DNA of 64,000 nucleotides from a virus, in the IMG/VR virus record IMGVR_UViG_3300023174_000033, positions 310,001 to 374,000 of that record. One strand, given 5' to 3'. The position numbers and the translations under genes were made by a program. Shown here in pieces: positions 1-64,000 of the stretch (position 1 is its first letter; each line of letters starts with the position of its first letter). The notes beneath the pieces are model-generated. The model was not told the DNA's origin. It did no database searches and saw nothing but the letters and a program-made list of their open reading frames with translations.

Positions 1-546
1 AGATAATTTAGATCCTAAATAAGCATATACATCAATTCTTGAAGGAGTGCCAGATATGGTATTTTCATTTTGATAAAATACCCCACTAGAATATTGATAT
101 AGCCAATCTCTACTACTTAAAGGATAAATTCTATTATTACTCTCATCATAGGGAATTGCAGCATATGATTCACCGTTTGAGTCAGAAATCAAATTAGTCA
201 TCTTCTGACCGGCAGATACACCCATCAAAGATCCATATCCATATGCGTATGTCAAACCAGTTTTAAAGTCAAATCCCGTTGGTGGTTGAGTTGGCCAATA
301 TGTTAAAAAGGCTCTATTATTTGTACCTGGTATAAGACCTAATGAAGCACTCACACCAACGGCAATACCTTGTTCAACACCTAGTGAGGCTGTAACAGGT
401 AAATTATCCATATAAATATTTTTTGAAGGAATATTAAATGAGAATCCAATAGTTTCTTCTAATAAACTTTTGTTCAAATCCGTTTGTGATTTACCAGAAA
501 TGTTTTTGAAGGATATTTGAGATAGTACGCTACTTGTTAAAGCCAT
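1..546 (-). CDS. Virion/fibre-like protein, C-terminus cut off by window edge
   Basis: The reading frame is open from the ATG at 546 to the window edge, so 182 residues are visible and the C-terminus is missing. It begins MALTSSVLSQISFKN and is rich in Ser, Gly, Thr and aromatic residues, with no signal peptide or membrane segment. The composition resembles that of the two fibre-like proteins upstream on the same strand (575-3265 and 3272-4294), so I infer a virion surface or tail component. I do not recognise a named domain. An AATATATA element 21 nt upstream lies across the stop codon of the preceding gene and could give this gene its own transcript. Confidence 0.6.
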   Translation of the reverse strand, partial: MALTSSVLSQISFKNISGKSQTDLNKSLLEETIGFSFNIPSKNIYMDNLPVTASLGVEQGIAVGVSASLGLIPGTNNRAFLTYWPTQPPTGFDFKTGLTYAYGYGSLMGVSAGQKMTNLISDSNGESYAAIPYDESNNRIYPLSSRDWLYQYSSGVFYQNENTISGTPSRIDVYAYLGSKLS

Positions 547-567
547 TTTGTTTTGGATTTTCTATTT

Positions 568-575
568 TATATATT
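568..575 (-). promoter_or_regulatory. AATATATA upstream element
   Basis: On the minus strand this octamer lies 21 nt before the ATG at 546 and touches the stop codon of the 575-3265 gene. Confidence 0.45.
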
Positions 576-3265
576 TAATTTGTGTTTACTATTGCTGATA
601 ATATTTCACCATTATAATTTGGACCAGAAGTTATTCTCATAAGTATCACACCATTTGAAAAGTAAGTGTTTTTTAAACCAAAAGTTACTGCTACTGAACT
701 AGTTCCACTATTTGTTTCATCCCAACATCCAGATCCATTCTCATATTGACCTGGTAGAAAGCCTTTAGCAGCGTCCAACCAACCAGTTACCCCACCATCA
801 CTCACAGTACCTCCGGGTGGGATTTCAGTTCCCTTATATGGTAACTTAAATTCTAAATAAACTTGACTTGTGCTTGTATTCAAACTTGTTCCAACGGGAA
901 CTACAGTTGTATTAACGGTTCCTAAATTCAATCTTATTGATGATCTTTGAGTTGGTACCACATAATATCTTGTGTAACTCCTACTAAATGATCCGTGTAT
1001 GTTATTAACAGTTGAACTAGCACAAAGTGAGTAATTACTATAAGACAATCCATAATTTTTATTTGTTATCACATTTCCAAAATTTGAAAAATTAATTTTA
1101 GGATATACTAAACTACCACCTAAAACTTGTAATGCGTCTCTATAATTGTTTGATAAATATAAACTATTTTGACTATTCCATTGACTAGATGATAAACCAG
1201 ATACTAAACTATGAGAAGCATACCCACCATTTATCAATCTATATTGTTCATCTTCAAAGCTCTCTATTAATACAGTTGAGGATGTTGCAAATGTGTCAAT
1301 CAACCATCCAACGACAGACAAAGTTCCACCAATTGTTGTACCTTGAACTGTTCTTTTAGAACTAACATTTACAGTAATTGGTTGATTTATTCTTCTTCTT
1401 GAAGTTTTTATAGTATATGTAGTTGAAAATGTGAATGATGAACTAACACTACTTGGTACTGGAAGTGATTGTGATGCAGGATTTGGGGTAACCAAATCAA
1501 TTGGGTCACCAAAAACACCGGCATCAAAATTCGGATAGTAAGTATTTCTATAAATATCCAATGCCTCAATATCATATTTGAAATTCATGTTATCAATATG
1601 CCTCAATCCAGATATGAATTTGAATGTTGTATTATAATTAGTACCCTGTGGTGTAGCGTATGTGGTTTGAGTATTTGAACTATCGGATATAAATTCAATT
1701 TTATTTAAACTGAAAGCTGTAGTTCCTATATTGTGTACTACTTGAATTGAATTCAAACCATCAACAAAAAATCCACTATCTCGTTTTATAAGATAGGTTC
1801 CAGACCTATTCCAATAATTATTCAATTCACTACCTTGTGGGTATTTTGATGTTGTCGCAGACGATAACACAAATCCAGAAGTAAGACCAGATGTTGTGCC
1901 TGATATAGTAGTGTCAATTGCCAACGAATGAGTAGTACCTAGATTTAATGATGATACAGTAAATGAATTTAAGTATAAATAAAGACTACCAGTTATACCA
2001 TAATTAAAAGAATAAGTACCATAAGCTGGTGTTGGTAAAGATGGGTGATTTACTACATCGGAATTTAACCTACCAAATATATCTTGATAATATTGAGTAC
2101 CAGTTATTGGTTGTAAAACTCTTGATGTTACACCTAAAACATAACCACCAAAAGAACCACTTGCAAACAATCCTCCAGTCGCGGTTGGATTCCAAAATGA
2201 AGCAGTACCAGGTGTGAAACCACCAGAACCACTAAATGAAATTTTACCACTTGTGAATTGAGATTGACTAGCATTCCAAGAACTTAAATTTGGAGCTGCT
2301 GGTGGTAACATTTGCTTGAATAAAAAGTTAAATCTATCAACCGCAGTTCCTATTGGAGTTGATGTAGTGAAATCTTCAAAAAACCCATCAGTATATCCAC
2401 CACTTTCAGCTATACCTATCGTTGAAGCGCCGTCCAATGGTAATGTGATTTGAAATCCTTGTGGGTCATAGGTCATTTGATATTGTATACCTGTTTGAAT
2501 ATCACCACTTACAAGGCTAACAAGAGTATTTGAAGATACTTTTTTAACATCCACAAACTCTAACCCATCAATTGATAAAGAAACTGTACCAGTATTTGCA
2601 GTTGCAAACGAAGCATAATAAACTACATTTGAATAAGTAAATAATTGAGATTGAGTTATTGATGTGAAACTAAAAGACAAACCATTTGCAGACGTTGGTT
2701 GAATATACCTAACAGCATTTTGATATTCTCTAACCCAACTACCCGAAATACTTTGTGTACCATAAAATATAGCTAATTGATTAGGATGGTTCAATATTCT
2801 CACGGTAGTTTGATCTACCGGCTCAATAAACTCCCAACCACTTAAAACAGAACTATATACTGCTATATAATTTGATTGTGTTAGAAAAGCTCCAAAGCTT
2901 GGACTTCCTATAATATATCTATCACCGTCATTTGGTGATCCTGGAACACTTGATATAAAATCAATAACATTTTCCGACCAAATTGACATATCTGTATTTG
3001 GTTCGTATTGAACCCAATTTGAATTTTCATTCAAATCAGAATCAAAATAATTCAACTTTAATTGGTAAGTTCTATTTTCATCAATTACGTGACATAACAT
3101 ACCCCACTGTCTTCTGTCTGGGTAAATACCGTCTCTATCTGTACTTGAAGTAACTGAATGAAATCCACCTCTAATTTCATTTGAATAAGCTACTGAATAA
3201 ACATCCGTATCAAACTGTGGTCTTATCGGTGCTACAACTAAAATTCCTTCATTCTTCATTGCCAT
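575..3265 (-). CDS. Large tail-fibre/baseplate-associated protein with DUF2793-like segment
   Basis: 896 residues, very rich in Ser, Thr, Gly and Asn, with many short beta-strand-like stretches and no membrane segment, as in phage receptor-binding or fibre proteins. Residues of about 105-155 contain PGSPNDGDRYIIG, then GAF and GWEFIEP. This resembles the DUF2793 pattern of phage tail proteins (P-x-x-P-x-x-GDRYxVG ... GAW ... W-x-F-x-P); that resemblance is from memory. The rest is unrecognised. The gene is 6 nt downstream of 3272-4294 and upstream of the truncated gene at 1-546, which suggests one virion operon. The ATG at 3265 is taken as start; an in-frame ATG six nt later is also possible. 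Confidence 0.65.
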   Translation of the reverse strand: MAMKNEGILVVAPIRPQFDTDVYSVAYSNEIRGGFHSVTSSTDRDGIYPDRRQWGMLCHVIDENRTYQLKLNYFDSDLNENSNWVQYEPNTDMSIWSENVIDFISSVPGSPNDGDRYIIGSPSFGAFLTQSNYIAVYSSVLSGWEFIEPVDQTTVRILNHPNQLAIFYGTQSISGSWVREYQNAVRYIQPTSANGLSFSFTSITQSQLFTYSNVVYYASFATANTGTVSLSIDGLEFVDVKKVSSNTLVSLVSGDIQTGIQYQMTYDPQGFQITLPLDGASTIGIAESGGYTDGFFEDFTTSTPIGTAVDRFNFLFKQMLPPAAPNLSSWNASQSQFTSGKISFSGSGGFTPGTASFWNPTATGGLFASGSFGGYVLGVTSRVLQPITGTQYYQDIFGRLNSDVVNHPSLPTPAYGTYSFNYGITGSLYLYLNSFTVSSLNLGTTHSLAIDTTISGTTSGLTSGFVLSSATTSKYPQGSELNNYWNRSGTYLIKRDSGFFVDGLNSIQVVHNIGTTAFSLNKIEFISDSSNTQTTYATPQGTNYNTTFKFISGLRHIDNMNFKYDIEALDIYRNTYYPNFDAGVFGDPIDLVTPNPASQSLPVPSSVSSSFTFSTTYTIKTSRRRINQPITVNVSSKRTVQGTTIGGTLSVVGWLIDTFATSSTVLIESFEDEQYRLINGGYASHSLVSGLSSSQWNSQNSLYLSNNYRDALQVLGGSLVYPKINFSNFGNVITNKNYGLSYSNYSLCASSTVNNIHGSFSRSYTRYYVVPTQRSSIRLNLGTVNTTVVPVGTSLNTSTSQVYLEFKLPYKGTEIPPGGTVSDGGVTGWLDAAKGFLPGQYENGSGCWDETNSGTSSVAVTFGLKNTYFSNGVILMRITSGPNYNGEILSAIVNTN

Positions 3266-3271
3266 AATACT

Positions 3272-4294
3272 TTATTGTTGTTGATTTAATATTGTAATTT
3301 CTGTAGTTCCTTGTGGTGTGTAACTCATATAAATATCATAGAAATCACCATATCCATATATGTTCTCTAAATAATAATTTGATTGTATTTTTTTAAACAT
3401 ATTTACATAGAAATTATTATAGATGGTTTTTGGAAATTCAGTATAAGCCCAATCTGTAGTTGGCCAAGCTACCACTAAATGACTAGCGGTACCTATCATA
3501 TTAATACTTGTTCCGATAATTGTATATGGACTAGTTGATAAATCTGGCAATCCATTTGGACCAGTTAAGCCAAACCTATTACTAATAAGACCATCAAGTT
3601 GAACTGATTGACTAGCGGTGATAGTTCTTAAATCTGCATATGGACTTATAGAAGATAAATCAATTGAACCGTAATATCTACTATTAAACCAACTCATAGT
3701 TACAGATATTTGTCTTCCACTCATACCAGTTGTACCATCATAATCACTCACGGTGAGTGTATAAGTTGATGTTGTATTTGGTATTACACTTGCTTGAAAT
3801 GTAGAAACAGTAGTGCCGGTTGTAGGTATAGTAGGATTTACCGTATTTGGCAAATCATTCGGTACTGATAACGTACAAGAAACTATTGCGTTTGTATTTT
3901 TCGTTAGAGTTACTTGCAAATCAACCGTGGCAGTTCCACCAGGTAGGTAACCATATTCATACATAGGTGGGTTTGGTGAAACTATTTCCAATTCATACCC
4001 AACATCTTCAAATTTTAAAAACATTTTATCTAATAATTCCTGTAAAGGAACATAACTAAAAGTAGTACCTTTTGGAATACCACCTAACTCTACGGTTGAC
4101 GGTGTTAAACTTGTATAAGAGAAACTCCAAGTAGAAATTCCATAAATTTCCTCCCATAGAGTAAAACTAACATCACGTAAATTTCTGGCAGTAATTGAAC
4201 CCGTATCTTGGGATGGCAGTGTTGCCATAATTTCATCTAAACCAGTTAGTGTTTCAGAATATGTAGGATCCCCAGGAACTCCGTAAATTGCCAT
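3272..4294 (-). CDS. Virion-associated protein, probable baseplate or fibre component
   Basis: 340 residues. The N-terminal 70 residues are charged and mixed (MAIYGVPGDPTYSETLTGLDE), whereas the middle part is Thr/Ser/Pro-rich with beta-sandwich-like strands (for example VNPTIPTTGTTVSTFQ). The C-terminus ends in TPQGTTEITILNQQQ. I recognise no catalytic motif. It leads a minus-strand cluster with two further fibre-like genes, so a structural role is inferred from composition and neighbours. The upstream AATATATA element at 4313-4320 supports the ATG at 4294. Confidence 0.6.
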   Translation of the reverse strand: MAIYGVPGDPTYSETLTGLDEIMATLPSQDTGSITARNLRDVSFTLWEEIYGISTWSFSYTSLTPSTVELGGIPKGTTFSYVPLQELLDKMFLKFEDVGYELEIVSPNPPMYEYGYLPGGTATVDLQVTLTKNTNAIVSCTLSVPNDLPNTVNPTIPTTGTTVSTFQASVIPNTTSTYTLTVSDYDGTTGMSGRQISVTMSWFNSRYYGSIDLSSISPYADLRTITASQSVQLDGLISNRFGLTGPNGLPDLSTSPYTIIGTSINMIGTASHLVVAWPTTDWAYTEFPKTIYNNFYVNMFKKIQSNYYLENIYGYGDFYDIYMSYTPQGTTEITILNQQQ

Positions 4295-4312
4295 ATAGAT
4301 TTGATTTATACC

Positions 4313-4320
4313 TATATATT
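4313..4320 (-). promoter_or_regulatory. AATATATA upstream element
   Basis: Lies 18 nt before the ATG at 4294 and would lead the three-gene virion cluster running to the left edge. Confidence 0.45.
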
Positions 4321-4340
4321 AATAAGGATAATCTATCTTT

Positions 4341-5069
4341 TTAATTCTGAACAATCTTCCAAATTTTATAACCGTTACTATCAGTAATAAATTTTAAATC
4401 AATATTTCCTAACTCAACAATATCAGAATTATTTAAGAAAAATTCAAAATATTTTATACATGATTCGGAATTTATACTCTCATCTAAAAAAACTGATAAT
4501 TTTGTATCATCAATAAACTTATTCAAATTCAAATTAGAATTTTCGCCTATAAAATTTTCAACTAGTGGATCAAATTGAATTTTTTGTGAAATAATTTTAT
4601 TTGTCAATAAATTTTTTAGTTTTGTCCTAATTTGATTTAAATCATTTTCCGATAAACAAGTCACGAAATAACTTTCATCAAAATCTTTTACCTGATAAAT
4701 ATTCAAATCTTGGTTTATAGTATCAATATGTCCAGAACTTATATGAAAAAAATCAGCTAAAATCTTTTCTTTTCTCACGTTATTGGATTTTAAATCGGAG
4801 ATGTCCTCTAAAACACTTGAAAACCCCTCAAAAGTTAAAATATTATCATCCTGTAAAGATTTTCTATGTTCAATAACATCAGATACAACTCTTTCAATCC
4901 CAACAACTTCGGATAATTTATTATTATCCAAGAATTTACGCATATTCTTATTTATGTATACATAAACTTCTTTTGGTCTCGCATTCGTGTTATCAATAAA
5001 CTTATCAATAATTTCATTGACAATTTTATAATATTTGTTTGCGTCTTCTCTATTTTTTAACTTTATCAT
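4341..5069 (-). CDS. Hypothetical protein
   Basis: 242 residues, Asn/Lys/Asp/Ile-rich and predicted largely helical, without a signal peptide, membrane segment or cysteine motif. I do not recognise the family. It is divergent from the lipoprotein gene at 5196. The ATG at 5069 is fixed by an AATATATA element five nt upstream. Nothing in the neighbouring fibre genes gives a clear role. Confidence 0.6.
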   Translation of the reverse strand: MIKLKNREDANKYYKIVNEIIDKFIDNTNARPKEVYVYINKNMRKFLDNNKLSEVVGIERVVSDVIEHRKSLQDDNILTFEGFSSVLEDISDLKSNNVRKEKILADFFHISSGHIDTINQDLNIYQVKDFDESYFVTCLSENDLNQIRTKLKNLLTNKIISQKIQFDPLVENFIGENSNLNLNKFIDDTKLSVFLDESINSESCIKYFEFFLNNSDIVELGNIDLKFITDSNGYKIWKIVQN

Positions 5070-5074
5070 CAGTG

Positions 5075-5082
5075 TATATATT
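5075..5082 (-). promoter_or_regulatory. AATATATA upstream element, close type
   Basis: Only five nt separate the octamer from the ATG at 5069. If it is a -10 element, transcription would begin about at the start codon. Confidence 0.5.
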
Positions 5083-5195
5083 ATTATTTCAAAAAAACAA
5101 ATTTTAAAAAAAAATATAAAAAATCCAGAATTTTAAAACAAACGTTTTTTTCTTTCATATATACAAAGTATTAAAAATTAAAAAATAAAAAAATT

Positions 5196-5417
5196 ATGAA
5201 AAAATTATTTGTAATGTTTGCTTTTGCATCGCTCGTAGTTTCTTGTGGAACAAAAAATGAAGAAACCACAACTCAAGATTCAACTTCTGTATCTGTGGAT
5301 TCATCAGTAGTAACTCCAAGTGATTCAGCAGCAACTACAGTCCCAAGTGATTCTTCTGCTTTTGACACTTGTACCAAACCTTGTACCGAAACTTGTAAAA
5401 AAGCAGCTGGTAAATAA
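5196..5417 (+). CDS. Small secreted lipoprotein
   Basis: 73 residues. A short lysine start (MKKLF), a hydrophobic core (VMFAFASLVV) and the lipobox LVVSC-G at residues 13-18 form a classic type II signal peptide. The mature chain after Cys17 is almost entirely Ser, Thr, Asp and Glu, followed by a short Cys/Lys-rich tail with three more cysteines. Acidic Ser/Asp-rich sequence after the lipid cysteine resembles lipoprotein export signals of Bacteroidota, so surface display on the infected host is possible; this is inference. It stands alone, with a strong terminator behind it. It could block re-infection or simply be a host-derived cargo gene. Confidence 0.75.
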   Translation: MKKLFVMFAFASLVVSCGTKNEETTTQDSTSVSVDSSVVTPSDSAATTVPSDSSAFDTCTKPCTETCKKAAGK

Positions 5418-5481
5418 AAAAGTTTATTTGTTTATCTCTAAAACAAGTTGGTGGAATGTCAACCGTACTGGTGGGTCCCTT

Positions 5482-5510
5482 AAAAAGTCAAGTTTATACT
5501 TGACTTTTTT
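5482..5510 (+). terminator. Rho-independent terminator after lipoprotein gene
   Basis: An 11-bp inverted repeat, AAAAAGTCAAG paired with CTTGACTTTTT around a TTTATA loop, ends in a T run. It closes the lipoprotein transcript. Confidence 0.85.
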
Positions 5511-5531
5511 ATTTTACACCAATTCCTAAAT

Positions 5532-5539
5532 AATATATA
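5532..5539 (+). promoter_or_regulatory. AATATATA upstream element, close type
   Basis: Ends five nt before the ATG at 5545 and argues for that start rather than the TTG one codon earlier. Confidence 0.5.
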
Positions 5540-5544
5540 CATTG

Positions 5545-6447
5545 ATGAATCTCCGTGATGTAAGAACCTTTTATAATACCAAACCTGTTGAGTATGTAAT
5601 TAAAGAAAAGTATGAACTCAAAGAGGATAGGACTTATGTGCCACGTTTCAATCTAAAAAACGCAACTCAAATTGCTAAAATTCCTATAAATGAGCCAATA
5701 AAACCTACCGAAGAAATTTTCATCAAAGCCATAAAATATGGGATGGTATTTCTTATAAACTACAAGGGTGCTAAAGATAAACACTTTGCTGGCCACGAAA
5801 GGGTTATTTATCCAATGGTTTTAGGTAAATCGTCAAAGGGTAAAATATTATTGAGAGGTTATCATTTAAATGGGTGGTCTGTTTCTGCAAATAGACAAAT
5901 CAATAAGATATGGAGAATGTTTAGGGTTGATAGATTACTTTCAATCACATTCACTGGCTCATTCTATAGACTACCTCCGGCAGGTTATAATATGTTTGAT
6001 AAAGGAATGAGGGGTGGTATTATCGCTAGAGCTGATTTTAACGAAATTAGAAAAAACCAACAATCTTTGGTTAAAACACAAGAAATTCAAAATAAAGAAG
6101 AGATTACCTTAAGCGAAGAAAAGAGGGAATTTGTCACCGTAAGAGTAAAAACGACAAATACAAAATTGGATTTAAATAAACCACTGGAAAATGCTTACGT
6201 GAATAATATGAAAGATATAGCTAACGTAAGGGTTTCTTTTTTGAAAAGCATTTATGGAAATAAATACCTTTCAATTTTAGGAGCATTGGGGCAACCCGGG
6301 AACACTGTGAAGGTTTTAGATGATAAGGGAACAAATCTAGGTGTTTTCAAAGTTATGGATTCTATCGCTGGTGAAACTTTGAAGAAAATAAAAAACGTCA
6401 AAGGTAATGCTGTGTTTGATGTTTATTTATTTGACAAGAAGGTTTAA
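5545..6447 (+). CDS. Hypothetical protein with WYL-like segment
   Basis: 300 residues from the ATG at 5545. Residues of about 70-150 contain an INYKG strand followed by HERVIYPMVLG, LLRGYHL and WRMFRVDRLLSI. This arrangement resembles WYL-type ligand-sensing domains, which pair an I-x-Y strand with R-x-x-x-P and a later L-x-x-I strand; the match is weak and from memory. The remainder is Lys/Asn-rich and unrecognised. The gene lies downstream of a terminator and converges with the glycosyltransferase gene at 6444, with a four-nt overlap of the 3' ends. A virion role is also possible. Confidence 0.55.
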   Translation: MNLRDVRTFYNTKPVEYVIKEKYELKEDRTYVPRFNLKNATQIAKIPINEPIKPTEEIFIKAIKYGMVFLINYKGAKDKHFAGHERVIYPMVLGKSSKGKILLRGYHLNGWSVSANRQINKIWRMFRVDRLLSITFTGSFYRLPPAGYNMFDKGMRGGIIARADFNEIRKNQQSLVKTQEIQNKEEITLSEEKREFVTVRVKTTNTKLDLNKPLENAYVNNMKDIANVRVSFLKSIYGNKYLSILGALGQPGNTVKVLDDKGTNLGVFKVMDSIAGETLKKIKNVKGNAVFDVYLFDKKV

Positions 6448-7403
6448 ATACTTAAAATTCTACTCACAATTTCGTCAGTTGAGTCCTTCCAATCCATCTT
6501 GACAACTTTACTTTTTTCAACAAAATTTTTAATATCAGAAATCTCTCCAGACATAACACCCTTTTTTTCTAATGATATTGCATTACAACTCTGTTCATAC
6601 TGACCATATGTTGGAACTAACATCAATTTCTTACCCAAATAAAGTGCCTCAACCGAAGTTTGAAAACCACCAGCTGTTACTATACCGTGACAATTCCTCA
6701 AACTTTCCTCAAATCTATCTTTATCAATTGGTCTAACAACATTATTTTTGAAAAAAATTGGTTTTTTAATATTTGTAAAAATCTCAAATTTTACAGATCT
6801 TAATTGAGACACCTCTTTTACAATTGTTTCTATATCATATGTTGGTAAATAAACTGTATAATGTCCATAATCGTTTGGACTTATATACATCAAATTATCT
6901 CTTATGATCGGAGTATAAATAAAATCATCATATGATTCAAAATGTAAACCTATTGGGTGAGTTACCGGTACTAATTTTTTAAGTAATAATTCGCCAAAAA
7001 GATTTTTGTTTTTTGGCCTTGGTGTTTTATTGGATAAAAAAGAACATTGATTACTTAACCCAATACAGATTTTATCTTGTCTTTTAGCGGCCCAAGCAGT
7101 TATTGGTTCGTAATCGGAAATTATCAAATCATAATTACTTAAATCTAATTTGATATCACTCAAGAATTCTTTAATTTTCAATTCTTTAAAAGTCTTCCAA
7201 TAATTTATACCCCCTTTGCCATTATAATAAAAAGTTAAACCTCTTAAATTCCACTTTATTGGAAAGGGGAACTTGACCTGTGAGTTATTACCAGACGTTA
7301 ATATATCTACCATACAACCCATTTTTATCAGTCTGTTTATTACTTTTGCTGATCTTGTTAAGTGTCCGTTACCAGTTGATTGAATTCCATAAAGTACCCT
7401 CAT
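6444..7403 (-). CDS. Glycosyltransferase, MurG/GT28-like GT-B fold
   Basis: 319 residues. The N-terminus has MRVLYGIQSTGNGHLTRSAK, the G-x-G-H-x-x-R loop typical of GT-B enzymes that bind the acceptor. The C-terminal half carries the donor-binding signature GIVTAGGFQTSVEAL, with LVPTYGQYEQ and NA following, as in MurG and related UDP-sugar transferases. It should move a sugar from a nucleotide donor to a lipid or other acceptor at the inner membrane. Its start overlaps the end of the LpxH-like gene by ATGA (7400-7403), so the two are translationally coupled and probably act on the same surface glycolipid. Phage-induced change of host envelope is the likeliest purpose. Confidence 0.8.
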   Translation of the reverse strand: MRVLYGIQSTGNGHLTRSAKVINRLIKMGCMVDILTSGNNSQVKFPFPIKWNLRGLTFYYNGKGGINYWKTFKELKIKEFLSDIKLDLSNYDLIISDYEPITAWAAKRQDKICIGLSNQCSFLSNKTPRPKNKNLFGELLLKKLVPVTHPIGLHFESYDDFIYTPIIRDNLMYISPNDYGHYTVYLPTYDIETIVKEVSQLRSVKFEIFTNIKKPIFFKNNVVRPIDKDRFEESLRNCHGIVTAGGFQTSVEALYLGKKLMLVPTYGQYEQSCNAISLEKKGVMSGEISDIKNFVEKSKVVKMDWKDSTDEIVSRILSI

Positions 7404-8128
7404 TTTACGAATTTTAATTTTATATTACCATCAAGATCTTCAATGATATAAGAACAACTTTCACAAAAATCCCCAGTGTTGTAATATTCACCTTCTTCAA
7501 TTTCAGGACTGTGAGTGTGTCCTATCATAATTGCATCGCAATTTTTTTCTTCAATTAAAGTTTTGGATACTTTCTTATACTCTGATAAGAATTTTATAGC
7601 ACTCTTTACTTTTGACTTCATATAGGCAGAAAAAGACCAATATTCCAATTTAAATAACCTTCTAAACCAATTATAAATCTTGTTTATAGTTATTGATAGT
7701 TCGTAAGAAACATCACCTAACCAGTATAGCCAAGGACTAATTCTAACGAATCCATCAAAACAATCACCGTGGGTTAGATAAATCTTATCACCCTTGACAG
7801 AATCGTAAATATATTCATTGCAAATAAGTATATCACCGAAATAAATATTTTGCTCATCTATAACACTTCTCACATAGTAGTCATGGTTTCCAAGGATGTA
7901 AACAACTTTAACACCTTTCCTTGATAATCTTAAAACTTTTTGTATAACTGTAGAATGATCTTTATGCCAATAAAACTTTCTTTTCAAATAAGTCATATCA
8001 ATAAAATCACCCACAATAAACAGGTTTTCAAATTCATATTCCTTGAAAACATCAAGTAATTTAGTTGCTTGGGAATTTGGATTTCCAAGGTGTATATCAC
8101 TTATGAAAAGAGTTTTAATTTTATCCAT
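7400..8128 (-). CDS. LpxH-like metallophosphoesterase (UDP-diacylglucosamine hydrolase family)
   Basis: 242 residues, the usual length for LpxH-type enzymes. All metal-binding blocks of the calcineurin-like fold are present in order: FISDIHLG near the start, VGDFIDM at about 39-45, GNHDYY at about 80, LTHGD at about 118 and GHTHSP at about 203. LpxH cleaves UDP-2,3-diacylglucosamine in lipid A synthesis; close relatives act on other pyrophosphates, so the exact substrate is open. It is the first gene of a two-gene operon with the GT-B glycosyltransferase, a pairing that suggests envelope glycolipid modification. Confidence 0.8.
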   Translation of the reverse strand: MDKIKTLFISDIHLGNPNSQATKLLDVFKEYEFENLFIVGDFIDMTYLKRKFYWHKDHSTVIQKVLRLSRKGVKVVYILGNHDYYVRSVIDEQNIYFGDILICNEYIYDSVKGDKIYLTHGDCFDGFVRISPWLYWLGDVSYELSITINKIYNWFRRLFKLEYWSFSAYMKSKVKSAIKFLSEYKKVSKTLIEEKNCDAIMIGHTHSPEIEEGEYYNTGDFCESCSYIIEDLDGNIKLKFVK

Positions 8129-8172
8129 AACTTAATAATTCAATCTATATATAAATATAAATCCAAATTTTT

Positions 8173-8664
8173 ATGAACCTGTATCCTCAAGAAGAACTTG
8201 ATAGAATTAATAAAGTAAAGGAAACTAATGATAAATTAGAGGAATATTTCAATCAAAGAAGAGACGAGTGGAACAAGAATTTGGAACCTTTATTTGAGGT
8301 TATTAGAAACCGTTTAACGATTGATAATTCTTCAAAAGTATTTGAATCACAATCAATCGCTTTGAGTTTTAGGCAACAGATAAATGAACAAATTTCATTT
8401 TTTCTTAACAAACGATCAAAGGAAGAAGTTAAGATTAAAAGAATAAGACAAGATAAATTTGTATTTTACGCTCTTGGAATTGGTTTAAAAACAAATGCTG
8501 GTGAAAAATCTACTTTGATAGATGCCCATTTGGCTGAAAATGATAGAACTATACTCTTAATTGATAACTATGTGGAATTTTTAAGGAGTTGTTCCAAGAA
8601 TCTTGAGAGTCTTGGTTATACTATCAAGAATATTATTGAACTTATGAATTATCTTGGTGGATAA
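8173..8664 (+). CDS. UvsY-like recombination mediator
   Basis: 163 residues, slightly longer than T4 UvsY (137). The C-terminal half follows the T4 pattern: NKRS...IKRI, then an acidic helix, then FLRSC at about 136 and a terminal block with GYTIKNIIELMNYLGG. T4 UvsY ends in a similar LLDFC ... GFAIKHIQDM...G block. UvsY loads the UvsX recombinase on gp32-coated single-stranded DNA. The assignment rests on remembered sequence pattern, not a search, but a UvsW-like helicase elsewhere in the window (45225-46862) fits T4-type recombination-dependent replication. The N-terminus is helical and charged. The TATATATAAATA stretch upstream may be the promoter. Confidence 0.5.
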   Translation: MNLYPQEELDRINKVKETNDKLEEYFNQRRDEWNKNLEPLFEVIRNRLTIDNSSKVFESQSIALSFRQQINEQISFFLNKRSKEEVKIKRIRQDKFVFYALGIGLKTNAGEKSTLIDAHLAENDRTILLIDNYVEFLRSCSKNLESLGYTIKNIIELMNYLGG

Positions 8665-9798
8665 TTAGAGTTGAGATAATGCTTGATCTACTAAATCATG
8701 ATAACCTTGATAATCATTGTCTCTTTTTATATCTTCCAACATCACTTTTAATAACTTTCGTCTGCTATCAAAATCTGGATAATAACTGTCACCACTAGTA
8801 GAAGTTAATTCAATACAATTTTTACCTGGTACATTGTGTAGTTTTCCATTAGTAGTATTCAAAAGTGCTAATGTGTCTACAAAGGGATAATTTTTGAAGG
8901 TCCAATTTTCAAGTTGAACATTTATATGTGATAAATAAACCTTGTCGTTGTAATTGAAAAATACAGATTCCCAAGCATCGGACGAGTTTTTATTTTTCAT
9001 AACCCACCTTTTTTCCTTAGCATAGTTTTTGAATTTTAACATATCACTATCATTTGCACAATAAATTCTATCCATAAAATATTCAGCAGGACACCCATCT
9101 ACTTTCTTTTCCAATTTCCAAACTAAAGCTCTTCCCAAAACTTTATTATCTTGATTTACATAAACAAGTAATTGACAAACCTCTGGATTTTCTTTGTAGA
9201 TACCAAAATATCGTTGACAAGGTGTGTATCTCATACAAGAAGCTCCTAATTGACCTTTGTCTGGATAAGCATAATTCATAAAATCATAATAGTAAGGTAT
9301 TTCATCACCCTTTACTATTTTGAAATCATTAGATACTACTACAAATTGAGATTTATATAAATTTACAAAGTCTTCATAATCTTTTGGGGTCAAATCTTTT
9401 AGATCAACATTCAAACTTGACATTTCTAAATCTCCAATAACATCAGGATGGGTTAGTAATGAACGAGCAAATCTACCAACACCAACAGTTCCTCTGCCTG
9501 GTGCTTCATAAAATTTTGACTCATCTTCATCCCATTGCATCGGTGTTCTTTTAGCTCTTTGGTCTGATAAAAATGAAACCATTTCCGGCTCATTAGTCAC
9601 ATCAATCCAATTTTGTGGAAGATCTTTAGCAATATAATATTCATCGCTAAAAATAACATATAATATTTCAGCTATTTTACTTTTATCTCTTATCTTATTT
9701 AATCTTGTTAAAAATTCATGAGATGCATTCAAATCGTTTTCTAAAATCAAAGAAATGACTTGTTTCTCTAAAATGAACCCATCAAAATTATTTATCAT
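8665..9798 (-). CDS. Unknown protein, paralogue of 10992-12239
   Basis: 377 residues from the ATG at 9798; a TTG 21 nt upstream would place the promoter-like AATATATA inside the gene, so I reject it. The centre carries ASCMRYTPCQRYFGIY, then GRALVWKL and FMDRIY, then a domain with LENWTFKNYPFVDTL. The same blocks in the same order occur in the protein at 10992-12239, so the two are paralogues. The paired cysteines are conserved between them. I do not recognise a family or function. The gene faces away from the structured RNA at 9831-10045, which separates the paralogues. Confidence 0.65.
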   Translation of the reverse strand: MINNFDGFILEKQVISLILENDLNASHEFLTRLNKIRDKSKIAEILYVIFSDEYYIAKDLPQNWIDVTNEPEMVSFLSDQRAKRTPMQWDEDESKFYEAPGRGTVGVGRFARSLLTHPDVIGDLEMSSLNVDLKDLTPKDYEDFVNLYKSQFVVVSNDFKIVKGDEIPYYYDFMNYAYPDKGQLGASCMRYTPCQRYFGIYKENPEVCQLLVYVNQDNKVLGRALVWKLEKKVDGCPAEYFMDRIYCANDSDMLKFKNYAKEKRWVMKNKNSSDAWESVFFNYNDKVYLSHINVQLENWTFKNYPFVDTLALLNTTNGKLHNVPGKNCIELTSTSGDSYYPDFDSRRKLLKVMLEDIKRDNDYQGYHDLVDQALSQL

Positions 9799-9803
9799 AA
9801 ATT

Positions 9804-9811
9804 TATATATT
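9804..9811 (-). promoter_or_regulatory. AATATATA upstream element, close type
   Basis: Five nt before the ATG at 9798. Its position decides this start over the upstream TTG at 9819. Confidence 0.5.
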
Positions 9812-9830
9812 ATTTTCAAACTTTATTAAA

Positions 9831-10045
9831 CCAACGGAGTAAAACACTTGTCAATTAGGATAGTGTAAAAACAGTTCTCGGAAACTTACGGGATATAAAT
9901 AGCACAGAATGTCTGACCCTGGCTATAGATCCTACATCATGCTTGTAGGAACGTTCAAGTTGAGGTAAAAACCGTTAACCCTCGCAACTAATTAGACACC
10001 CTTACCCTCTAAAAGTCTGAAAGAAATTTCAGACTTTTTTTTTTG
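9831..10045 (+). ncRNA. Structured non-coding RNA, family not recognised
   Basis: A 275-nt gap without an ORF holds a GC-richer segment that folds as a closed domain. TGTC-AATTAG at 9849-9858 pairs with CTAATT-A-GACA at 9988-9998 (10 bp, one bulged A). Outside it, GAG-TAA (9837-9842) can pair with TTA-cc-CTC (10002-10009). Inside, TCCTACA (9930-9936) pairs with TGTAGGA (9944-9950), and TCTCG (9876-9880) with CGGGA (9889-9893). A further arm lies at 9959-9988. The domain ends in a strong terminator on the plus strand, and an independent promoter for the next gene follows. It therefore looks like a free-standing small RNA, not a leader. It is not a tRNA, and I see no tmRNA tag. The 5' end is approximate. 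Confidence 0.6.
10011..10045 (+). terminator. Terminator of the structured RNA
   Basis: AAAGTCTGAAA and TTTCAGACTTT form an 11-bp stem with a GAAA loop, followed by nine or more T residues. Confidence 0.9.
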
Positions 10046-10073
10046 TTTTAATAAATCTTTGCGTTACCTTTGT
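10043..10073 (+). promoter_or_regulatory. Bacteroidota housekeeping-type promoter
   Basis: TTTG at 10043-10046 and TACCTTTG at 10066-10073 are 19 nt apart. This fits the TTTG / TAnnTTTG consensus of the Bacteroidota primary sigma factor. It overlaps the terminator T run and would start transcription about 15 nt before the ATG at 10095. It implies recognition by unmodified host polymerase, hence early expression. Confidence 0.7.
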
Positions 10074-10094
10074 ACTACCAAATAAAAATACAAT

Positions 10095-10970
10095 ATGTCA
10101 ACATTCCTAACATCACGCGGATATACTAAATACAACAAGGCTCTTCTTTTCAACAAGATTGATGCTATTGAAATCTTTCAACAAGGTTCACAGGTAATTA
10201 CCAAATACTTCAATAGGATTATTAATAATACTCCGGTATCAGACCGTTATGAGATTTTTGATATCCGATCATTTATGAAGTCAAAAATTGATTATCTTGA
10301 ATCAAATTTCAACATCACTTATTCAAACCTACGAATTCGTGGGGGTATTCAAGAATTGATCCTCCTTTCTGACGAGGTTGAAATTGCTGGAATAAATTTC
10401 CATAAAGCTTTTTTCATTCTTAATTCCACTGATAAATCTCGTCGTTTGAGTATGAATCTTGGTCTTTATCAGGCCGATAATGGTGTATATCTTGTAAATT
10501 CAATCAAGAATTTCTCACTTATCACCAAACACCTTAAAGGTATTACAGATAAAGCTGAAACAGCAGCTCAAAACATTGATGTTGAAACGTTTGACGAACA
10601 AATTCAATCAATCAGGTCACTTGTTGGTGAAAGAGTAATGATGTCACAAGTGAGGAATATAATCATTGACAAAGACCAAAAAGTCAATCATAATAAGTTT
10701 GATGCTCTTAAAAACAATCTTCGGTGGAACCATTCAAAGCAGTTCACCAAGGAACAAATTGGTGTACTTACTACCCCTAGTGAGAAGTTAAATTTTGACC
10801 CAAGTATTGATTTTTCAATTGATGCTTTTCAAGTATTCCAAGCTTATATGAATGTATTCAGAAACCAAGATTCTTATGTTGTCCGTAAGGAAACTGAAAA
10901 GATTTTGAATATCACACAGTGTTTTATTCGCGATGAAAAATTAGCACAACTTTTTGATTTGTTTGATTAA
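10095..10970 (+). CDS. Unknown protein, probably early-expressed
   Basis: 291 residues, soluble, with no recognised motif. A central block, SDEVEIAGINFHKAFFILNSTDK followed by RRLSMNLGLY (split here for length), weakly recalls the DUF932 proteins of phages and plasmids, but I would not name it so. The codon usage has more GC-ending codons than its neighbours, for example CGTCGT and CGC. It is the only gene in the window with a clear host-type promoter, and it is followed after 21 nt by the paralogue gene 10992-12239, probably in the same operon. Confidence 0.6.
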   Translation: MSTFLTSRGYTKYNKALLFNKIDAIEIFQQGSQVITKYFNRIINNTPVSDRYEIFDIRSFMKSKIDYLESNFNITYSNLRIRGGIQELILLSDEVEIAGINFHKAFFILNSTDKSRRLSMNLGLYQADNGVYLVNSIKNFSLITKHLKGITDKAETAAQNIDVETFDEQIQSIRSLVGERVMMSQVRNIIIDKDQKVNHNKFDALKNNLRWNHSKQFTKEQIGVLTTPSEKLNFDPSIDFSIDAFQVFQAYMNVFRNQDSYVVRKETEKILNITQCFIRDEKLAQLFDLFD

Positions 10971-10991
10971 TATTCTATATTTGTAACCACT

Positions 10992-12239
10992 ATGTCATAT
11001 ATAAGAAAAACTGCCGATATTATAACTTCAAATGAGTTAGACTTTGTTTTACATCAAATAAAAGACCATTCTTTGGTTGCTAAATTGCTCTTGAAGCAAA
11101 GACACCCAATTGAAGATTTGGTGGATGGTCATGTGAACTATATCTCAATTTCTAATTCAGATAAAACAAAGATTTCTTATCTGACAAAAGAGAGGGCTGA
11201 ATCAATAATACAATCTTCTCCATATGGTGAGGGCGCTGATGAACTATGGAGTTCAAGTCGGAGGTTCCATGTGAAGCCGGGATCTTTTATCAGCAAAATA
11301 TTTAAAAAAGTTTCGTTAGAGGAAGTTCAAAAATTTTCAATTCTTTTCAGAAATATTCAAAATAAAATTGAATATAACTTCAATGTAGTAGATGGTTCAA
11401 AATTATCCCATTACTACCATTTCAATTCCTATCTTTCGGAAAGTGGATCACTTGGTTGTTCTTGTATGAAATACGATCAGTGTCAAGATTATTTGGATTT
11501 ATACACCAAAAATTCAGATATTATAAAAATGTTGGTAATGACTGCTGATAATGGTCAGTTGATTGGTCGAGCACTTCTTTGGGAATTTAATGGTAATAAA
11601 ATTATGGATAGGATTTATACGATTGATGATGATACTTATCAGTATCAATTCAAAAAATGGGCGGATAATAATGAATATTTATATAAAAAGGAGCAAAAAT
11701 GGAATAATGGATTATTCTTTGAATCAAATGGTAAAACGATTTATAAGGAACTATCTGTTAAATTAGAAAATACCAAATTTGAATACTATCCATACTTGGA
11801 CACATTTAGGTTCTTGGATACTAAAACTGGCACACTTTATAACTACAAACCAACTGACACAACCACTCTTTATAATATCAAAACTTTATCATCCGCAGAT
11901 GGTTCTACCTATGGTTACGATCATTTGATGTTGTGTGATAAGACTAAACAATTCTTCCCTTATGCAGACACAACATATCTTGAATATTGTGGAATACGTG
12001 TGTGTCATAATATATGTGTTTACTCCGATATCTTTGATACAAGTATTTTGAGAGAAGATGCTCTCTATGATCCAAATGTTAATGATTGGATTTTTAAAGA
12101 CCCAGAATTTAATAATGAAATTCTTTTAGATAGTGTAAGAAAAACAAAAAAAGAGTTTGGTTCAGTGATGGAAAATTTTTACCAAGATATTTCACGAGCA
12201 GTAGACGAGACTGTTCAGATTGTTGAATCTCCATTCTAA
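10992..12239 (+). CDS. Unknown protein, paralogue of 8665-9798
   Basis: 415 residues. It shares with the 8665-9798 product an ordered set of blocks: GCSCMKYDQCQDYL, GRALLWEF, KIMDRIY and LENTKFEYYPYLDTFRFLD. It has an extra C-terminal section of about 110 residues containing several cysteines and histidines (GIRVCHNICVY), which could be a metal site. No enzymatic family is recognised. It follows 10095-10970 by 21 nt and is probably transcribed from the same host-type promoter. Confidence 0.65.
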   Translation: MSYIRKTADIITSNELDFVLHQIKDHSLVAKLLLKQRHPIEDLVDGHVNYISISNSDKTKISYLTKERAESIIQSSPYGEGADELWSSSRRFHVKPGSFISKIFKKVSLEEVQKFSILFRNIQNKIEYNFNVVDGSKLSHYYHFNSYLSESGSLGCSCMKYDQCQDYLDLYTKNSDIIKMLVMTADNGQLIGRALLWEFNGNKIMDRIYTIDDDTYQYQFKKWADNNEYLYKKEQKWNNGLFFESNGKTIYKELSVKLENTKFEYYPYLDTFRFLDTKTGTLYNYKPTDTTTLYNIKTLSSADGSTYGYDHLMLCDKTKQFFPYADTTYLEYCGIRVCHNICVYSDIFDTSILREDALYDPNVNDWIFKDPEFNNEILLDSVRKTKKEFGSVMENFYQDISRAVDETVQIVESPF

Positions 12240-12270
12240 ACAAATAGATAATGTTTTGTATATACATTAT

Positions 12271-12999
12271 ATGAAAGATTATGTTTTTGATAAATTAAAA
12301 TTTTTTGACGAAAATCCAAAATTTATTTTTAATGAAAAATATCATAGTTATACTTATGATGGGAATAAATTAACATCAGTAACTAAATTTATTCAAAGAT
12401 TTAAAAAAGAATTTGATTCCGAGGGAATTTCAAAAAGAATATCCGACGAAACTGGATTGAGTCAAGAAGCAATATTGGAGGATTGGAAAAAAATCAACGA
12501 TAGAGCTAACGAAATAGGACATGCGACACATGCTTGGATTGAGAATTTCTTCAAAGGAGTTTATCAACCAATACCAAGAGACTTTGAAATTATTGACAGG
12601 ATTGATAAATTTAATAAAATTTATTACGAGAAAATACATAAACTAACACCTATCAAATTTGAACAGAGAGTATTTTCAACAAAGTGGAATTTAGCTGGAA
12701 CCTTTGATGCTTTGTTTTCATATCAAGATAAATTAGTTATTGTAGATTGGAAAACAAACAAAAAGTTTGATACATCAAGTAATTGGAATAAAAAGTTACT
12801 AACCCCCTTTGATAGTGAAGATGAATGTAAATTAACTGAATATTCCATTCAGATTTCTTTGTACGCTTTAATGCTGGAGGAAGTTGGTTTAGAAATAAAA
12901 AATGGTTTAATCCTACATATCGGACCAGAAGGTGAGCCAAACCTTTACAAATTCAAAGACTATCGAGAAATATTGAGAAATTATTTAGATGGTTTATAA
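12271..12999 (+). CDS. PD-(D/E)XK family exonuclease
   Basis: 242 residues from the ATG at 12271; a longer frame from 12220 would overlap the previous gene. The nuclease core is clear: GHATHAWIE at about 86-94, AGTFDALF at about 138, VIVDWKTNKKF at about 152-162 and a C-terminal YSIQISLYALML helix. This is the RecB/Cas4-like layout (H, GxxD, D-W-K-T, Q-x-x-x-Y). It should degrade or trim DNA with Mg2+. T4 relatives use such enzymes in recombination or host DNA breakdown. There is no iron-sulphur cysteine cluster. The 3' end overlaps the convergent gene at 12994 by six nt. Confidence 0.75.
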   Translation: MKDYVFDKLKFFDENPKFIFNEKYHSYTYDGNKLTSVTKFIQRFKKEFDSEGISKRISDETGLSQEAILEDWKKINDRANEIGHATHAWIENFFKGVYQPIPRDFEIIDRIDKFNKIYYEKIHKLTPIKFEQRVFSTKWNLAGTFDALFSYQDKLVIVDWKTNKKFDTSSNWNKKLLTPFDSEDECKLTEYSIQISLYALMLEEVGLEIKNGLILHIGPEGEPNLYKFKDYREILRNYLDGL

Positions 13000-13698
13000 T
13001 TTCAGTATATCAATTGCTAAAGAATATTTCTGTAACAAGCTTTTTGACCCATCTGTAATTTCAATAAAAGAGAAGTTTGGAAATATTGACTGTGTGAAAT
13101 AAGTTGAAAAGGTTGGAGTTATCTCACTCTTTTTACTCCAAGTAAAAGAAAGAATACATTCGTAAATTTTATTCTCGTAGCTTACCTGAGATTGGGTTAC
13201 ATAAAAGAAAGCTTCCTCTGGTATATCTCCAAATTTGGGTATGGAGGCAAAGATACTATTTGACGATCCTCTTATTACATTCAAATCTGTCTGTAAATTT
13301 TGCCATGGTCTAAAATCCAATAAATATAAGCCATTTTGATATTCGGGAGTAACTTCAACTATATCACCTAAATATTTTGAATTTTCAATATTGTAAAAGT
13401 GTGTACCCATACAATAAACAGATTTTTCTTTAAAAAGTTTATCATATTGAATTTGTGTATCTGATTTAGTTTTATTTTTTATTTTCTTAAAACTATTTTT
13501 CTTAAAGTCTTGTATACTCCAAAATTCACCGATTTCTATTTTGTATTTTGTTATCAATACATCACTCAATATTTGATATTTGCCCTCATCAATCAAATCA
13601 TCAATATATTGATAGTAATCATAAATTGCTAAATCACCATCCTTTGCTAATTTGTTTATATTTTGATAAATTCGTTCAACCTCTTGTCTGTAAGTCAT
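12994..13698 (-). CDS. Probable virion protein with carbohydrate-binding-like segment
   Basis: 234 residues. The N-terminal half is helical and charged. The C-terminal half has SQVSYENKIYECILSFTW and later FSTYFTQSIF. This resembles the chitin-binding-type pattern (V-x-Y-x-x-K-x-Y-x-x ... P-x-x-x-x-x-W) often found in phage tail proteins. The likeness is from memory and the Trp is replaced. The ATG at 13698 has an AATATATA element four nt upstream. Confidence 0.5.
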   Translation of the reverse strand: MTYRQEVERIYQNINKLAKDGDLAIYDYYQYIDDLIDEGKYQILSDVLITKYKIEIGEFWSIQDFKKNSFKKIKNKTKSDTQIQYDKLFKEKSVYCMGTHFYNIENSKYLGDIVEVTPEYQNGLYLLDFRPWQNLQTDLNVIRGSSNSIFASIPKFGDIPEEAFFYVTQSQVSYENKIYECILSFTWSKKSEITPTFSTYFTQSIFPNFSFIEITDGSKSLLQKYSLAIDILKL

Positions 13699-13702
13699 AA
13701 TC

Positions 13703-13710
13703 TATATATT
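13703..13710 (-). promoter_or_regulatory. AATATATA upstream element, close type
   Basis: Four nt before the ATG at 13698, and directly behind the terminator of the preceding minus-strand gene. Confidence 0.5.
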
Positions 13711-13740
13711 AAAAAACCCCACTAAAAGTGGGGTTAGTTT
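13711..13740 (-). terminator. Terminator after 13743-14795 gene
   Basis: AACCCCACT and AGTGGGGTT form a nine-bp stem with an AAA loop. On the minus strand it ends in a T run, right after the stop codon at 13743. Confidence 0.85.
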
Positions 13741-13742
13741 TT

Positions 13743-14795
13743 TTATGCTAATAACTTTTCAATTTCTGATACTTTATCTGGCTTTGATACCACCCCCTTC
13801 ACAATTTTATTTATTGTGTCCATTTGTTTAGGGTCTTTAATTTCACCCAACGTCTTTTTCAACTCATCCTCTGGTTTTACAGATGAATCACCCGTTTTTA
13901 AATTTGGAACTTCTTTACCATCTTGTGTGATTTTCTCAATAGCACCGGTCTCATATTGTTTCAATGGGTCTGGCTTACCATCTCTTTCCATCTCGGTCAT
14001 CATAACTTTGTCACCCACTTTTATTTCAGCAGGTATTTTTACAAATAATTTCTGACCTTCTTTAAATGCTACTTTTTTACTATTTGTAGATACAACTTGG
14101 TAAAATCCTGGCTTTTCTTCTGATGGTTTGATAGTAGCTTCAACATCCCCCCAATCCAAAATAATTTCACCTTTGCCACCAGTTGGTGATTCGGTAATCT
14201 TTTTCTCTTCTTTATATTCTGCTACCTTATCTTCAATTAGTTTAGCATCTTGAATTTTCTTTTTTGCTCCATTCACTGTGTTTTTCAAAAATGTGATCAT
14301 TTCAGCTTTTTTCTTGGCTAAATCTTTAGCAGCTGCAAACTTTTTCTCGAATTCAATGGATAGTCTATTATATTCATCTTTCAATAATCCAAATAAAACT
14401 CTACCACCAATCATAGCATCTTGAATTTTACCTTCGTTGATACTTCTTGATTCTTTTATTGATGCGATACTTTTATCAAAATCAGCCATTTGTGAATCAA
14501 TATTTTTCACAAATGTTTCTTTCATTTGTACTAATTCACTTTCTTCCTTTGCGGTATTAACATTCTTGATTGTGCTAGCTAATATGGTATCAAGTGATTT
14601 TGACATTTTACTTTTTGCCTCCTCCAAAGAAAGCCCTTTTTGAAAATCGGCTTTGAAGTTTTTGAAAGGAGCAGATATACCACTAAAAAAGTTTTTAACA
14701 GCTCCAGTAGCAGCCTTCAGTACATCCATAATTCCTTCATTAGTTACCTCTGAACTTTGGCTTCTAAAAGCTCTATAATTCTTTAAGTGTTCCAT
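13743..14795 (-). CDS. Coiled-coil protein with T4-like capsid-targeting leader, possible internal head protein
   Basis: 350 residues. It starts MEHLKNYRAFRSQS and then NEGIMDVLKAA, a short leader like the capsid-targeting peptide of T4 internal proteins. Residues of about 45-200 are Ala/Lys/Glu-rich and strongly helical with coiled-coil character. Residues of about 205-300 form a more beta-like region (ILDWGDVEATIK, KVAFKEGQKLFVKI), and the tail is helical. I recognise no enzyme motif. A scaffold, prohead core or internal protein fits leader and composition; this is inference. It has its own upstream element and a strong terminator, so it is probably monocistronic and highly expressed. Confidence 0.6.
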   Translation of the reverse strand: MEHLKNYRAFRSQSSEVTNEGIMDVLKAATGAVKNFFSGISAPFKNFKADFQKGLSLEEAKSKMSKSLDTILASTIKNVNTAKEESELVQMKETFVKNIDSQMADFDKSIASIKESRSINEGKIQDAMIGGRVLFGLLKDEYNRLSIEFEKKFAAAKDLAKKKAEMITFLKNTVNGAKKKIQDAKLIEDKVAEYKEEKKITESPTGGKGEIILDWGDVEATIKPSEEKPGFYQVVSTNSKKVAFKEGQKLFVKIPAEIKVGDKVMMTEMERDGKPDPLKQYETGAIEKITQDGKEVPNLKTGDSSVKPEDELKKTLGEIKDPKQMDTINKIVKGVVSKPDKVSEIEKLLA

Positions 14796-14815
14796 GTATA
14801 AAATTAAAATTTCTT

Positions 14816-14823
14816 TATATATT
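14816..14823 (-). promoter_or_regulatory. AATATATA upstream element
   Basis: Minus-strand AATATATA followed by AAG, 20 nt before the ATG at 14795. Confidence 0.5.
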
Positions 14824-14903
14824 AAAAAAAAAAGATTTTTATAAACGATTTATAATAAACCTTACCTTGAAATAGGGATATAAAAAAAAACTAATTAAAT
14901 TTA

Positions 14904-16064
14904 ATGAAAAAACCTTATAGATTAGCCATCTCACAAATTGTAAAAGATGAGGCACACGTTGTTGAACGTATGTTGAATTCAATCAAGAGTATTATTGATT
15001 GTGCTGTTTTTGTGGATACTGGCTCAACCGATGGAACTCAAGATGTGATAAAAAAATGGGGGGAGAAAAATAATATTCCGGTTTTTGTTTATGAAAGGCC
15101 ATTTGATAATTTTGAAAATTCAAGAAATTATGCAATGCAAATGGTTAAAGATAAATCTCAATATGCTTTCTGGCTCGATGCTGATGAAACTATTGAGGTA
15201 AGCCCAACCTTTGATAAAAATAAATTGGACAAGGATTTGTATATGTTCAACACTTACATTAATGCGATGAAGTATACAAGGAACGAATGTTGGAACACCG
15301 ACAAAAACTTCAGATGGTATGGCCCAGTACATGAATTTATCATTAGTGATGATCAAAATATTTCATCTGGCCTTATGGATGGAATCGTTGTAAGAGTTCA
15401 GATGGATGGTGGTTCTTGGAAGGGAAATATTCCAGACAAGTATAAAAAACATTCAATGATTCTTGAAGATTATATTGATAACAAGGACAGAAATGCAAGA
15501 TGGGTTTTCTATACAGCACAATCTTATCACGATTCCGCTTCAATTCCCGATAATAAAGCAGAAAATGAAGAAAGATTGAGAAGATCGGTGAAATATTATA
15601 GAGAAAGGATTGGTAGATTTGATGGGTATGAAGAGGAAAGATTCTACTCACAGTTTCGTGTTGGTACAATTTCAAAAGTTTTGGAAGAACCTTGGTATAA
15701 AGTTCATCAAGAATTACTCAAAGCTTATGCAATGGACCCTCTCCGTGGAGAACCTATCAAGGTTATATGTGACCATTACCTAAACAATGGAGAATGGCAC
15801 CTAGCTTATCTTTATACAACATTCGCTATGGCTAATTTCCACGGAAAAAATCCATATCCGACTAGATTACTTTTCGTTGATGAATCCCTTTATGTTTGGA
15901 GGTTCCTTGAAATCCATTCAGCAGCTTGTTTTTATACAAACAGATTGGATGAAGGTAAAAAAACCTACAAAGAACTTCTTGATACTATTAAGAAAACTCC
16001 TGAACACTTTACTAGAGAGGATATAAATAAAATTCAGTCAAACGCTCAATTCTTTGGAGCATAA
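14904..16064 (+). CDS. GT2-family glycosyltransferase
   Basis: 386 residues. The GT-A core occupies the first 200 residues: AISQIVKDEAHVVERML, then VDTGSTDGTQDVI at about 37-49 and the metal-binding FWLDADETI at about 88-96. WYGPVHEFI follows, as in SunS/WaaE-like enzymes that share the D-T-G-S-x-D-x-T and D-A-D-E motifs. The C-terminal 180 residues are helical, possibly TPR-like. It should transfer a sugar to a protein, lipid or modified base. Candidate targets are virion proteins, host glycans or hypermodified phage DNA; the sequence does not decide. It ends at a bidirectional terminator. Confidence 0.85.
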   Translation: MKKPYRLAISQIVKDEAHVVERMLNSIKSIIDCAVFVDTGSTDGTQDVIKKWGEKNNIPVFVYERPFDNFENSRNYAMQMVKDKSQYAFWLDADETIEVSPTFDKNKLDKDLYMFNTYINAMKYTRNECWNTDKNFRWYGPVHEFIISDDQNISSGLMDGIVVRVQMDGGSWKGNIPDKYKKHSMILEDYIDNKDRNARWVFYTAQSYHDSASIPDNKAENEERLRRSVKYYRERIGRFDGYEEERFYSQFRVGTISKVLEEPWYKVHQELLKAYAMDPLRGEPIKVICDHYLNNGEWHLAYLYTTFAMANFHGKNPYPTRLLFVDESLYVWRFLEIHSAACFYTNRLDEGKKTYKELLDTIKKTPEHFTREDINKIQSNAQFFGA

Positions 16065-16094
16065 AAAAAGGGGGATTAAAATCCCCCTTTTTTA
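16063..16094. terminator. Bidirectional terminator between convergent genes
   Basis: AAAGGGGGATT and AATCCCCCTTT form an 11-bp stem flanked by an A run and a T run, so it can stop transcription of 14904-16064 and of the minus-strand genes ending at 16092. Confidence 0.9.
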
Positions 16095-16277
16095 TTTTTT
16101 ATATTCTTTAAACCAATAAAAAAACGAAACAACAAAAGATATCAAAAGGATATATGTTGATTCGGATCTTTCTATTTCACCATATCTACTAAAAATTAAT
16201 GATGATATAAAAGATGTAACAATAAAAATTATTGCGGTGTCATGAATTTGACTACCAAAAATCTTCAAATTAGGCAT
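16092..16277 (-). CDS. Small membrane protein
   Basis: 61 residues with two hydrophobic helices (AIIFIVTSFISSLIF and TYILLISFVVSFFYWF) joined by a short charged turn, GEIERSES. The basic tail KEYKK suggests both ends face the cytoplasm. Such proteins may be holin-like or exclusion factors, but nothing specific is seen. It lies just downstream of 16279-16896. Confidence 0.6.
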   Translation of the reverse strand: MPNLKIFGSQIHDTAIIFIVTSFISSLIFSRYGEIERSESTYILLISFVVSFFYWFKEYKK

Positions 16278-16278
16278 A

Positions 16279-16896
16279 TTATTTACTCAAAAGTTTTATT
16301 AAATCCTCGGTAATAATACTCAACATTTTCTTACCATCAAGTTCTAAATGTGGAATATTTTTGATCCAAGAGTATTTATCATTTCCATCAATATCAATTG
16401 ACTCAATCAGTTTACAAACTTTACTATTATTTGAGTTTTTCTTGATATAGTATGATTTCAAATCATTAACGAATTTTGACAAGTCAACACCTTTCTTATG
16501 GTTATATTTAACCATTTGCAATTCGTTATTCTGTTTTTCAATTAACAAATACCATACGGAACTTTTTGAAACTTTTAAATTCTCTAGAAAATTATAACCC
16601 TTTGAAGCTTTAACACCTTTTGGCAATTTTGCAACTTTACCTATGAATTCAACTTGTTCTTCTACTTTGTCATTTGAAAGTTTTTTTGGTTTCAAGTGAC
16701 TAGTGTCCATGAATTTCTCGGTTTTTTCTTTTTTGTTCCTTGAATTTGGACCCTGAGGCATATCTTTATCTGAAAATGGCATAACTGAATCTTCGTATTC
16801 CTCTTCATGTTTTTTATTACCAGTAGATAAATCCGAAAATTTCTTGAAAGAAACTAATTTCTTTTCTTCCTTTGATTCATTATGCCCTTTTATCAT
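16279..16896 (-). CDS. Hypothetical protein with disordered N-terminus
   Basis: 205 residues. The first 85 are charged and probably disordered, with a leader-like LVSFKKFSDLS at about 14-24 that recalls the internal-protein leaders seen elsewhere in the window. The C-terminal half is a compact alpha/beta region with VWYLLIEKQ and KYSWIKNIPHLEL. No family is recognised. It is followed closely by the membrane protein at 16092. Confidence 0.55.
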   Translation of the reverse strand: MIKGHNESKEEKKLVSFKKFSDLSTGNKKHEEEYEDSVMPFSDKDMPQGPNSRNKKEKTEKFMDTSHLKPKKLSNDKVEEQVEFIGKVAKLPKGVKASKGYNFLENLKVSKSSVWYLLIEKQNNELQMVKYNHKKGVDLSKFVNDLKSYYIKKNSNNSKVCKLIESIDIDGNDKYSWIKNIPHLELDGKKMLSIITEDLIKLLSK

Positions 16897-16921
16897 GTTT
16901 TAGAACTTTTTTATTATTAAT

Positions 16922-16929
16922 TATATATT
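16922..16929 (-). promoter_or_regulatory. AATATATA upstream element
   Basis: 25 nt before the ATG at 16896. Confidence 0.45.
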
Positions 16930-16951
16930 AAAATTAATTTTTTTGTTTTTT

Positions 16952-17209
16952 TCAATTCTTTTGCTTGTAATAATATTTATCAACCATGTAATTTTTGAAG
17001 TTTTTTACTATATTGACATTGTCAAAAAATATTGATATTAGTCGTTTAAATCTGTTCAAGAATTCACCCAAAAAATCATTATAATACAAAAACGGACTTA
17101 ATGACTTGTCCAAAATAGATTTTTCATAATCAACAAAATCTTTATCGGAATCATTCCTGTGTTTTATTTGATATATTTCATCAATGTATTTATCTTGATA
17201 ATGATACAT
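16952..17209 (-). CDS. Small hypothetical protein
   Basis: 85 residues, rich in Tyr, Phe, Lys and Asp, without membrane segment or known motif. It begins eight nt after the stop codon of the baseplate wedge gene and is probably co-transcribed with it, which makes a virion assembly role possible. Confidence 0.55.
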   Translation of the reverse strand: MYHYQDKYIDEIYQIKHRNDSDKDFVDYEKSILDKSLSPFLYYNDFLGEFLNRFKRLISIFFDNVNIVKNFKNYMVDKYYYKQKN

Positions 17210-17217
17210 AAATCAAA

Positions 17218-18936
17218 TTAAATTTTTTGTCTCTTTGAGGAGTCTACCGTGCCTTTATGGATAATATTTACAGTTTTTAAACCCTTCTCATTTATATTAT
17301 CAGAGTAGTAAAAATTATTTCTATCATACCACCCACCTCTTATGATGGGGACCTCACTTGGCTCAAAAAGAATATCACCCAACACCGGATCTAACCCCAC
17401 CATAGCTGATGGATTATACTTTGGATTTGGTGTTTGATTTTGAACTGCCGTCTGTGAAGCGTAAGAACTCGCAGCATTTATATCGTCTAATTTTGCTTGT
17501 TTGTGATATTCTTCATTTTTTCTAGACATAAATGATATATCAACTGAATGTATCTCTTCAATTTTAGTGAGTTCTGATATTATTTCACTTTTTGGAATTC
17601 TATCTGTTCTTGTTAAATTTAGAAAATATTCTGAAATTCTGTCAAGTATTTGAGAATTCACCGAATCCTGTTGAGCATCTGAATAACTTATAACAAATAC
17701 ATTTATTACATAGTATGATAGAATAGGAGAATCAATACGATACTTTTTAGTTAATTGTATGTTACCACCACTTTTGAGATAAACATCAATTTTTGATTTT
17801 TCATAGTCATCTAAATAAAAAGCATCCAATTCAACTGCATAGTAATCTTCATTTTTCCCTTTGAAAAGTTTAATATTTGGTGTGGCAACTATTAGAATAA
17901 CCCCACCGACTTCATAAGCATTAACATGGGAAAATACACCCAACCTTTTTAATTGGTATGCATACTGTTGGGGCAGTCCAAGAACAAAATTATTACTTAC
18001 AATTGGTAAAATATTCTTTGTGAATTGTGGTGTTTCTTTATCCGCTCCAAAATTTATTGGTGTAAAGACTGAAACATCAAAAATATTTGTTACATCGACT
18101 CCTTCACCATTTCCGTCTAATGCCTCGTCTATAAACGTCCAATCATTTAATAAAGAATTAAATATTGAACCGTTTGCTCCGTCACTAACTAGATAATTTA
18201 TTTCAATTACACTTGCAACTATTGGAATCATTCCAAAACCAGAATTGCCAAATATAACATCAATACCACCATCAAATCCAGTTCTAACTACACAAGCTTT
18301 TTCATCTGGTAATAAATCATAAAGATGCTTTTTCAAGGTCCAATATTCTCCATTCACTAGGACTTCATAATTGAAATTCTCTACTTCTTTTGTATTTCCT
18401 CTCACTGCGACTTGATACGTTTGATTTGCCTCACCAGTTCCAGTAAAAAATATTCTTTCCCATTTTCCTTGAATAACCGGTATATAGAATTTTGAATTCT
18501 GATTAACAAAATAAGAAACTTGATCAGTACCGATATTGACTGCATATTCTAGTCCGTTGCTCTTATTCTTCAAAGCTTGTCTATTTGTAAATGTTATTTT
18601 CCCACCTGGTAACTCTTCTTGTAAATCCACAGAGGTTTTTACCGAAAATTGTAATGTTCCAGTAGCACTTATAGCTCTCCCTGGTATATGTCCAGCGAAA
18701 ATCGCAGCATTTCTAATGGCTCTCACATTAACTGCATCGGGACTTAACATATCCATCTGTACTATACTGTTTTTCAAGTATAACATAGATAATTGATATA
18801 AATTTTCAACTACAAACAGCACCTGTCCTAATGGGCTGGCATTTGAAAATATAATATTGGATTTTGAGTATTCTTTCCTAAGATAACTTTCTATTTGTTC
18901 TTTAACTCTTGAAAAGGTGATCTCCGTTAAATTCAC
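17218..18936 (-). CDS. Baseplate wedge protein, gp6/gpJ-like
   Basis: 572 residues. The N-terminal third (SPLGQVLFVVENLYQLSM, AGHIPGRAISATGTL) and the central CVVRTGFDGGIDVIFG-NSGFGMIP followed by SDGANGS match the baseplate J / T4 gp6 pattern of D-G-x-x-x-V-x-F-G-x-x-x-x-G-x-x-P. In T4, gp6 dimers link neighbouring wedges and form the iris that opens on contraction. The C-terminal 120 residues are specific to this phage. The start is a GTG at 18936, chosen because the frame is closed further upstream and an AATATATA element lies 27 nt before it. Confidence 0.7.
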   Translation of the reverse strand: MNLTEITFSRVKEQIESYLRKEYSKSNIIFSNASPLGQVLFVVENLYQLSMLYLKNSIVQMDMLSPDAVNVRAIRNAAIFAGHIPGRAISATGTLQFSVKTSVDLQEELPGGKITFTNRQALKNKSNGLEYAVNIGTDQVSYFVNQNSKFYIPVIQGKWERIFFTGTGEANQTYQVAVRGNTKEVENFNYEVLVNGEYWTLKKHLYDLLPDEKACVVRTGFDGGIDVIFGNSGFGMIPIVASVIEINYLVSDGANGSIFNSLLNDWTFIDEALDGNGEGVDVTNIFDVSVFTPINFGADKETPQFTKNILPIVSNNFVLGLPQQYAYQLKRLGVFSHVNAYEVGGVILIVATPNIKLFKGKNEDYYAVELDAFYLDDYEKSKIDVYLKSGGNIQLTKKYRIDSPILSYYVINVFVISYSDAQQDSVNSQILDRISEYFLNLTRTDRIPKSEIISELTKIEEIHSVDISFMSRKNEEYHKQAKLDDINAASSYASQTAVQNQTPNPKYNPSAMVGLDPVLGDILFEPSEVPIIRGGWYDRNNFYYSDNINEKGLKTVNIIHKGTVDSSKRQKI

Positions 18937-18963
18937 TTTTAAATTTATTTTTTATGATGCTCT

Positions 18964-18971
18964 TTATATAT
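18964..18971 (-). promoter_or_regulatory. AATATATA upstream element
   Basis: 27 nt before the GTG at 18936 of the baseplate wedge gene. Confidence 0.45.
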
Positions 18972-19011
18972 TAAAAAAACAATCATCTAACTGTATTTTT
19001 AAAATATTAAA

Positions 19012-19019
19012 TAATATAT
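19012..19019 (+). promoter_or_regulatory. AATATATA upstream element, close type
   Basis: Five nt before the ATG at 19025. It favours that start over an upstream one at 18917 that would overlap the divergent gene. Confidence 0.5.
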
Positions 19020-19024
19020 ACTTT

Positions 19025-19741
19025 ATGGAAATAGGAAATTTATTTGATTTCATGCAAGATTGGGGGGTTGGAGCAACAACAATTTTAACCATTATTCTTT
19101 GGATATTGGATAGAACTTTGAAGGTCCCACCAAGTGTGAAAAAATTCTTTGATAAAATACTATCTTATGTATTAAAAATAAGAGTTAAAGACGTTGAAAT
19201 AACTCAATTCAAAAGTATAAAGGATAGTGATGTGACTAGTCACGATATTTTTAATTATATTGATTTTTGGACATATTCAAAAGTGCCTACTTTTAGGTTT
19301 TCCACTGATTATAGGACTGTAGTTTTTAGAAAATATTTAACAATTTTTTTGAAACAACACAAATCTAATTTACAATCTTGGATTGAAGATAAAAAATTTG
19401 AGACTATGGACGATGCTCAACTTTGGACAAGCTCATTAGCTTTAATAAATAAAATCATATATGATTATGAAACCGAAATGATTAAAAGTGACATACCACC
19501 AATAATTATTGAAAAAATGAAGGTAAGAAACAACGAAAGTATTTCATTGACTATTGATTTGCTTGAAAGTATTTGCTCAAGTCAACATTACTCGTCTGAA
19601 AGAAATCTACTAAAAATGTATTCAATACTCAATGTTCTACTATCAATATTAGAAAGTACAATTTCTTCATCTCTCTATATATGTAACACCATAAATGGTC
19701 AGCTAAAAGGACTCACTATGGATGGACACACTGAACCCTAA
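19025..19741 (+). CDS. Membrane-anchored hypothetical protein
   Basis: 238 residues from the ATG at 19025. One N-terminal hydrophobic helix (GATTILTIILWILDRTL, about residues 15-31) is followed by a mainly helical cytoplasmic domain with conserved-looking aromatic residues (IDFWTYSKVPTFRF). No enzymatic motif is seen. It overlaps the convergent kinase-like gene by four nt. An inner-membrane role during infection, for example exclusion or lysis control, is possible but unsupported. Confidence 0.6.
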   Translation: MEIGNLFDFMQDWGVGATTILTIILWILDRTLKVPPSVKKFFDKILSYVLKIRVKDVEITQFKSIKDSDVTSHDIFNYIDFWTYSKVPTFRFSTDYRTVVFRKYLTIFLKQHKSNLQSWIEDKKFETMDDAQLWTSSLALINKIIYDYETEMIKSDIPPIIIEKMKVRNNESISLTIDLLESICSSQHYSSERNLLKMYSILNVLLSILESTISSSLYICNTINGQLKGLTMDGHTEP

Positions 19742-20271
19742 TTCATTAGATCATAAATCCATTCGGCTTCAAACTCTGGATCAGTAATTGATAAATCATA
19801 CTTCCTAAAATTTTTAAAATCTTCGGAGTCTGCTTTGATTCTTCTTTCTATGGAATCATTGTTATCATTTCTTTCCAACAATCTATTTTGCCTTGTATCT
19901 TTGTCAATATTTAAAAAAACAACAAAACAAGATTTTAATTCATCCTCTGATAATTGTTCTATTTCATTTGGTGTCATTATGAATAATTGATTATTTTCCC
20001 AATTCTCAGTTGTTAGCCCGTAATACCAATTTACACCATTTATTACAAAACTTTGGCAAGTTTTCACTTTCTTATTTTCGTGTAATTGCACATAAAGATT
20101 ATGATCTATAAAATCGTAATCCTCTCCGACTTTTTCATTTATTCTTTGAGGTCGTGTTGTGAATTTGGGTGAATATTTCAAACCCAACTTTATCAATTCC
20201 CTCCTTAAAAAATCTTTACCAGATCCAGACGGTCCGGTAATAATCATTTTTTCTTGTTTAACATTATACAT
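19738..20271 (-). CDS. Guanylate-kinase-like nucleotide kinase
   Basis: 177 residues, close to guanylate kinase length (about 200). The P loop IITGPSGSGKDFL is at 10-22, and KFTTRPQRINEKVGEDYDFI (about 36-55) is the GMP-binding region of guanylate kinases (TTRxxRxxEx-x-x-DYxF). ERND...RIKAD near residue 140 fits the lid. It should phosphorylate GMP or dGMP, feeding dNTP synthesis in infection. The usual Lys/Ser after the P loop is Asp (GKD) instead of GKS/T, which is unusual and could lower or alter activity. Confidence 0.7.
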   Translation of the reverse strand: MYNVKQEKMIITGPSGSGKDFLRRELIKLGLKYSPKFTTRPQRINEKVGEDYDFIDHNLYVQLHENKKVKTCQSFVINGVNWYYGLTTENWENNQLFIMTPNEIEQLSEDELKSCFVVFLNIDKDTRQNRLLERNDNNDSIERRIKADSEDFKNFRKYDLSITDPEFEAEWIYDLMN

Positions 20272-20304
20272 AGCAAATGTTATAATAAGAAAATAAATAT
20301 AAGT

Positions 20305-20862
20305 TTATTGTTTAACTCTTGTAACTTTGTTAAATTCATCCTTACTGAACTTATCAAAATCCATTATTTTACCATGTCCCTTTGAAGTACTTTGATTGTT
20401 GGTATAATCTTGCTTCATTGAAAATATATTTTTCAATCCACCGAGTAATTTCCCCTTTCTTCTTTTTGAAACTCCCTTTCTATTATCCGCATTGGCGGAT
20501 AATTTCTGAAATACTTTTTTCTTACCACCTGGGTTATATGGAACACTTACATCTCCTGAACCTACTTGTCCACCACTAGCAGAATATCCTGGTTCAACTG
20601 TCGTTCCAGCAAACATTGATGGTTGTGGTGAAACCACATTTCCCATTCCACTAATTGATGCATTAGCATAAGCCACTCCAGAAGCACCAACACCACCTGT
20701 GACAGCACCAGATGGACTACCTGTGCCTGATGTGTCTTCGGATAAATATTCCAATTCTTTTTCAAAAATTAATTTTTCAATTAATTCCACATCTTGTTTT
20801 TGTGTGATGAGTTCTTCCTTTATTGAATAAAGTGTTTTTAAATCAAGGTTTTTAAGTTTCAT
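20305..20862 (-). CDS. Gly/Ser-rich low-complexity protein
   Basis: 185 residues. A helical N-terminus (residues 1-40), a long Gly/Ser/Ala/Val stretch (about 45-115) and a basic C-terminus with KRRKGKLLGG. This is typical of disordered or assembly proteins; no family is recognised. An AATATATA element four nt before the ATG fixes the start. It precedes the guanylate-kinase-like gene by 33 nt. Confidence 0.55.
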   Translation of the reverse strand: MKLKNLDLKTLYSIKEELITQKQDVELIEKLIFEKELEYLSEDTSGTGSPSGAVTGGVGASGVAYANASISGMGNVVSPQPSMFAGTTVEPGYSASGGQVGSGDVSVPYNPGGKKKVFQKLSANADNRKGVSKRRKGKLLGGLKNIFSMKQDYTNNQSTSKGHGKIMDFDKFSKDEFNKVTRVKQ

Positions 20863-20866
20863 AAAT

Positions 20867-20874
20867 TATATATT
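20867..20874 (-). promoter_or_regulatory. AATATATA upstream element, close type
   Basis: Four nt before the ATG at 20862, facing away from the plus-strand element at 20903. Confidence 0.5.
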
Positions 20875-20902
20875 AAAATTGAGGGTGAATTAATAGTCTT
20901 TG

Positions 20903-20910
20903 AATATATA
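20903..20910 (+). promoter_or_regulatory. AATATATA upstream element, close type
   Basis: Four nt before a GTG at 20915. Spacing identical to several ATG genes is the reason for choosing this GTG. Confidence 0.5.
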
Positions 20911-20914
20911 TTCC

Positions 20915-21499
20915 GTGGAAAAATTAAGAAAATTAGAAATTATTAAGTTACTCAAAGAATTGGAGTATATAGAATCTGATCTTAATTTGAAAATTGAAAC
21001 CATCAAGGAAATAGATGAAAAATTCAACATTGAAATTGAAACCTTTATAAACGATCATCCGAAATTAAAACACTTACTTGATGAGAAGAAAGAGTATGAA
21101 TCAAAAAATAAAGATGAGATAGTAGAAAATGTAGAATTATCAGATGATAGTGAAACTATAACCGAAGTTAAAAATCAAAAGGTAAAGAAACTTTATAGAA
21201 ATATAGCCAAATTAATACATCCTGATAAGATAGGGGATCAAAATCTAAAAGATATTTTTATTCAAGCAAAAAAAGCATATGATGAGAATAGCTTATTACC
21301 TATAATCTCATTGTGTGATAGATTGAATGTTCCATATGATTTAGATGAAGAAGAGGTGAAATTATTGATGGGACAAATTGAAAATTATAAAAAAAGATTG
21401 AAATTTTTAGAAAGTACTTATACTTGGCAGTGGTTTGTTAAACCGGAAAAAAAGGAAGAAATATTTTTATCCTTTATTAAGTCACAATTGACTAAATAA
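20915..21499 (+). CDS. J-domain protein with N-terminal coiled coil
   Basis: 194 residues from a GTG at 20915. Residues 1-85 form an acidic coiled coil. A short J domain follows: KKLYRNIAKLIHPDKIGD with the HPD tripeptide, then an AKKAYDENSLLPI helix. The HPD loop stimulates DnaK-type ATPases, so the protein should recruit host Hsp70. The C-terminal W-Q-W-F region is unique. It could direct DnaK to phage replication or virion assembly complexes, as DnaJ does for phage lambda. The 3' end overlaps the convergent gene by eight nt. Confidence 0.7.
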   Translation: MEKLRKLEIIKLLKELEYIESDLNLKIETIKEIDEKFNIEIETFINDHPKLKHLLDEKKEYESKNKDEIVENVELSDDSETITEVKNQKVKKLYRNIAKLIHPDKIGDQNLKDIFIQAKKAYDENSLLPIISLCDRLNVPYDLDEEEVKLLMGQIENYKKRLKFLESTYTWQWFVKPEKKEEIFLSFIKSQLTK

Positions 21500-22124
21500 T
21501 ATTGATATTTAATTTCCTATCATTGAGAAATTTCTCAAATTCGTCTTTCCTAAAATACTTTTTGAAAATATCATTTTCTTTATCTGGATTTTGCAATATC
21601 CACTCATTATTATTACTTGTATTGTAAATGAATTTATCACCGTTGTCATCTATTTCTATAACTTTAGATGATAGTTTGTCGTAAAAGTTCTTTATATTAC
21701 CTGTAATTTTAAATAATCTGCTGTCACTCCACTTACCAATCAAGTCATTCCAAGATTGGAATATCATAAATTCTGGATTTTCTAATTCATTTGCTTCCAT
21801 TCTGTAAATAAGAGTGAATCTACAAGGTTTGCTCAAGAAAGTTTCAAAATCTTCTGTATTAACTACACTGGTGTTTTTTAATCCAATACTTGATAGAGAA
21901 TTCACAAATTCAGCATTAGTTGATAGTAAATCTAAATTCAATTTATCAGCAAACTCATCTTTAGGTAAGTGAAAAGTCTTGTAAATATCCATTTCCTCTG
22001 CTCCAATTGACTTTAATATGTTATCGTATAGCAATCCAAGAGACTCATTCAAATCTATTTGAATAAGAGCAACATCAATTTTTAAAGACTCTTGAAATTT
22101 TTTAAAGGATTTAATGTAATCCAT
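21492..22124 (-). CDS. Hypothetical protein with leader-like N-terminus
   Basis: 210 residues from the ATG at 22124; the TTG six nt upstream is less likely. It starts MDYIKSFKKFQESLK, resembling the capsid-targeting-type leaders of other proteins here. The rest is acidic and mixed, with FMIFQSWNDLIGKWSD in the middle. No known family. It is divergent from 22183 with a 58-nt intergenic region. Confidence 0.55.
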   Translation of the reverse strand: MDYIKSFKKFQESLKIDVALIQIDLNESLGLLYDNILKSIGAEEMDIYKTFHLPKDEFADKLNLDLLSTNAEFVNSLSSIGLKNTSVVNTEDFETFLSKPCRFTLIYRMEANELENPEFMIFQSWNDLIGKWSDSRLFKITGNIKNFYDKLSSKVIEIDDNGDKFIYNTSNNNEWILQNPDKENDIFKKYFRKDEFEKFLNDRKLNINII

Positions 22125-22150
22125 GGTCAAAATGATAATATCTGAATTTG

Positions 22151-22158
22151 AATATATA
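22151..22158 (+). promoter_or_regulatory. AATATATA upstream element
   Basis: 24 nt before the ATG at 22183. It is part of a longer TA run, so its exact position is uncertain. Confidence 0.4.
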
Positions 22159-22182
22159 TATAAAATCTGAATAATATCAATA

Positions 22183-23610
22183 ATGAAATGGATAAAAGGT
22201 TGGGAGTTATTTGTTGAGAAAAAAGATGAATTCGGTCTACAAGTTCAAAAAGAAGTAGAATCAAAATCGTTCTATAAGCCAACTAATCTTATAACTGAAA
22301 TTTGTGTTTCAATGTGTTTATTGAATAATGAATTTTTGGATAATGTTCTTGATAGAGGGCAGAAAGCACGATACACTGAAAATTCAAGTGTGTTTCTTAC
22401 CGATTTGAAGAATTTACTATTGGCTAAAAATAGATTGGAATTGGGTAAATTTGAAGGTAATGTTTGTGTGACAGATAATGATATCTCAAAGATAAATGGT
22501 TTTTTTGATGAAGTTAATTTTGAAATTGAAAAAGATTGGAATAAATTAATTGACTCAAGAATTATTTCTAGAAACATAATTGATAAATGTCTTCCAGATG
22601 AAAAACTATCCGAGAATTTAATAAAAACTATTTATTGGATTGGCCCTAATAAAAGTAAGGAAAATTCTGAAGATATAGTAATTGAACTACACTCTGGTAA
22701 TCAAATGAGCTTTTATTTGACAAAGGGATTGAGTGTACAAAGAAGTGCTTCCTTCAACACTTTTGCTGATGACTTAATTGGTAGTGAGATTGAGCAAATT
22801 CATAACGAAGAATACAAAAAGAAGTGGGATAAGTTATGTCAAGTTTGGTGTAAAACTATCTATGAGGGAGCAAAAAAGAATTTCCAAGTTCACATTGAGA
22901 AGTTTATTGAACCTGAAAGGATTGATACAATCTCTTATTTTGAGTATTTTGATTTGAAACATAAAGATATGAGGTTTAAAAATCTCGGTGAACATATTGA
23001 AGAATTTGACGAAAACATTCTTTATTTTTCTGACTTAATGTCACAGATATGGAAACATAGAGATACTTGTCTTACAGACCCTCAAAGAGTTTATAACGAT
23101 TGGATGGAAGCTAAAGTTTTTATTTTGAATTCTAAAATACTTGAGCATCTTTTCACGGAGTCATTGATGAAAAATAATATGGAGGATGTTAAGAAGTTAG
23201 ATGATGGGTACAAATTAGCTAACGGAACTATTAAAATGAAGTTTATAAAAACAATCGTTGAAAAACTCGGTTGTACTGAAAGGGCAGTTTACTATTTAGG
23301 AAATAAAGGCAACACATTCCACAAATTACCCCCAAGAAAATTTTTCAGAGATAATTATGATAATTTAAATGTTAAATTTGATTATCATGTTAAATTGATG
23401 GTGAATCAAGAAGACGAGGAGAAAAATGATTTCATAATAAAAGTCATTTTGGAAATGAATAATAGTGAATTATTGAAATGTGATATTAATATTAAATTCA
23501 CCGGTGGTGAAATGTCAAGTAAATTATCCGCTAAATATAAATTCACCCCATCTGACCAATTTAATTCTTTAATATCAGATAAATTTGTCGGTGAAGAAGA
23601 TGAAGATTAA
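22183..23610 (+). CDS. Hypothetical protein
   Basis: 475 residues, soluble, Lys/Asp/Asn-rich, starting MKWIKGWELFVEKK. No family is recognised. The region of about 145-200 contains IYWIGPNKSKENSEDIVIEL and a SFYLTKGLS strand, suggesting an alpha/beta fold. Its end overlaps the next gene by 11 nt, so the two are translationally coupled. Confidence 0.55.
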   Translation: MKWIKGWELFVEKKDEFGLQVQKEVESKSFYKPTNLITEICVSMCLLNNEFLDNVLDRGQKARYTENSSVFLTDLKNLLLAKNRLELGKFEGNVCVTDNDISKINGFFDEVNFEIEKDWNKLIDSRIISRNIIDKCLPDEKLSENLIKTIYWIGPNKSKENSEDIVIELHSGNQMSFYLTKGLSVQRSASFNTFADDLIGSEIEQIHNEEYKKKWDKLCQVWCKTIYEGAKKNFQVHIEKFIEPERIDTISYFEYFDLKHKDMRFKNLGEHIEEFDENILYFSDLMSQIWKHRDTCLTDPQRVYNDWMEAKVFILNSKILEHLFTESLMKNNMEDVKKLDDGYKLANGTIKMKFIKTIVEKLGCTERAVYYLGNKGNTFHKLPPRKFFRDNYDNLNVKFDYHVKLMVNQEDEEKNDFIIKVILEMNNSELLKCDINIKFTGGEMSSKLSAKYKFTPSDQFNSLISDKFVGEEDED

Positions 23611-23911
23611 GAAATTTTTTGAAATGTTCAAAAGTTATGATTATGAAAAGATCATAAACATATTAAATAAATCACATGGATGGGGGTTAGGTATATCAAA
23701 TAATATAGGTGATTTTGAAAATAATGAAGAGTATTTCAAAGAACCAGTTGACGATAATGATTATTCAGAACAATTTCATATTTACTTAACCGACTTACAA
23801 TCAGGTAGATTAAGGGGTGAAATGAATAGAAATTTTTCACTCAAAACAGGTAAATGGCGGTTAGGAATACCAGTTTTTTCACCCACCAGTATATACAATA
23901 AATTGACCTAA
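23600..23911 (+). CDS. Small hypothetical protein
   Basis: 103 residues from the ATG at 23600, which sits inside the end of the preceding gene. It begins MKIKKFFEMFKS, an amphipathic basic leader, and contains GWGLGISNNIGDFEN. No family is recognised. Coupled translation with 22183-23610 suggests a joint function. Confidence 0.55.
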   Translation: MKIKKFFEMFKSYDYEKIINILNKSHGWGLGISNNIGDFENNEEYFKEPVDDNDYSEQFHIYLTDLQSGRLRGEMNRNFSLKTGKWRLGIPVFSPTSIYNKLT

Positions 23912-23950
23912 ATTTTCTGAATAGAGCTCATGAGGTCGGATATATAATTC

Positions 23951-26900
23951 ATGGGATTCGCTTTTTCAATACCTCCATATCCTGATTTTTTCAGCACAAC
24001 ACCAAACAAGATGCCGATTCTATTCGTGCCAAATATCAAATTTATAAAAAAATTTATAAATGGAGATTTGGGAATAGCCAAGAAATTAAAATCAACGGCA
24101 TACATGACCATCCTACAATCAATACCTAGTGTTGTTGCGGATATTAAGCCAAAGAGTTTTGATGGTGAGAAAGACGCTTTGAAAGTGTTCACCAAATCAC
24201 AGAAGGATGTGTTAGATATGTTTTTGAAAATTAGCAAAGCAAACATAGGTGAAAACATTGATCAAAATTTTGTAGATGGGGTGTTTAAACCACCTAGTTC
24301 AATTGGATTCAATGGTATACCAGGGGACCTTGGTGGGTTTGAGTCACTTGAGAGAGCAATGATTCAATCAATTTTTGAGACAAAAAAACCTTACTTTGAA
24401 ATTGCAAAAATTGTAATTGACCACTTTGTTGATATTGAAGATATTATCGCAGTGATACTTGGTGTAATTATGAGTTCAAAAAAACCAAGGGGGAATCCAA
24501 GAGCATTGGGATATCAAGGAACACAAGATGGTGGGGGAGCAGGTGCCGGCATGAATAATCTTGGACAATTTGCTAAAAAAAGGGGTCCGAAAAACAAATT
24601 ATCGGATAATGCAATTACTGCCGATAACATACCAACAGCTCCTTTACCAACATCTCAACCAAATTACCCAGGTGTATATTCCACATTTACACAATCAGTA
24701 GTTTACTCCACTGGTGATTTCAGATCTGATTATCAATACACTTATATTTATAATGACATTATTGAAGATGAGTTTGAATTGAAGCCAGGTACAGTTTCAA
24801 CTGCAATAGATGAGGATTCTGACGATGATAAGGATGAAACAATAATTCTCGGCGTTTATGATAGTGAGTGGCTACCTGTCAGTGCACAGGAAATCAACGA
24901 TGTTATTCCTTGGGTAAAGGCAAAATACATTCTTGGAAATGAGTGGCCTTTGATTAAATCTGGGCAAGATTATGATTATGTTTACGAGGGATTTGTAAAT
25001 GTACCTAACATTGGGTCATATAAACTACAAGAGTACACCGGTACTGATGGTAGACCATCGGAATACAACTATGGAGTTGGTGTTGTGCCAATTGACTGGA
25101 GAATTAAAAGGTATAAAGAAGAAGGTCCATCAGTAGTTGTCAATATTCCAGACCAAGATTCACAAGTAAAATATTATAAAGATGGGTTTCCAGTAATAGC
25201 TTATAATAATAGTAAACTAAATACCACTTTTGAGTTTTTCAAGAATTATTATTTGGAATACGCAGACCAAAAAATCACAAGTGGTATTGGTCAGAACGCT
25301 GGAACAATTGAGGATGATGATGGTCAACAAGTTGACATAAGAGAATATTCACGAAAAAGATTCAATGAGATGTTTAGTGATTTCTCAAATGGTGGTATGT
25401 TATCAACTGATTTTGAAGGATTACTTGAAAATAATTTCTTATATCTTTCAAAAGATAATACTGATGGATTACAAAATAAAGATAAATTTGGTAGACTTAC
25501 TTTCCCATTGAAGCCAGTTAAAATAAATGGTGTTTGGTACAGTCCAGAAAAAGACTATGATATGAAAATATTAAAAGTTGATTCTACAACCAATATCACT
25601 TATGCCGAAAACGTTGATAATCCAGAAAAGACCGCTGTAATTAAAAGATTTATAAGAAAAGCTTTAGAAATTTCCACACCAGAAGGTCAAAGTTTTGGAT
25701 ACTTCATTAAAAAGGATAACAATGAAACTCTGGTAGTCACAGACCAAACAACACTCAAAGTGGATTGGTTGTTAGGTGAGCCTCCACAGAAGTTTAAAGT
25801 GATAGAGTTAGAGGATTTTGCTGAAAGTTCTAACACATTCACTGTGGCGGAAAATTCAGAATTTCCTGTTGAAGTTATTGATACCAAAATACCCCAAGAA
25901 TTTCTTGATGGGACCACCCTATCACCAATATCCACCGATACCGAAGCTAAAGATAAATGGTATTTTGCACCATTTAACGATTCTTATAAATTATCAAAAG
26001 ACGAGTTTAGGAGAGAACTCAGTCAATCTGTTGGATTTAAACCAAACTCCGGAACTTGGTCTTATGATGTAAAATATAATTCAGCAGAACTCACAACTGC
26101 CCAGATATTGGTGACTAGTACGGATATACCAGATAACATAAAAAATTTAACGGGTGGTGAAGTAAAGTTATTACAGTTTAAATTTTTTGACAAAATTGGT
26201 TTCATGATAGGTGATAATAGTGTTGATTCAAAAGGATTCGCGAGAAATAAATTCACCTTTTTCTGCTTGTATAAAGGAAAGCCATTTGTAAATATAATAC
26301 CGAGTGAGAATCAAATTAATATCATATCTTATGATATTAATGATAATCTAGCTACCATTCTTTCAAGTCAGACTCCTCCAAATTTGATTAGGGTTGAAGA
26401 TACAAGCACAGGAACTGCCAAAGCAAGAATCATATCAAAGGTTAATGTAACAAATCCACAGCTACAAACGAATAAACCAATTGGTAAGACACCATATGGT
26501 TCTCCAAATCCGAATCCGGAACCTAAAGAAGCTACTAGACAGAGTGTAGAACAAGTTTTCAGATATCAAAGAACAATTGATGATACTAAAACTTACTATG
26601 TTATAGAAGCTATTTTGAAATCAAAGAATCTTAATGCATTATTATCCGAAGCAGAGAATGAGGAAAATGTAAAAGGAGGTGGTGTGAGGGGAAGTCGTAG
26701 AGGTGGAGGTGGATCATATGGCAAATTTGATATATTCAAAGTTGTTACAAAATTTATAAAACTAGTCATCAAGATTTTTGCAAAATTATTTCCAGCTATC
26801 CAACAATTAATTACTCTAATAACAAATCCAATTAAATTTATAACTGATATTATAATAGCTAAATTAGGAGATGATTTCGGAGCAGAAGCTCCAAAGTTTG

Positions 26901-28444
26901 GATTTTATTCCAAAGAGTTTCTTGCCCAATTGAAAGAATTAACAGATTACCTAGACCAAATCAGACAAGTTAAAGACCAACCAAAAGATGTTAGAGATGA
27001 GGCTTTTGATAGAATGGAAGCTTTTTGGAAAACATCATTACTTGAAAAGTATGTATACATCCCCAAAGGATTTCCGAATGTGCCACCCTCATTTGTTTTT
27101 GATGGAGCTGCAGTTTTAAAATTATTTGGAAGTGCTCCTATATTACAAGGACTACCGAGTTTAACTTTTGGAATTGAAAGTAACTTGGGTTCACTACTTA
27201 CACCAACTCCAAAAGTCCCATTCAAATTAATTTTTGAATTTAGTGGGTTCAAACAAGGAGGATTCAGTAGTCTTGATAAGGCGAAAAATGATACTGCTGA
27301 CAATTATAATCAACAGATTTTAACTAGTTCAATATTTAATTCCAAATTTGATCCGGCTCTTGCTGTTAAAAATCAAATTGTAACAAATGTTGCCGGTCAA
27401 ACTCATGTGCAAGAAGTATCGGTTGTTTATTCAACTGGTGTTTTCAGACCAGATTATCAATATACTTACACACTAGTAACCGAAGAAGTTTTAGATTTGA
27501 TAGCAAAGGCAACACAACTAGAATCAGCTGGTGATGAAGAATCACTCCGTTTAGCACAACGTTTGTTAGAGGAAGCCAGTAGAAAAGATCCAGACAATGA
27601 GTTTATAAAACAAAAGATTAAGGCAAATCAAAAATATCAGAGATCAATTTCTAGCCATCCACTTTTTGATTTTATATTGAACATTGTGGCTTTACCCTTG
27701 AAAGTAGTCATTGGTATTATAAAATTTATCTTGAATTTCTTTAAAAGTCTAACTAATCCATTCAAATTGCCAAGCGCTATTGTTAACTTCTTGTCATTCA
27801 AATGGATACTAGATTTTTTTAGTCCAATTAGTCCTAATAGTATGTTTGCTATGGCAGGACTGCTAATTGATTTGGAAACACTTTTTACTGTTTGGTTGCC
27901 ATCCATAAGTCTTGGTATAAAATTTGAATTTGACATGAATGATATTGTAAAACTGCCTTGGGCAACTTTACCAACATATACATTACCACAAATGAAAGAT
28001 TTATTATTTGGAATGGGATTGAGTGGACCTAAAAAATTTAAATTTCCATTTTTCGGATTGATAACTATGATACTTTGTTTGATTGAATCAATAATAAATT
28101 CAGTTATTGATTTGATTTGGTCAATATTTGGTTTAATTGATCCAGAGTCTGGTAGATGGATTATTTTGGAACCACCATATTTGAAATTATGTAGAAGCGC
28201 AAATGCAAACAATCAATTCACGGTGAAGGATATGGCGGATATATTTTCTGGAAATTTTGTTCCACCAAAGCCATCGGAAGACGGTGCTAGATCTGGGACA
28301 GCTTCAAATCCAGCAACACCATCTTATAATTTTATTTACGATATAACTACATCAGACGGTAGAAACTTGAAAGAATTAAATCAAACACAGCTTGATCAGT
28401 GGGTGGAAGAAAATAAAGATTTAGATTTCAATTTTAACTTTTAA
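23951..28444 (+). CDS. Giant virion-like protein with internal duplication and hydrophobic segments
   Basis: 1497 residues. Two copies of a VVYSTGxFRxDYQYTY block lie at about residues 248 and 1156, pointing to an internal duplication. Three long hydrophobic or amphipathic stretches occur near the C-terminus: about 935-975 (FIKLVIKIFAKLFPAIQQL), 1240-1290 (VVIGIIKFILNFF) and 1365-1392 (FFGLITMILCLIESII). A Gly-rich linker (GGGVRGSRRGGGGS) precedes the first. I recognise no named family. Size and hydrophobic segments would fit a tape-measure or membrane-penetrating tail protein, or an ejected protein, but a baseplate role is equally open. The shadow frames inside it are not genes. Confidence 0.6.
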   Translation: MGFAFSIPPYPDFFSTTPNKMPILFVPNIKFIKKFINGDLGIAKKLKSTAYMTILQSIPSVVADIKPKSFDGEKDALKVFTKSQKDVLDMFLKISKANIGENIDQNFVDGVFKPPSSIGFNGIPGDLGGFESLERAMIQSIFETKKPYFEIAKIVIDHFVDIEDIIAVILGVIMSSKKPRGNPRALGYQGTQDGGGAGAGMNNLGQFAKKRGPKNKLSDNAITADNIPTAPLPTSQPNYPGVYSTFTQSVVYSTGDFRSDYQYTYIYNDIIEDEFELKPGTVSTAIDEDSDDDKDETIILGVYDSEWLPVSAQEINDVIPWVKAKYILGNEWPLIKSGQDYDYVYEGFVNVPNIGSYKLQEYTGTDGRPSEYNYGVGVVPIDWRIKRYKEEGPSVVVNIPDQDSQVKYYKDGFPVIAYNNSKLNTTFEFFKNYYLEYADQKITSGIGQNAGTIEDDDGQQVDIREYSRKRFNEMFSDFSNGGMLSTDFEGLLENNFLYLSKDNTDGLQNKDKFGRLTFPLKPVKINGVWYSPEKDYDMKILKVDSTTNITYAENVDNPEKTAVIKRFIRKALEISTPEGQSFGYFIKKDNNETLVVTDQTTLKVDWLLGEPPQKFKVIELEDFAESSNTFTVAENSEFPVEVIDTKIPQEFLDGTTLSPISTDTEAKDKWYFAPFNDSYKLSKDEFRRELSQSVGFKPNSGTWSYDVKYNSAELTTAQILVTSTDIPDNIKNLTGGEVKLLQFKFFDKIGFMIGDNSVDSKGFARNKFTFFCLYKGKPFVNIIPSENQINIISYDINDNLATILSSQTPPNLIRVEDTSTGTAKARIISKVNVTNPQLQTNKPIGKTPYGSPNPNPEPKEATRQSVEQVFRYQRTIDDTKTYYVIEAILKSKNLNALLSEAENEENVKGGGVRGSRRGGGGSYGKFDIFKVVTKFIKLVIKIFAKLFPAIQQLITLITNPIKFITDIIIAKLGDDFGAEAPKFGFYSKEFLAQLKELTDYLDQIRQVKDQPKDVRDEAFDRMEAFWKTSLLEKYVYIPKGFPNVPPSFVFDGAAVLKLFGSAPILQGLPSLTFGIESNLGSLLTPTPKVPFKLIFEFSGFKQGGFSSLDKAKNDTADNYNQQILTSSIFNSKFDPALAVKNQIVTNVAGQTHVQEVSVVYSTGVFRPDYQYTYTLVTEEVLDLIAKATQLESAGDEESLRLAQRLLEEASRKDPDNEFIKQKIKANQKYQRSISSHPLFDFILNIVALPLKVVIGIIKFILNFFKSLTNPFKLPSAIVNFLSFKWILDFFSPISPNSMFAMAGLLIDLETLFTVWLPSISLGIKFEFDMNDIVKLPWATLPTYTLPQMKDLLFGMGLSGPKKFKFPFFGLITMILCLIESIINSVIDLIWSIFGLIDPESGRWIILEPPYLKLCRSANANNQFTVKDMADIFSGNFVPPKPSEDGARSGTASNPATPSYNFIYDITTSDGRNLKELNQTQLDQWVEENKDLDFNFNF

Positions 28445-28477
28445 TCTGAAAGAAATATAATCTAAAAATCAAAAGTC

Positions 28478-28723
28478 ATGGGTAAAGTAAGAACAAAAAA
28501 AGAACACAAAAAAAGAGTAGCAAAGAGAAATAATATTCTGAATCAAGAAAGAAAAAGATTTGAGAAGGATCAAAAAAATTTCATACTAAAATTGATTGAA
28601 GAGGAAAAAAATAAAGGTCTCTTTGACAATCAGCCAATTTCACACGAACAATTATTTCCATCAAACGATGTGCCTTCATTAATTCAACCAGAAGTTGGTT
28701 CATTTAATGGTCCTCGGATTTGA
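28478..28723 (+). CDS. Small basic hypothetical protein
   Basis: 81 residues. The first 45 are Lys/Arg-rich and helical (GKVRTKKEHKKRVAKRNN), the rest neutral. It may bind nucleic acid. It follows the giant gene by 33 nt and overlaps the convergent 52-residue ORF by 24 nt. Confidence 0.55.
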   Translation: MGKVRTKKEHKKRVAKRNNILNQERKRFEKDQKNFILKLIEEEKNKGLFDNQPISHEQLFPSNDVPSLIQPEVGSFNGPRI

Positions 28724-28858
28724 TATCCTATCTGTTAAAGCCTCATTGATTTTTGAGTGAAAATATTTTTTCACCAAATTAAATCTTTCAGGATCGTCTT
28801 TAACCATAGCTAACATCTTTCCAGCGAAGAGGATATCTTCTTTTTGGGATTTTGTCAT
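28700..28858 (-). CDS. Very small hypothetical protein
   Basis: 52 residues, starting MTKSQKEDILFAGKMLAMV and ending NPRTIK; helical and charged. It fills the gap between 28723 and 28898, with an ATG at 28858 and a TGA overlapping the end of the convergent gene. The amino-acid composition is natural, which supports coding, but there is no homologue I can name. Confidence 0.5.
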   Translation of the reverse strand: MTKSQKEDILFAGKMLAMVKDDPERFNLVKKYFHSKINEALTDRISNPRTIK

Positions 28859-28897
28859 CTTTTAAAACATTTTTCTTAACCATATATATAAAAAAAT

Positions 28898-29968
28898 ATG
28901 AAAAAAACTTTAAATATAAATATCAACAAAGATGACCAAAATATAAATGATTATCTCATATGTTGGTCTGAATTGGACGAGAGACCAAATAAAATCTCTA
29001 TATTCCATAGTATTGATTCAAAAAAATTTAATGATATTATTGATCCAAAATCAATAAAATATAAAACTATTACTTCAGAAATCTATCCATCTTTTGGAGA
29101 CACTCTGGAAAATAGAAAATGCTTAATAAAATTGGATAATGATGTTTTCATTAGCTATGTGGTATACGACCATCGGTCCGAGGATGGTTTTGTAGGAGAT
29201 ATTATAATTTACTTTCTCTCAAAATCTAAAGACTTCGTTGAAGATATTGTCTTACAAATTGAATCAAGCTTTGATGATGTTATAGATGAAGGTGAAGAAC
29301 ATTCCTTTTTTTGTTTGGGATTGGATAATACAGGTTTTGAAATATTACCAATCAATTATCTAGAAGCTGACTATGAAAATATTGATTTATACTTCAATGA
29401 TCAAGTTTTAAAATCTGCAAAAAAATTAACTAATAGGATAAACGAAAAATCAAAAGGGTTATCCATAATTTATGGGGAAGTAGGAACTGGTAAATCCACA
29501 TTAGCATCCTATATCTCGAAAAATTTGGAAAAGAGAGTAGTATTCATACCATCTACTATGGTTGAGACAACAATTAATTCCTTTGATTTCAGAAGTTTCC
29601 TGTCAAAAAATAAAAATATTGTTTTGATTATAGATGATTGTGAAAGTTTTACAACCGATGTTGTTATCAAAACAAATAATTTTGTAAAAAATTTAGTTCA
29701 GATTGTTGATGGTATTGATTCAGATAATTTTCATTCACAGATACTTCTGATTTTCAATTTATCTGAACAAGATGAAATAGATGAAAATTTTATTGAATGT
29801 AATAATTTATTAGACATTATAAATGTTGGTGAATTGAATCTTGAAAAATCAAAAGAATTGTCAAAACTTCTAAAAAATAGAAAAAAAATAAAAAAAGAAA
29901 CAAAGCTTATTGATATTCTACAAAAGAAAAGAAGATTTGATAAAGAAAAATCATTTGGATTTGAATAA
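28898..29968 (+). CDS. P-loop ATPase, AAA-like
   Basis: 356 residues. An N-terminal domain of about 185 residues is followed by a Walker A motif IIYGEVGTGKSTLASYI at about 189-205 and a Walker B motif NIVLIIDDCES at about 242-252. LLIFNLSEQDE may be sensor 1. The Lys/Arg-rich C-terminus has no zinc finger. It looks like a AAA+ ATPase that handles another protein or nucleic acid, but the partner is unknown. It leads an operon with a small coiled-coil protein (29983) and a membrane coiled-coil protein (30299). Confidence 0.7.
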   Translation: MKKTLNININKDDQNINDYLICWSELDERPNKISIFHSIDSKKFNDIIDPKSIKYKTITSEIYPSFGDTLENRKCLIKLDNDVFISYVVYDHRSEDGFVGDIIIYFLSKSKDFVEDIVLQIESSFDDVIDEGEEHSFFCLGLDNTGFEILPINYLEADYENIDLYFNDQVLKSAKKLTNRINEKSKGLSIIYGEVGTGKSTLASYISKNLEKRVVFIPSTMVETTINSFDFRSFLSKNKNIVLIIDDCESFTTDVVIKTNNFVKNLVQIVDGIDSDNFHSQILLIFNLSEQDEIDENFIECNNLLDIINVGELNLEKSKELSKLLKNRKKIKKETKLIDILQKKRRFDKEKSFGFE

Positions 29969-29982
29969 AATTTATTTTTAAT

Positions 29983-30312
29983 GTGAAAACTTATAACGAT
30001 GAAGATTTACTTGATTTTTTGATGACCTCTGAATTTGATGAGGTTTTTAGTCCAGATGATTATAAATTTTTTCTAAAAAAATTTAGAAACTTTTATAGAG
30101 TTGTAGCAAATAGTATTGATTTTCAAAAAGATAGAATGTCACAGGCAATTTCAGAAAAGGAAGAAATGTCTAAAAATTTAAACATCAAAATTGAAGAATT
30201 CAATAATGAAAAGTCAATTTTAATAAATAAAATAAATAATATTCTATCAAGAAAGTTAACACTAAAAGAGAGGTTATTAGGAAAAATTATAGAAAAAAAT
30301 GAAGATAAGTGA
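29983..30312 (+). CDS. Small coiled-coil protein
   Basis: 109 residues from a GTG at 29983; the overlapping ATG at 29981 runs at once into TGA. It begins with M/V-KTYNDEDLLDFL, similar to the MKTY start of T4 internal proteins. Residues of about 45-85 form a coiled coil. The 3' end overlaps the membrane protein gene by 14 nt, so the two are coupled. Confidence 0.55.
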   Translation: MKTYNDEDLLDFLMTSEFDEVFSPDDYKFFLKKFRNFYRVVANSIDFQKDRMSQAISEKEEMSKNLNIKIEEFNNEKSILINKINNILSRKLTLKERLLGKIIEKNEDK

Positions 30313-31426
30313 ATTTAAAAAATTAGAAGAATCTGTTAAAGAACAAGACTTCAATAAAAGTTTCAAGAACATCAATAGAGTGATGTTTATGTTGTCCATA
30401 TTTGGGCATTTTGCATCAATTTTTCTCGCTTATTTTCTAATATCAAAAATATTAGCAGGGGCCATAACTGATAATCCTGTACTCGTAGGAATAGCATCTA
30501 TAATTTTATTGGGAGGTTTGGAATTATTGAAGAGGGAAATATTTGATAAATTTTCCCTCCAACAGATTAAATATAAAAGTGTCACAAAACCAGATGTGCT
30601 ACCATTAATGATAGTTAGTATGGTTATTGTTTCAATATCATTCTACGCCTCAATAAAAGGTGCTCAAGAATTTTCATCAAAGTCCAAAGAAATTGATGTG
30701 AACATTGAATCAAAAGTTCAAAGTTATGAGGATAGTCTTAGATTAAACGAAAAGAATGAATTAGTTAAATTAAAATCAAGAATTGATGCAATTGATACTA
30801 AAATTGATGAAAAGGATAAAGAACAAACAGAACTTCAAAACGCACCAGACCTTAATAGACAGGGTAAAACAAGAATAAAAGATTTGAGGACTCAAGTTAA
30901 AGATTTGAACATTGAAAAAACATCACTAAAAGTAGAAATTGACTCGCTAGAAAAGAAAACAGAAAGGAAAATTCTTGTGTTCAAGAAACAAGAAGAGTTG
31001 AAAGGAACAGAGAAAAAGGCTGAAAATAAAGATAATTCATTCTTTTTTGTTATAATATCCACTCTTATTGAATTAGTTATATTATTTGGTGTTTATTTTA
31101 ATGAGTATTTCAAATTCAGATCTTATTCAGATTTCAAATCTAAAATTGAAAAAGATGAAAATTTCCAAAAATGGCACAATTACAATAATTTATTAGATAT
31201 AATCTACAATAGTGATACAAAAATGAATGATAAGATACCCAGTATGAAAGTAATCGGTGATTTATGTAAAGTTAATGGGACAATTTTCCTTACTAAAGAC
31301 CTGACCACTGCCTTCAAATTATTCGGCACTCTTGGTATTATTAGAACTGGTGGTAGTACAAAATACATTTCCAAGTCAAAAGATTCGGCTATTGAATTAC
31401 TTAAAAGACATTTCAACGTAGAATAA
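30299..31426 (+). CDS. Membrane protein with periplasmic or cytoplasmic coiled coil
   Basis: 375 residues. Three hydrophobic helices lie near the N-terminus (MFMLSIFGHFASIFLAYFLI, LVGIASIILLGGLELL, LPLMIVSMVIVSISFYASI) and one later at about 255-275 (FFFVIISTLIELVILFGVYF). A coiled coil of about 100 residues separates them. The C-terminal domain contains a winged-helix-like IPSMKVIGDLCKVNG. It follows the AAA-like ATPase and a small coiled-coil protein in an overlapping operon, so the three may form one membrane-linked complex. No family is recognised. Confidence 0.6.
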   Translation: MKISEFKKLEESVKEQDFNKSFKNINRVMFMLSIFGHFASIFLAYFLISKILAGAITDNPVLVGIASIILLGGLELLKREIFDKFSLQQIKYKSVTKPDVLPLMIVSMVIVSISFYASIKGAQEFSSKSKEIDVNIESKVQSYEDSLRLNEKNELVKLKSRIDAIDTKIDEKDKEQTELQNAPDLNRQGKTRIKDLRTQVKDLNIEKTSLKVEIDSLEKKTERKILVFKKQEELKGTEKKAENKDNSFFFVIISTLIELVILFGVYFNEYFKFRSYSDFKSKIEKDENFQKWHNYNNLLDIIYNSDTKMNDKIPSMKVIGDLCKVNGTIFLTKDLTTAFKLFGTLGIIRTGGSTKYISKSKDSAIELLKRHFNVE

Positions 31427-31478
31427 ACCAAGGGAAATTTGAAATTTTCATATATAATTAAAAAATAAGTTTTTAGTT

Positions 31479-31709
31479 ATGACTACGGAAAATATAGAAC
31501 TTGTTGACAAGTATGATCAACTACTTAAAATTCTCACAGAAGAAGTTGAAGTAGATGGTAAAAAAGTCAAATTGAAAGACGATTTTGAAAAGTTTTTCAT
31601 CAAATCAAATAAAACTGCGGGTGTGAGAATTAGAAAAATTATGCAGATTTTGAGGAAAAACGCTGAAGATATTCGGATTGATGTGCAAAATCATAAAAAA
31701 ACAATTTGA
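31479..31709 (+). CDS. Histone H1-like (Hc1-type) DNA-binding protein
   Basis: 76 residues. The core DFEKFFIKSNKTAGVRIRK, then MQILRKNAEDIR and a basic end match the Bacteroidota H1-like proteins, which carry FEKFxxKxNxxAGxRxRKxMQxLxxxAxxIR. These small proteins bind and condense DNA. In a phage it could compact the genome, displace host nucleoid proteins or alter transcription. It has no long Lys/Ala tail of the kind seen in chlamydial Hc1. The gene is monocistronic with a strong terminator. Confidence 0.75.
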   Translation: MTTENIELVDKYDQLLKILTEEVEVDGKKVKLKDDFEKFFIKSNKTAGVRIRKIMQILRKNAEDIRIDVQNHKKTI

Positions 31710-31718
31710 AAAAAAAAT

Positions 31719-31749
31719 AAATTCCACATATTTTTGTGGAATTTTTTTT
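31719..31749 (+). terminator. Terminator after histone-like gene
   Basis: AAATTCCACA and TGTGGAATTT form a 10-bp stem followed by a T run. Confidence 0.88.
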
Positions 31750-31759
31750 AATATATAAA
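31750..31759 (+). promoter_or_regulatory. AATATATAAA upstream element, close type
   Basis: The octamer part ends four nt before the ATG at 31762, immediately after the preceding terminator. A separate promoter is therefore needed here, which supports the role of the element. Confidence 0.6.
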
Positions 31760-31761
31760 CC

Positions 31762-32379
31762 ATGGAAAAATTTAGTAATATCACTAATCAAAAAATTAAT
31801 CAAGTTCCTCAATTAATTGAGGATAAAGATATAGTCAAATTACAAGCTATAAAGGCAGGTATTACAAAGTTAATGGATAACTACCTAACCATCAGGTCTT
31901 ACGGCGGAGCTAAAACAGAACAATTGATGAGCTCCGTGAAGATAAGTGGAAAAGAATTATTTATTGAAGCCCTTATTGACTTTATAAATGATAAGTCTAT
32001 TCAAGATCAAATTGAAACTTTGGAATCAATTAAAAGTCAGACAAGAGATTGGCAATCAATTGATGGTAAAATAACTGAATTAAGTAATATAATAACAGAG
32101 GAAGTAGAATTTAATAAAAATTCAAAACAAATAAGTAAAATTAAAACCCTAATTGATACTTATGGTGATGATGAAAGATTTGAAACTATTTTAGAAGCGT
32201 TAGTAAATAGAACAAAGACTAGTGAAGAAGCCGAGACATTATCATTTGTAGCAAGTAAAATGACTAAAAATTTTAAATACCTAGAGTACTCTAAAAGCCA
32301 ATTGAGATTGATATCTGAAAAGTTTTACCAAAAATCAAAAGAACTTAATTTTAGAGAACATGGAACTGGTCAAAGATAA
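31762..32379 (+). CDS. Hypothetical helical protein
   Basis: 205 residues, acidic and helical throughout, without known motif. It starts MEKFSNITNQKINQ. It overlaps the next gene by 20 nt, suggesting translational coupling. Isolated by a terminator on its 5' side, it begins a new two-gene unit. Confidence 0.55.
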   Translation: MEKFSNITNQKINQVPQLIEDKDIVKLQAIKAGITKLMDNYLTIRSYGGAKTEQLMSSVKISGKELFIEALIDFINDKSIQDQIETLESIKSQTRDWQSIDGKITELSNIITEEVEFNKNSKQISKIKTLIDTYGDDERFETILEALVNRTKTSEEAETLSFVASKMTKNFKYLEYSKSQLRLISEKFYQKSKELNFREHGTGQR

Positions 32380-33127
32380 AACCTCATTCGTAGAAGAAAT
32401 AACAAAGTTAACCTCTTTGAACGAATTCATTGAGACCATCTTTGTTGATGAACCAAAAGGAACCTTATCATTTTCCAAAACAATTGCTACTGAAAATGGA
32501 ATTAAAAATCTGAATAAGGAAATTGATTATAAACTTAAATCCACAAGACTTACAATTAAATCCTGTAAGTTATTTGAAGGTAAAATAATGATTTCTGATC
32601 TTATCAAAGAAGATAATACAATTGGAATTGGAAAGTCAAAATGTGAGTGTATCACAAAGAATGTTGGAAATATGTTCTCATTGGAATTCTCTAATTTTAC
32701 AGATTTGAATATCCAAACCTTTAATTTATTTAAACAAAACATAATAAAGAAAGTTTTCAATCCAAACACTGAAGAGAAGTTATATAAGAAGATTATTGGA
32801 ATGTCCGAGGGTAAAAGTTGGATTTTGATTCCAGAAAATTTAACTTATCTTTTTGAAAATAGGGAAAATTTCACAAAAATGGATAAAATCCAAAGGAAAT
32901 TAATATTTCCAATTGGAAAACTAGGTGAGACAATAATTTATGTTAATTCGGAAGAGGTCTTGAAGGTTTATTTTGGGAATTATGATTCAATAACATTGAT
33001 TTTAGGTAAGGAATTGAAAATTGAAAATATCAAATCAATACAGGAACATTATCAAGACGTGACGAGGATAACAATTGATTATCAATTCATTCAGAATGAA
33101 CAGATAAGTTGTTTACAAATCTCCTAA
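32360..33127 (+). CDS. Hypothetical protein with weak capsid-like segment
   Basis: 255 residues, mixed alpha/beta. The C-terminal third has SWILIPENLTYLFE, then FPIGKLGETIIYVNSEE and FGNYDSITLILGKEL. This order (W-I-x-x-P, G-x-L, x-x-Y-V, G-x-x) resembles the end of HK97-fold capsid proteins such as T4 gp23 relatives, but the protein is short and the likeness weak. It may be a small vertex or decoration-related protein. The 3' end overlaps the convergent gene by 15 nt. Confidence 0.5.
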   Translation: MELVKDKTSFVEEITKLTSLNEFIETIFVDEPKGTLSFSKTIATENGIKNLNKEIDYKLKSTRLTIKSCKLFEGKIMISDLIKEDNTIGIGKSKCECITKNVGNMFSLEFSNFTDLNIQTFNLFKQNIIKKVFNPNTEEKLYKKIIGMSEGKSWILIPENLTYLFENRENFTKMDKIQRKLIFPIGKLGETIIYVNSEEVLKVYFGNYDSITLILGKELKIENIKSIQEHYQDVTRITIDYQFIQNEQISCLQIS

Positions 33128-33994
33128 TATTTGTAACAAAGCGTCTTCTCTTAAATTACTTACTGTTTCAAACAATCTATAAGGATAAGACCTTCTAGTA
33201 CCCACATCGTTTGTTATTTGAACTTGTAGCCTACCTGATACAATTTCCTTGTCTAAAACCTCATATACTTTACCAAAAGTCAAAGCACCATAGTAGTCAG
33301 TATTTTCAATAAGTTTCACAGATTCACCTTTTTCAATATTAACTAATTTCTTTTTTAACTCTTCTGTCAAGAATTTAGATACGTGTTCAACATTGAGTCT
33401 TTTAAAGTCATGTGGTGAGTTTTGCAACTTTTCAACCATAAAATTTATTAGATCATAAGTCAGACCTAATTCTTTTTTCAAAGAAATATCAATTTCAGCT
33501 AGAGGTGATCGATAATAATCAGAGATTCTATAATGGTCCAAAACATCAATCTCATTTTGAATGCAAAAGTTTGCAATAATCGGAGCAGACATTACAAAAT
33601 TATCATTGTATCTAACCCCACCCCTTCTTCTTCTATTACCTGAATACAAATCCCACTTGGGTGAATTTATAAATTTAGCAAATGAAATTTTACCCTTTGA
33701 TTTTAAAATCTTCTTTACAGTTTCATCAGTGGCGTTTTTCATTAAAACTTCCTTGAACTGTGGTATCTTAATTTTATTTTTATAAAATATTTGTTGTCCA
33801 CTTTTTATAGCATATCTTTCAAAGTCAAGAAAATTTATATAAGAATGTAAACCATATGATTTTGCTTCATCCCACAATTGTTTCAAAATATTATGGTCAT
33901 CATACTTACAATAGTCTGATAAGATAGAAAAATCTTTTTTGGCTTGTTCAACCCTTTCAATATTTAATTGTATTATTTCTGATTTTATAACCAT
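33113..33994 (-). CDS. Hypothetical protein
   Basis: 293 residues, soluble. There is a basic patch, GNRRRRGGVRYND, at about 119-131, and a C-terminal domain with YYGALTFGKVYEVLDKEI, which looks like a small beta-barrel found in phage proteins. No family is recognised. It is followed by no other minus-strand gene and converges with 32360-33127. Confidence 0.55.
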   Translation of the reverse strand: MVIKSEIIQLNIERVEQAKKDFSILSDYCKYDDHNILKQLWDEAKSYGLHSYINFLDFERYAIKSGQQIFYKNKIKIPQFKEVLMKNATDETVKKILKSKGKISFAKFINSPKWDLYSGNRRRRGGVRYNDNFVMSAPIIANFCIQNEIDVLDHYRISDYYRSPLAEIDISLKKELGLTYDLINFMVEKLQNSPHDFKRLNVEHVSKFLTEELKKKLVNIEKGESVKLIENTDYYGALTFGKVYEVLDKEIVSGRLQVQITNDVGTRRSYPYRLFETVSNLREDALLQILGDL

Positions 33995-34041
33995 AAGGCA
34001 AATATAAACTTAATAGGAAAGATTTCCAAACCTTAATAAAT

Positions 34042-34049
34042 AATATATA
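34042..34049 (+). promoter_or_regulatory. AATATATA upstream element
   Basis: 24 nt before the ATG at 34074, start of the amidoligase operon. Confidence 0.45.
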
Positions 34050-34073
34050 TCTAATAAATAAAAATTTTGAGAT

Positions 34074-34406
34074 ATGGAAAAATTCACCCAAGTAGTAGAG
34101 GCTAAAAGGTTTATGCCAGACCCAAGTGTACTTAAAATGTATGCCTCCTTCATTATTCCCCTTTATGTTATTGGGAAATTAAAATGTGATGAAAAGTTGT
34201 TAGACGAGTATTTGGAATTAAATAAATCAGCTAATAAATATAAAAACGTCAGTGTAGTTTGTGATTTAGAAATAAACGCAATAAAAAACATCATTGAAAA
34301 CCCACTTTCAATAAGTGGATTCGCAAATTTAAAACAAGATATTAAACAAAAATTCCCTAAATTACAAAGTTTTTTAAGGAAATATTTACAATCTGACCTT
34401 GATTAA
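34074..34406 (+). CDS. Small protein coupled to the amidoligase gene
   Basis: 110 residues, helical, beginning MEKFTQVVEAKRF. It contains a hydrophobic stretch, MYASFIIPLYVIGKL, too polar overall for certain membrane insertion. No family is recognised. Its stop codon overlaps the start of the amidoligase gene (34406), so the products are made together; it could be a partner or substrate of the ligase. Confidence 0.55.
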   Translation: MEKFTQVVEAKRFMPDPSVLKMYASFIIPLYVIGKLKCDEKLLDEYLELNKSANKYKNVSVVCDLEINAIKNIIENPLSISGFANLKQDIKQKFPKLQSFLRKYLQSDLD

Positions 34407-35791
34407 TGAAAACTTATTCTGAAAAATTCCTTAATGATTCAAGTATATTAAAAAAATCAAGAGTGGGTCTTGAGTTTGAATTTTATATGAAGGACCTTTC
34501 ATATTATAAAACCCTTGAAATTCTCAATCAATATCTCAATCCAATTAAAGTTTGGGGGTTTAGAAAATATCACTCAAATTTCACACCTGATAATAAGAAT
34601 TTCAAAATTGAACCCGATTTATCTGGAGGGTCAAACATGGTTGAATTAGTTACGGGTCCTATGGAATATTTTGAAGCAAAAAATACTTTAGTCAAGTTAC
34701 TAAAATTCATACAAATGTATGGTTATACAAATGAGAAATCATCAATACACTTTAATATTTCTTTCAATGAACAATCTGACAAAAATTTGAATGATTTGAA
34801 TGCTTTGAAATTAATACTAACTATTGATGAGGATGAAATATATCAAGTTTATCCTAGTAGAAAAAGCAACGTTTATGCAAAAACTATAAAGAAAATAATC
34901 CCATTCAAAGAATATGATTTCTCAAGTATACCAATTGATGTTGTTAAAAACAATTTGAAATTACCTGACGATAAGTATTATGGTGTAAATTTTCTACATA
35001 TCACTAATCCGAAAGAATCACAAAGACTTGAATTTAGGTATATTGGTGGAAAAGATTATGAGAAGAATATAGGACAAATTTCATATTTTCTTGATAAATT
35101 CATAATTGACGTTTACAATTCTATTGATGCTAAATTTGATAACAAAGATGTTGATATGTTGAGTGATTATTTGGAAGATAATATAAACAATTTTAAAAAC
35201 TTTTCCAAATATGATAATTTCTTGATTGATTTTCCACAAGTTACACTACAAGTTGACCAAAATTATAACTATGATGTTGTAAATGCTTATTATGATACAA
35301 TCTATCCAGAACTCCATGTGTTAGTTGACTCTACTGATTCCCTAAAGGACTGTATAATTAATTTTGTCACTATGACACAAAGGATTGAAGTTATTGACGC
35401 AAACATAAAACTCACTCAAAATATTAAAAAGATTGATTTTATAAATTGTATTATGGGTGATGGTATTTTTGAAAGTTGCAATATAGTGAATTCTGAAGTA
35501 ACAAACTGTCAATTATTGAAATCTAGAGTCCATGGGTGTGAAGTTAGAGGTACTAAAGTTTTGAATTGTGAGGTTGAATCTTCGGAACTATATGATTGTT
35601 TCTTTATGGGTGGATATCTGAATGGAAACATGCACGCAGGAGTTTGGAGAAATGGTAGATTGGGTCCTTATGGAAATATAAGTTCCGAAACAAAGATTGT
35701 TTCGGAAACAGGTAATTTCTTTGATACCAAATATGATGAAGATGAAAGTGTAAAGAAAGATAAGGGTGTTATGAAAAATTATAAGATTTAA
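34406..35791 (+). CDS. Amidoligase-like enzyme with C-terminal beta-helix repeats
   Basis: 461 residues. The N-terminal 250 residues follow the putative amidoligase (COOH-NH2 ligase, glutamine-synthetase-like) pattern: SRVGLEFEFYM at about 18-28, IEPDLSGGSNMVELVTGPM at about 71-89, SIHFNISF at about 115-122 and RLEFRYIGG at about 209-217. These residues bind ATP/Mg2+ and form amide bonds between a carboxylate and an amine. The C-terminal part (about 345-410) has five-residue-type repeats with regular Cys, as in SCNIVNSEVTNC, giving a right-handed beta helix. Phage amidoligases have been proposed to modify proteins or cell-wall peptides. Start MKTYSEKF is leader-like. Confidence 0.6.
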   Translation: MKTYSEKFLNDSSILKKSRVGLEFEFYMKDLSYYKTLEILNQYLNPIKVWGFRKYHSNFTPDNKNFKIEPDLSGGSNMVELVTGPMEYFEAKNTLVKLLKFIQMYGYTNEKSSIHFNISFNEQSDKNLNDLNALKLILTIDEDEIYQVYPSRKSNVYAKTIKKIIPFKEYDFSSIPIDVVKNNLKLPDDKYYGVNFLHITNPKESQRLEFRYIGGKDYEKNIGQISYFLDKFIIDVYNSIDAKFDNKDVDMLSDYLEDNINNFKNFSKYDNFLIDFPQVTLQVDQNYNYDVVNAYYDTIYPELHVLVDSTDSLKDCIINFVTMTQRIEVIDANIKLTQNIKKIDFINCIMGDGIFESCNIVNSEVTNCQLLKSRVHGCEVRGTKVLNCEVESSELYDCFFMGGYLNGNMHAGVWRNGRLGPYGNISSETKIVSETGNFFDTKYDEDESVKKDKGVMKNYKI

Positions 35792-37248
35792 TCTCCTATA
35801 TCACCCTTTCTATAAATTTTACCACTTGGTAATACTTTAGTCACCTCTTCAGCTCCAATAACCTTATTATCCATCTCAGGATCTTTGCCCTTGAACTCTT
35901 TTGGTTCAGACCATTTTATATTAAGGTTAAATGGAACTCCTGATAGATCAGTTATGATTTTGTTTTTAAACATATCAACGAACCTCTGACCAACATATGG
36001 CTCTTTATTACATTCTCCAAATATATTTGAGATAGAACCAATTCCACCATGTCCACCAGATACAGTGATTTCATCTTGGCCGATTGATGTATCTGGATTA
36101 TGATAACCCAAATGTTGTTGAAAGTTCTTCAATAGACTTGTCATATAAGCTCCCAAATCGTTCACAGGTTCACCGGATTTAAATTTTGGTAACTCGTCAC
36201 CATATTCTTCCATCGGTTTGTAGGAGCAAACCTGTAAAGTCCCACCGTATTGCAAAAGAATAAATTTAGGCTCTTTTGAAATTTTACCTTCTGATAATTC
36301 CTTTTCTATAATTGACCTAGCTCGTAGAGCGTTTGCCCAAGTACCGGTTGGTATGAAAGCTAAATCACCAATAACTTGATAACCATCTAATTGTATGAGT
36401 CCATTTCTTTGGAAAGCTGATAAGAATTCATCTTGTGAGTTAAAAACTTGTTTCTGACCTCTTCCCCTTACTCTCCTACCCATCTCACCCAATCTCCACG
36501 TTGAATCTTCAATAAATTCTTTCTTATCTCCATATCTACCAACATTATGTTCTGGATAAAGTCTTTTCATAGTGTTGAATATTGCGTAAATTGAAGCGTC
36601 ATTACAATTATGAATTACACCAATTATGGTCTTTGTGTCTGACCTTTTAAGGAATTGGTTAAAAGCGGCTGCAAATTCAAGTCTTTTATTTTCCGATTTC
36701 TTTATATCTGATAAATTAAAATCAAGTAATCTTTGCCATGAAACACCATACTGTTGATATTTAGCTGAATCAATCATGTCAATAACTGAAAGAGTTAAAG
36801 TGTCCATAGGAACACCCAATGATTGGCAAATTGCTTCATAAGCAGAACCAGTTTTCTTTTTTTGTACTGGTGATTTCATGTATTTCTTGATTTGTTCTTC
36901 AGTAAAGGATCCATGGTGGTCTAGGTAGTAATCAATCATTTCATCCCTTTCATCACCAGGCATATTAGCAAAATCAACTACTACGTTAATCAATTTTGGA
37001 TTGAGTGTGGTATACTTCCACCCCTCGGAGTAGTTCAAAACACCGTATTTTACGATTTTGAATCCAGCGTTTAATAAATATTTTTTCACTTCAATTGCGG
37101 AAAATATACCATCCATATCATCATGGGTATATAGGGCAACATTTTTACCATCTTTCCCCCTTTTTTTCCAATAATCCTCATTTTTTGGTAACCTTGGAGA
37201 GGCTTCCTCAAAAATTTTCTTCCAATTGTTAAAATCTTTTATTATCAT
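35788..37248 (-). CDS. DHH-family phosphoesterase
   Basis: 486 residues. Motif I YTHDDMDGIFSAIE (about 40-53), the Asp strand VVVDFANMPG (about 89-98), the DHH motif YLDHHGS (about 107-113) and motif IV VIDMIDSAKY (about 155-164) are all present. A DHHA1-like C-terminal signature follows with VSGGHGGIGS. The family hydrolyses short oligonucleotides, cyclic dinucleotides or pAp, or acts as RecJ. The length and DHHA1 tail fit an NrnA/GdpP-type enzyme more than RecJ. In a phage it could recycle nanoRNA or destroy cyclic-nucleotide defence signals; the latter is inference. The start MIIKDFNNWKKIFEEA is leader-like. Confidence 0.8.
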   Translation of the reverse strand: MIIKDFNNWKKIFEEASPRLPKNEDYWKKRGKDGKNVALYTHDDMDGIFSAIEVKKYLLNAGFKIVKYGVLNYSEGWKYTTLNPKLINVVVDFANMPGDERDEMIDYYLDHHGSFTEEQIKKYMKSPVQKKKTGSAYEAICQSLGVPMDTLTLSVIDMIDSAKYQQYGVSWQRLLDFNLSDIKKSENKRLEFAAAFNQFLKRSDTKTIIGVIHNCNDASIYAIFNTMKRLYPEHNVGRYGDKKEFIEDSTWRLGEMGRRVRGRGQKQVFNSQDEFLSAFQRNGLIQLDGYQVIGDLAFIPTGTWANALRARSIIEKELSEGKISKEPKFILLQYGGTLQVCSYKPMEEYGDELPKFKSGEPVNDLGAYMTSLLKNFQQHLGYHNPDTSIGQDEITVSGGHGGIGSISNIFGECNKEPYVGQRFVDMFKNKIITDLSGVPFNLNIKWSEPKEFKGKDPEMDNKVIGAEEVTKVLPSGKIYRKGDIGD

Positions 37249-37254
37249 AGAACA

Positions 37255-37262
37255 TATATATT
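37255..37262 (-). promoter_or_regulatory. AATATATA upstream element, close type
   Basis: Six nt before the ATG at 37248 of the DHH gene. Confidence 0.5.
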
Positions 37263-37339
37263 AATTTATTTATTCACAAAACCCTCTTGGGGACGTTTTG
37301 ATTTAATATAAATAAGAAAATAAGGATGATATTTTCGGA

Positions 37340-37744
37340 ATGGATTTTTTCTGTGTGTATGTAAGAACGAGGAAAAAGTTAGACAAGTACATGAAATCTA
37401 ATAAGATTAAAAACAAGTACGTAGTTGACATAAAGAAGATATTCGAGGAAGATATAAGTTCCGAAAATTCAAGTTTTGAAACAGCGAAACCTTATTTAAA
37501 AATTCTTGTTCATAAGAAAATACAGGAAGCAATTGAAAAGAATAAAGATGTTTACTACGTTCCCGATTTTGACCAAGATTTCTCAATAACAAAATTATTA
37601 AATATAAGACAACTTCTCGGCATTGAGAATAATTTCAATATTTTAGTTTTTTATAATGATTTTAGGAAGGATAAAAAGATTTTAGATGATGTCAATGATA
37701 ATTTGACTAAATTTTCTAATTCTCTTATCATAAAGGATTTCTAA
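37340..37744 (+). CDS. Hypothetical protein
   Basis: 134 residues, alpha/beta-like with strands FFCVYVRT, YVVDIKKIF and NILVFYND. The order recalls a Rossmann-like nucleotide kinase, but no P loop is present. Function unknown. It stands 34 nt ahead of the baseplate block and may be expressed with it. Confidence 0.5.
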   Translation: MDFFCVYVRTRKKLDKYMKSNKIKNKYVVDIKKIFEEDISSENSSFETAKPYLKILVHKKIQEAIEKNKDVYYVPDFDQDFSITKLLNIRQLLGIENNFNILVFYNDFRKDKKILDDVNDNLTKFSNSLIIKDF

Positions 37745-37750
37745 CAATTA

Positions 37751-37760
37751 AATATATAAA
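37751..37760 (+). promoter_or_regulatory. AATATATAAA upstream element
   Basis: The octamer ends 20 nt before the ATG at 37779 and leads the baseplate block. Confidence 0.5.
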
Positions 37761-37778
37761 AAAAAATATTTAATTAAT

Positions 37779-39614
37779 ATGTCATCACCGGTTGGTTTTT
37801 CATTAAATAATAATGGATCATTATTTCCGAAATATACTGTATATGATGCTGGTCAAATTACAGATAAAAACGGAAATAAAAAAACAGCAGGTCATAAAAT
37901 TAAATCACTATTTGGTAGATCTGTATTTTCCCCATTTCCACAATCAATTGACGATAAAACAGGGAATGTTCGGTCAATAAGTGGTATCAGAACGGTCCAT
38001 AGTGATGATACTTATGATACTTCAATAAACTCACTAATTGAATATACAAACAAAAAAGGTAACAAAGCCATGCGACTATCAGCTGCGGATTTTGCTTACT
38101 TAAAAAAGGTTGGGGTTTATCCAAACAATAGATTGATAATTGCAAGAAGATTCCCAGGACCTGTTGGTAATGATTTAACAAAGGTTGGTTCAAGACCATT
38201 ATCAACTATGATCACGTGGTTTGATGAGGGTGATACGGATTTCTTCACACTGAATTATAACGAAGAATGGACAGAAGCGGATGCTGATTTTACTAATGTC
38301 CTTAATGAGATGGGGGAAAGTAGAAAATTATCTGGGGATTCTGATAACAAGGGTCTTTTGGGTAATTTCATGAGCGCTGGTTTGAATATCTTACCTTTTG
38401 GTGGGTTTAGTGAACCATTGCAAAGAGTTGTTTTCGAAAAACTTGGCCTTTTGTCTGACCCCTATAACTTACCATTAGGAAACCCTAATTTGATTAGAGA
38501 GGCTAAAAGAAGACAAACAGTTAGTAAAGGAGAAGCAGGTAGCGGATTAGCTTGTTCCATCACAGTAAAAATGGAAGTTGAATATGAGCAAAAATTCATA
38601 AATGGGGTTGATCCAACTTTGGTTTATTTGGATATAATCCAAAATGCTTTAACTTTTGGAACTTCCGATGCTTCATTCCAGTTCGGTAGTGGTTTTGGTA
38701 ATATAACATCAAAACTTATACAAAACCTTGTTAGTGGTAATTTCTCTGCTATATTTAATGCGCTTAAAGAAGTAGTTACTTCCTTATTTGAAAAAGTGAG
38801 TGGATTTGTAAGTGATGTGGTAAAATTTTTAACAAATCCACAAAATTTAGATTTTAAGAAAATTGGAGGCACTATTGTATCTATTGCACAATCGTTTTTT
38901 ACAGTTACTCAAAAAAGTGTTTCAGCTATTGTAGGTAAATATAAAGTAAGGTTGATGGGTATAATAAACGCTTTGACTGGTTCTCCATCTTGTCCTTGGC
39001 ATATTACTATTGGAAATCCAAAAAGACCAATTTTTTCTTCTGGTGATATGTTATTAAAAACAGTAGATGTTACTATGGGGTCTACTTTAGCATTCAATGA
39101 TTTACCAACTACAATTAAATTCGCATTGACTTTTGAAAATGCTAGACCACTTGGAGCTAATGAAATATTTAACAGATTAAATTGTGGTAAGGGTAGAAGT
39201 TATATAAAAGTAAATATTCAAAAGGAAAACATTGAAAATGATACCAATGAAAAAGAGGATAAGGACATAGCAACCTCAACATTCGAAGAATTTCCATATA
39301 ATGAGGATGGTAAAAGTGGTAAGGGTAAGGATAATGCTGATACAATTTACTCAAAATTCAAAGTTGCCGAAAATCCAAAAGAATATGATTGGTATCAATT
39401 CCAACCACCAGATGATCCCAACGATCCACCATCATATACAAACACAGGAACTGAAAAAAATGATGCAAAAACTTCTACCGAAAATAAAAAAGCCCAAGAA
39501 AAATCAAAAGCAGCTACTGGCAAAGGCGGTGGAAATAATGCAGGAAAACAGAATACTTCAAAGAAGAGTACAAAATCCGCTAGAAAGCCACCAAGTCCTA
39601 AAAAGAAAAATTAA
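37779..39614 (+). CDS. Baseplate tail-tube initiator-like protein (gp48/gp54-type)
   Basis: 611 residues. The N-terminal half has LSAADFAYLKKVGVYPNN and RLIIARRFPGP; the C-terminal core has CPWHITIGNPKRPIFSSGDM, then TFENARPLGANEIFNRLNCG. The latter closely follows the T4 gp54/gp48 pattern (PWHITxGNP ... GRP ... F-x-x-G), proteins that cap the hub and start the tail tube. Residues of about 500-611 are low complexity and Lys-rich, ending RKPPSPKKKN. It is the first gene of the baseplate block. Confidence 0.6.
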   Translation: MSSPVGFSLNNNGSLFPKYTVYDAGQITDKNGNKKTAGHKIKSLFGRSVFSPFPQSIDDKTGNVRSISGIRTVHSDDTYDTSINSLIEYTNKKGNKAMRLSAADFAYLKKVGVYPNNRLIIARRFPGPVGNDLTKVGSRPLSTMITWFDEGDTDFFTLNYNEEWTEADADFTNVLNEMGESRKLSGDSDNKGLLGNFMSAGLNILPFGGFSEPLQRVVFEKLGLLSDPYNLPLGNPNLIREAKRRQTVSKGEAGSGLACSITVKMEVEYEQKFINGVDPTLVYLDIIQNALTFGTSDASFQFGSGFGNITSKLIQNLVSGNFSAIFNALKEVVTSLFEKVSGFVSDVVKFLTNPQNLDFKKIGGTIVSIAQSFFTVTQKSVSAIVGKYKVRLMGIINALTGSPSCPWHITIGNPKRPIFSSGDMLLKTVDVTMGSTLAFNDLPTTIKFALTFENARPLGANEIFNRLNCGKGRSYIKVNIQKENIENDTNEKEDKDIATSTFEEFPYNEDGKSGKGKDNADTIYSKFKVAENPKEYDWYQFQPPDDPNDPPSYTNTGTEKNDAKTSTENKKAQEKSKAATGKGGGNNAGKQNTSKKSTKSARKPPSPKKKN

Positions 39615-39623
39615 TTATTAAAT

Positions 39624-40082
39624 ATGAAAATTTGGGATTTAGATAAGTTGGTTAGAGATGCGAATCAAGATGATTTATATGATTTTTTTGCCCAAACTTA
39701 TAAATCACAATCTGACTATCAATTTGAAGAATATATCGTTGGGATAGAAGAAGAAATGCGAATAGATTTAATTTCACAAAAGCTTTACGGTAATGTGGAC
39801 CAAGTTCCTTTCCTACTGCACTTCAATGAAATTACAAATCCCTTAAACATTAAAGCAAATGACATTATAAGATATTGTAATTTGGATGTTCTGTCTGAAT
39901 TTCAAGAAAGTCCTGAGAGTAAGGATATTGCTCCGAAAATTGTTGGAACTAATAAATCAACAAGAAAAGATCCTAATCGTCAGAAATTTGTTGAAAATGA
40001 TTTTGCATTACCTCCAAATCTATTAGATGCCCCGCAATCTTCAATTAATATTGTTGGCAATAAATTAGTTATCGGAACTTGA
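39624..40082 (+). CDS. Baseplate wedge protein, gp53/LysM-like
   Basis: 152 residues. The central KLYGNVDQVPFLLHFNEITNP and ANDIIRYC follow the LysM/gp53 pattern of a Y-G segment, an I/L-N-x-x-x-NP loop and an end strand. T4 gp53 (about 196 residues) clamps neighbouring wedges. Position between the tail-tube initiator and the hub protein agrees. The C-terminal 50 residues are extended and polar. Confidence 0.5.
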   Translation: MKIWDLDKLVRDANQDDLYDFFAQTYKSQSDYQFEEYIVGIEEEMRIDLISQKLYGNVDQVPFLLHFNEITNPLNIKANDIIRYCNLDVLSEFQESPESKDIAPKIVGTNKSTRKDPNRQKFVENDFALPPNLLDAPQSSINIVGNKLVIGT

Positions 40083-40086
40083 TTAT

Positions 40087-41412
40087 ATGGCGAATGGACC
40101 ACAGTTTATTAAAAGAATTTTAGAACCAAAAATTAAACCAAAGGAAATTACCTTTGAGATGCCGCCTGATACCGCGTATCAAAAAGAATTTATTGAGGGA
40201 TTGGGATTTCTACCATTTGTTTGGTATAATGCCTTTCAGATTGAAAATCAAAACATATCATTTTTCAAATTATACACAATTGAAAATTTACCAACACTGG
40301 AGATTTCATTCAAAGATGTTTATGGAACTATGAAAAATCAAGGAACTCCTCTTGATGATTCAATTTTGACCGTCTATATAAACCCCAGAACAAAAAATCT
40401 TAAACCAATTCACATGGATTTCAAGATTGTATCTTTTAGTGAATTGAGTGGTTTATACAAAATTACAGGTGTTGTAGATGTTTCACCTCTTTATATAAAG
40501 GGATATAAATCATATTCAAAGAAAACCTCATTTGGTCTATTCAAAGATGTTTGTAACGAACTAGGGTTGGGATTCAATAGTAATATTGATGATACAGATG
40601 ATAAAATGACTTGGATCAATACTGGTGATAGATTAATAACGTTTCTAAATACCGTTTTACAAAATGTATATAAATCAGATGAAACATTTTTATACGCTTA
40701 CATGGATTTCATGTATGCTTTCAACTATGTAGATATAGAAAAAGAATTGAAAAGAGATATAAAAGAAGAATTGGGAGTATCCAATACTGGTATCCAAGAA
40801 TTGACAAAAGTAAAAGATTCAGAGGCAACTAGTCGTCTAATGCTAACAAATGACGCGAATTTCATAGAAACAAATATTTATTTTGAAAAATATGAAATTA
40901 TTAATAACTCTACAAGTATATCTCTAAAAAAGGGTTATTTAACAAAATTGAAATATTATGACGAGTTAAGTAAAAACTTTTTAGTTTTTAATGTAGATTC
41001 ACTTATGAGTGATTTGAGTACATCCATACCGTTGAAAGGAAAAGTGAAAGATGAAAACTTTTGGAAGCAAAATATAAACTTGGTTTATGAGGGAAAGTTT
41101 GATATAGACAATGTTCATAAAAATTTCAAATACGCACCGATTCAAAACCAAATAAATTATGCTGAAATGGACAAAATCAAAATGATTTTGACAATGAAGA
41201 CCCCTAACTATAATTTATATAGGTTTCAGAAAATATTTGTTTACTTATCAAATCAAGTTAATAGTATGTCAAGCCCCTTGGTAAATCCAAGATTAACAGG
41301 TGAATGGTTGATTTCAGACATAAGTTATGTGTCCGTTGGTTCAAGTTACCGACAAAAAATTGAAGTGACCAGAAGAGATCTTCAACTATCTAAAGAGGAA
41401 TCTGGAAATTAA
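40087..41412 (+). CDS. Baseplate hub protein, gp27/gpD-like
   Basis: 441 residues. The ending LTGEWLISDISYVSVGSSYRQ and EVTRRDLQL fits the last beta barrel of hub proteins, and KSYSKKTSFGLFKDVCNELG fits the region before it. In T4, gp27 forms the trimer beneath the tube and holds the gp5 spike. It lies between the wedge gene and the tube-like and spike genes. No search was done, so the name remains a structural inference. Confidence 0.5.
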   Translation: MANGPQFIKRILEPKIKPKEITFEMPPDTAYQKEFIEGLGFLPFVWYNAFQIENQNISFFKLYTIENLPTLEISFKDVYGTMKNQGTPLDDSILTVYINPRTKNLKPIHMDFKIVSFSELSGLYKITGVVDVSPLYIKGYKSYSKKTSFGLFKDVCNELGLGFNSNIDDTDDKMTWINTGDRLITFLNTVLQNVYKSDETFLYAYMDFMYAFNYVDIEKELKRDIKEELGVSNTGIQELTKVKDSEATSRLMLTNDANFIETNIYFEKYEIINNSTSISLKKGYLTKLKYYDELSKNFLVFNVDSLMSDLSTSIPLKGKVKDENFWKQNINLVYEGKFDIDNVHKNFKYAPIQNQINYAEMDKIKMILTMKTPNYNLYRFQKIFVYLSNQVNSMSSPLVNPRLTGEWLISDISYVSVGSSYRQKIEVTRRDLQLSKEESGN

Positions 41413-41435
41413 ATAATCAAGAGTTTATTATAATT

Positions 41436-41445
41436 AATATATAAA
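41436..41445 (+). promoter_or_regulatory. AATATATAAA upstream element, close type
   Basis: The octamer ends five nt before the ATG at 41449, inside the baseplate block, so part of the block may have its own transcript. Confidence 0.5.
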
Positions 41446-41448
41446 CTC

Positions 41449-43701
41449 ATGGGTAATAGTCCTTTTTTTCAGTACGAGAGTCCGAATAATCCTAACAGGA
41501 TAAAAGCTATATCAGATATTAATGCGTCTGTGAATCCTGGATTTAAAAAGGGTAAAAGTACTAGTACCGACGCGAGTGGGAAAAAATATCCGTTAGGATT
41601 TACTCCACCGGTTGATTTTTACGTATCCCAAGCTGATTTTGAATTTAGAACTGGAGATGATGATTTGGGTTCAATAAATCCAAATGATACTGGATTATTC
41701 ATTTCAAAAAGAAAGAAAGGGGGTGTTGATTTGGTGACCGGAAGACATATAGAATATGGTAGAAGTATAACTTATAGAACAGATGATGACCAAATTGCAA
41801 TATTGGGAGTAGGTAACACTGTAAAAACACTTGGTAACGGAGCGCCCATAAATTATTCAAAAAATTATCTTGGACAAGGTGGTCCCGCTTTTTCTCCAAG
41901 AGCTGGATATATTGTTCCTGACCAATATAGTGCACAAGCTGCTGAAAAAGGATTGACTACTTCACCGATTGAATATGGTAATGTTTTTTTACCTAACTAT
42001 TATGATAATCCAAAATTTTGGATACAATCAAAAATTTGGAACAGATTAGAGAGCAAATATGCGGTATATGATAACTCTGCACATTTTTCGAGGAAATATT
42101 TTACACACATACTTGATTATTTCCAAGATGATAATACAAATACTCTAGAAAATTATAGCCTACCAAGTACTCCAAAGTATATAAACGAAACAATTATCAG
42201 AGCTTTCTCTGATAATAAAGCTTTTGATTTGGGACAATTCAATTTTGTTGGCAGTCCATTTTATCTACAAACATCATATGACAACGAGGATCCGACTTAT
42301 TTTGGTTTTAATGTGGTTCTTAAAACAGATAGATCTCCACTTTTTAATCAGGGTGTAGTTAAGGGCACAGAAGGTTTATCAGAATTTTTAACAATTTTCG
42401 GAGATCTAGACGGAGAAATCAATGCTAGAAAAATAATTTACGAAAAATTCCGCAAACAAATATTCAGATTTTTCAATACTAATCAACCTTCGGAAGATGA
42501 TTCAAAAAATGCTAAATCATATTACATACAAAACATCACAGGTCTTAATAAATTAGTGGAAAATTTCACTGATGTTGAATCAAAACAATTTGCTGATTTT
42601 GGTAAAGACTTAATTACATTAGATTTTGTTGAAGATGTTAGTCAAAATATAGGATACTTGGCTAGTCTTTATAGGTTTTTAAGTTATTCAAAAATGAAGG
42701 GAAAGGTTATTATACCTGAAAATTTATTGAGATTTGATGTAGATATTGAGGTTACTGAAATCAGAAATATGAATCGTCAAGTTGTTGACCCGAATGACAA
42801 AACTAGAATGCTTATTTACAGTGATAAGATTTCTAGGTATGTGTATTCTTTATATGAGTGTAAATTAAAATTTGAGGGTATGCCACATGGTGATACTATT
42901 AAAAATGGTGATATTGGTACTGAAGCGGAAACATTCAAGATAAATTTTGACTATAAATTTTCAACCATGAAGTTTGACAAATTTTCTGGAAGAATAAGAT
43001 ATGATGAGGATAACAGAGCAATTATTGAAAAATTCACTATTGATAATGGTGAATATTACAAAGGAAGACTTGGCGATAAAGGATCTGATGAACTTAAATC
43101 CGTTCTAACTTCATACCAAAGAGATACCGGAGACTATTCACCGGTGGAATTCCAAGAGTATAAAATAGAACAATCTCATGCAAATTACATTTCGGATAGA
43201 TTGAACAATGAAAATCGGTACAAGGGTATTGAACCTTTGGAGCCAAAAACACTGCTTGGTAGACCTAGTCAACCAGATGAATTGCCAGCAAATAGAGATG
43301 CTCCAACAGATCCCGATCAAAATGATTTATCATATGGAGAAGAGGAAGGGGAAGCTCAATCTTTGGCTGATATAATAAAGGCACAGAGAAGTAATGAAAG
43401 AGAAAGAAGGTCTGAAATTGCAAATGAGGAATTGAGATATGGTGGATTTTCCAAAGCTTTTGACCAATTAAAAGCAGCATTAGCTAATGCTGCTATACGT
43501 CAAGCAAATAGAGTTATAATTACACAAGCAGCTTTACTAAACAAAACGATTGAAAATATTAGAAATAGTGTACCATACGCAGGTAGAATGAGTGAACCTA
43601 CAAATGTTTATACTGGCAACAATGCTTTCAAAAATGACGCTATCAATGCGGCAAGGGATTTTGCTAGTAACTTAATTAGAGGTGCATTCACAAGAAGATA
43701 A
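41449..43701 (+). CDS. Baseplate/tail structural protein with tube-like domain
   Basis: 750 residues. A block at about 415-500 (GKVIIPENLLRFDVDIEV, ISRYVYSLYECKLKF, FKINFDYKFSTMKF) has the alternating strands of a tail-tube-type domain. A helical segment rich in Glu/Arg/Ala follows at about 630-720. The N-terminal 400 residues are unrecognised but aromatic and Asn-rich like other virion proteins. Placement between hub and spike genes strongly suggests a central baseplate part. Confidence 0.55.
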   Translation: MGNSPFFQYESPNNPNRIKAISDINASVNPGFKKGKSTSTDASGKKYPLGFTPPVDFYVSQADFEFRTGDDDLGSINPNDTGLFISKRKKGGVDLVTGRHIEYGRSITYRTDDDQIAILGVGNTVKTLGNGAPINYSKNYLGQGGPAFSPRAGYIVPDQYSAQAAEKGLTTSPIEYGNVFLPNYYDNPKFWIQSKIWNRLESKYAVYDNSAHFSRKYFTHILDYFQDDNTNTLENYSLPSTPKYINETIIRAFSDNKAFDLGQFNFVGSPFYLQTSYDNEDPTYFGFNVVLKTDRSPLFNQGVVKGTEGLSEFLTIFGDLDGEINARKIIYEKFRKQIFRFFNTNQPSEDDSKNAKSYYIQNITGLNKLVENFTDVESKQFADFGKDLITLDFVEDVSQNIGYLASLYRFLSYSKMKGKVIIPENLLRFDVDIEVTEIRNMNRQVVDPNDKTRMLIYSDKISRYVYSLYECKLKFEGMPHGDTIKNGDIGTEAETFKINFDYKFSTMKFDKFSGRIRYDEDNRAIIEKFTIDNGEYYKGRLGDKGSDELKSVLTSYQRDTGDYSPVEFQEYKIEQSHANYISDRLNNENRYKGIEPLEPKTLLGRPSQPDELPANRDAPTDPDQNDLSYGEEEGEAQSLADIIKAQRSNERERRSEIANEELRYGGFSKAFDQLKAALANAAIRQANRVIITQAALLNKTIENIRNSVPYAGRMSEPTNVYTGNNAFKNDAINAARDFASNLIRGAFTRR

Positions 43702-43713
43702 TTCTTAAATGTT

Positions 43714-45222
43714 ATGACTAGAGATGAATTAAAGAAAACAATTTTTGTAGGGGTAGTTGAAGAAAATGATGACCCAAAACGTCAGGGACGAGTAAGAGTA
43801 AGAGTAACTAATATTTTTGATGAAATACCCGTTGAGGATATACCTTGGGCAAAACCTTGGAAAGATTTGAACGGAAATGCTTTTTCAATTCCAGATAAAG
43901 GTAAAGTAGTGAGTGTGGTATTTGATAGTGGGTCAATTTATAGGCCAGAATATATTTACGCGGAACATTATAATATAAATTTAGAAGAGAAGTTAAAGGC
44001 TCTATCAAAAAGTGATTATCCAACTTTTAAGGCTACATTATTTGATCACTCAACTCAAATATACAGGTCAAAATCCGAAGGTTTAAAAATGGACCATGAG
44101 TATACCAACATAAATTTGGACAAAAGTGGAAATATAAATCTGAATTTGAGAGATAACAAATCTTATGTTTATGTAGGTACAAATAAGAGTGACCAAGAAG
44201 CTGTTTTGGGTACACACTTTATGACATGGATGGATAAATTTATGGATGTTATGTCAGCTACTCCTTATATTGGTAATTTGGGAGCTCCAGTGGTTGCTAG
44301 TCCAGCTCTTTTAGCAATTGCAGCAGAATATCGGGCTTCTAAACAACCTTTATTTTTGTCAAAACACATATGGTTAGTTGATAACTTTGCAGTTACAAAA
44401 CAAAAAAGAAAATATGAAGACCAAGCTGGAGACACTTGGAAATCAACGGTCACTCCGAATGAATTGACAAAAAGAAATGTGCCTGTTCCGCCAGATCCAA
44501 ATGAACCTACAGATCCAAATGAAGAGGGCAAACCAAGTGGGGCAGATGAAATTGATAATAATGATGTGAGTCCTGGATTCTTTGAGCCTACAATTAGAAA
44601 TGAGCAAAGAATTAAAACAATTTCAGTTTCAAATTACGAAAATGGTAAAATACCACTTGAAAAAATGGTTGTTAATAAAAACCTAGCTAATTCCCTTACT
44701 GGCACAAGTACATATTTAATGCCAGAAGCTTCTGCGGCATTTGATTCAATGATGGCAGCTTATAATAAGAGTTCTTTCAAAGGAAAACAAGCAGTAACAT
44801 TTACAAGTGGATATAGAACCCTTGAAAAGCAACAACAGCTATCTTCTGGCAAATACAAAGATCAAGCCGCCAAAGCTGGTACGTCTCCTCACGGTTGGGG
44901 ATTAGCAGTTGATTTTTGGTGGGGGGTTCCAACAAATTTATGGAAGAATCAAGATGCTAGAAGAGCTGCGTTCCGCCATCCAGTTTACAAATGGTTTTAT
45001 GAAAATGCTCCAAAATTTGGTTGGTATAATCCAAAAGCTTTGAGAAATGATGACGGACTAGATGAGTGGTGGCACTGGGAATACCATCCAGAATTCAAAG
45101 GTAAATCGCATAATCAAGTACAAGGACAACCACAAAATTATAATGCAGAATTCAGTCAATCAGATGTAGAACTTTTGAGAAATAACGGAGCAACATTCAA
45201 ACTCAAAGGAAATTGGGCTTAA
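43714..45222 (+). CDS. Baseplate spike protein (gp5 OB-fold) fused to M15 peptidase
   Basis: 502 residues. The N-terminus has the gp5/VgrG OB fold: FVGVVEENDDPKRQGRVRVRV and IPDKGKVVSVVF. A region of about 120-170 has repeating short strands (NLDKSGNINLNLRD) as in a beta-helix shaft. The C-terminal 170 residues are a VanY/M15-type D,D- or L,D-peptidase: FTSGYRT, SPHGWGLAVDF (Zn ligands His and Asp) and EWWHWEYHPEF (catalytic Glu, Zn His). It should cut peptidoglycan peptides while the tail penetrates. T4 gp5 carries a lysozyme instead, so this is a domain swap. It converges with UvsW with a two-nt gap. Confidence 0.75.
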   Translation: MTRDELKKTIFVGVVEENDDPKRQGRVRVRVTNIFDEIPVEDIPWAKPWKDLNGNAFSIPDKGKVVSVVFDSGSIYRPEYIYAEHYNINLEEKLKALSKSDYPTFKATLFDHSTQIYRSKSEGLKMDHEYTNINLDKSGNINLNLRDNKSYVYVGTNKSDQEAVLGTHFMTWMDKFMDVMSATPYIGNLGAPVVASPALLAIAAEYRASKQPLFLSKHIWLVDNFAVTKQKRKYEDQAGDTWKSTVTPNELTKRNVPVPPDPNEPTDPNEEGKPSGADEIDNNDVSPGFFEPTIRNEQRIKTISVSNYENGKIPLEKMVVNKNLANSLTGTSTYLMPEASAAFDSMMAAYNKSSFKGKQAVTFTSGYRTLEKQQQLSSGKYKDQAAKAGTSPHGWGLAVDFWWGVPTNLWKNQDARRAAFRHPVYKWFYENAPKFGWYNPKALRNDDGLDEWWHWEYHPEFKGKSHNQVQGQPQNYNAEFSQSDVELLRNNGATFKLKGNWA

Positions 45223-45224
45223 TA

Positions 45225-46862
45225 TCAAATGTTCATCTTGAGTACCTTATATGGATACTCTCTCTTTTTATAAAACTTTTCTCTTTCCAAGAAATGTTTA
45301 TAGAGTATATTGTTCATATTATTTGAATCAAACACATCCACTAAATCAAAAATCGTTGCAACTTTCTTTTGGTTGTGTTTTCTTAAAGCTCTTCCGATTG
45401 ATTGGATTATTATTTGTTCAGATTTGAAAGAATCAGCAAATATAACATTGAAAATCGCATTTATTGACACACCTGTTGATAATGTGCCATAAGATGCGAC
45501 TAGAACTTTAACATTACCATCAGTTTTTTCCATTTCCTTTTTTATAAACTCTCTTTGTTTATTATTTACTTCACCATCAATATAAAAGAATTCTTTATTT
45601 GATATTTCCGATTTCAATTTATTATAAATTTTGGTTCCATACTCAATCGTATGGAACAATAGGAGAGTATTGGAATCACATTTATCAACAATTTTCTTTA
45701 TAAAATCTAATCTTTTATCAGATTGTTGTATGAATTCTTTTTCAAACCTAAAAGCATCAGCACCAGCTCCCATCTTTTTTATATAGTTCAATCTTTCATT
45801 AATCTCACCGGAATCATGATTGAGGATAACCGCTTTAATATTCATCGGAGTGATTGTGCCAGTATCCACAAGTGTTTTAGCATCAATTTTAGTCACATTT
45901 GGACCCAATACTGATTGTATTGTTAAAATCTCAAGACTATCATCCGATGGAAATGTACCACTTACACCAAACCTATTATAAGCGTGTGTAAATGTCCTTT
46001 TTAATATTGAAGTAAGTGTTGTAGATTTTGCACCGTGAGCCTCATCACAAGCAACTGTGTGAAATTGTTTAAAAAATTCTTTTGGCCATTTTTCTAATGA
46101 TTGATAACAACCAATGTAAATGTTTGGTTGAGTGGGACCTGAATATTTTCGTGGCTTATCACTCATTATTTCTTCCATTCGGATATGACAAGGATTATAA
46201 TTTTCATTTGATTCTTGAATCCTCTCAATTTTATGTTCTCTGAAATCTAATACATCACTAAATTTCTCAAGAAAATTTGAACCATAATTGTATTCCATTA
46301 TATTTTCATAAAATTGTGTAACAAGGGTAATTGATGGCACAATAATTAAAAATTTAGCATCAGGTTCTATGTTTTTCAACACATAAAAAATGATAATTGA
46401 TATAACTAAAGATTTACCACCAGAGGTAGCAACCTCGGCCATACAATATCTATTCTTTAATATTTTATAAGCAGTTTCAATTTGATAATCATAAGGTGTA
46501 AAAGGAATCCATTCACCGGTATTTTTATTTTTCATTTTATGGTCCTTGAAAAATTCTTCACAGAACTCCTTCACGGACTCCAACGTAACATCACGATTCA
46601 GTGGGAATTCATCTTTATTTTCAATTTTGAAACTTACTCCTATTTCTTTACAAGCTTTGAAGCATTCTCTCCACAATCCAAAATTAACCTTACCGTTATC
46701 AAAATAAGATTGTTGACCATTCCAAACTCCCATCTTAAATGCGGGCATAAACCGATAACCTTTTACATGGCGTGTAAGCCAAAGGTTAAGTTGGTGATAT
46801 TCAGTTCTAGTTGATTCTTGAACTAATAATTTTTCTTCATTTTGGTCGTATTTGAGAATCAT
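45225..46862 (-). CDS. uvsW: UvsW-like ATP-dependent helicase
   Basis: 545 residues, near T4 UvsW length (587 or 503 by start). The superfamily 2 motifs are complete: Q-like PYDYQIETA, motif I ATSGGKSLV (about 146-154), motif II ACDEAHGAKS (about 270-279), motif III VSGTFPSDD, and motif VI SIGRALRKHNQKK (about 487-499). T4 UvsW unwinds R-loops and branches and regresses forks, ending origin-dependent replication. An N-terminal region WLTRHVKGYRFMPAFKMGVW fits the substrate-binding domain of UvsW. Together with the UvsY-like gene it implies recombination-dependent replication. Confidence 0.85.
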   Translation of the reverse strand: MILKYDQNEEKLLVQESTRTEYHQLNLWLTRHVKGYRFMPAFKMGVWNGQQSYFDNGKVNFGLWRECFKACKEIGVSFKIENKDEFPLNRDVTLESVKEFCEEFFKDHKMKNKNTGEWIPFTPYDYQIETAYKILKNRYCMAEVATSGGKSLVISIIIFYVLKNIEPDAKFLIIVPSITLVTQFYENIMEYNYGSNFLEKFSDVLDFREHKIERIQESNENYNPCHIRMEEIMSDKPRKYSGPTQPNIYIGCYQSLEKWPKEFFKQFHTVACDEAHGAKSTTLTSILKRTFTHAYNRFGVSGTFPSDDSLEILTIQSVLGPNVTKIDAKTLVDTGTITPMNIKAVILNHDSGEINERLNYIKKMGAGADAFRFEKEFIQQSDKRLDFIKKIVDKCDSNTLLLFHTIEYGTKIYNKLKSEISNKEFFYIDGEVNNKQREFIKKEMEKTDGNVKVLVASYGTLSTGVSINAIFNVIFADSFKSEQIIIQSIGRALRKHNQKKVATIFDLVDVFDSNNMNNILYKHFLEREKFYKKREYPYKVLKMNI

Positions 46863-46957
46863 TTAAGTAGCTATGATTTATATAACAAAAGAAAAAATGG
46901 TTTTTTCCGAGGGGAAAGAGATTATTTAAGATATATATAAGAAAATATTGAAAAATT

Positions 46958-47230
46958 ATGGGTTTTTTTAAAAGTTTAAAAAATTTCTTTGGTTTTGGTG
47001 AAGTAGAAACCGAGAAGCAACCTTCAGAAATGGAATATACTCCAAAAAATGAAGAGCAAAATGAGGTGGAAGTTAAACAAGAAGTTGTTACAACCGAAGT
47101 TCAGGTTGAAAACACTACTACAGTTGGGGATATAAAATCTAAATCAAGAAAAAATAAACCATCGGAAGGAACAGAGGGTAAAGAAAAACCCAAAAGACCT
47201 AGGAGAAAACCAAAACCAAAATCTGAATAA
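46958..47230 (+). CDS. Small basic-tailed protein with amphipathic start
   Basis: 90 residues. It starts with an aromatic amphipathic helix, MGFFKSLKNFFGFGE, followed by an acidic Glu/Val stretch and a Lys/Pro/Arg tail (PKRPRRKPKPK) that could bind nucleic acid. The start resembles a short membrane or capsid-directed leader. No family. It ends at a bidirectional terminator. Confidence 0.55.
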   Translation: MGFFKSLKNFFGFGEVETEKQPSEMEYTPKNEEQNEVEVKQEVVTTEVQVENTTTVGDIKSKSRKNKPSEGTEGKEKPKRPRRKPKPKSE

Positions 47231-47262
47231 AATAAACCCCTATATGGGGGTTTATTTTTTTC
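47230..47262. terminator. Bidirectional terminator
   Basis: AAATAAACCCC and GGGGTTTATTT pair around TATATG, with A and T runs outside; it serves 46958-47230 and the convergent ClpP gene. Confidence 0.85.
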
Positions 47263-47911
47263 TAATTATATCATCAATCATACCATATTTCAAAGCTTCA
47301 TCGGATGTCATCCAATAATCTCTATCAGAGTCCTTTTCTACTTTTTGATAATCCTTTCCAGTACATTCTGAAATTATAGTGTGCAATTCCCTTTTAAGGG
47401 AATTTATTTCTCTTGCATCAATTTCCAAATCGGAAGCTTGTAAATAACCACCAAATCCAGCTAATGGTTGGTGAATCATAGTCCTTGACCTACGAAGTCC
47501 CTTTCTTTTACCCTTGGTTCCTGAGCATAACAGGACAGCTGCCATACTTGCTGCTAATCCAGTGTTTATGGTCACGATATCTGGCCTCACATACTCCATA
47601 GTGTCCAATAGTCCAAGTCCACTGTAAACAGAACCACCACCGGAATTTATGTAAAGTTTTATATCTTTCTCATCGTCTAATTGCTCAAGATAAAGTAAGT
47701 TTGCTTTAATCAAATCACAATTATAATCTTCAATATCACCAGTCAAGAAAATTATCCTCTCATTCAATAATTTCGCAAATACATCATTTTGTAAACCAAG
47801 GCTCAAATTATCAGAAAGATATTCTGAAGATTTGGACTGGTATTGTTTTAGATATCCAGAATCAACCTTATTTGACTTTAGATATTTTTTATAGTCTGTT
47901 GAATTTATCAT
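47252..47911 (-). CDS. clpP: ClpP-family serine protease
   Basis: 219 residues, about bacterial ClpP length (about 200) plus a 20-residue extension at the start. The catalytic triad is complete: Ser122 in GLAASMAAVL, His147 in MIHQPLAG and Asp at about 198 in DSDRDYWM. The oxyanion and handle regions YINSGGGSVYSGL and the Gln/Glu-rich helix are normal. Near-canonical sequence suggests a tetradecameric peptidase that works with host ClpX or ClpA, perhaps redirecting proteolysis. In some phages ClpP-like proteins process the prohead; that is the alternative. Confidence 0.9.
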   Translation of the reverse strand: MINSTDYKKYLKSNKVDSGYLKQYQSKSSEYLSDNLSLGLQNDVFAKLLNERIIFLTGDIEDYNCDLIKANLLYLEQLDDEKDIKLYINSGGGSVYSGLGLLDTMEYVRPDIVTINTGLAASMAAVLLCSGTKGKRKGLRRSRTMIHQPLAGFGGYLQASDLEIDAREINSLKRELHTIISECTGKDYQKVEKDSDRDYWMTSDEALKYGMIDDIIRKK

Positions 47912-47983
47912 CGTAAGGATATATATCTAAAATCTCAAATAAGTCCACTAAAAAAGATTGTGTAAAAAAAGATTTGTTATTTT

Positions 47984-47993
47984 AATATATAAA
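47984..47993 (+). promoter_or_regulatory. AATATATAAA upstream element
   Basis: The octamer ends 16 nt before the ATG at 48008. Confidence 0.5.
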
Positions 47994-48007
47994 AATAAAA
48001 ATTTATT

Positions 48008-48346
48008 ATGAAAACTACAATTGAAGTTGGTGGATACGAAATTATGATTGAGGAGATGGAAGGTAATATCACAGTTTCAGCCTCAAAAGAAGGTGAAGTT
48101 GTTGAAGAATTTGAACTTGCTGCTGAAGATTTTGAATCCCAAGGTGGTGAAATGGGCGACGACGATGAAATGATGTCTTTTGGTGACGAGGACATGGAAG
48201 AAGAAGGTGACTTCGGTGAAGAAGATATGGAAGAAGGTGAAGAAGAAGAGGGCGAAGAATTCGGTGAAGAAGAAGAAGAAGAAGAAGAAGAAGGTGAGGG
48301 CAAATTAGAATCATTTTCATTCTTTGTTAAGAACAGAAAAAAGTAA
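48008..48346 (+). CDS. Extremely acidic protein
   Basis: 112 residues. The first 45 form a small domain (TTIEVGGYEIMIEEM), then an almost pure Glu/Gly/Asp segment runs to residue 97, including a run of nine Glu, and the end is KLESFSFFVKNRKK. T4 gp67 and gp68 are acidic prohead core proteins and some phage DNA mimics are equally acidic; either role is possible. The segment is repetitive GAA/GAG codons, so length variation between relatives would be expected. The next gene begins two nt after its stop. Confidence 0.6.
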   Translation: MKTTIEVGGYEIMIEEMEGNITVSASKEGEVVEEFELAAEDFESQGGEMGDDDEMMSFGDEDMEEEGDFGEEDMEEGEEEEGEEFGEEEEEEEEEGEGKLESFSFFVKNRKK

Positions 48347-48347
48347 T

Positions 48348-49442
48348 ATGATAAAACTCTTTGAAGAATTTTCCGGTGGTGTAGAATTGCATTACTACGC
48401 ATTCGATTGGGATGATAATATTCTACACATGCCTACTAAAATCCTTATGGATAAAAAGGTTGGTGAAGGTTGGAAACCCGTATCAGTATCAACTGCTGAA
48501 TTTGCAGAAGTTAGAAATGACAAGGAAAATTATAGATTGAGGGATAATAATCCAACTGTTGCTTTTTCAGAGTTTAGAGATTCTGGAGCAAGAGGTGATG
48601 TGGCTTTTATAGAAGATGTTAAATCTGCTCTTAAAACTAGAGCTTTTGCTCCATCTTGGAATGCTTTTATAAAGTGTTTATCAGAAGGTGCAATTTTTGC
48701 AATAATAACAGCTAGAGGACATGAACCAAAATCTATTAGAGCTGGAGTTGAGCTTGTGATTGATGATATTTTGACTAAAATGCCATCTTTAAATCCAGGG
48801 TTTTCTCTAGCCGATGATATGTATCAAAACTTGAAAAAATACGAGTATTGGTTCACCACTGATCAAAACAAAGAATCATCACAGTTGAAGGGTAAACCAT
48901 CATCTAATCCGATTGTTAAAAAATACTTGGATTCTTGTAGTTTCTTCGGTGTTAGTTCTGATAGTTTCGCTAAAGAATTCGGAGAGGCAAGTGCTTCAAA
49001 TCCGGAAATTGCAAAAGAAATCGCTTTGAATTATTTTGTGGAAAGATGTAATGATTTTGGAAGTAGAATTGGAGCTAAATCAGTATCAATTGGTTTTTCT
49101 GACGATGATCCAAAAAATGTAGAACACGTAGAAAAATTCTTCAAAGAAAAATTGCCAAACATGAAGGGTGGATTCAAATTTAGTTTGATAAAAACCACTG
49201 ACCCAAAAATAAAGGGTGGTGAAATGACAAAATTCACCGAAACATCACACCAACCAACTGGAATGGAAAGTTCAATATTACCATTCACAAAATGGAATAA
49301 CATGACACAAAGGCTTTATCCGTCCTCCAAAGATGCTCCTGCCGATGATTACCATAATCAAATGAAAAATAATATTGGTCAGACAACTGATCTTTTTAAA
49401 AAGTTCGCTTTCAAAAGAAAAAAAAACAAAAAAACAAAATGA
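48348..49442 (+). CDS. HAD-like phosphohydrolase domain protein
   Basis: 364 residues from the ATG at 48348; a longer frame would overlap the previous gene. After a leader-like MIKLFEEFSGG, the HAD motifs appear: YAFDWDDNILHMP (motif I, D-x-D), IITARGHEPKS (motif II, T/S) and later VSIGFSDDDPKNVE (motif IV, acidic). The cap and the C-terminal 90 residues are unusual, and the end is Lys-rich. It should hydrolyse a phosphate, but the substrate is unknown. Together with its acidic neighbour and 49439-49822 it forms a three-gene operon. Confidence 0.65.
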   Translation: MIKLFEEFSGGVELHYYAFDWDDNILHMPTKILMDKKVGEGWKPVSVSTAEFAEVRNDKENYRLRDNNPTVAFSEFRDSGARGDVAFIEDVKSALKTRAFAPSWNAFIKCLSEGAIFAIITARGHEPKSIRAGVELVIDDILTKMPSLNPGFSLADDMYQNLKKYEYWFTTDQNKESSQLKGKPSSNPIVKKYLDSCSFFGVSSDSFAKEFGEASASNPEIAKEIALNYFVERCNDFGSRIGAKSVSIGFSDDDPKNVEHVEKFFKEKLPNMKGGFKFSLIKTTDPKIKGGEMTKFTETSHQPTGMESSILPFTKWNNMTQRLYPSSKDAPADDYHNQMKNNIGQTTDLFKKFAFKRKKNKKTK

Positions 49443-49822
49443 AACATTTAAAAACTTTTGAATCCTTTGGGATGAATATGTCCAAAGAACAAATGTGTGA
49501 ATATTTATCTAAATGTGGTTACGACATTATAGACTTGGAAGGTTGTTCTGTTGAAGAGTTACACGCTATGTGTATGGGTGAAATGCAATCCGCTCCTATG
49601 CAAGAAAAAAAGAAGTGGATTCAGGATACAAAAATGAAAAAAGGTGCTCTCCACAAGCAACTTGGGTACGACGAGGATGAAAAAATTCCTGCAGGTGTCC
49701 TCAAAAAGATTGTAGATGGTGAAGTTGGTTCAAAAGTAAAAATCAAAGGTGAGGAACATACAATCACCGCCTTAATGAAGAAAAGAGCTAATTTAGCTAA
49801 AACTCTAAAAGGGTTGAAATAA
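49439..49822 (+). CDS. Small protein with capsid-targeting-like leader
   Basis: 127 residues, starting MKHLKTFESFGMN, the clearest example of the leader type seen in several genes here. The remainder contains a Cys/Met-rich part (ELHAMCMGEMQ) and a KKGALHKQLGYDEDEKIP block that recurs in phage hypothetical proteins. Its ATG overlaps the previous stop by four nt. A role inside the head is inferred from the leader only. Confidence 0.55.
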   Translation: MKHLKTFESFGMNMSKEQMCEYLSKCGYDIIDLEGCSVEELHAMCMGEMQSAPMQEKKKWIQDTKMKKGALHKQLGYDEDEKIPAGVLKKIVDGEVGSKVKIKGEEHTITALMKKRANLAKTLKGLK

Positions 49823-49828
49823 AAGTGG

Positions 49829-49855
49829 AGAGTCTCAAGATTGAGACTCTTTTTC
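49829..49855. terminator. Terminator between convergent operons
   Basis: AGAGTCTCAA and TTGAGACTCT form a 10-bp stem with a two-base loop, followed by T residues. It overlaps the end of the minus-strand gene at 49835. Confidence 0.85.
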
Positions 49856-50158
49856 ATTTAGGATAGTCTCAATATTAATTTCTCGCAGTTTTTCTTTGGT
49901 GATTAACTTGTAAACCGAGTTTCTGGTTCTAAATGTAAATTCATCTTCTATTTTTACAACTTTCGTAGTAGAAAATGGCATTGGTAACATTTTACCAGCA
50001 AGTATTTCTGTAATAATAAAAAAGTTGAAACGTTGCCCCACTTCTGGTTCATCATAATAATACCCATAAAACCTATCACCAACATTTACATTTCGTGATT
50101 CTTTTATGATTTCCATTTTTTCTAACCAACCGTAAGATTGTTCTAATACTGGTTCCAT
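49835..50158 (-). CDS. Hypothetical protein
   Basis: 107 residues, with beta strands GDRFYGYYYDE and FFIITEILAGKMLP and a following FTFRTRNSVYKLI. This looks like a small barrel, unrecognised. Its ATG overlaps the stop of the nucleotidyltransferase gene (TAATG type), so it is the last of four coupled genes. Confidence 0.55.
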   Translation of the reverse strand: MEPVLEQSYGWLEKMEIIKESRNVNVGDRFYGYYYDEPEVGQRFNFFIITEILAGKMLPMPFSTTKVVKIEDEFTFRTRNSVYKLITKEKLREINIETILNEKESQS

Positions 50159-51060
50159 TATATTCTTTTTATTTTTTCTTCTTGTAAAGATAGTAAAAAT
50201 TTCTCAACATAACTCGGATTATATAATTTTTTTATTATGAAGTAGTTTTTTGTCGCAAATTCTCTGAACCAACCTGAACAAAGAGTTGTGCAAATCCTCA
50301 TAAGTGCCCAATCAAAAGCTTCATCACTTGTATATCCCTTACCACCACCGAATAACATAGGTAGTATTTTTCTCTCAAGTGCTATAACATAAGCCTCTTC
50401 TAAAACACATTTACACTTATCTTCATAACTTAAAATTATCCATTTGTTCAAATGGCATTTAGCTTGTGTTTTATCTTCTTGTAACTTTTCATACAGTGGT
50501 AAATCATAATGAGCCATAACCTTATGAATATCGTCATGTATAAAATAAGAATCTACATAGTCTTGTGACTGGTCAAAAAAGTCTTTTACACTTTTATTTA
50601 GTGAGGGTGTTTTTAATTTACCAAGTCTTTTTTCAGTTTCGGAATAATTTATTTTTGTTATATGTTCCAATTCATCAATCCCATCCAACTTATCATTCAA
50701 AAAACAAAAATCATGTATATGTTTTTTAAATTTTATTGGAAAGTGGATATGACTTTTTTTGATTGAGTAAAGAACCTCTTTGGAAGCAAAAGTATTATCT
50801 TTATCATATTCCAAATATAGTTTAAGAGATTGGAAATTTTCAACAAAAATAACTTCCACATTATCTGAATCATAAATATCCGTTTTATTTTTGATATTTT
50901 TCAGAATAGTGGTGTGTTCTGTTTCAATGATCTCAACTGGTTCCAAAAGATTTATTAAAAAATTCAAATCAGATTTGTATCCAATTACATCAATATCCCT
51001 TGTACTCCTAGGGAAATTAGGAAAGTGAAATTTTAAAGCTTTTGAACCTATTATCAACAT
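50158..51060 (-). CDS. Nucleotidyltransferase-fold protein
   Basis: 300 residues. The N-terminus carries IIGSKALKFHFPNFPRSTRDIDVIG: a Gly-Ser followed by D-x-D, the metal-binding signature of DNA polymerase beta-like nucleotidyltransferases. The remainder is helical, with LPLYEKLQ and FGGGKGYTSDEAFDW. Members of the fold transfer nucleotides to proteins, antibiotics or tRNAs, and some are toxins. It is part of an overlapping four-gene unit (51601-49835). Substrate unknown. Confidence 0.6.
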   Translation of the reverse strand: MLIIGSKALKFHFPNFPRSTRDIDVIGYKSDLNFLINLLEPVEIIETEHTTILKNIKNKTDIYDSDNVEVIFVENFQSLKLYLEYDKDNTFASKEVLYSIKKSHIHFPIKFKKHIHDFCFLNDKLDGIDELEHITKINYSETEKRLGKLKTPSLNKSVKDFFDQSQDYVDSYFIHDDIHKVMAHYDLPLYEKLQEDKTQAKCHLNKWIILSYEDKCKCVLEEAYVIALERKILPMLFGGGKGYTSDEAFDWALMRICTTLCSGWFREFATKNYFIIKKLYNPSYVEKFLLSLQEEKIKRI

Positions 51061-51326
51061 TATAAAAAAGAATTTTCGTAATCGTAACTTGAATCATCGC
51101 TGTAGTAATCATAATCTTCCTCTTCTCTGAAAGATTTTTCATCATCAAGACGCATTAGAACAATTGGATCTAAAATATCTTTTGATACTTTAACATCTAA
51201 CTTTGAATCTTTAGCTTGTTCAATTAGTTCTTCTAATTTCTTTTCAGCTTGTGTTTGTGAAATGAATTTTTCTCTAGCATCGGTCAGCAATGTTGAGAGT
51301 TTTTTATAAAATTCTATAATTGTCAT
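51060..51326 (-). CDS. Small acidic hypothetical protein
   Basis: 88 residues, helical, with an Asp/Tyr/Ser-rich C-terminus (DYDYYSDDSSYDYE). It overlaps its neighbours on both sides (one and four nt). An adaptor or partner of the nucleotidyltransferase is possible. Confidence 0.55.
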   Translation of the reverse strand: MTIIEFYKKLSTLLTDAREKFISQTQAEKKLEELIEQAKDSKLDVKVSKDILDPIVLMRLDDEKSFREEEDYDYYSDDSSYDYENSFL

Positions 51327-51601
51327 TTTTTTAAAATATCGTCTATTATGTGTTTTCTAAATTCATTTTTTGGAACAAATCTCATGTGGTCATACCAAGT
51401 TTTCTCACCAATGTCATTTTCAATTATCAATGTTAATTCATCGCCGTATTTTTCATAAACGTCTTGATTATCTGTTGTGGAATGTCTATAAACTTCAATA
51501 ATTTGGTACTCTTTACCAATAGTTAAAGTAGCTCTTGAGTTTATCACACAAACAACTTGTTCCCCTTTCTTATAAAGTATGTCGGATTGCATTTTTTTCA
51601 C
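51323..51601 (-). CDS. Small SH3-like barrel protein
   Basis: 92 residues. KGEQVVCVINSRATLTIGK, YQIIEVYR and LTLIIENDIGEKTWY suggest a KOW/SH3-like five-strand barrel seen in many phage hypotheticals. It leads the four-gene unit and overlaps the next gene by ATGA. Confidence 0.55.
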   Translation of the reverse strand: MKKMQSDILYKKGEQVVCVINSRATLTIGKEYQIIEVYRHSTTDNQDVYEKYGDELTLIIENDIGEKTWYDHMRFVPKNEFRKHIIDDILKK

Positions 51602-51659
51602 TCTACAAAAGTATAAAAACTTATTATGATTTCAAAGTATATATCATGAAATTTCCAAA

Positions 51660-52814
51660 ATGGATAAAAATTATTTAAAAAATTGTGTTCAAGACGTACT
51701 TAACAAAGAATTCAAGTCAATCAATAAAAGAAAGATTAATGAATTCAGTGATAGGTTGAATTTCGCTTGCACTTATTGTGGAGACTCAAAATCCGAATAC
51801 AAAAAAAGAGGTAATCTTTATTTCAATAAACTACTTTACATTTGTTTCAACTGTGGTAAAAAAACCAATTTTGATAAGTTTACAAAAGACTTTGGATTGA
51901 GATTAGATCCAGATAAAAAGTTAGAGATAATTGAACATTTGAATTCGCAAATTTCCTTACAAGATGCCGAGGAGGATTTGATGGAAACTGAATTAAATAA
52001 ATTAATTGATTTTACCGAAGTAGAGAGGATATTCAACAATGGTGAAAATGTAATTACAGATTTTAGACCAATTGAGAAAAGAACTGGATTATATCAGTAC
52101 CTAATCAACCGAGGCATACCTGAAAATTTACATAGTAATATTTATGGGGGAAAATATTGGGTCAATGAGGATAAATTTGAACCAGTTCTGATCTTGTTAA
52201 ATCGTAAGGGTTCAAAAATACTTGGTTGCCAAATAAGAAATCTTAAAGATGGTAGGAGAAGAATTTTTAAAATCTATAATTATGAAACCCTATACAAATG
52301 GATTACTGGATTAGATGAGATTGTAGACATTGATGCGAATCAATTAGTAATTTATAACAAATTAAGTTATTACTTTAATATCCTTAATGTAGATTTTAGT
52401 GAGAAAATTACTATATTTGAAGGTTATTTGGATTCACTTTTCTATCCAAATAGTATTGGTGTAGTTGGTGTAAATACGGATATGAAATTCCTTGAAAATA
52501 ATCAACTTGATCTACAGTATTTCTATGATAATGACCAAGCCGGTTATTTAAAATCCGAACAAAAATTAAGATTGGGTTATTCAGTTTTTCTTTGGAAGAA
52601 GCTATTTGAGGACATTGTTGATAAAAAGAATCCAACAGACCCATATTCCCTTTTGTATAGAATTTCAAAAGTAAAAGATTTGAATAAACTTGCCGAATTG
52701 TCTCCGAATCCCTATAGTAAATTTGAGTTGAATAAGTTTTTCTCAAAAGATATAATGGATTTGAAGTGGATTCCAAAAAAAGAAAAGAGGAAATTCAACC
52801 GAGTAATTCTTTGA
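51660..52814 (+). CDS. DNA primase with zinc finger and TOPRIM domain (T4 gp61-like)
   Basis: 384 residues, close to T4 gp61 (342). The zinc ribbon is C37-x2-C40 ... C62-x2-C65 (FACTYCGDSKSE and ICFNCGKKTN). The TOPRIM region has ITIFEGYLDSLFYP (catalytic Glu) and LQYFYDNDQAG (D-x-D). It makes RNA primers for lagging-strand synthesis with the replicative helicase, which is not in this window. The 3' end overlaps the convergent gene by 20 nt. Confidence 0.85.
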   Translation: MDKNYLKNCVQDVLNKEFKSINKRKINEFSDRLNFACTYCGDSKSEYKKRGNLYFNKLLYICFNCGKKTNFDKFTKDFGLRLDPDKKLEIIEHLNSQISLQDAEEDLMETELNKLIDFTEVERIFNNGENVITDFRPIEKRTGLYQYLINRGIPENLHSNIYGGKYWVNEDKFEPVLILLNRKGSKILGCQIRNLKDGRRRIFKIYNYETLYKWITGLDEIVDIDANQLVIYNKLSYYFNILNVDFSEKITIFEGYLDSLFYPNSIGVVGVNTDMKFLENNQLDLQYFYDNDQAGYLKSEQKLRLGYSVFLWKKLFEDIVDKKNPTDPYSLLYRISKVKDLNKLAELSPNPYSKFELNKFFSKDIMDLKWIPKKEKRKFNRVIL

Positions 52815-53061
52815 GATTGTCTTTCCTATTTTCCATTTGTTCTAATCTTTTCATGAAATCAGGATTCTCAACAAGTTTATCAATTAACAATCCTTCAGTC
52901 AATTTAAGGGAGGAACTTTCAAAACCCATATCAAGTTTATATTCAAATCCCAAACATTCTATTTTGTATGTGTACCAATAATTTTCTTTATCAAATTCTT
53001 CCGTAATGGTTGAATATTCAAGTATTTTTTTTCTTAAATATTTGAAAACATTCCTTTTCAT
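52795..53061 (-). CDS. Small hypothetical protein
   Basis: 88 residues, charged, starting MKRNVFKYLRKKILEY. No motif. It begins directly after the stop of the HNH gene and may be co-expressed with it. Confidence 0.5.
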   Translation of the reverse strand: MKRNVFKYLRKKILEYSTITEEFDKENYWYTYKIECLGFEYKLDMGFESSSLKLTEGLLIDKLVENPDFMKRLEQMENRKDNLKELLG

Positions 53062-53538
53062 TTAAATAAATGGATGTCTAACCTTTCTGAATTTTTCATT
53101 TTTACTCCTTAAGTACGCATAAAAATCTGCATCACCTCTATCACTATTACATTTAAGACAACAGACCACTAAATTTACTTGAGTATTATTCCCACCTTTG
53201 GAAATAGGAATGATATGATCAGTATTAGCATTTGTTTGAGTTAATTTCGTATTACAATAAAGACATTTTACATTTTTATTTTTATTTAAAAAGTCTTTAG
53301 CAAATCCACTTGTTCTTCTTTTAACTTTTTTATCGTATTTCTTTAGTCCAATTACTACAATACGTTTTGTAAGTTTGATTTTTTTCCTAAAAATCAAACA
53401 TTTTCTATAGTTTTTATTAAGCCCAACAAGTATATTTAACACAAAAGACCATCTTCTATAAAATTCCCATTCAACAGAAATATAATGCTCATCTTTTTTG
53501 AACAAAATTTCTTTGAATATTTTTAAAACACTACTCAA
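53062..53538 (-). CDS. HNH endonuclease
   Basis: 158 residues. The N-terminal half is basic. The HNH domain fills the C-terminus: CLYCNTKL (CxxC), TDHIIPISKGGNN (catalytic His), VNLVVCCLKCNSDRG (second CxxC and Asn). It is a free-standing DNA nicking or cutting enzyme, either a homing endonuclease or a packaging-type HNH; no intron or intein surrounds it. Unlike the 56712-57563 protein, it has a compact, normal zinc-stabilised HNH fold. Confidence 0.8.
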   Translation of the reverse strand: MSSVLKIFKEILFKKDEHYISVEWEFYRRWSFVLNILVGLNKNYRKCLIFRKKIKLTKRIVVIGLKKYDKKVKRRTSGFAKDFLNKNKNVKCLYCNTKLTQTNANTDHIIPISKGGNNTQVNLVVCCLKCNSDRGDADFYAYLRSKNEKFRKVRHPFI

Positions 53539-53591
53539 AATTCATTTTTTATTTATTTTTATAAGTTTATATATATCAAAAAACGGTTTAT

Positions 53592-53888
53592 ATGGCGTAT
53601 AATAAGTCTGAATTTTCTTGGTCGGAAGCTTTTTCAAATGGAAATGGAAAAACCTCTGGAACCGCTATCTGTGGTATAGTAATCTGTTTTTCAGGAACAT
53701 TGTGTTTTATTTTGGGATGTATTGATAAAATGTTTTTTACAAGCACTATTGATATAGTAAGTCAATCAATATTGTTTGTTGGAATTGGAGCCGGTCTTCT
53801 TGGTGTAAGGAAGGTCGTGGATTCAAAGCGGAGTTCTGAAAGTTCTTCCGATGTTGAGGGGGAACCCACCGAACTAATTAATGGATAA
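53592..53888 (+). CDS. Small membrane protein
   Basis: 98 residues with two hydrophobic helices (AICGIVICFSGTLCFILGC and IVSQSILFVGIGAGLLGV) and a Ser/Glu-rich cytoplasmic end. The first helix is Cys-rich. Possible holin or exclusion protein, but unproven. It ends at a terminator. Confidence 0.6.
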   Translation: MAYNKSEFSWSEAFSNGNGKTSGTAICGIVICFSGTLCFILGCIDKMFFTSTIDIVSQSILFVGIGAGLLGVRKVVDSKRSSESSSDVEGEPTELING

Positions 53889-53892
53889 AGTT

Positions 53893-53920
53893 AAAAAACC
53901 TCTCAATTGAGAGGTTTTTT
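53893..53920. terminator. Bidirectional terminator
   Basis: AAAAAACCTCTCAA and TTGAGAGGTTTTTT are perfect arms, meeting with no or minimal loop, so the true stem is shorter. It lies between the 53592 gene and the convergent 53922 gene. Confidence 0.8.
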
Positions 53921-53921
53921 A

Positions 53922-54272
53922 TTATCTTTGTCTTCTTTGTCTTTTTGATTCCAATATCACTTTACCTTGGATAATATCTAAAACTTTTCTTTCAGCTTCG
54001 GCCATTGCTGGATAACCACCTTCAAATGAAATCTTCTGATGTTTTCCTTCTTCATTTGCAACTAAAAAAGCTTTTCCATCAAATTCTGATGGCATTGAAA
54101 TAGTAAATCCATTTATTTTAACTTCAGAAATTTGACCTTTACTTAATTTCTCAAGTTCTGACATTTCTTCTTTTTTAATTTGATACATATTTGGATCCAT
54201 TGGTGGTGTTTTCATAGATTCTTCATCCGAATCGTAATTGTAGAACTCATTGAATTTTTTTAAATTATTCAT
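53922..54272 (-). CDS. Small protein with leader-like start
   Basis: 116 residues beginning MNNLKKFNEFYNYDSD, which matches the capsid-targeting-type leader. The middle has SEVKINGFTISMPSEFDGKAFLV, a small beta domain, and the end is basic (SKRQRRQR). Possible internal head protein by leader and tail. Confidence 0.5.
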   Translation of the reverse strand: MNNLKKFNEFYNYDSDEESMKTPPMDPNMYQIKKEEMSELEKLSKGQISEVKINGFTISMPSEFDGKAFLVANEEGKHQKISFEGGYPAMAEAERKVLDIIQGKVILESKRQRRQR

Positions 54273-54288
54273 AGTAATATTTTTTTTT

Positions 54289-54296
54289 TATATATT
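54289..54296 (-). promoter_or_regulatory. AATATATA upstream element
   Basis: 16 nt before the ATG at 54272. Confidence 0.45.
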
Positions 54297-54302
54297 ATTT
54301 TT

Positions 54303-54584
54303 TTAGAAATCAAAAAAATCATCGTCAATTTTGGGTCTTTCGTTATTTTCAAATGTTAAATTAAACTCTTCATCAAATAAATCATCAATTTTAATTTCTC
54401 TGTCAATTGATTTATATTGATTATCAATTTTTTCTTTTAAAACCGAATTCATAGAGTATCTAAATTTGAATTGTTCAAATAAACTTTGTGAGATTTTTGA
54501 TAATTCTTTTAAACCATTACTCATTTTTCTTTCATCCAGCCAAAGTAAATATTTAGGATATAGTTCATCATCTTTTATGGACAT
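54303..54584 (-). CDS. Small acidic hypothetical protein
   Basis: 93 residues, helical and acidic, ending PKIDDDFFDF. The acidic aromatic tail resembles protein-interaction tails such as the C-terminus of single-stranded DNA-binding proteins, but the protein is otherwise unrecognised. Confidence 0.5.
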   Translation of the reverse strand: MSIKDDELYPKYLLWLDERKMSNGLKELSKISQSLFEQFKFRYSMNSVLKEKIDNQYKSIDREIKIDDLFDEEFNLTFENNERPKIDDDFFDF

Positions 54585-54636
54585 TAATTGTAAATAATTT
54601 TTTATTTATATAATTTTTTTTGTATACGATTTATTT

Positions 54637-54644
54637 AATATATA
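54637..54644 (+). promoter_or_regulatory. AATATATA upstream element, close type
   Basis: Four nt before the ATG at 54649. Confidence 0.5.
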
Positions 54645-54648
54645 TTTT

Positions 54649-55437
54649 ATGGAACAATATTATGACCAAAAAACACTAGGTATCTCTAAACCATATAGAG
54701 ATCATTTCAATAACGATTCTTTTGAGCTTTTCAGAATACATTATCCAAATCTTTATGAAATATTTCCAAATGGATATAGACTTATTTACAAAGATTCACA
54801 AAAAACTGTAAACTCACTTTTTAATAAATTAGGCACAAACTACTCTGCTTATACCTATTTGGTTAATAGTACAATCGAACAAATGGTTAAGACTGGTGTT
54901 GTTGGAAATTCTAGTGAAATAAATCCCTTACAAGAAGATGGGTATAATTCAATAATTGATTATTTAAAGAACAATAAAGAATTCTTTAGTAGTCTTCTTC
55001 CAGAAATGGGTAAGTTAATCAATAGGTCAACTGTTATCGGAGATAGAGCAGAAGTGAGTGCTGAAGAAGTTCTTCGTAAAATATTTGGAAAAGATGTTGA
55101 AATAAGACACACTGCTGGCCTTGGACAAATGGAAGATACCCATGGTGGAAAAGATAGAGTAATTATAAAGAATGGACAGGCATATAATGTTCAAATTAAA
55201 GTTTGTGCAGGAATTGATGAAGAAAATGGAACTTATTATATCAAACATTTAGGTGCTAAATTGTACCCTAACGTAGATATTATGGTTTTCAAAAGAGGAA
55301 ATTGGTTTTATGCTTTTAGAGCAAAAGATGCAAGAGGTATCACAACATTAGAAATATTGGGTAATAGAGAAGGTTATATGATTCCTTCAATTCACAAAAT
55401 TCTGGCGACTAAATTAGAACCCGCTAAAAATATCTAA
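54649..55437 (+). CDS. Nuclease-like protein, possible PD-(D/E)XK fold
   Basis: 262 residues. In the C-terminal half, EVSAEEVLRKIFG, GGKDRVIIKNG and YNVQIKVCAG give the order E ... D ... Q-x-K, the usual active site of restriction-type endonucleases. A conserved-looking HTAGLGQMED precedes it. The N-terminal half is helical. It may cut host DNA or act in repair; the call rests on the motif alone. The 3' end overlaps the convergent DNA polymerase gene by 24 nt. Confidence 0.45.
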   Translation: MEQYYDQKTLGISKPYRDHFNNDSFELFRIHYPNLYEIFPNGYRLIYKDSQKTVNSLFNKLGTNYSAYTYLVNSTIEQMVKTGVVGNSSEINPLQEDGYNSIIDYLKNNKEFFSSLLPEMGKLINRSTVIGDRAEVSAEEVLRKIFGKDVEIRHTAGLGQMEDTHGGKDRVIIKNGQAYNVQIKVCAGIDEENGTYYIKHLGAKLYPNVDIMVFKRGNWFYAFRAKDARGITTLEILGNREGYMIPSIHKILATKLEPAKNI

Positions 55438-56645
55438 AACAACACTTAGTCTTTTTGTGATTAGTGGCATACCAAGTGGTTCAATAATTGAATTTATTGG
55501 TGAGAGAATACACTTTTCAAATTGAGTATCCAAGTCAATCTCGGGAGCCATTTCTATTGGATAAGATCCTCTTATAAAAGCAAAAACTTCATTAACACTT
55601 TTATCTTTACAGTAATAATATTTGATTTTATCACCAGATTTAATGTATTCGTATTTGTTTTGTAAAGCTTTATTCTTATTTAATAAGAAATTGTGATAAG
55701 CAGAAGCCTTTACAGCAAAGTGGGCACCACTTACAAATTCTAACTTATCCTTATCGTTCAATACTTTTTCACCATACTTTGAACAAGATGATTGCATACA
55801 AATCTCATCAATTCTATCAGGAACACATAGGTCAAACTCTTTTTTAAGGTTCTTTACAAGTTTTAATAACTCCTTTATATTAAATGAGTCAGGATGCTCA
55901 AAAAGATATTTAACAATACCAATAATCTTATCCCTTGCAAATAGTGGTGTTGATGATCTAACAAGTTCTACACCTTTTGGGAAGATATATGACATCCTAT
56001 CATAAGGAATTCCATCTTCATATACAATATGTTGAATATACTTTTTCTTTGCAATAGAAATAATAGATTCGGAAATCCTTTCAAGTTCAAAATCTTGTTT
56101 ATTCTCAACTCCGTAAGTAGCAGCATGTTCATCTAAACACTTTTTGAAATATCCAGCATATCTATTTTTATCAAGAGCATGGATAAAATCTAACTCTGAT
56201 GAATATTGATGTTTCCACTCACAATGATCCATTGCTGGTTTGAATGATACAAATAATGAATCAGTATCTGCATAAATAGAAACTTCTTCACCCCTTGGAA
56301 TTGGTGTGACATTTTTAAGGTTCATTGCTTGGTGAAGTTCTGTATCTAAGTGCCATTGATTATACCAATAGTCCTCATTTACTTGGTTCATTGTTTGAGT
56401 AAGATTACGACCTTCTGCTGTGATTGTACCAGCTACATAGTTGTTAAACAAAATGAAATAAGGTGCGGCGAATGCTCCGTCCTGTGGTGCCCCCTCACCC
56501 GAAGATGAGGGGGCTAAAAGTAGGACCCATTAAGTACGAGCTTCAATCCGGTCTGTAAAGCGTTGTAATATTCAACATCCCTTTTAAGTTCCGAAGCTTG
56601 TCTTTTTAGGTCCTCTAATTTTTTAATTTTTGACTCTTTTGACAT
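55414..56645 (-). CDS. DNA polymerase family B, C-terminal (palm-thumb) subunit, interrupted within motif B
   Basis: Two frames make up one polymerase piece. The first runs from ATG 56645 for 43 codons to UAG at 56516-56514 and ends LQTGLKLVLNGSYF. The second is open from before GGA 56478 to 55414 and reads GAFAAPYFILFNN, then motif C IYADTDSLFVSF, KKKY, the KGVELVRS thumb motif and a clamp-binding-like end VLDIFSGF. Joined, they give K-x-x-LNGSY-GAFA, the family B motif B (T4 NSLYGA). The exonuclease and N-terminal palm are not in the window, so the polymerase is split, as in some Aeromonas T4-like phages. Continued synthesis needs bypassing or frameshifting across 56470-56519. Order clamp, purB, polymerase resembles the T4 45-43 region. 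Confidence 0.8.
56470..56519 (-). promoter_or_regulatory. Candidate translational bypass (coding gap) element in polymerase motif B
   Basis: Read on the minus strand: UUU (56519-56517), UAG stop (56516-56514), then a hairpin whose arms GCCCCCUCAUC and GGUGAGGGGGC (56514-56489) enclose a UUCG tetraloop. The G of UAG is the first paired base. After the hairpin come ACCACAGGAC and GGA GCA UUC. A jump from UUU to the cognate UUC (56472-56470) omits 44 nt between codons; a jump joining UAC to GGA removes 41 nt and restores the consensus Y-G. An AGGA lies 7 nt before UUC. The GC-rich hairpin is unlike its AT-rich surroundings. A stop beside the take-off codon, a UUCG hairpin and a gap near 50 nt are also features of T4 gene 60. 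Confidence 0.6.
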
Positions 56646-56711
56646 AGGAATTTTATAAAAAAACACCGAAAAGTTTAACAGGAACCCATGGGGCTTTTAT
56701 ATATATATCTT

Positions 56712-57563
56712 ATGCTTAAATCAGAAAAAATAACAATACCAATATCATATAGAAATGTAAGTCACTACATGAAATTGGGTTATGATGCTAAAATAAATCA
56801 AGACTTGGAAATTTATGTCAAAGACTTACCAGCAGTATCCCATGTGAAGATAAATGTCATTTGTGAAATTTGTAAAATAGAAAAGAATTTGATGTATTGT
56901 AAATATTTAAAAAATAAAAGCATGCATGGGTTTTATGGATGTAAATCTTGTTCGAGACAAAAAGCAGTTCTTACTAGTAGACAGATGTACGGCGTAGATA
57001 ATTGGATGCAGTTAGAAGAATCAAAAAAAATTATAAGTCAAAGAAATATAGAAAAGTATGGTGTTAAAACTACATTATTAGTAAGTGAAACTCAGGATAA
57101 AATATCCAAAACCATGATGTCAAAATATAATACCGATAAATGGTATGAAATAAGAACTCCGAATACGAAAAAATTTGTTTTCAAAAATTTAGAATCCAAG
57201 GAATTCATATTTGAAAATCCAGAGGAACAATATGTAGATATTTATGATGAAAATTACTACACTTATAGAACTGAAGTAAGGAGAATAACAAAGAGGAATC
57301 AAAAAAAATTGTTCAAAGAGTGGGATGGTTACGATCATTATGATGGTGAATACATTAAGGAAAACTTAACATTAACACCGAATCATAAAGATTATCCATC
57401 AGTAGACCACAAAATTTCCATTTATCATGGATACAAAAATAATTTACATCCAACAATAATAGGGGATTTATCAAATTTATGTATAACTAAAATTAAGATA
57501 AATTCAGCTAAAAGGGATTTGATAGAGGAACAATTCTTACAAATTTTTCAAACTCCAAAATAA
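56712..57563 (+). CDS. Putative homing endonuclease (HNH-like, free-standing)
   Basis: 283 residues from the ATG at 56712. A Cys-containing N-terminal part (NVICEICKIEKN ... GFYGCKSCSRQK) is a zinc-ribbon-like DNA-binding unit. KYGV-type repeats follow (QMYGVDNWMQLEESKK, IEKYGVKTTL), frequent in phage homing endonucleases. The C-terminal PSVDHKISIYHGYKNN and LSNLCITKIKINSAKRD give the His and Asn of an HNH-type site. It is divergent from the interrupted polymerase gene 66 nt away, as expected for a mobile gene that targets that locus. Its 3' end overlaps purB by 16 nt. The exact cleavage family is not certain. Confidence 0.65.
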   Translation: MLKSEKITIPISYRNVSHYMKLGYDAKINQDLEIYVKDLPAVSHVKINVICEICKIEKNLMYCKYLKNKSMHGFYGCKSCSRQKAVLTSRQMYGVDNWMQLEESKKIISQRNIEKYGVKTTLLVSETQDKISKTMMSKYNTDKWYEIRTPNTKKFVFKNLESKEFIFENPEEQYVDIYDENYYTYRTEVRRITKRNQKKLFKEWDGYDHYDGEYIKENLTLTPNHKDYPSVDHKISIYHGYKNNLHPTIIGDLSNLCITKIKINSAKRDLIEEQFLQIFQTPK

Positions 57564-58888
57564 TTAAAAGGTGTTATCAATTTCAATTCATTTTTAACAG
57601 AATCACTAACCTTTAACCCTTCAATAAAGTTCCAAATATCTGACCTTTCAATTTTATCCCTACCTCTAGTTAAATCCTTGAGAGCTTCATAAGGTTTTGG
57701 ATATTTTTCCCTCCTTAGAATTGTTTGGATTCCTTCAGATATAACTACCCAATTGTTTTCCAAGTCTTCATCTATTTTTACCTTGTTGATTACTAATTTA
57801 TCCAAACCTTTCATTATAGAATTAAAGCTTATTTTAATATGTGACATTGGTACACCAATATTTCTCAAAACTGTGGAATCAGTTAAATCCCTCTGTAACC
57901 TACTAATAGGTAACTTTTCTGACAAGTGATTCAGTAAGGAATTGGAAAGTCCTAGATTGCCTTCAGCATTTTCAAAATCAATTGGATTTACTTTATGTGG
58001 CATTGCTGATGATCCAACCTCACCTTCTTTTAACTTTTGTTTGAAATAATCCATTGAAATATACTGCCAAATATCTTTACACAAGTCCAAAAGGATAACA
58101 TTTATTCTTTTTAGGTTATCAAATAGAGCTGAAAGATTGTCATAATGTTCAATTTGTGTGGTATACTGATATCTCTTCAAACCCATACTTGATAGAAATT
58201 CGTTTGAGAATTTAACCCAATCAACATTTGGATAAGCTACAATATGAGCATTGAAATTTCCGGTAGCTCCGCCAAATTTTCCACGAAATTTAATTTGTTC
58301 AATCATTTCAAGCTGATTTTTTAACCTTTCTACAAAGACCATAAGTTCCTTGCCCATTCTTGATGGAGATGCTGGTTGACCATGAGTCCTTGTTAGTATC
58401 ACTATATCATTTGTATCTTCTGCTAGTGATTCAATCTTATCAATTAACTTATGTAAATCAACAATATAGATATTTTGAAACCATTTTCTAATCATTAGAG
58501 GTATAGCTGTATTGTTAATATCTTGTGAGGTAAGTCCAAAATGAACGAATTCTTTATACTCACCCAAACCTACGGTATTAATTTTTTCTTTTAGAAAATA
58601 TTCAAGAGCTTTTACATCATGATTTATTTCTTTTTCAATTTTTTTGATTAGAAAAGCTTCTTCAAGATCAAAATTATTGTAGATGCTTTTTAGTTGGTTT
58701 CGTTGTACATCTTCAAGTATAAAATCAGAGATAATTTTTTTATCAAATAGTAAAATAAAGTATTCAATTTCAACATACAATCTCCATTTTAATAATGCAA
58801 ATTCAGAGAAATAACTTGATAAAGGTTTGGTTTGACTATTATATCTGCCATCTATGGGTGATATATTGAGTAATTCATTATAATCCAT
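57548..58888 (-). CDS. purB: Adenylosuccinate lyase
   Basis: 446 residues from the ATG at 58888, one nt after the clamp stop codon. It has the N-terminal SPIDGRYNSQTKPLSSYFSE of E. coli-type PurB, catalytic His in LTRTHGQPASPSRMG, and the signature GEVGSSAMPHKVNPIDFENAEG. The enzyme splits adenylosuccinate to AMP and also acts on SAICAR in purine synthesis. A phage copy should raise purine nucleotide supply. It could equally serve a modified purine pathway, as adenylosuccinate-type intermediates occur in 2-aminoadenine synthesis; no PurZ-like gene is in the window. Position in the replication operon supports a nucleotide role. Confidence 0.95.
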   Translation of the reverse strand: MDYNELLNISPIDGRYNSQTKPLSSYFSEFALLKWRLYVEIEYFILLFDKKIISDFILEDVQRNQLKSIYNNFDLEEAFLIKKIEKEINHDVKALEYFLKEKINTVGLGEYKEFVHFGLTSQDINNTAIPLMIRKWFQNIYIVDLHKLIDKIESLAEDTNDIVILTRTHGQPASPSRMGKELMVFVERLKNQLEMIEQIKFRGKFGGATGNFNAHIVAYPNVDWVKFSNEFLSSMGLKRYQYTTQIEHYDNLSALFDNLKRINVILLDLCKDIWQYISMDYFKQKLKEGEVGSSAMPHKVNPIDFENAEGNLGLSNSLLNHLSEKLPISRLQRDLTDSTVLRNIGVPMSHIKISFNSIMKGLDKLVINKVKIDEDLENNWVVISEGIQTILRREKYPKPYEALKDLTRGRDKIERSDIWNFIEGLKVSDSVKNELKLITPFNYFGV

Positions 58889-58889
58889 A

Positions 58890-59669
58890 TCAATCTGTTG
58901 AAAAATCTTGTTCAAATGATAACATAAGATTTGATTCATCATCTTTTATAAGAATGAAGTTTTCAAATATGTTGAATTTTATATCTCCCTTATCTAAATC
59001 AATATTAGATAAGTATTTCTTGTTAAACATAATGTGTTGATTTGAAACTTGAACATCATCAACCTCCAATTCCCATTTTGAAATTTCGCTAAAAAAAACT
59101 TTGTTGGTTTGAACATTGATGTTGAGAATTCTATCTTCGTTATTGATTGTAGAAAGTTTTTTTATACTAGTGAAATCTTCCAAACTCACTGTGAAATTCC
59201 ATTTAGATTTTTTCAAATCAAGTTTGGTGTCAATGAATTTCTTATTCAAGTCTCTTATTTTGTGCAATTCAGCTCCTATTGATGAAATCTTTAATTTACC
59301 ATTATGTAAGTGAATAGTTCTAATTTGAAATAAGTTATCTTCATCAGGTACTGTTTTAGCACTTAATTCAAGTTTTATGGATTTTTTTGGGTCAAAGAAT
59401 TTTATATTCTTTACGAATTTAGATGAAGATGTTAAAACAAAATCGTAATTCTCTTCCTCCTCAAAGTTTGAGATATACGTTTTAGTATCCAATAAAAAAC
59501 ATTTCATAGCGGAAACTTGTCCCTCATTACCCAAGATTGAGTAAATCAAGATATGGTCTTTTGAAATTTTCATCTTTATTGTATCTTCAATTCCGGTTAG
59601 ATCTTGTAATTTATCCACAAAAGCGAGGAAATTATCAGAGTTCATAATAAGATTCAGTTTTTTCAACAT
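58890..59669 (-). CDS. DNA polymerase sliding clamp, gp45-like
   Basis: 259 residues (T4 gp45 is 228). The sequence begins MLKKLNLIMNSDNFLAFVDKL and has repeated beta-strand halves, with LSAKTVPDEDNLFQIRTIHL and a second half with SNQHIMFNKKYL. This matches the two- or three-domain clamp fold of gp45, and gp45-type clamps are sequence-diverse, so neighbours matter: it is directly upstream of purB and the polymerase on the same strand. It rings DNA and tethers the polymerase, and in T4 also activates late promoters. Confidence 0.7.
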   Translation of the reverse strand: MLKKLNLIMNSDNFLAFVDKLQDLTGIEDTIKMKISKDHILIYSILGNEGQVSAMKCFLLDTKTYISNFEEEENYDFVLTSSSKFVKNIKFFDPKKSIKLELSAKTVPDEDNLFQIRTIHLHNGKLKISSIGAELHKIRDLNKKFIDTKLDLKKSKWNFTVSLEDFTSIKKLSTINNEDRILNINVQTNKVFFSEISKWELEVDDVQVSNQHIMFNKKYLSNIDLDKGDIKFNIFENFILIKDDESNLMLSFEQDFSTD

Positions 59670-59767
59670 ATATTTTAATATATTTTTTTACAAAAAGGTT
59701 TAGTTGAAAAAAAAGGTTTTAGATTCCAATTATTAGCTAGGAACCAAGAATATGAAAATTAGTTTTT

Positions 59768-59775
59768 AATATATA
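59768..59775 (+). promoter_or_regulatory. AATATATA upstream element
   Basis: 25 nt before the ATG at 59801, in the 131-nt divergent region between the clamp gene and the fibre gene. Confidence 0.45.
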
Positions 59776-59800
59776 ATTCCGTAAAACTACTATCATTTAA

Positions 59801-62800
59801 ATGGCAACAAACAAAATCGTCAATATCCCACAATGGATCACAGTAGCATCGGCATCAACACCAGAACCAGGATTTAGTACAATCTATCCAAAAAACGGAG
59901 AAATATTTTGGTATGTTCTTGATGATACTAGCACAGAAAAAAGGTTAGCTTTAGATTATTATTGGGGAAAAGGTTTCTCTGCAAGTGCTTTATTACCTTC
60001 TCCAAGTCTTTATGGATATCAAATTGATGTATTGTTGGGTGGTGGTTTAACATTTTCTTCACAAAGTGAGATTACTGTATTTGGTATAACACCAAGTATG
60101 TTATCCATAACTGGAAGTTATGTTGATGGATATGTTTTATCAACTTCAACATATAGTGGTCAATTCAAATGGGTTCCTTACAATTCACCAAATGTTTATG
60201 GTGATGCTAGTAGATTAGCAAAATTTAGTGGCCCTTCAACTTTAACATCATCTCTTATAATTGATACTGGTTCAAGTATAATAATTGGACCTACTCCAGC
60301 TTTCGTATCAGCTTCATTTAGTGTTGCTGGTAATGTAAATGTTGGTAGATTTCTTTATTTCAATGATTCACAAACAAATTATATTGAGAATCAATTAAAT
60401 GGTGGTTTTAATATAAGTACCAGTGATGAATTCTCTGTAAATTTAGCGACTAGTGGTTCATATCCTATAATTGATTTTGATTATGATACCGGTGATATCA
60501 AGAGGTTGAGTTTCATGGGTGGGTTGGTAGAAATAAACGATTACACTTATAGTAATTACTTATCTGCATCAAACTTGGATTATGTTAGTTTTGGTAATAC
60601 TGGTAATGAATTCAAATTAAAGTTAATATCTGGTACCCAAGGAGTTTTACAAATACAAGATGGTGGCCAATCAACTTATAGTGTATTAGTTTCTGATGGA
60701 AGTGGTATTGCTACTTGGCAGAAAATTTCTGGATATAACGGATTAACAAATTCTGGTTTAAATATTGGATTAAATTTATCAACTCGTAGTGGATTAATTG
60801 TTTCTGGCGGATCTGTTAGTTTTGATTATAGTAAAATATCATCACCTATTTCAGTTAGTAATACTGGAACTTTATCACTTGCTACAGTTAGCGTTGTTAC
60901 AGGTGTTACATATGGTTCCGCAACGGAAATTGTTAGATTGAGTGTTGATCAGTTCGGTAGAATTATTAATATTTCAACCGCTTCAGTTACTACAACAACA
61001 GGTCCACAAGGTAGAACTGGTCCACAAGGTACTCGCGGAAATACTGGTCCACAAGGTCCGAGAGGACTAATTGGATTAAATGGTACTACCGGAGCTCAAG
61101 GTAATGGTGGACCAACTGGTCTACAAGGTGCAACTGGCCCACAAGGAACTGGCCCACAAGGTCCAACTGGTCCTGTCGGTTCAACCGGTTTACAAGGTTA
61201 TAGTGGACCTCAAGGTGAAACTGGTCCACAAGGTGAAACTGGTCCACAAGGTTTTTATGGTGATACTGGTCCACAAGGATTACAGGGCGAAACTGGACCA
61301 CAAGGTGATATTGGCCCACAAGGTGTTTATGGTGATACTGGTCCACAAGGTTTACAGGGTCAAATTGGTCCACAGGGATACCAAGGAGATATGGGGCCAC
61401 AGGGATACCAAGGAGATATGGGACCACAAGGTTTCCAGGGTGAAACAGGTCCACAAGGTTATCAAGGTGATATGGGTCCACAAGGATGGCAAGGTGTAAC
61501 AGGACCTCAAGGTTTCCAAGGTGAAACTGGACCACAAGGTGATATGGGTCCACAAGGATGGCAAGGTGTAACAGGACCTCAAGGTTTCCAAGGTGTTTCT
61601 GGTCCACAAGGTGACCAAGGTGATATTGGACCTCAAGGCTTCCAAGGTGAAACAGGTCCACAGGGTTATCAAGGAGATATTGGTTTACAAGGTGAAACTG
61701 GTCCACAGGGATTACAAGGTATATCTGGACCACAGGGTTTACAAGGAGAAACTGGCCCACAAGGTGAAACAGGTCCACAAGGTTATCAAGGAGGTATGGG
61801 ACCACAAGGTTTCCAAGGTGAAACAGGTCCACAAGGTTATCAAGGTGAAACTGGCCCACAGGGTTATCAAGGAGATATAGGACCACAGGGATATCAGGGT
61901 GACATGGGACCACAGGGATATCAGGGTGACATGGGTCCACAAGGTGATATTGGTTATCAAGGTGTGTCTGGTCCACAAGGTGACCAAGGTGATATGGGTC
62001 CTCAAGGGGATATTGGTTTCCAAGGTGACACTGGACCACAAGGATTGCAAGGTTTATCTGGACCGCAAGGTGTTCAAGGTGTAACAGGACCACAAGGTAG
62101 AACAGGGCCTCAAGGTAGAACAGGACCTCAAGGAAGACAAGGTTTAGTAACGACTATTAATCAATCTCCGGTTCAATGGAGATATGAAGGATTGATCGTT
62201 GGAACAGGTCCGGCTCAAAGTAAATTTGAGTCTAATACGAATGTTATAAAAAATGTTGCTACATTTAGGTTTAATTACTTTGATGTGAATAATATTGATT
62301 ATTCCGGTTGGTTTGCTGATTTGGATACTTATATTGTTAATGGACAAAGTTCTTACATTCAAGTTTATGAAAGTTCTTTAACAACACAAAATGGTTTATA
62401 CAAAATTACGGGTGTTAGCACGGCTTCAACGACTCCGGTTTCTTATCAATTAACCGTTACAAATGTTGCTGGTGGTGGTACTTTCAGTGTTGGTAGAACT
62501 TATAGTGTTGTTTGGTCATCATTGCCGGTTGGCCCACAAGGAGATAGTGGTCCACAAGGATTAATTGGTGAAACTGGTTATCAAGGTGAGACTGGACCTC
62601 AAGGTGAAATTGGTTTACAAGGTGTGCAGGGTGTCCAAGGTGTCCAAGGTGTTTCCGGCCCTCAAGGTATTCAAGGAGCTGTTTTACCACTTTCACAAGC
62701 GTTTTCAATTTGGAATTTCAATAGTGCTACATTAAGTACTTTGAGTGAATTCAGTACTAATGATGCTACTCTTCAAAATGTTACAAGTTTTGGAATTTCA

Positions 62801-64000
62801 TATTATGATATCTACAATATTGACCACACAAATTGGTTTGCACAAATAGAAAACTTCGTTCAAAATAATCAAGTAACATATTTATACGTTATTGAAGAAG
62901 GAAATAGCCCGGTTAGAGGTTTATACAGAGTAGACGAAGTTTTTGATAATGGTAGTTTGGGATATGACCTAGGTGTATATCCAATAATATTCGGAGGAAC
63001 CTTCACAAATGGTGTTACTTATTCAATTACTTGGGTTGCTAATGGATCAATGGGTACAACTGGTTCACAAGGTGATATAGGTCCTCAAGGTGATTTCGGA
63101 CCACAAGGTGAGATGGGATTACAAGGGGATATGGGTCCACAAGGTTTCCAAGGTGAAACTGGCCCTCAAGGTTTCCAAGGCGATATGGGACCTCAGGGAG
63201 ACCAAGGTGATATGGGACCTCAAGGTTTCCAAGGAATAATTGGTTTCCAAGGTCAAACTGGACCACAGGGTAGAATGGGTAATACCGGTCTACAGGGTTA
63301 TTCTGGGCCACAAGGTGATACTGGTATTCAAGGTGAAACTGGACCACAAGGTTTCCAAGGTGATTTTGGTTTACAGGGTATGCAAGGTCCTTTAGGAAAC
63401 CCAGCACTTAATATAACTTTCGGACCAACAACTTCAATTTCTGTAACACATAGTAGTTCAGTATATCCTTTGATTCAATTAATTGATACATTTGGAAATA
63501 CTTTCATACCAAACAGCATTATACACACATCTACATCTGAATTTATTTTGAATTTTGCTACTGAATCAAGTGGTACTATAATAATTGGAGGTGGAGCTGG
63601 CCCTCAGGGGGAAATGGGTGTTCAAGGTTATCAAGGGGAAATTGGACCTCAAGGAGACATCGGATTCCAAGGAATTAGCGGACCACAAGGTGAAATGGGT
63701 GTTCAAGGTTATCAAGGAGATATTGGTCCACAAGGTGATATTGGTTTCCAAGGTATTAGTGGTCCACAAGGAGATATGGGACCACAAGGTTATCAAGGTG
63801 ATATGGGTCCACAGGGTAACGAAGGGTTACAAGGTGTTTCTGGACCACAAGGTGACCAAGGTTTGGAAGGTCCACAAGGTGATATGGGTCCACAGGGTGA
63901 CCAAGGTTTTCAAGGTGAAACTGGGCCTCAAGGTTTCCAAGGTTTAGAAGGTCCACAAGGAGATATGGGACCACAGGGTGACCAAGGTTTACAGGGTGTT
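59801..64000 (+). CDS. Long collagen-like tail fibre protein, C-terminus beyond window
   Basis: The frame is open for 1400 codons from ATG 59801 and leaves the window. Residues 1-400 are Ser/Thr/Gly-rich beta-type fibre sequence ([19 protein letters not shown]). From about residue 401 there are long runs of Gly-x-y triplets dominated by GPQ, GFQ, GYQ, GET and GDM, as in phage collagen-like shafts that form triple helices. Two related globular inserts lie at about residues 785-905 and 965-1083, and a third, unrelated one at about 1200-1265. Gln occupies the third position of alternate triplets, which is extreme. It is probably a host-binding fibre. Reverse-strand frames here are repeat shadows. 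Confidence 0.85.
60998..62146 (+). repeat. First collagen-like Gly-x-y block
   Basis: About 380 codons of near-perfect GGN-NNN-NNN triplets, with recurring units such as GGTCCACAAGGT. The DNA repeats imply frequent length change by recombination. Confidence 0.85.
63050..63400 (+). repeat. Collagen-like block after the second insert
   Basis: About 115 codons of GSQ, GPQ, GFQ and GDM triplets; boundaries approximate. Confidence 0.8.
63598..64000 (+). repeat. Collagen-like block running off the window
   Basis: Gly-x-y triplets from GPQGEMGVQ continue to the last base, with two near-identical copies of a [18 protein letters not shown] unit. Confidence 0.8.

Follow-up and report, generated by a model that had tools for sequence, protein, structure and literature searches.

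The window, a stretch of 64,000 nucleotides, corresponds to positions 310,001–374,000 of the IMG/VR virus record IMGVR_UViG_3300023174_000033, which comprises 464,605 bases. The family-B DNA polymerase of this phage is split, and the gene starting at position 56645 of the window encodes its C-terminal half, which is interrupted once more. The N-terminal half is a 501-codon frame located ~133 kb away, with a Lys/Glu-rich stretch at its end. Only these two PolB halves were detected in the 464.6-kb record, and no family-A or PolIII-type DNA polymerase was found there; the interrupted gene is therefore very likely needed by the phage. Upstream of it lies an adenylosuccinate lyase gene (57548–58942; PF00206, PF08328), and at 60798–63974 long open frames with strongly repetitive translations overlap on both strands, which would fit a gene for a long short-repeat protein, possibly collagen-like. 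Seven tRNA-like genes are scattered in the phage genome (record positions 46112, 123127, 222135–222634 and 427193–427397); no tRNA-Tyr is present among the six that were identified (Ile-TAT, Met, Trp, Arg-TCT, Gln and Glu).

Table 1. Features of the interrupted polymerase gene and its neighbour (window positions).
Feature	Position	Strand	Details and basis
Second coding part, family-B polymerase palm and thumb	55414..56478	(-)	starts with GGA 56478-56476 (Gly of motif B); DTDS and KKKY motifs intact
Proposed landing triplet GAC	56479..56481	(-)	mismatched to Tyr UAC; position inferred from resume codon
41-nt non-coding insert (gap) at the Tyr/Gly junction of motif B	56479..56519	(-)	missing from 17 homologs
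GC-rich take-off hairpin, 11 bp, UUCG loop	56489..56514	(-)	fold; equivalent in 31/31 inserts
UAG stop	56514..56516	(-)	second codon after take-off (UAC UUU UAG); direct sequence reading
First coding part, polymerase C-terminal fragment	56517..56645	(-)	43 codons, ATG 56645-56643 to Phe codon TTT 56519-56517; aligned with uninterrupted relatives
Tyr TAC, codon 42, proposed take-off codon	56520..56522	(-)	direct sequence reading
5' stem-loop inside coding sequence, 3' arm touching take-off codon	56523..56613	(-)	RNAfold -26.1 kcal/mol, z = -3.7
Divergent homing-endonuclease-like gene, directly upstream of polymerase gene	56688..57563	(+)	PF24308; phrog_12131, 3.6e-12

The interruption falls within the catalytic motif B. 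The second coding part (PF00136, 1.2e-12; phrog_1918, 2.5e-45) begins at 56478 with GGA GCA TTC (Gly-Ala-Phe), and homologs without an insert match the sequence exactly on both sides of the gap. A first-pass annotation, made without database searches, had described a 43-codon frame ending at UAG, an 11-bp UUCG hairpin and a GAF continuation, and direct reading of the sequence confirms all of these with their coordinates. The spacing of 38 nt that it gave holds when the Phe codon is left out, and is partly corrected, since this extra codon is part of an insert of 41 nt relative to uninterrupted relatives; the same position is occupied elsewhere by Ala, Val, Leu, Cys, Arg, Gly or a stop. The alignment with relatives lacking the insert, which the annotation had proposed as a check, is provided by the 17 uninterrupted homologs, and the junction lies exactly at Tyr|Gly. 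The joined product would read NGSY-GAFAAPYF, with motif B unaltered, and on resumption at GGA would include the tryptic peptide LVLNGSYGAFAAPYFILFNNYVAGTITAEGR; both are inferred from sequence alone, without protein data.

The arms of the window hairpin, GCCCCCUCAUC/UUCG/GGUGAGGGGGC, form 11 bp including one G-U pair, with the G of the stop codon as the first base, and the predicted fold has an energy of -23.0 kcal/mol (46 nt folded). A pattern scan for CCCCC-N4-30-GGGGG hairpins returned this one alone in the window and only one other in the 464.6-kb record. The hairpin and its insert are more than a chance occurrence, given this rarity and because inserts of the same plan and different sequence recur at nearly the same position of the gene in ~30 other phage contigs.

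These relatives were collected by tblastn and pattern scans, which yielded 48 distinct usable homologous junctions. The scans sought CCCC...GGG(G) hairpins and would miss other kinds; no relatives were found in a search of Genome_contigs. The junction is uninterrupted in 17 cases. The other 31 contain an insert; the insertion points are five codons that lie close together, in a ten-codon span at motif B (A L K L V L N G S Y). Sorted by take-off codon, there are 16 inserts at Leu, eight at Tyr, five at Ala, and one each at Val and Ser. The 31 loci share ancestry, and the counts given below do not represent independent events. The insert sequences are very different, while the plan is constant: a take-off codon, 6 nt, a GC-rich hairpin of ~9–12 bp with a short loop, a short spacer, a landing triplet and the resume codon. 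The hairpin is found in all inserts, and starts ~6 nt past the take-off codon in all classes. A stop occurs within the first two codons after take-off in 29/31 inserts, usually as the second codon and not the first, and all three stop codons are represented. The gap from take-off to resumed decoding measures 36–48 nt, with all three remainders mod 3. Identical inserts occur in separate metagenome assemblies (L012/L044, L024/L036, L188/L189 and L175/L182). Hairpins of the same type number essentially one per record; that of L047 terminates a gene and interrupts none, and extra hairpins were located in L329 and L330, where placement relative to genes was not determined.

A second RNA structure precedes the gap. 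The 100 nt preceding each take-off codon were folded, and the energies were expressed as z values relative to synonymous recodings. In the window, GGACCUA (56613–56607) pairs with UGGGUCC (56529–56523) and AGCUUC (56598–56593) with GAAGCU (56544–56539), and the predicted energy of -26.1 kcal/mol compares with -13.1 +/- 3.5 kcal/mol for the recodings (z -3.7). A long 5' stem with its 3' arm at the take-off codon is predicted in 30/31 insert loci, mostly with z below -3.5, the weakest of the 30 being L026 (-1.6). The structure was not found in the uninterrupted homologs, for which z averages ~0 (-1.7 to +1.6 at the Tyr position); at the Leu position two of these have low values (L020, -3.5; L271, -2.8), yet only 0 and 3 of the last 12 nt, respectively, are paired. 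The stem shifts with the insertion site, being GAGCUGAAG/CUUCAGCUC for Ala/Leu, AGCUUCGGAGCUG/CAGCUUUGAAGCU for Val (L043), UUCAUUAAGAAC/GUUCUUAAUGGA for Ser (L015), and GGACCUA/UGGGUCC for Tyr in the window. In the Leu/Ala class it covaries, with 90% of cells paired and double changes in 5/12 pairs, and none of 500 shuffles scored as high. The single exception is L032, a Tyr-class locus that has an insert, no 5' stem-loop and an extended 16-bp hairpin instead. The insert of L032, L033 and L311, which lacks both the 5' stem-loop and an adjacent endonuclease and whose hairpin is lengthened to 16 bp, may be a decaying or an alternative element.

Every insert of the Leu, Ala, Val and Ser classes (23/23) has, immediately ahead of the resume codon, an in-phase triplet that is synonymous with the take-off codon, and the pairs often differ at the wobble base (CUU→CUA, CUG→CUA, GCU→GCU or GCA, GUU→GUU, UCU→UCA). 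Loci within a class are related, so that a cautious count of the rule is four classes out of four. A synonymous landing codon is predicted by peptidyl-tRNA re-pairing, and not by excision or by target-site duplication; the latter was rejected as the source of the repeated codons on account of their codon phase and their frequent wobble-base differences. Ten loci have an in-frame stop, in the resume frame, immediately before the landing codon.

The Tyr class departs from this rule. Take-off and landing match in none of its eight inserts, the window included: the triplets before the resume Gly codon are GAC (window), TAA, TAA, AGC, AAC, AAC, AAC and CAA, and in two loci (L012 and L026) the landing triplet is itself a stop. 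The architecture is otherwise the same, with the 6-nt hairpin offset and a 5' stem in 7/8. Landing in the Tyr class is not explicable by re-pairing, because the triplet never matches UAY, and its mechanism is unexplained. According to a bolder reading, which we put forward tentatively as somewhat less likely than not, the ribosome of the Tyr class would resume on GGA without re-pairing of the peptidyl-tRNA to any matching codon, and landing would be set by the geometry of the mRNA (5' stem-loop, hairpin and short spacer) together with the incoming Gly codon. If true, this would be a mode of bypass undescribed in the open-licence literature searched.

The first-pass annotation had proposed a ribosomal bypass with two possible landings. 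Bypass is supported as the best reading, though bypass itself is not demonstrated, and the support now extends to the 5' stem-loop, the synonymous take-off and landing codons in four other classes, the stops abutting the landing point, purifying selection and the endonuclease neighbour. Of the two landings, the one in which UAC is left for the triplet preceding GGA is favoured: every class has its hairpin ~6 nt downstream of the take-off codon, and the codon that precedes the stop is under no constraint. The weak UAC/GAC pairing that had been pointed out is real, and is a still unexplained feature of the whole Tyr class (8 inserts). The other landing, from UUU to UUC, is disfavoured: the product would lose the Gly-Ala of the motif, and three Tyr-class relatives (L032, L264 and L269) have Val in place of the Phe, with no Val codon nearby to land on. 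Other candidates were also rejected. Take-off at the Gly of NGS with landing on GGA removes Ser-Tyr-Gly and leaves the hairpin 12 nt away, and landing on the downstream Tyr codon removes GAFAAPY. Pairing of the 3' spacer with the coding sequence upstream of take-off was considered as a guide for landing in the Tyr class; such complementarity was notable only in L012 (7 nt, p=0.016), and was not significant for the class overall.

The continuation after the insert is under purifying selection, with dN/dS values of 0.03–0.09 (0.03 for the window and L010), several dS values being saturated in these comparisons. The gene that diverges from the polymerase gene has a match in a PHROG described as homing endonuclease, and a C-terminal HNH-like pattern is recognizable by eye; we propose that it is the mobility gene of the cassette, an inference from sequence without cleavage data. 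An endonuclease-like gene occupies the same divergent position in 15/29 insert loci versus 1/17 uninterrupted ones (Fisher p=0.0016), and 14 of the 29 have no adjacent endonuclease. The counts cover loci with enough upstream sequence, were scored by motif patterns, and the p value is not corrected for ancestry. In L016 and L273, the gene at this position encodes a GIY-YIG/NUMOD3 endonuclease and not an HNH-like one, and L273 has no insert at all. The window genome contains a second endonuclease-like gene at ~250.5 kb (record 250474–250905; L331 10475–10876), which is apparently truncated (134 aa); no inserts of the present type were found near it.

L029, with insert and endonuclease, and L028, with neither, have flanks that are 94–95% identical on both sides; between these flanks, positions -1059 to -5 relative to the resume codon have been replaced as a block. 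L026 and L027 carry different inserts, and have the right border in common with the L029/L028 exchange. The endonuclease, the 5' gene end and the insert have thus been exchanged between close relatives as one block that ends at the resume codon, and the borders in both pairs follow the pattern expected of homing with co-conversion, as inferred from sequence. On a quick protein tree, in which inteins or contig ends cut some rows short, the presence or absence of an insert changes at least 11 times, six of these changes being forced by well-supported branches.

For comparison, T4 gene 60 (NC_000866, L332) was folded as a control. Its published elements are a 5' stem-loop, a take-off stem-loop, matched GGA codons, the nascent peptide KKYK and a gene split by a homing endonuclease (PMC5009743, PMC11194080, PMC2988022), and its insert has been proposed to protect against the HNH endonuclease mobA (PMC5009743). 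In both systems the C-terminal fragment of a split essential replication gene is affected and an endonuclease is associated; the gaps lie near codon 46 in T4 and at codon 42 in the window, span 50 nt in T4 and 36–48 nt in the polymerase inserts, and T4 shares with the window a GC-rich hairpin with a UUCG loop and a 5' stem-loop. Both also have a stop at or near take-off, which in the window is the second codon after it and not the first. Matched take-off and landing codons are likewise common to T4 and four of the five polymerase site classes, unlike the Tyr class. The two differ in the gene, and their elements have no recognisable homology. In the control fold the T4 hairpin includes the take-off GGA and the stop, whereas the polymerase hairpin starts ~6 nt after take-off; the spacing from hairpin to resumption is ~33 nt in T4 versus ~7–15 nt in the polymerase inserts. 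The predicted T4 stem ends 4–9 nt before take-off, depending on the fold (z +0.3 versus synonymous recodings), whereas the polymerase stem abuts the take-off codon and is far more stable. T4 requires KKYK, whereas no dedicated nascent-peptide signal was identified in the insert-bearing polymerase fragments: the window has a Lys-rich N-terminus (KIKKLEDLKR), and uninterrupted homologs have a similar Lys-rich start. Finally, T4 offers one allele, and the polymerase inserts dozens at five sites. With these differences in placement and gene, and because the codon match fails in the Tyr class, the window locus is a variant and not a strict member of T4 gene 60-type bypass.

Other systems are less similar. 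The byp elements of Magnusiomyces capitatus mitochondria are also multiple, translationally bypassed, frame-disrupting inserts (PMC5009743), but are spread over 81 positions of a single genome, in 12 mitochondrial genes, whereas the phages have one insert each, in one gene and often beside a homing endonuclease. The Aeromonas T4-like phages 25 and 44RR encode a family-B polymerase in two genes (43A/43B), and phage 25 has an associated homing endonuclease (PMC2988022). Bypass has not been described in these phages, whereas in the window genome the halves lie ~133 kb apart and the C-terminal one is interrupted again. The terminase of Streptomyces phage Hau3 is a phage gene with a proposed bypass (PMC5009743), but its gap is much shorter, its proposed signals are different, and it has not been demonstrated. 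The view of the first-pass annotation that no bypass had been described in a DNA polymerase gene agrees with the open-licence literature searched, in which none was found.

A programmed translational bypass site within a mobile homing-endonuclease cassette is the best explanation for these data. We consider it likely, on comparative sequence only and without RNA, protein, ribosome or cleavage data: the sequences themselves establish the insert, both conserved RNA structures, the matched codons of four out of five site classes, the purifying selection and the block exchange, and the movement of the ribosome is inferred from the structures by analogy with T4. The putative cassette would consist of the homing endonuclease gene, the beginning (~42 codons) of the gene for the polymerase C-terminal half and the hairpin insert of 36–48 nt, moving together among related huge phages. 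The insert would break the endonuclease target in motif B, rendering the carrier immune while uninterrupted relatives are cut and converted. During translation, a ribosome arriving at the take-off codon, which is Tyr in the window and Leu, Ala, Val or Ser in the other classes, would have the GC hairpin directly in front of it and usually a stop at the next codon or the one after. The peptidyl-tRNA would dissociate from its codon, and the 5' stem-loop, in which the lower base pairs are predicted not to form before the ribosome advances, would refold and so push the ribosome across the gap. Landing would follow 36–48 nt on, normally by re-pairing to the synonymous codon, and motif B would then be made unaltered; in the window, resumption would be at GGA 56478–56476.

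Excision of the insert at the RNA level, which would leave ribosomes a continuous message and would call for an unknown process, either small-intron-like or one of cleavage and ligation, is an unlikely alternative to bypass. It would restore the coding sequence exactly, would require no codon match at the Tyr-class landing triplet, and could use the conserved structures as processing signals. However, no Rfam family matched at E<=1 in 55000–58000. Lengths of 36–48 nt are far below those of known self-splicing introns. Excision also gives no reason why inserts of the Leu, Ala, Val and Ser classes should end in an in-phase codon that is synonymous with the take-off codon and often not identical to it (CUU/CUA, GCU/GCA, UCU/UCA), and predicts neither stops in the first two codons nor a 5' stem-loop abutting the take-off codon. 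A further split of the polymerase, with a 43-residue peptide ending at UAG and a separately initiated remainder assembling non-covalently, finds some support: the halves are already separate genes here, and in Aeromonas phage 25 the two parts of gp43, likewise separate, co-purify with activity (PMC2988022, citing Petrov 2010). We regard it as very unlikely: the break would run through motif B and part K/N/Y from G, the first in-frame start lies 29–38 codons beyond the resume point in many inserts (in the window, a TTG 9 codons in), and the 5' stem-loop and codon pairing would be left unexplained.

Ordinary frameshifting or stop read-through across the insert is less likely still. A stop codon followed by a stable hairpin is compatible with it, and in the window the resume frame is open across the insert, so that a -1 path would add ~14 residues. 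Yet the gap lengths leave every possible remainder on division by three, so that no single shift works. A stop closes the resume frame in 12 loci, either as the landing triplet itself or immediately ahead of it, and in the ten loci of the latter kind frameshifting through the insert is excluded. The use of all three stop codons excludes stop recoding, and added residues would fall in the catalytic motif. An assembly error or a dead allele can be all but ruled out. The evidence does come from metagenomic contigs only, but identical inserts recur across separate assemblies, dozens of different inserts follow one plan, and the downstream sequence remains constrained at the dN/dS values given above.

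Bypass within a mobile cassette would thus appear to have evolved again apart from T4 and to have spread, which we consider likely from the sequences. T4 gene 60 stood nearly alone for decades as an efficient phage bypass, and hence its rules rest on one sequence. The phage inserts provide ~30 natural alleles, distributed over five sites in a catalytic motif and accompanied by uninterrupted controls, on which the importance of 5' stem-loop position, hairpin offset and codon identity can be tested, and the Tyr class represents a natural exception to codon matching. The alleles also support the idea that bypass arises as a cost of immunity to a homing endonuclease, here independently in a second replication gene. 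Polymerases of this kind would be reported as truncated by gene callers.

Some relatives have yet another interruption in this polymerase gene, a split intein at YADTD|S (L014/L174 and L043/L280; partial evidence in L172 and L178). In the L014/L174 and L043/L280 pairs this intein is formed by two separate reading frames ~1.1 kb apart, with an N-part CFSETLV... and a C-part ...FIGNDILVHNSLF. The polymerase of these phages would then depend on its separate N-terminal half, on bypass by the ribosome and on trans-splicing of the protein.
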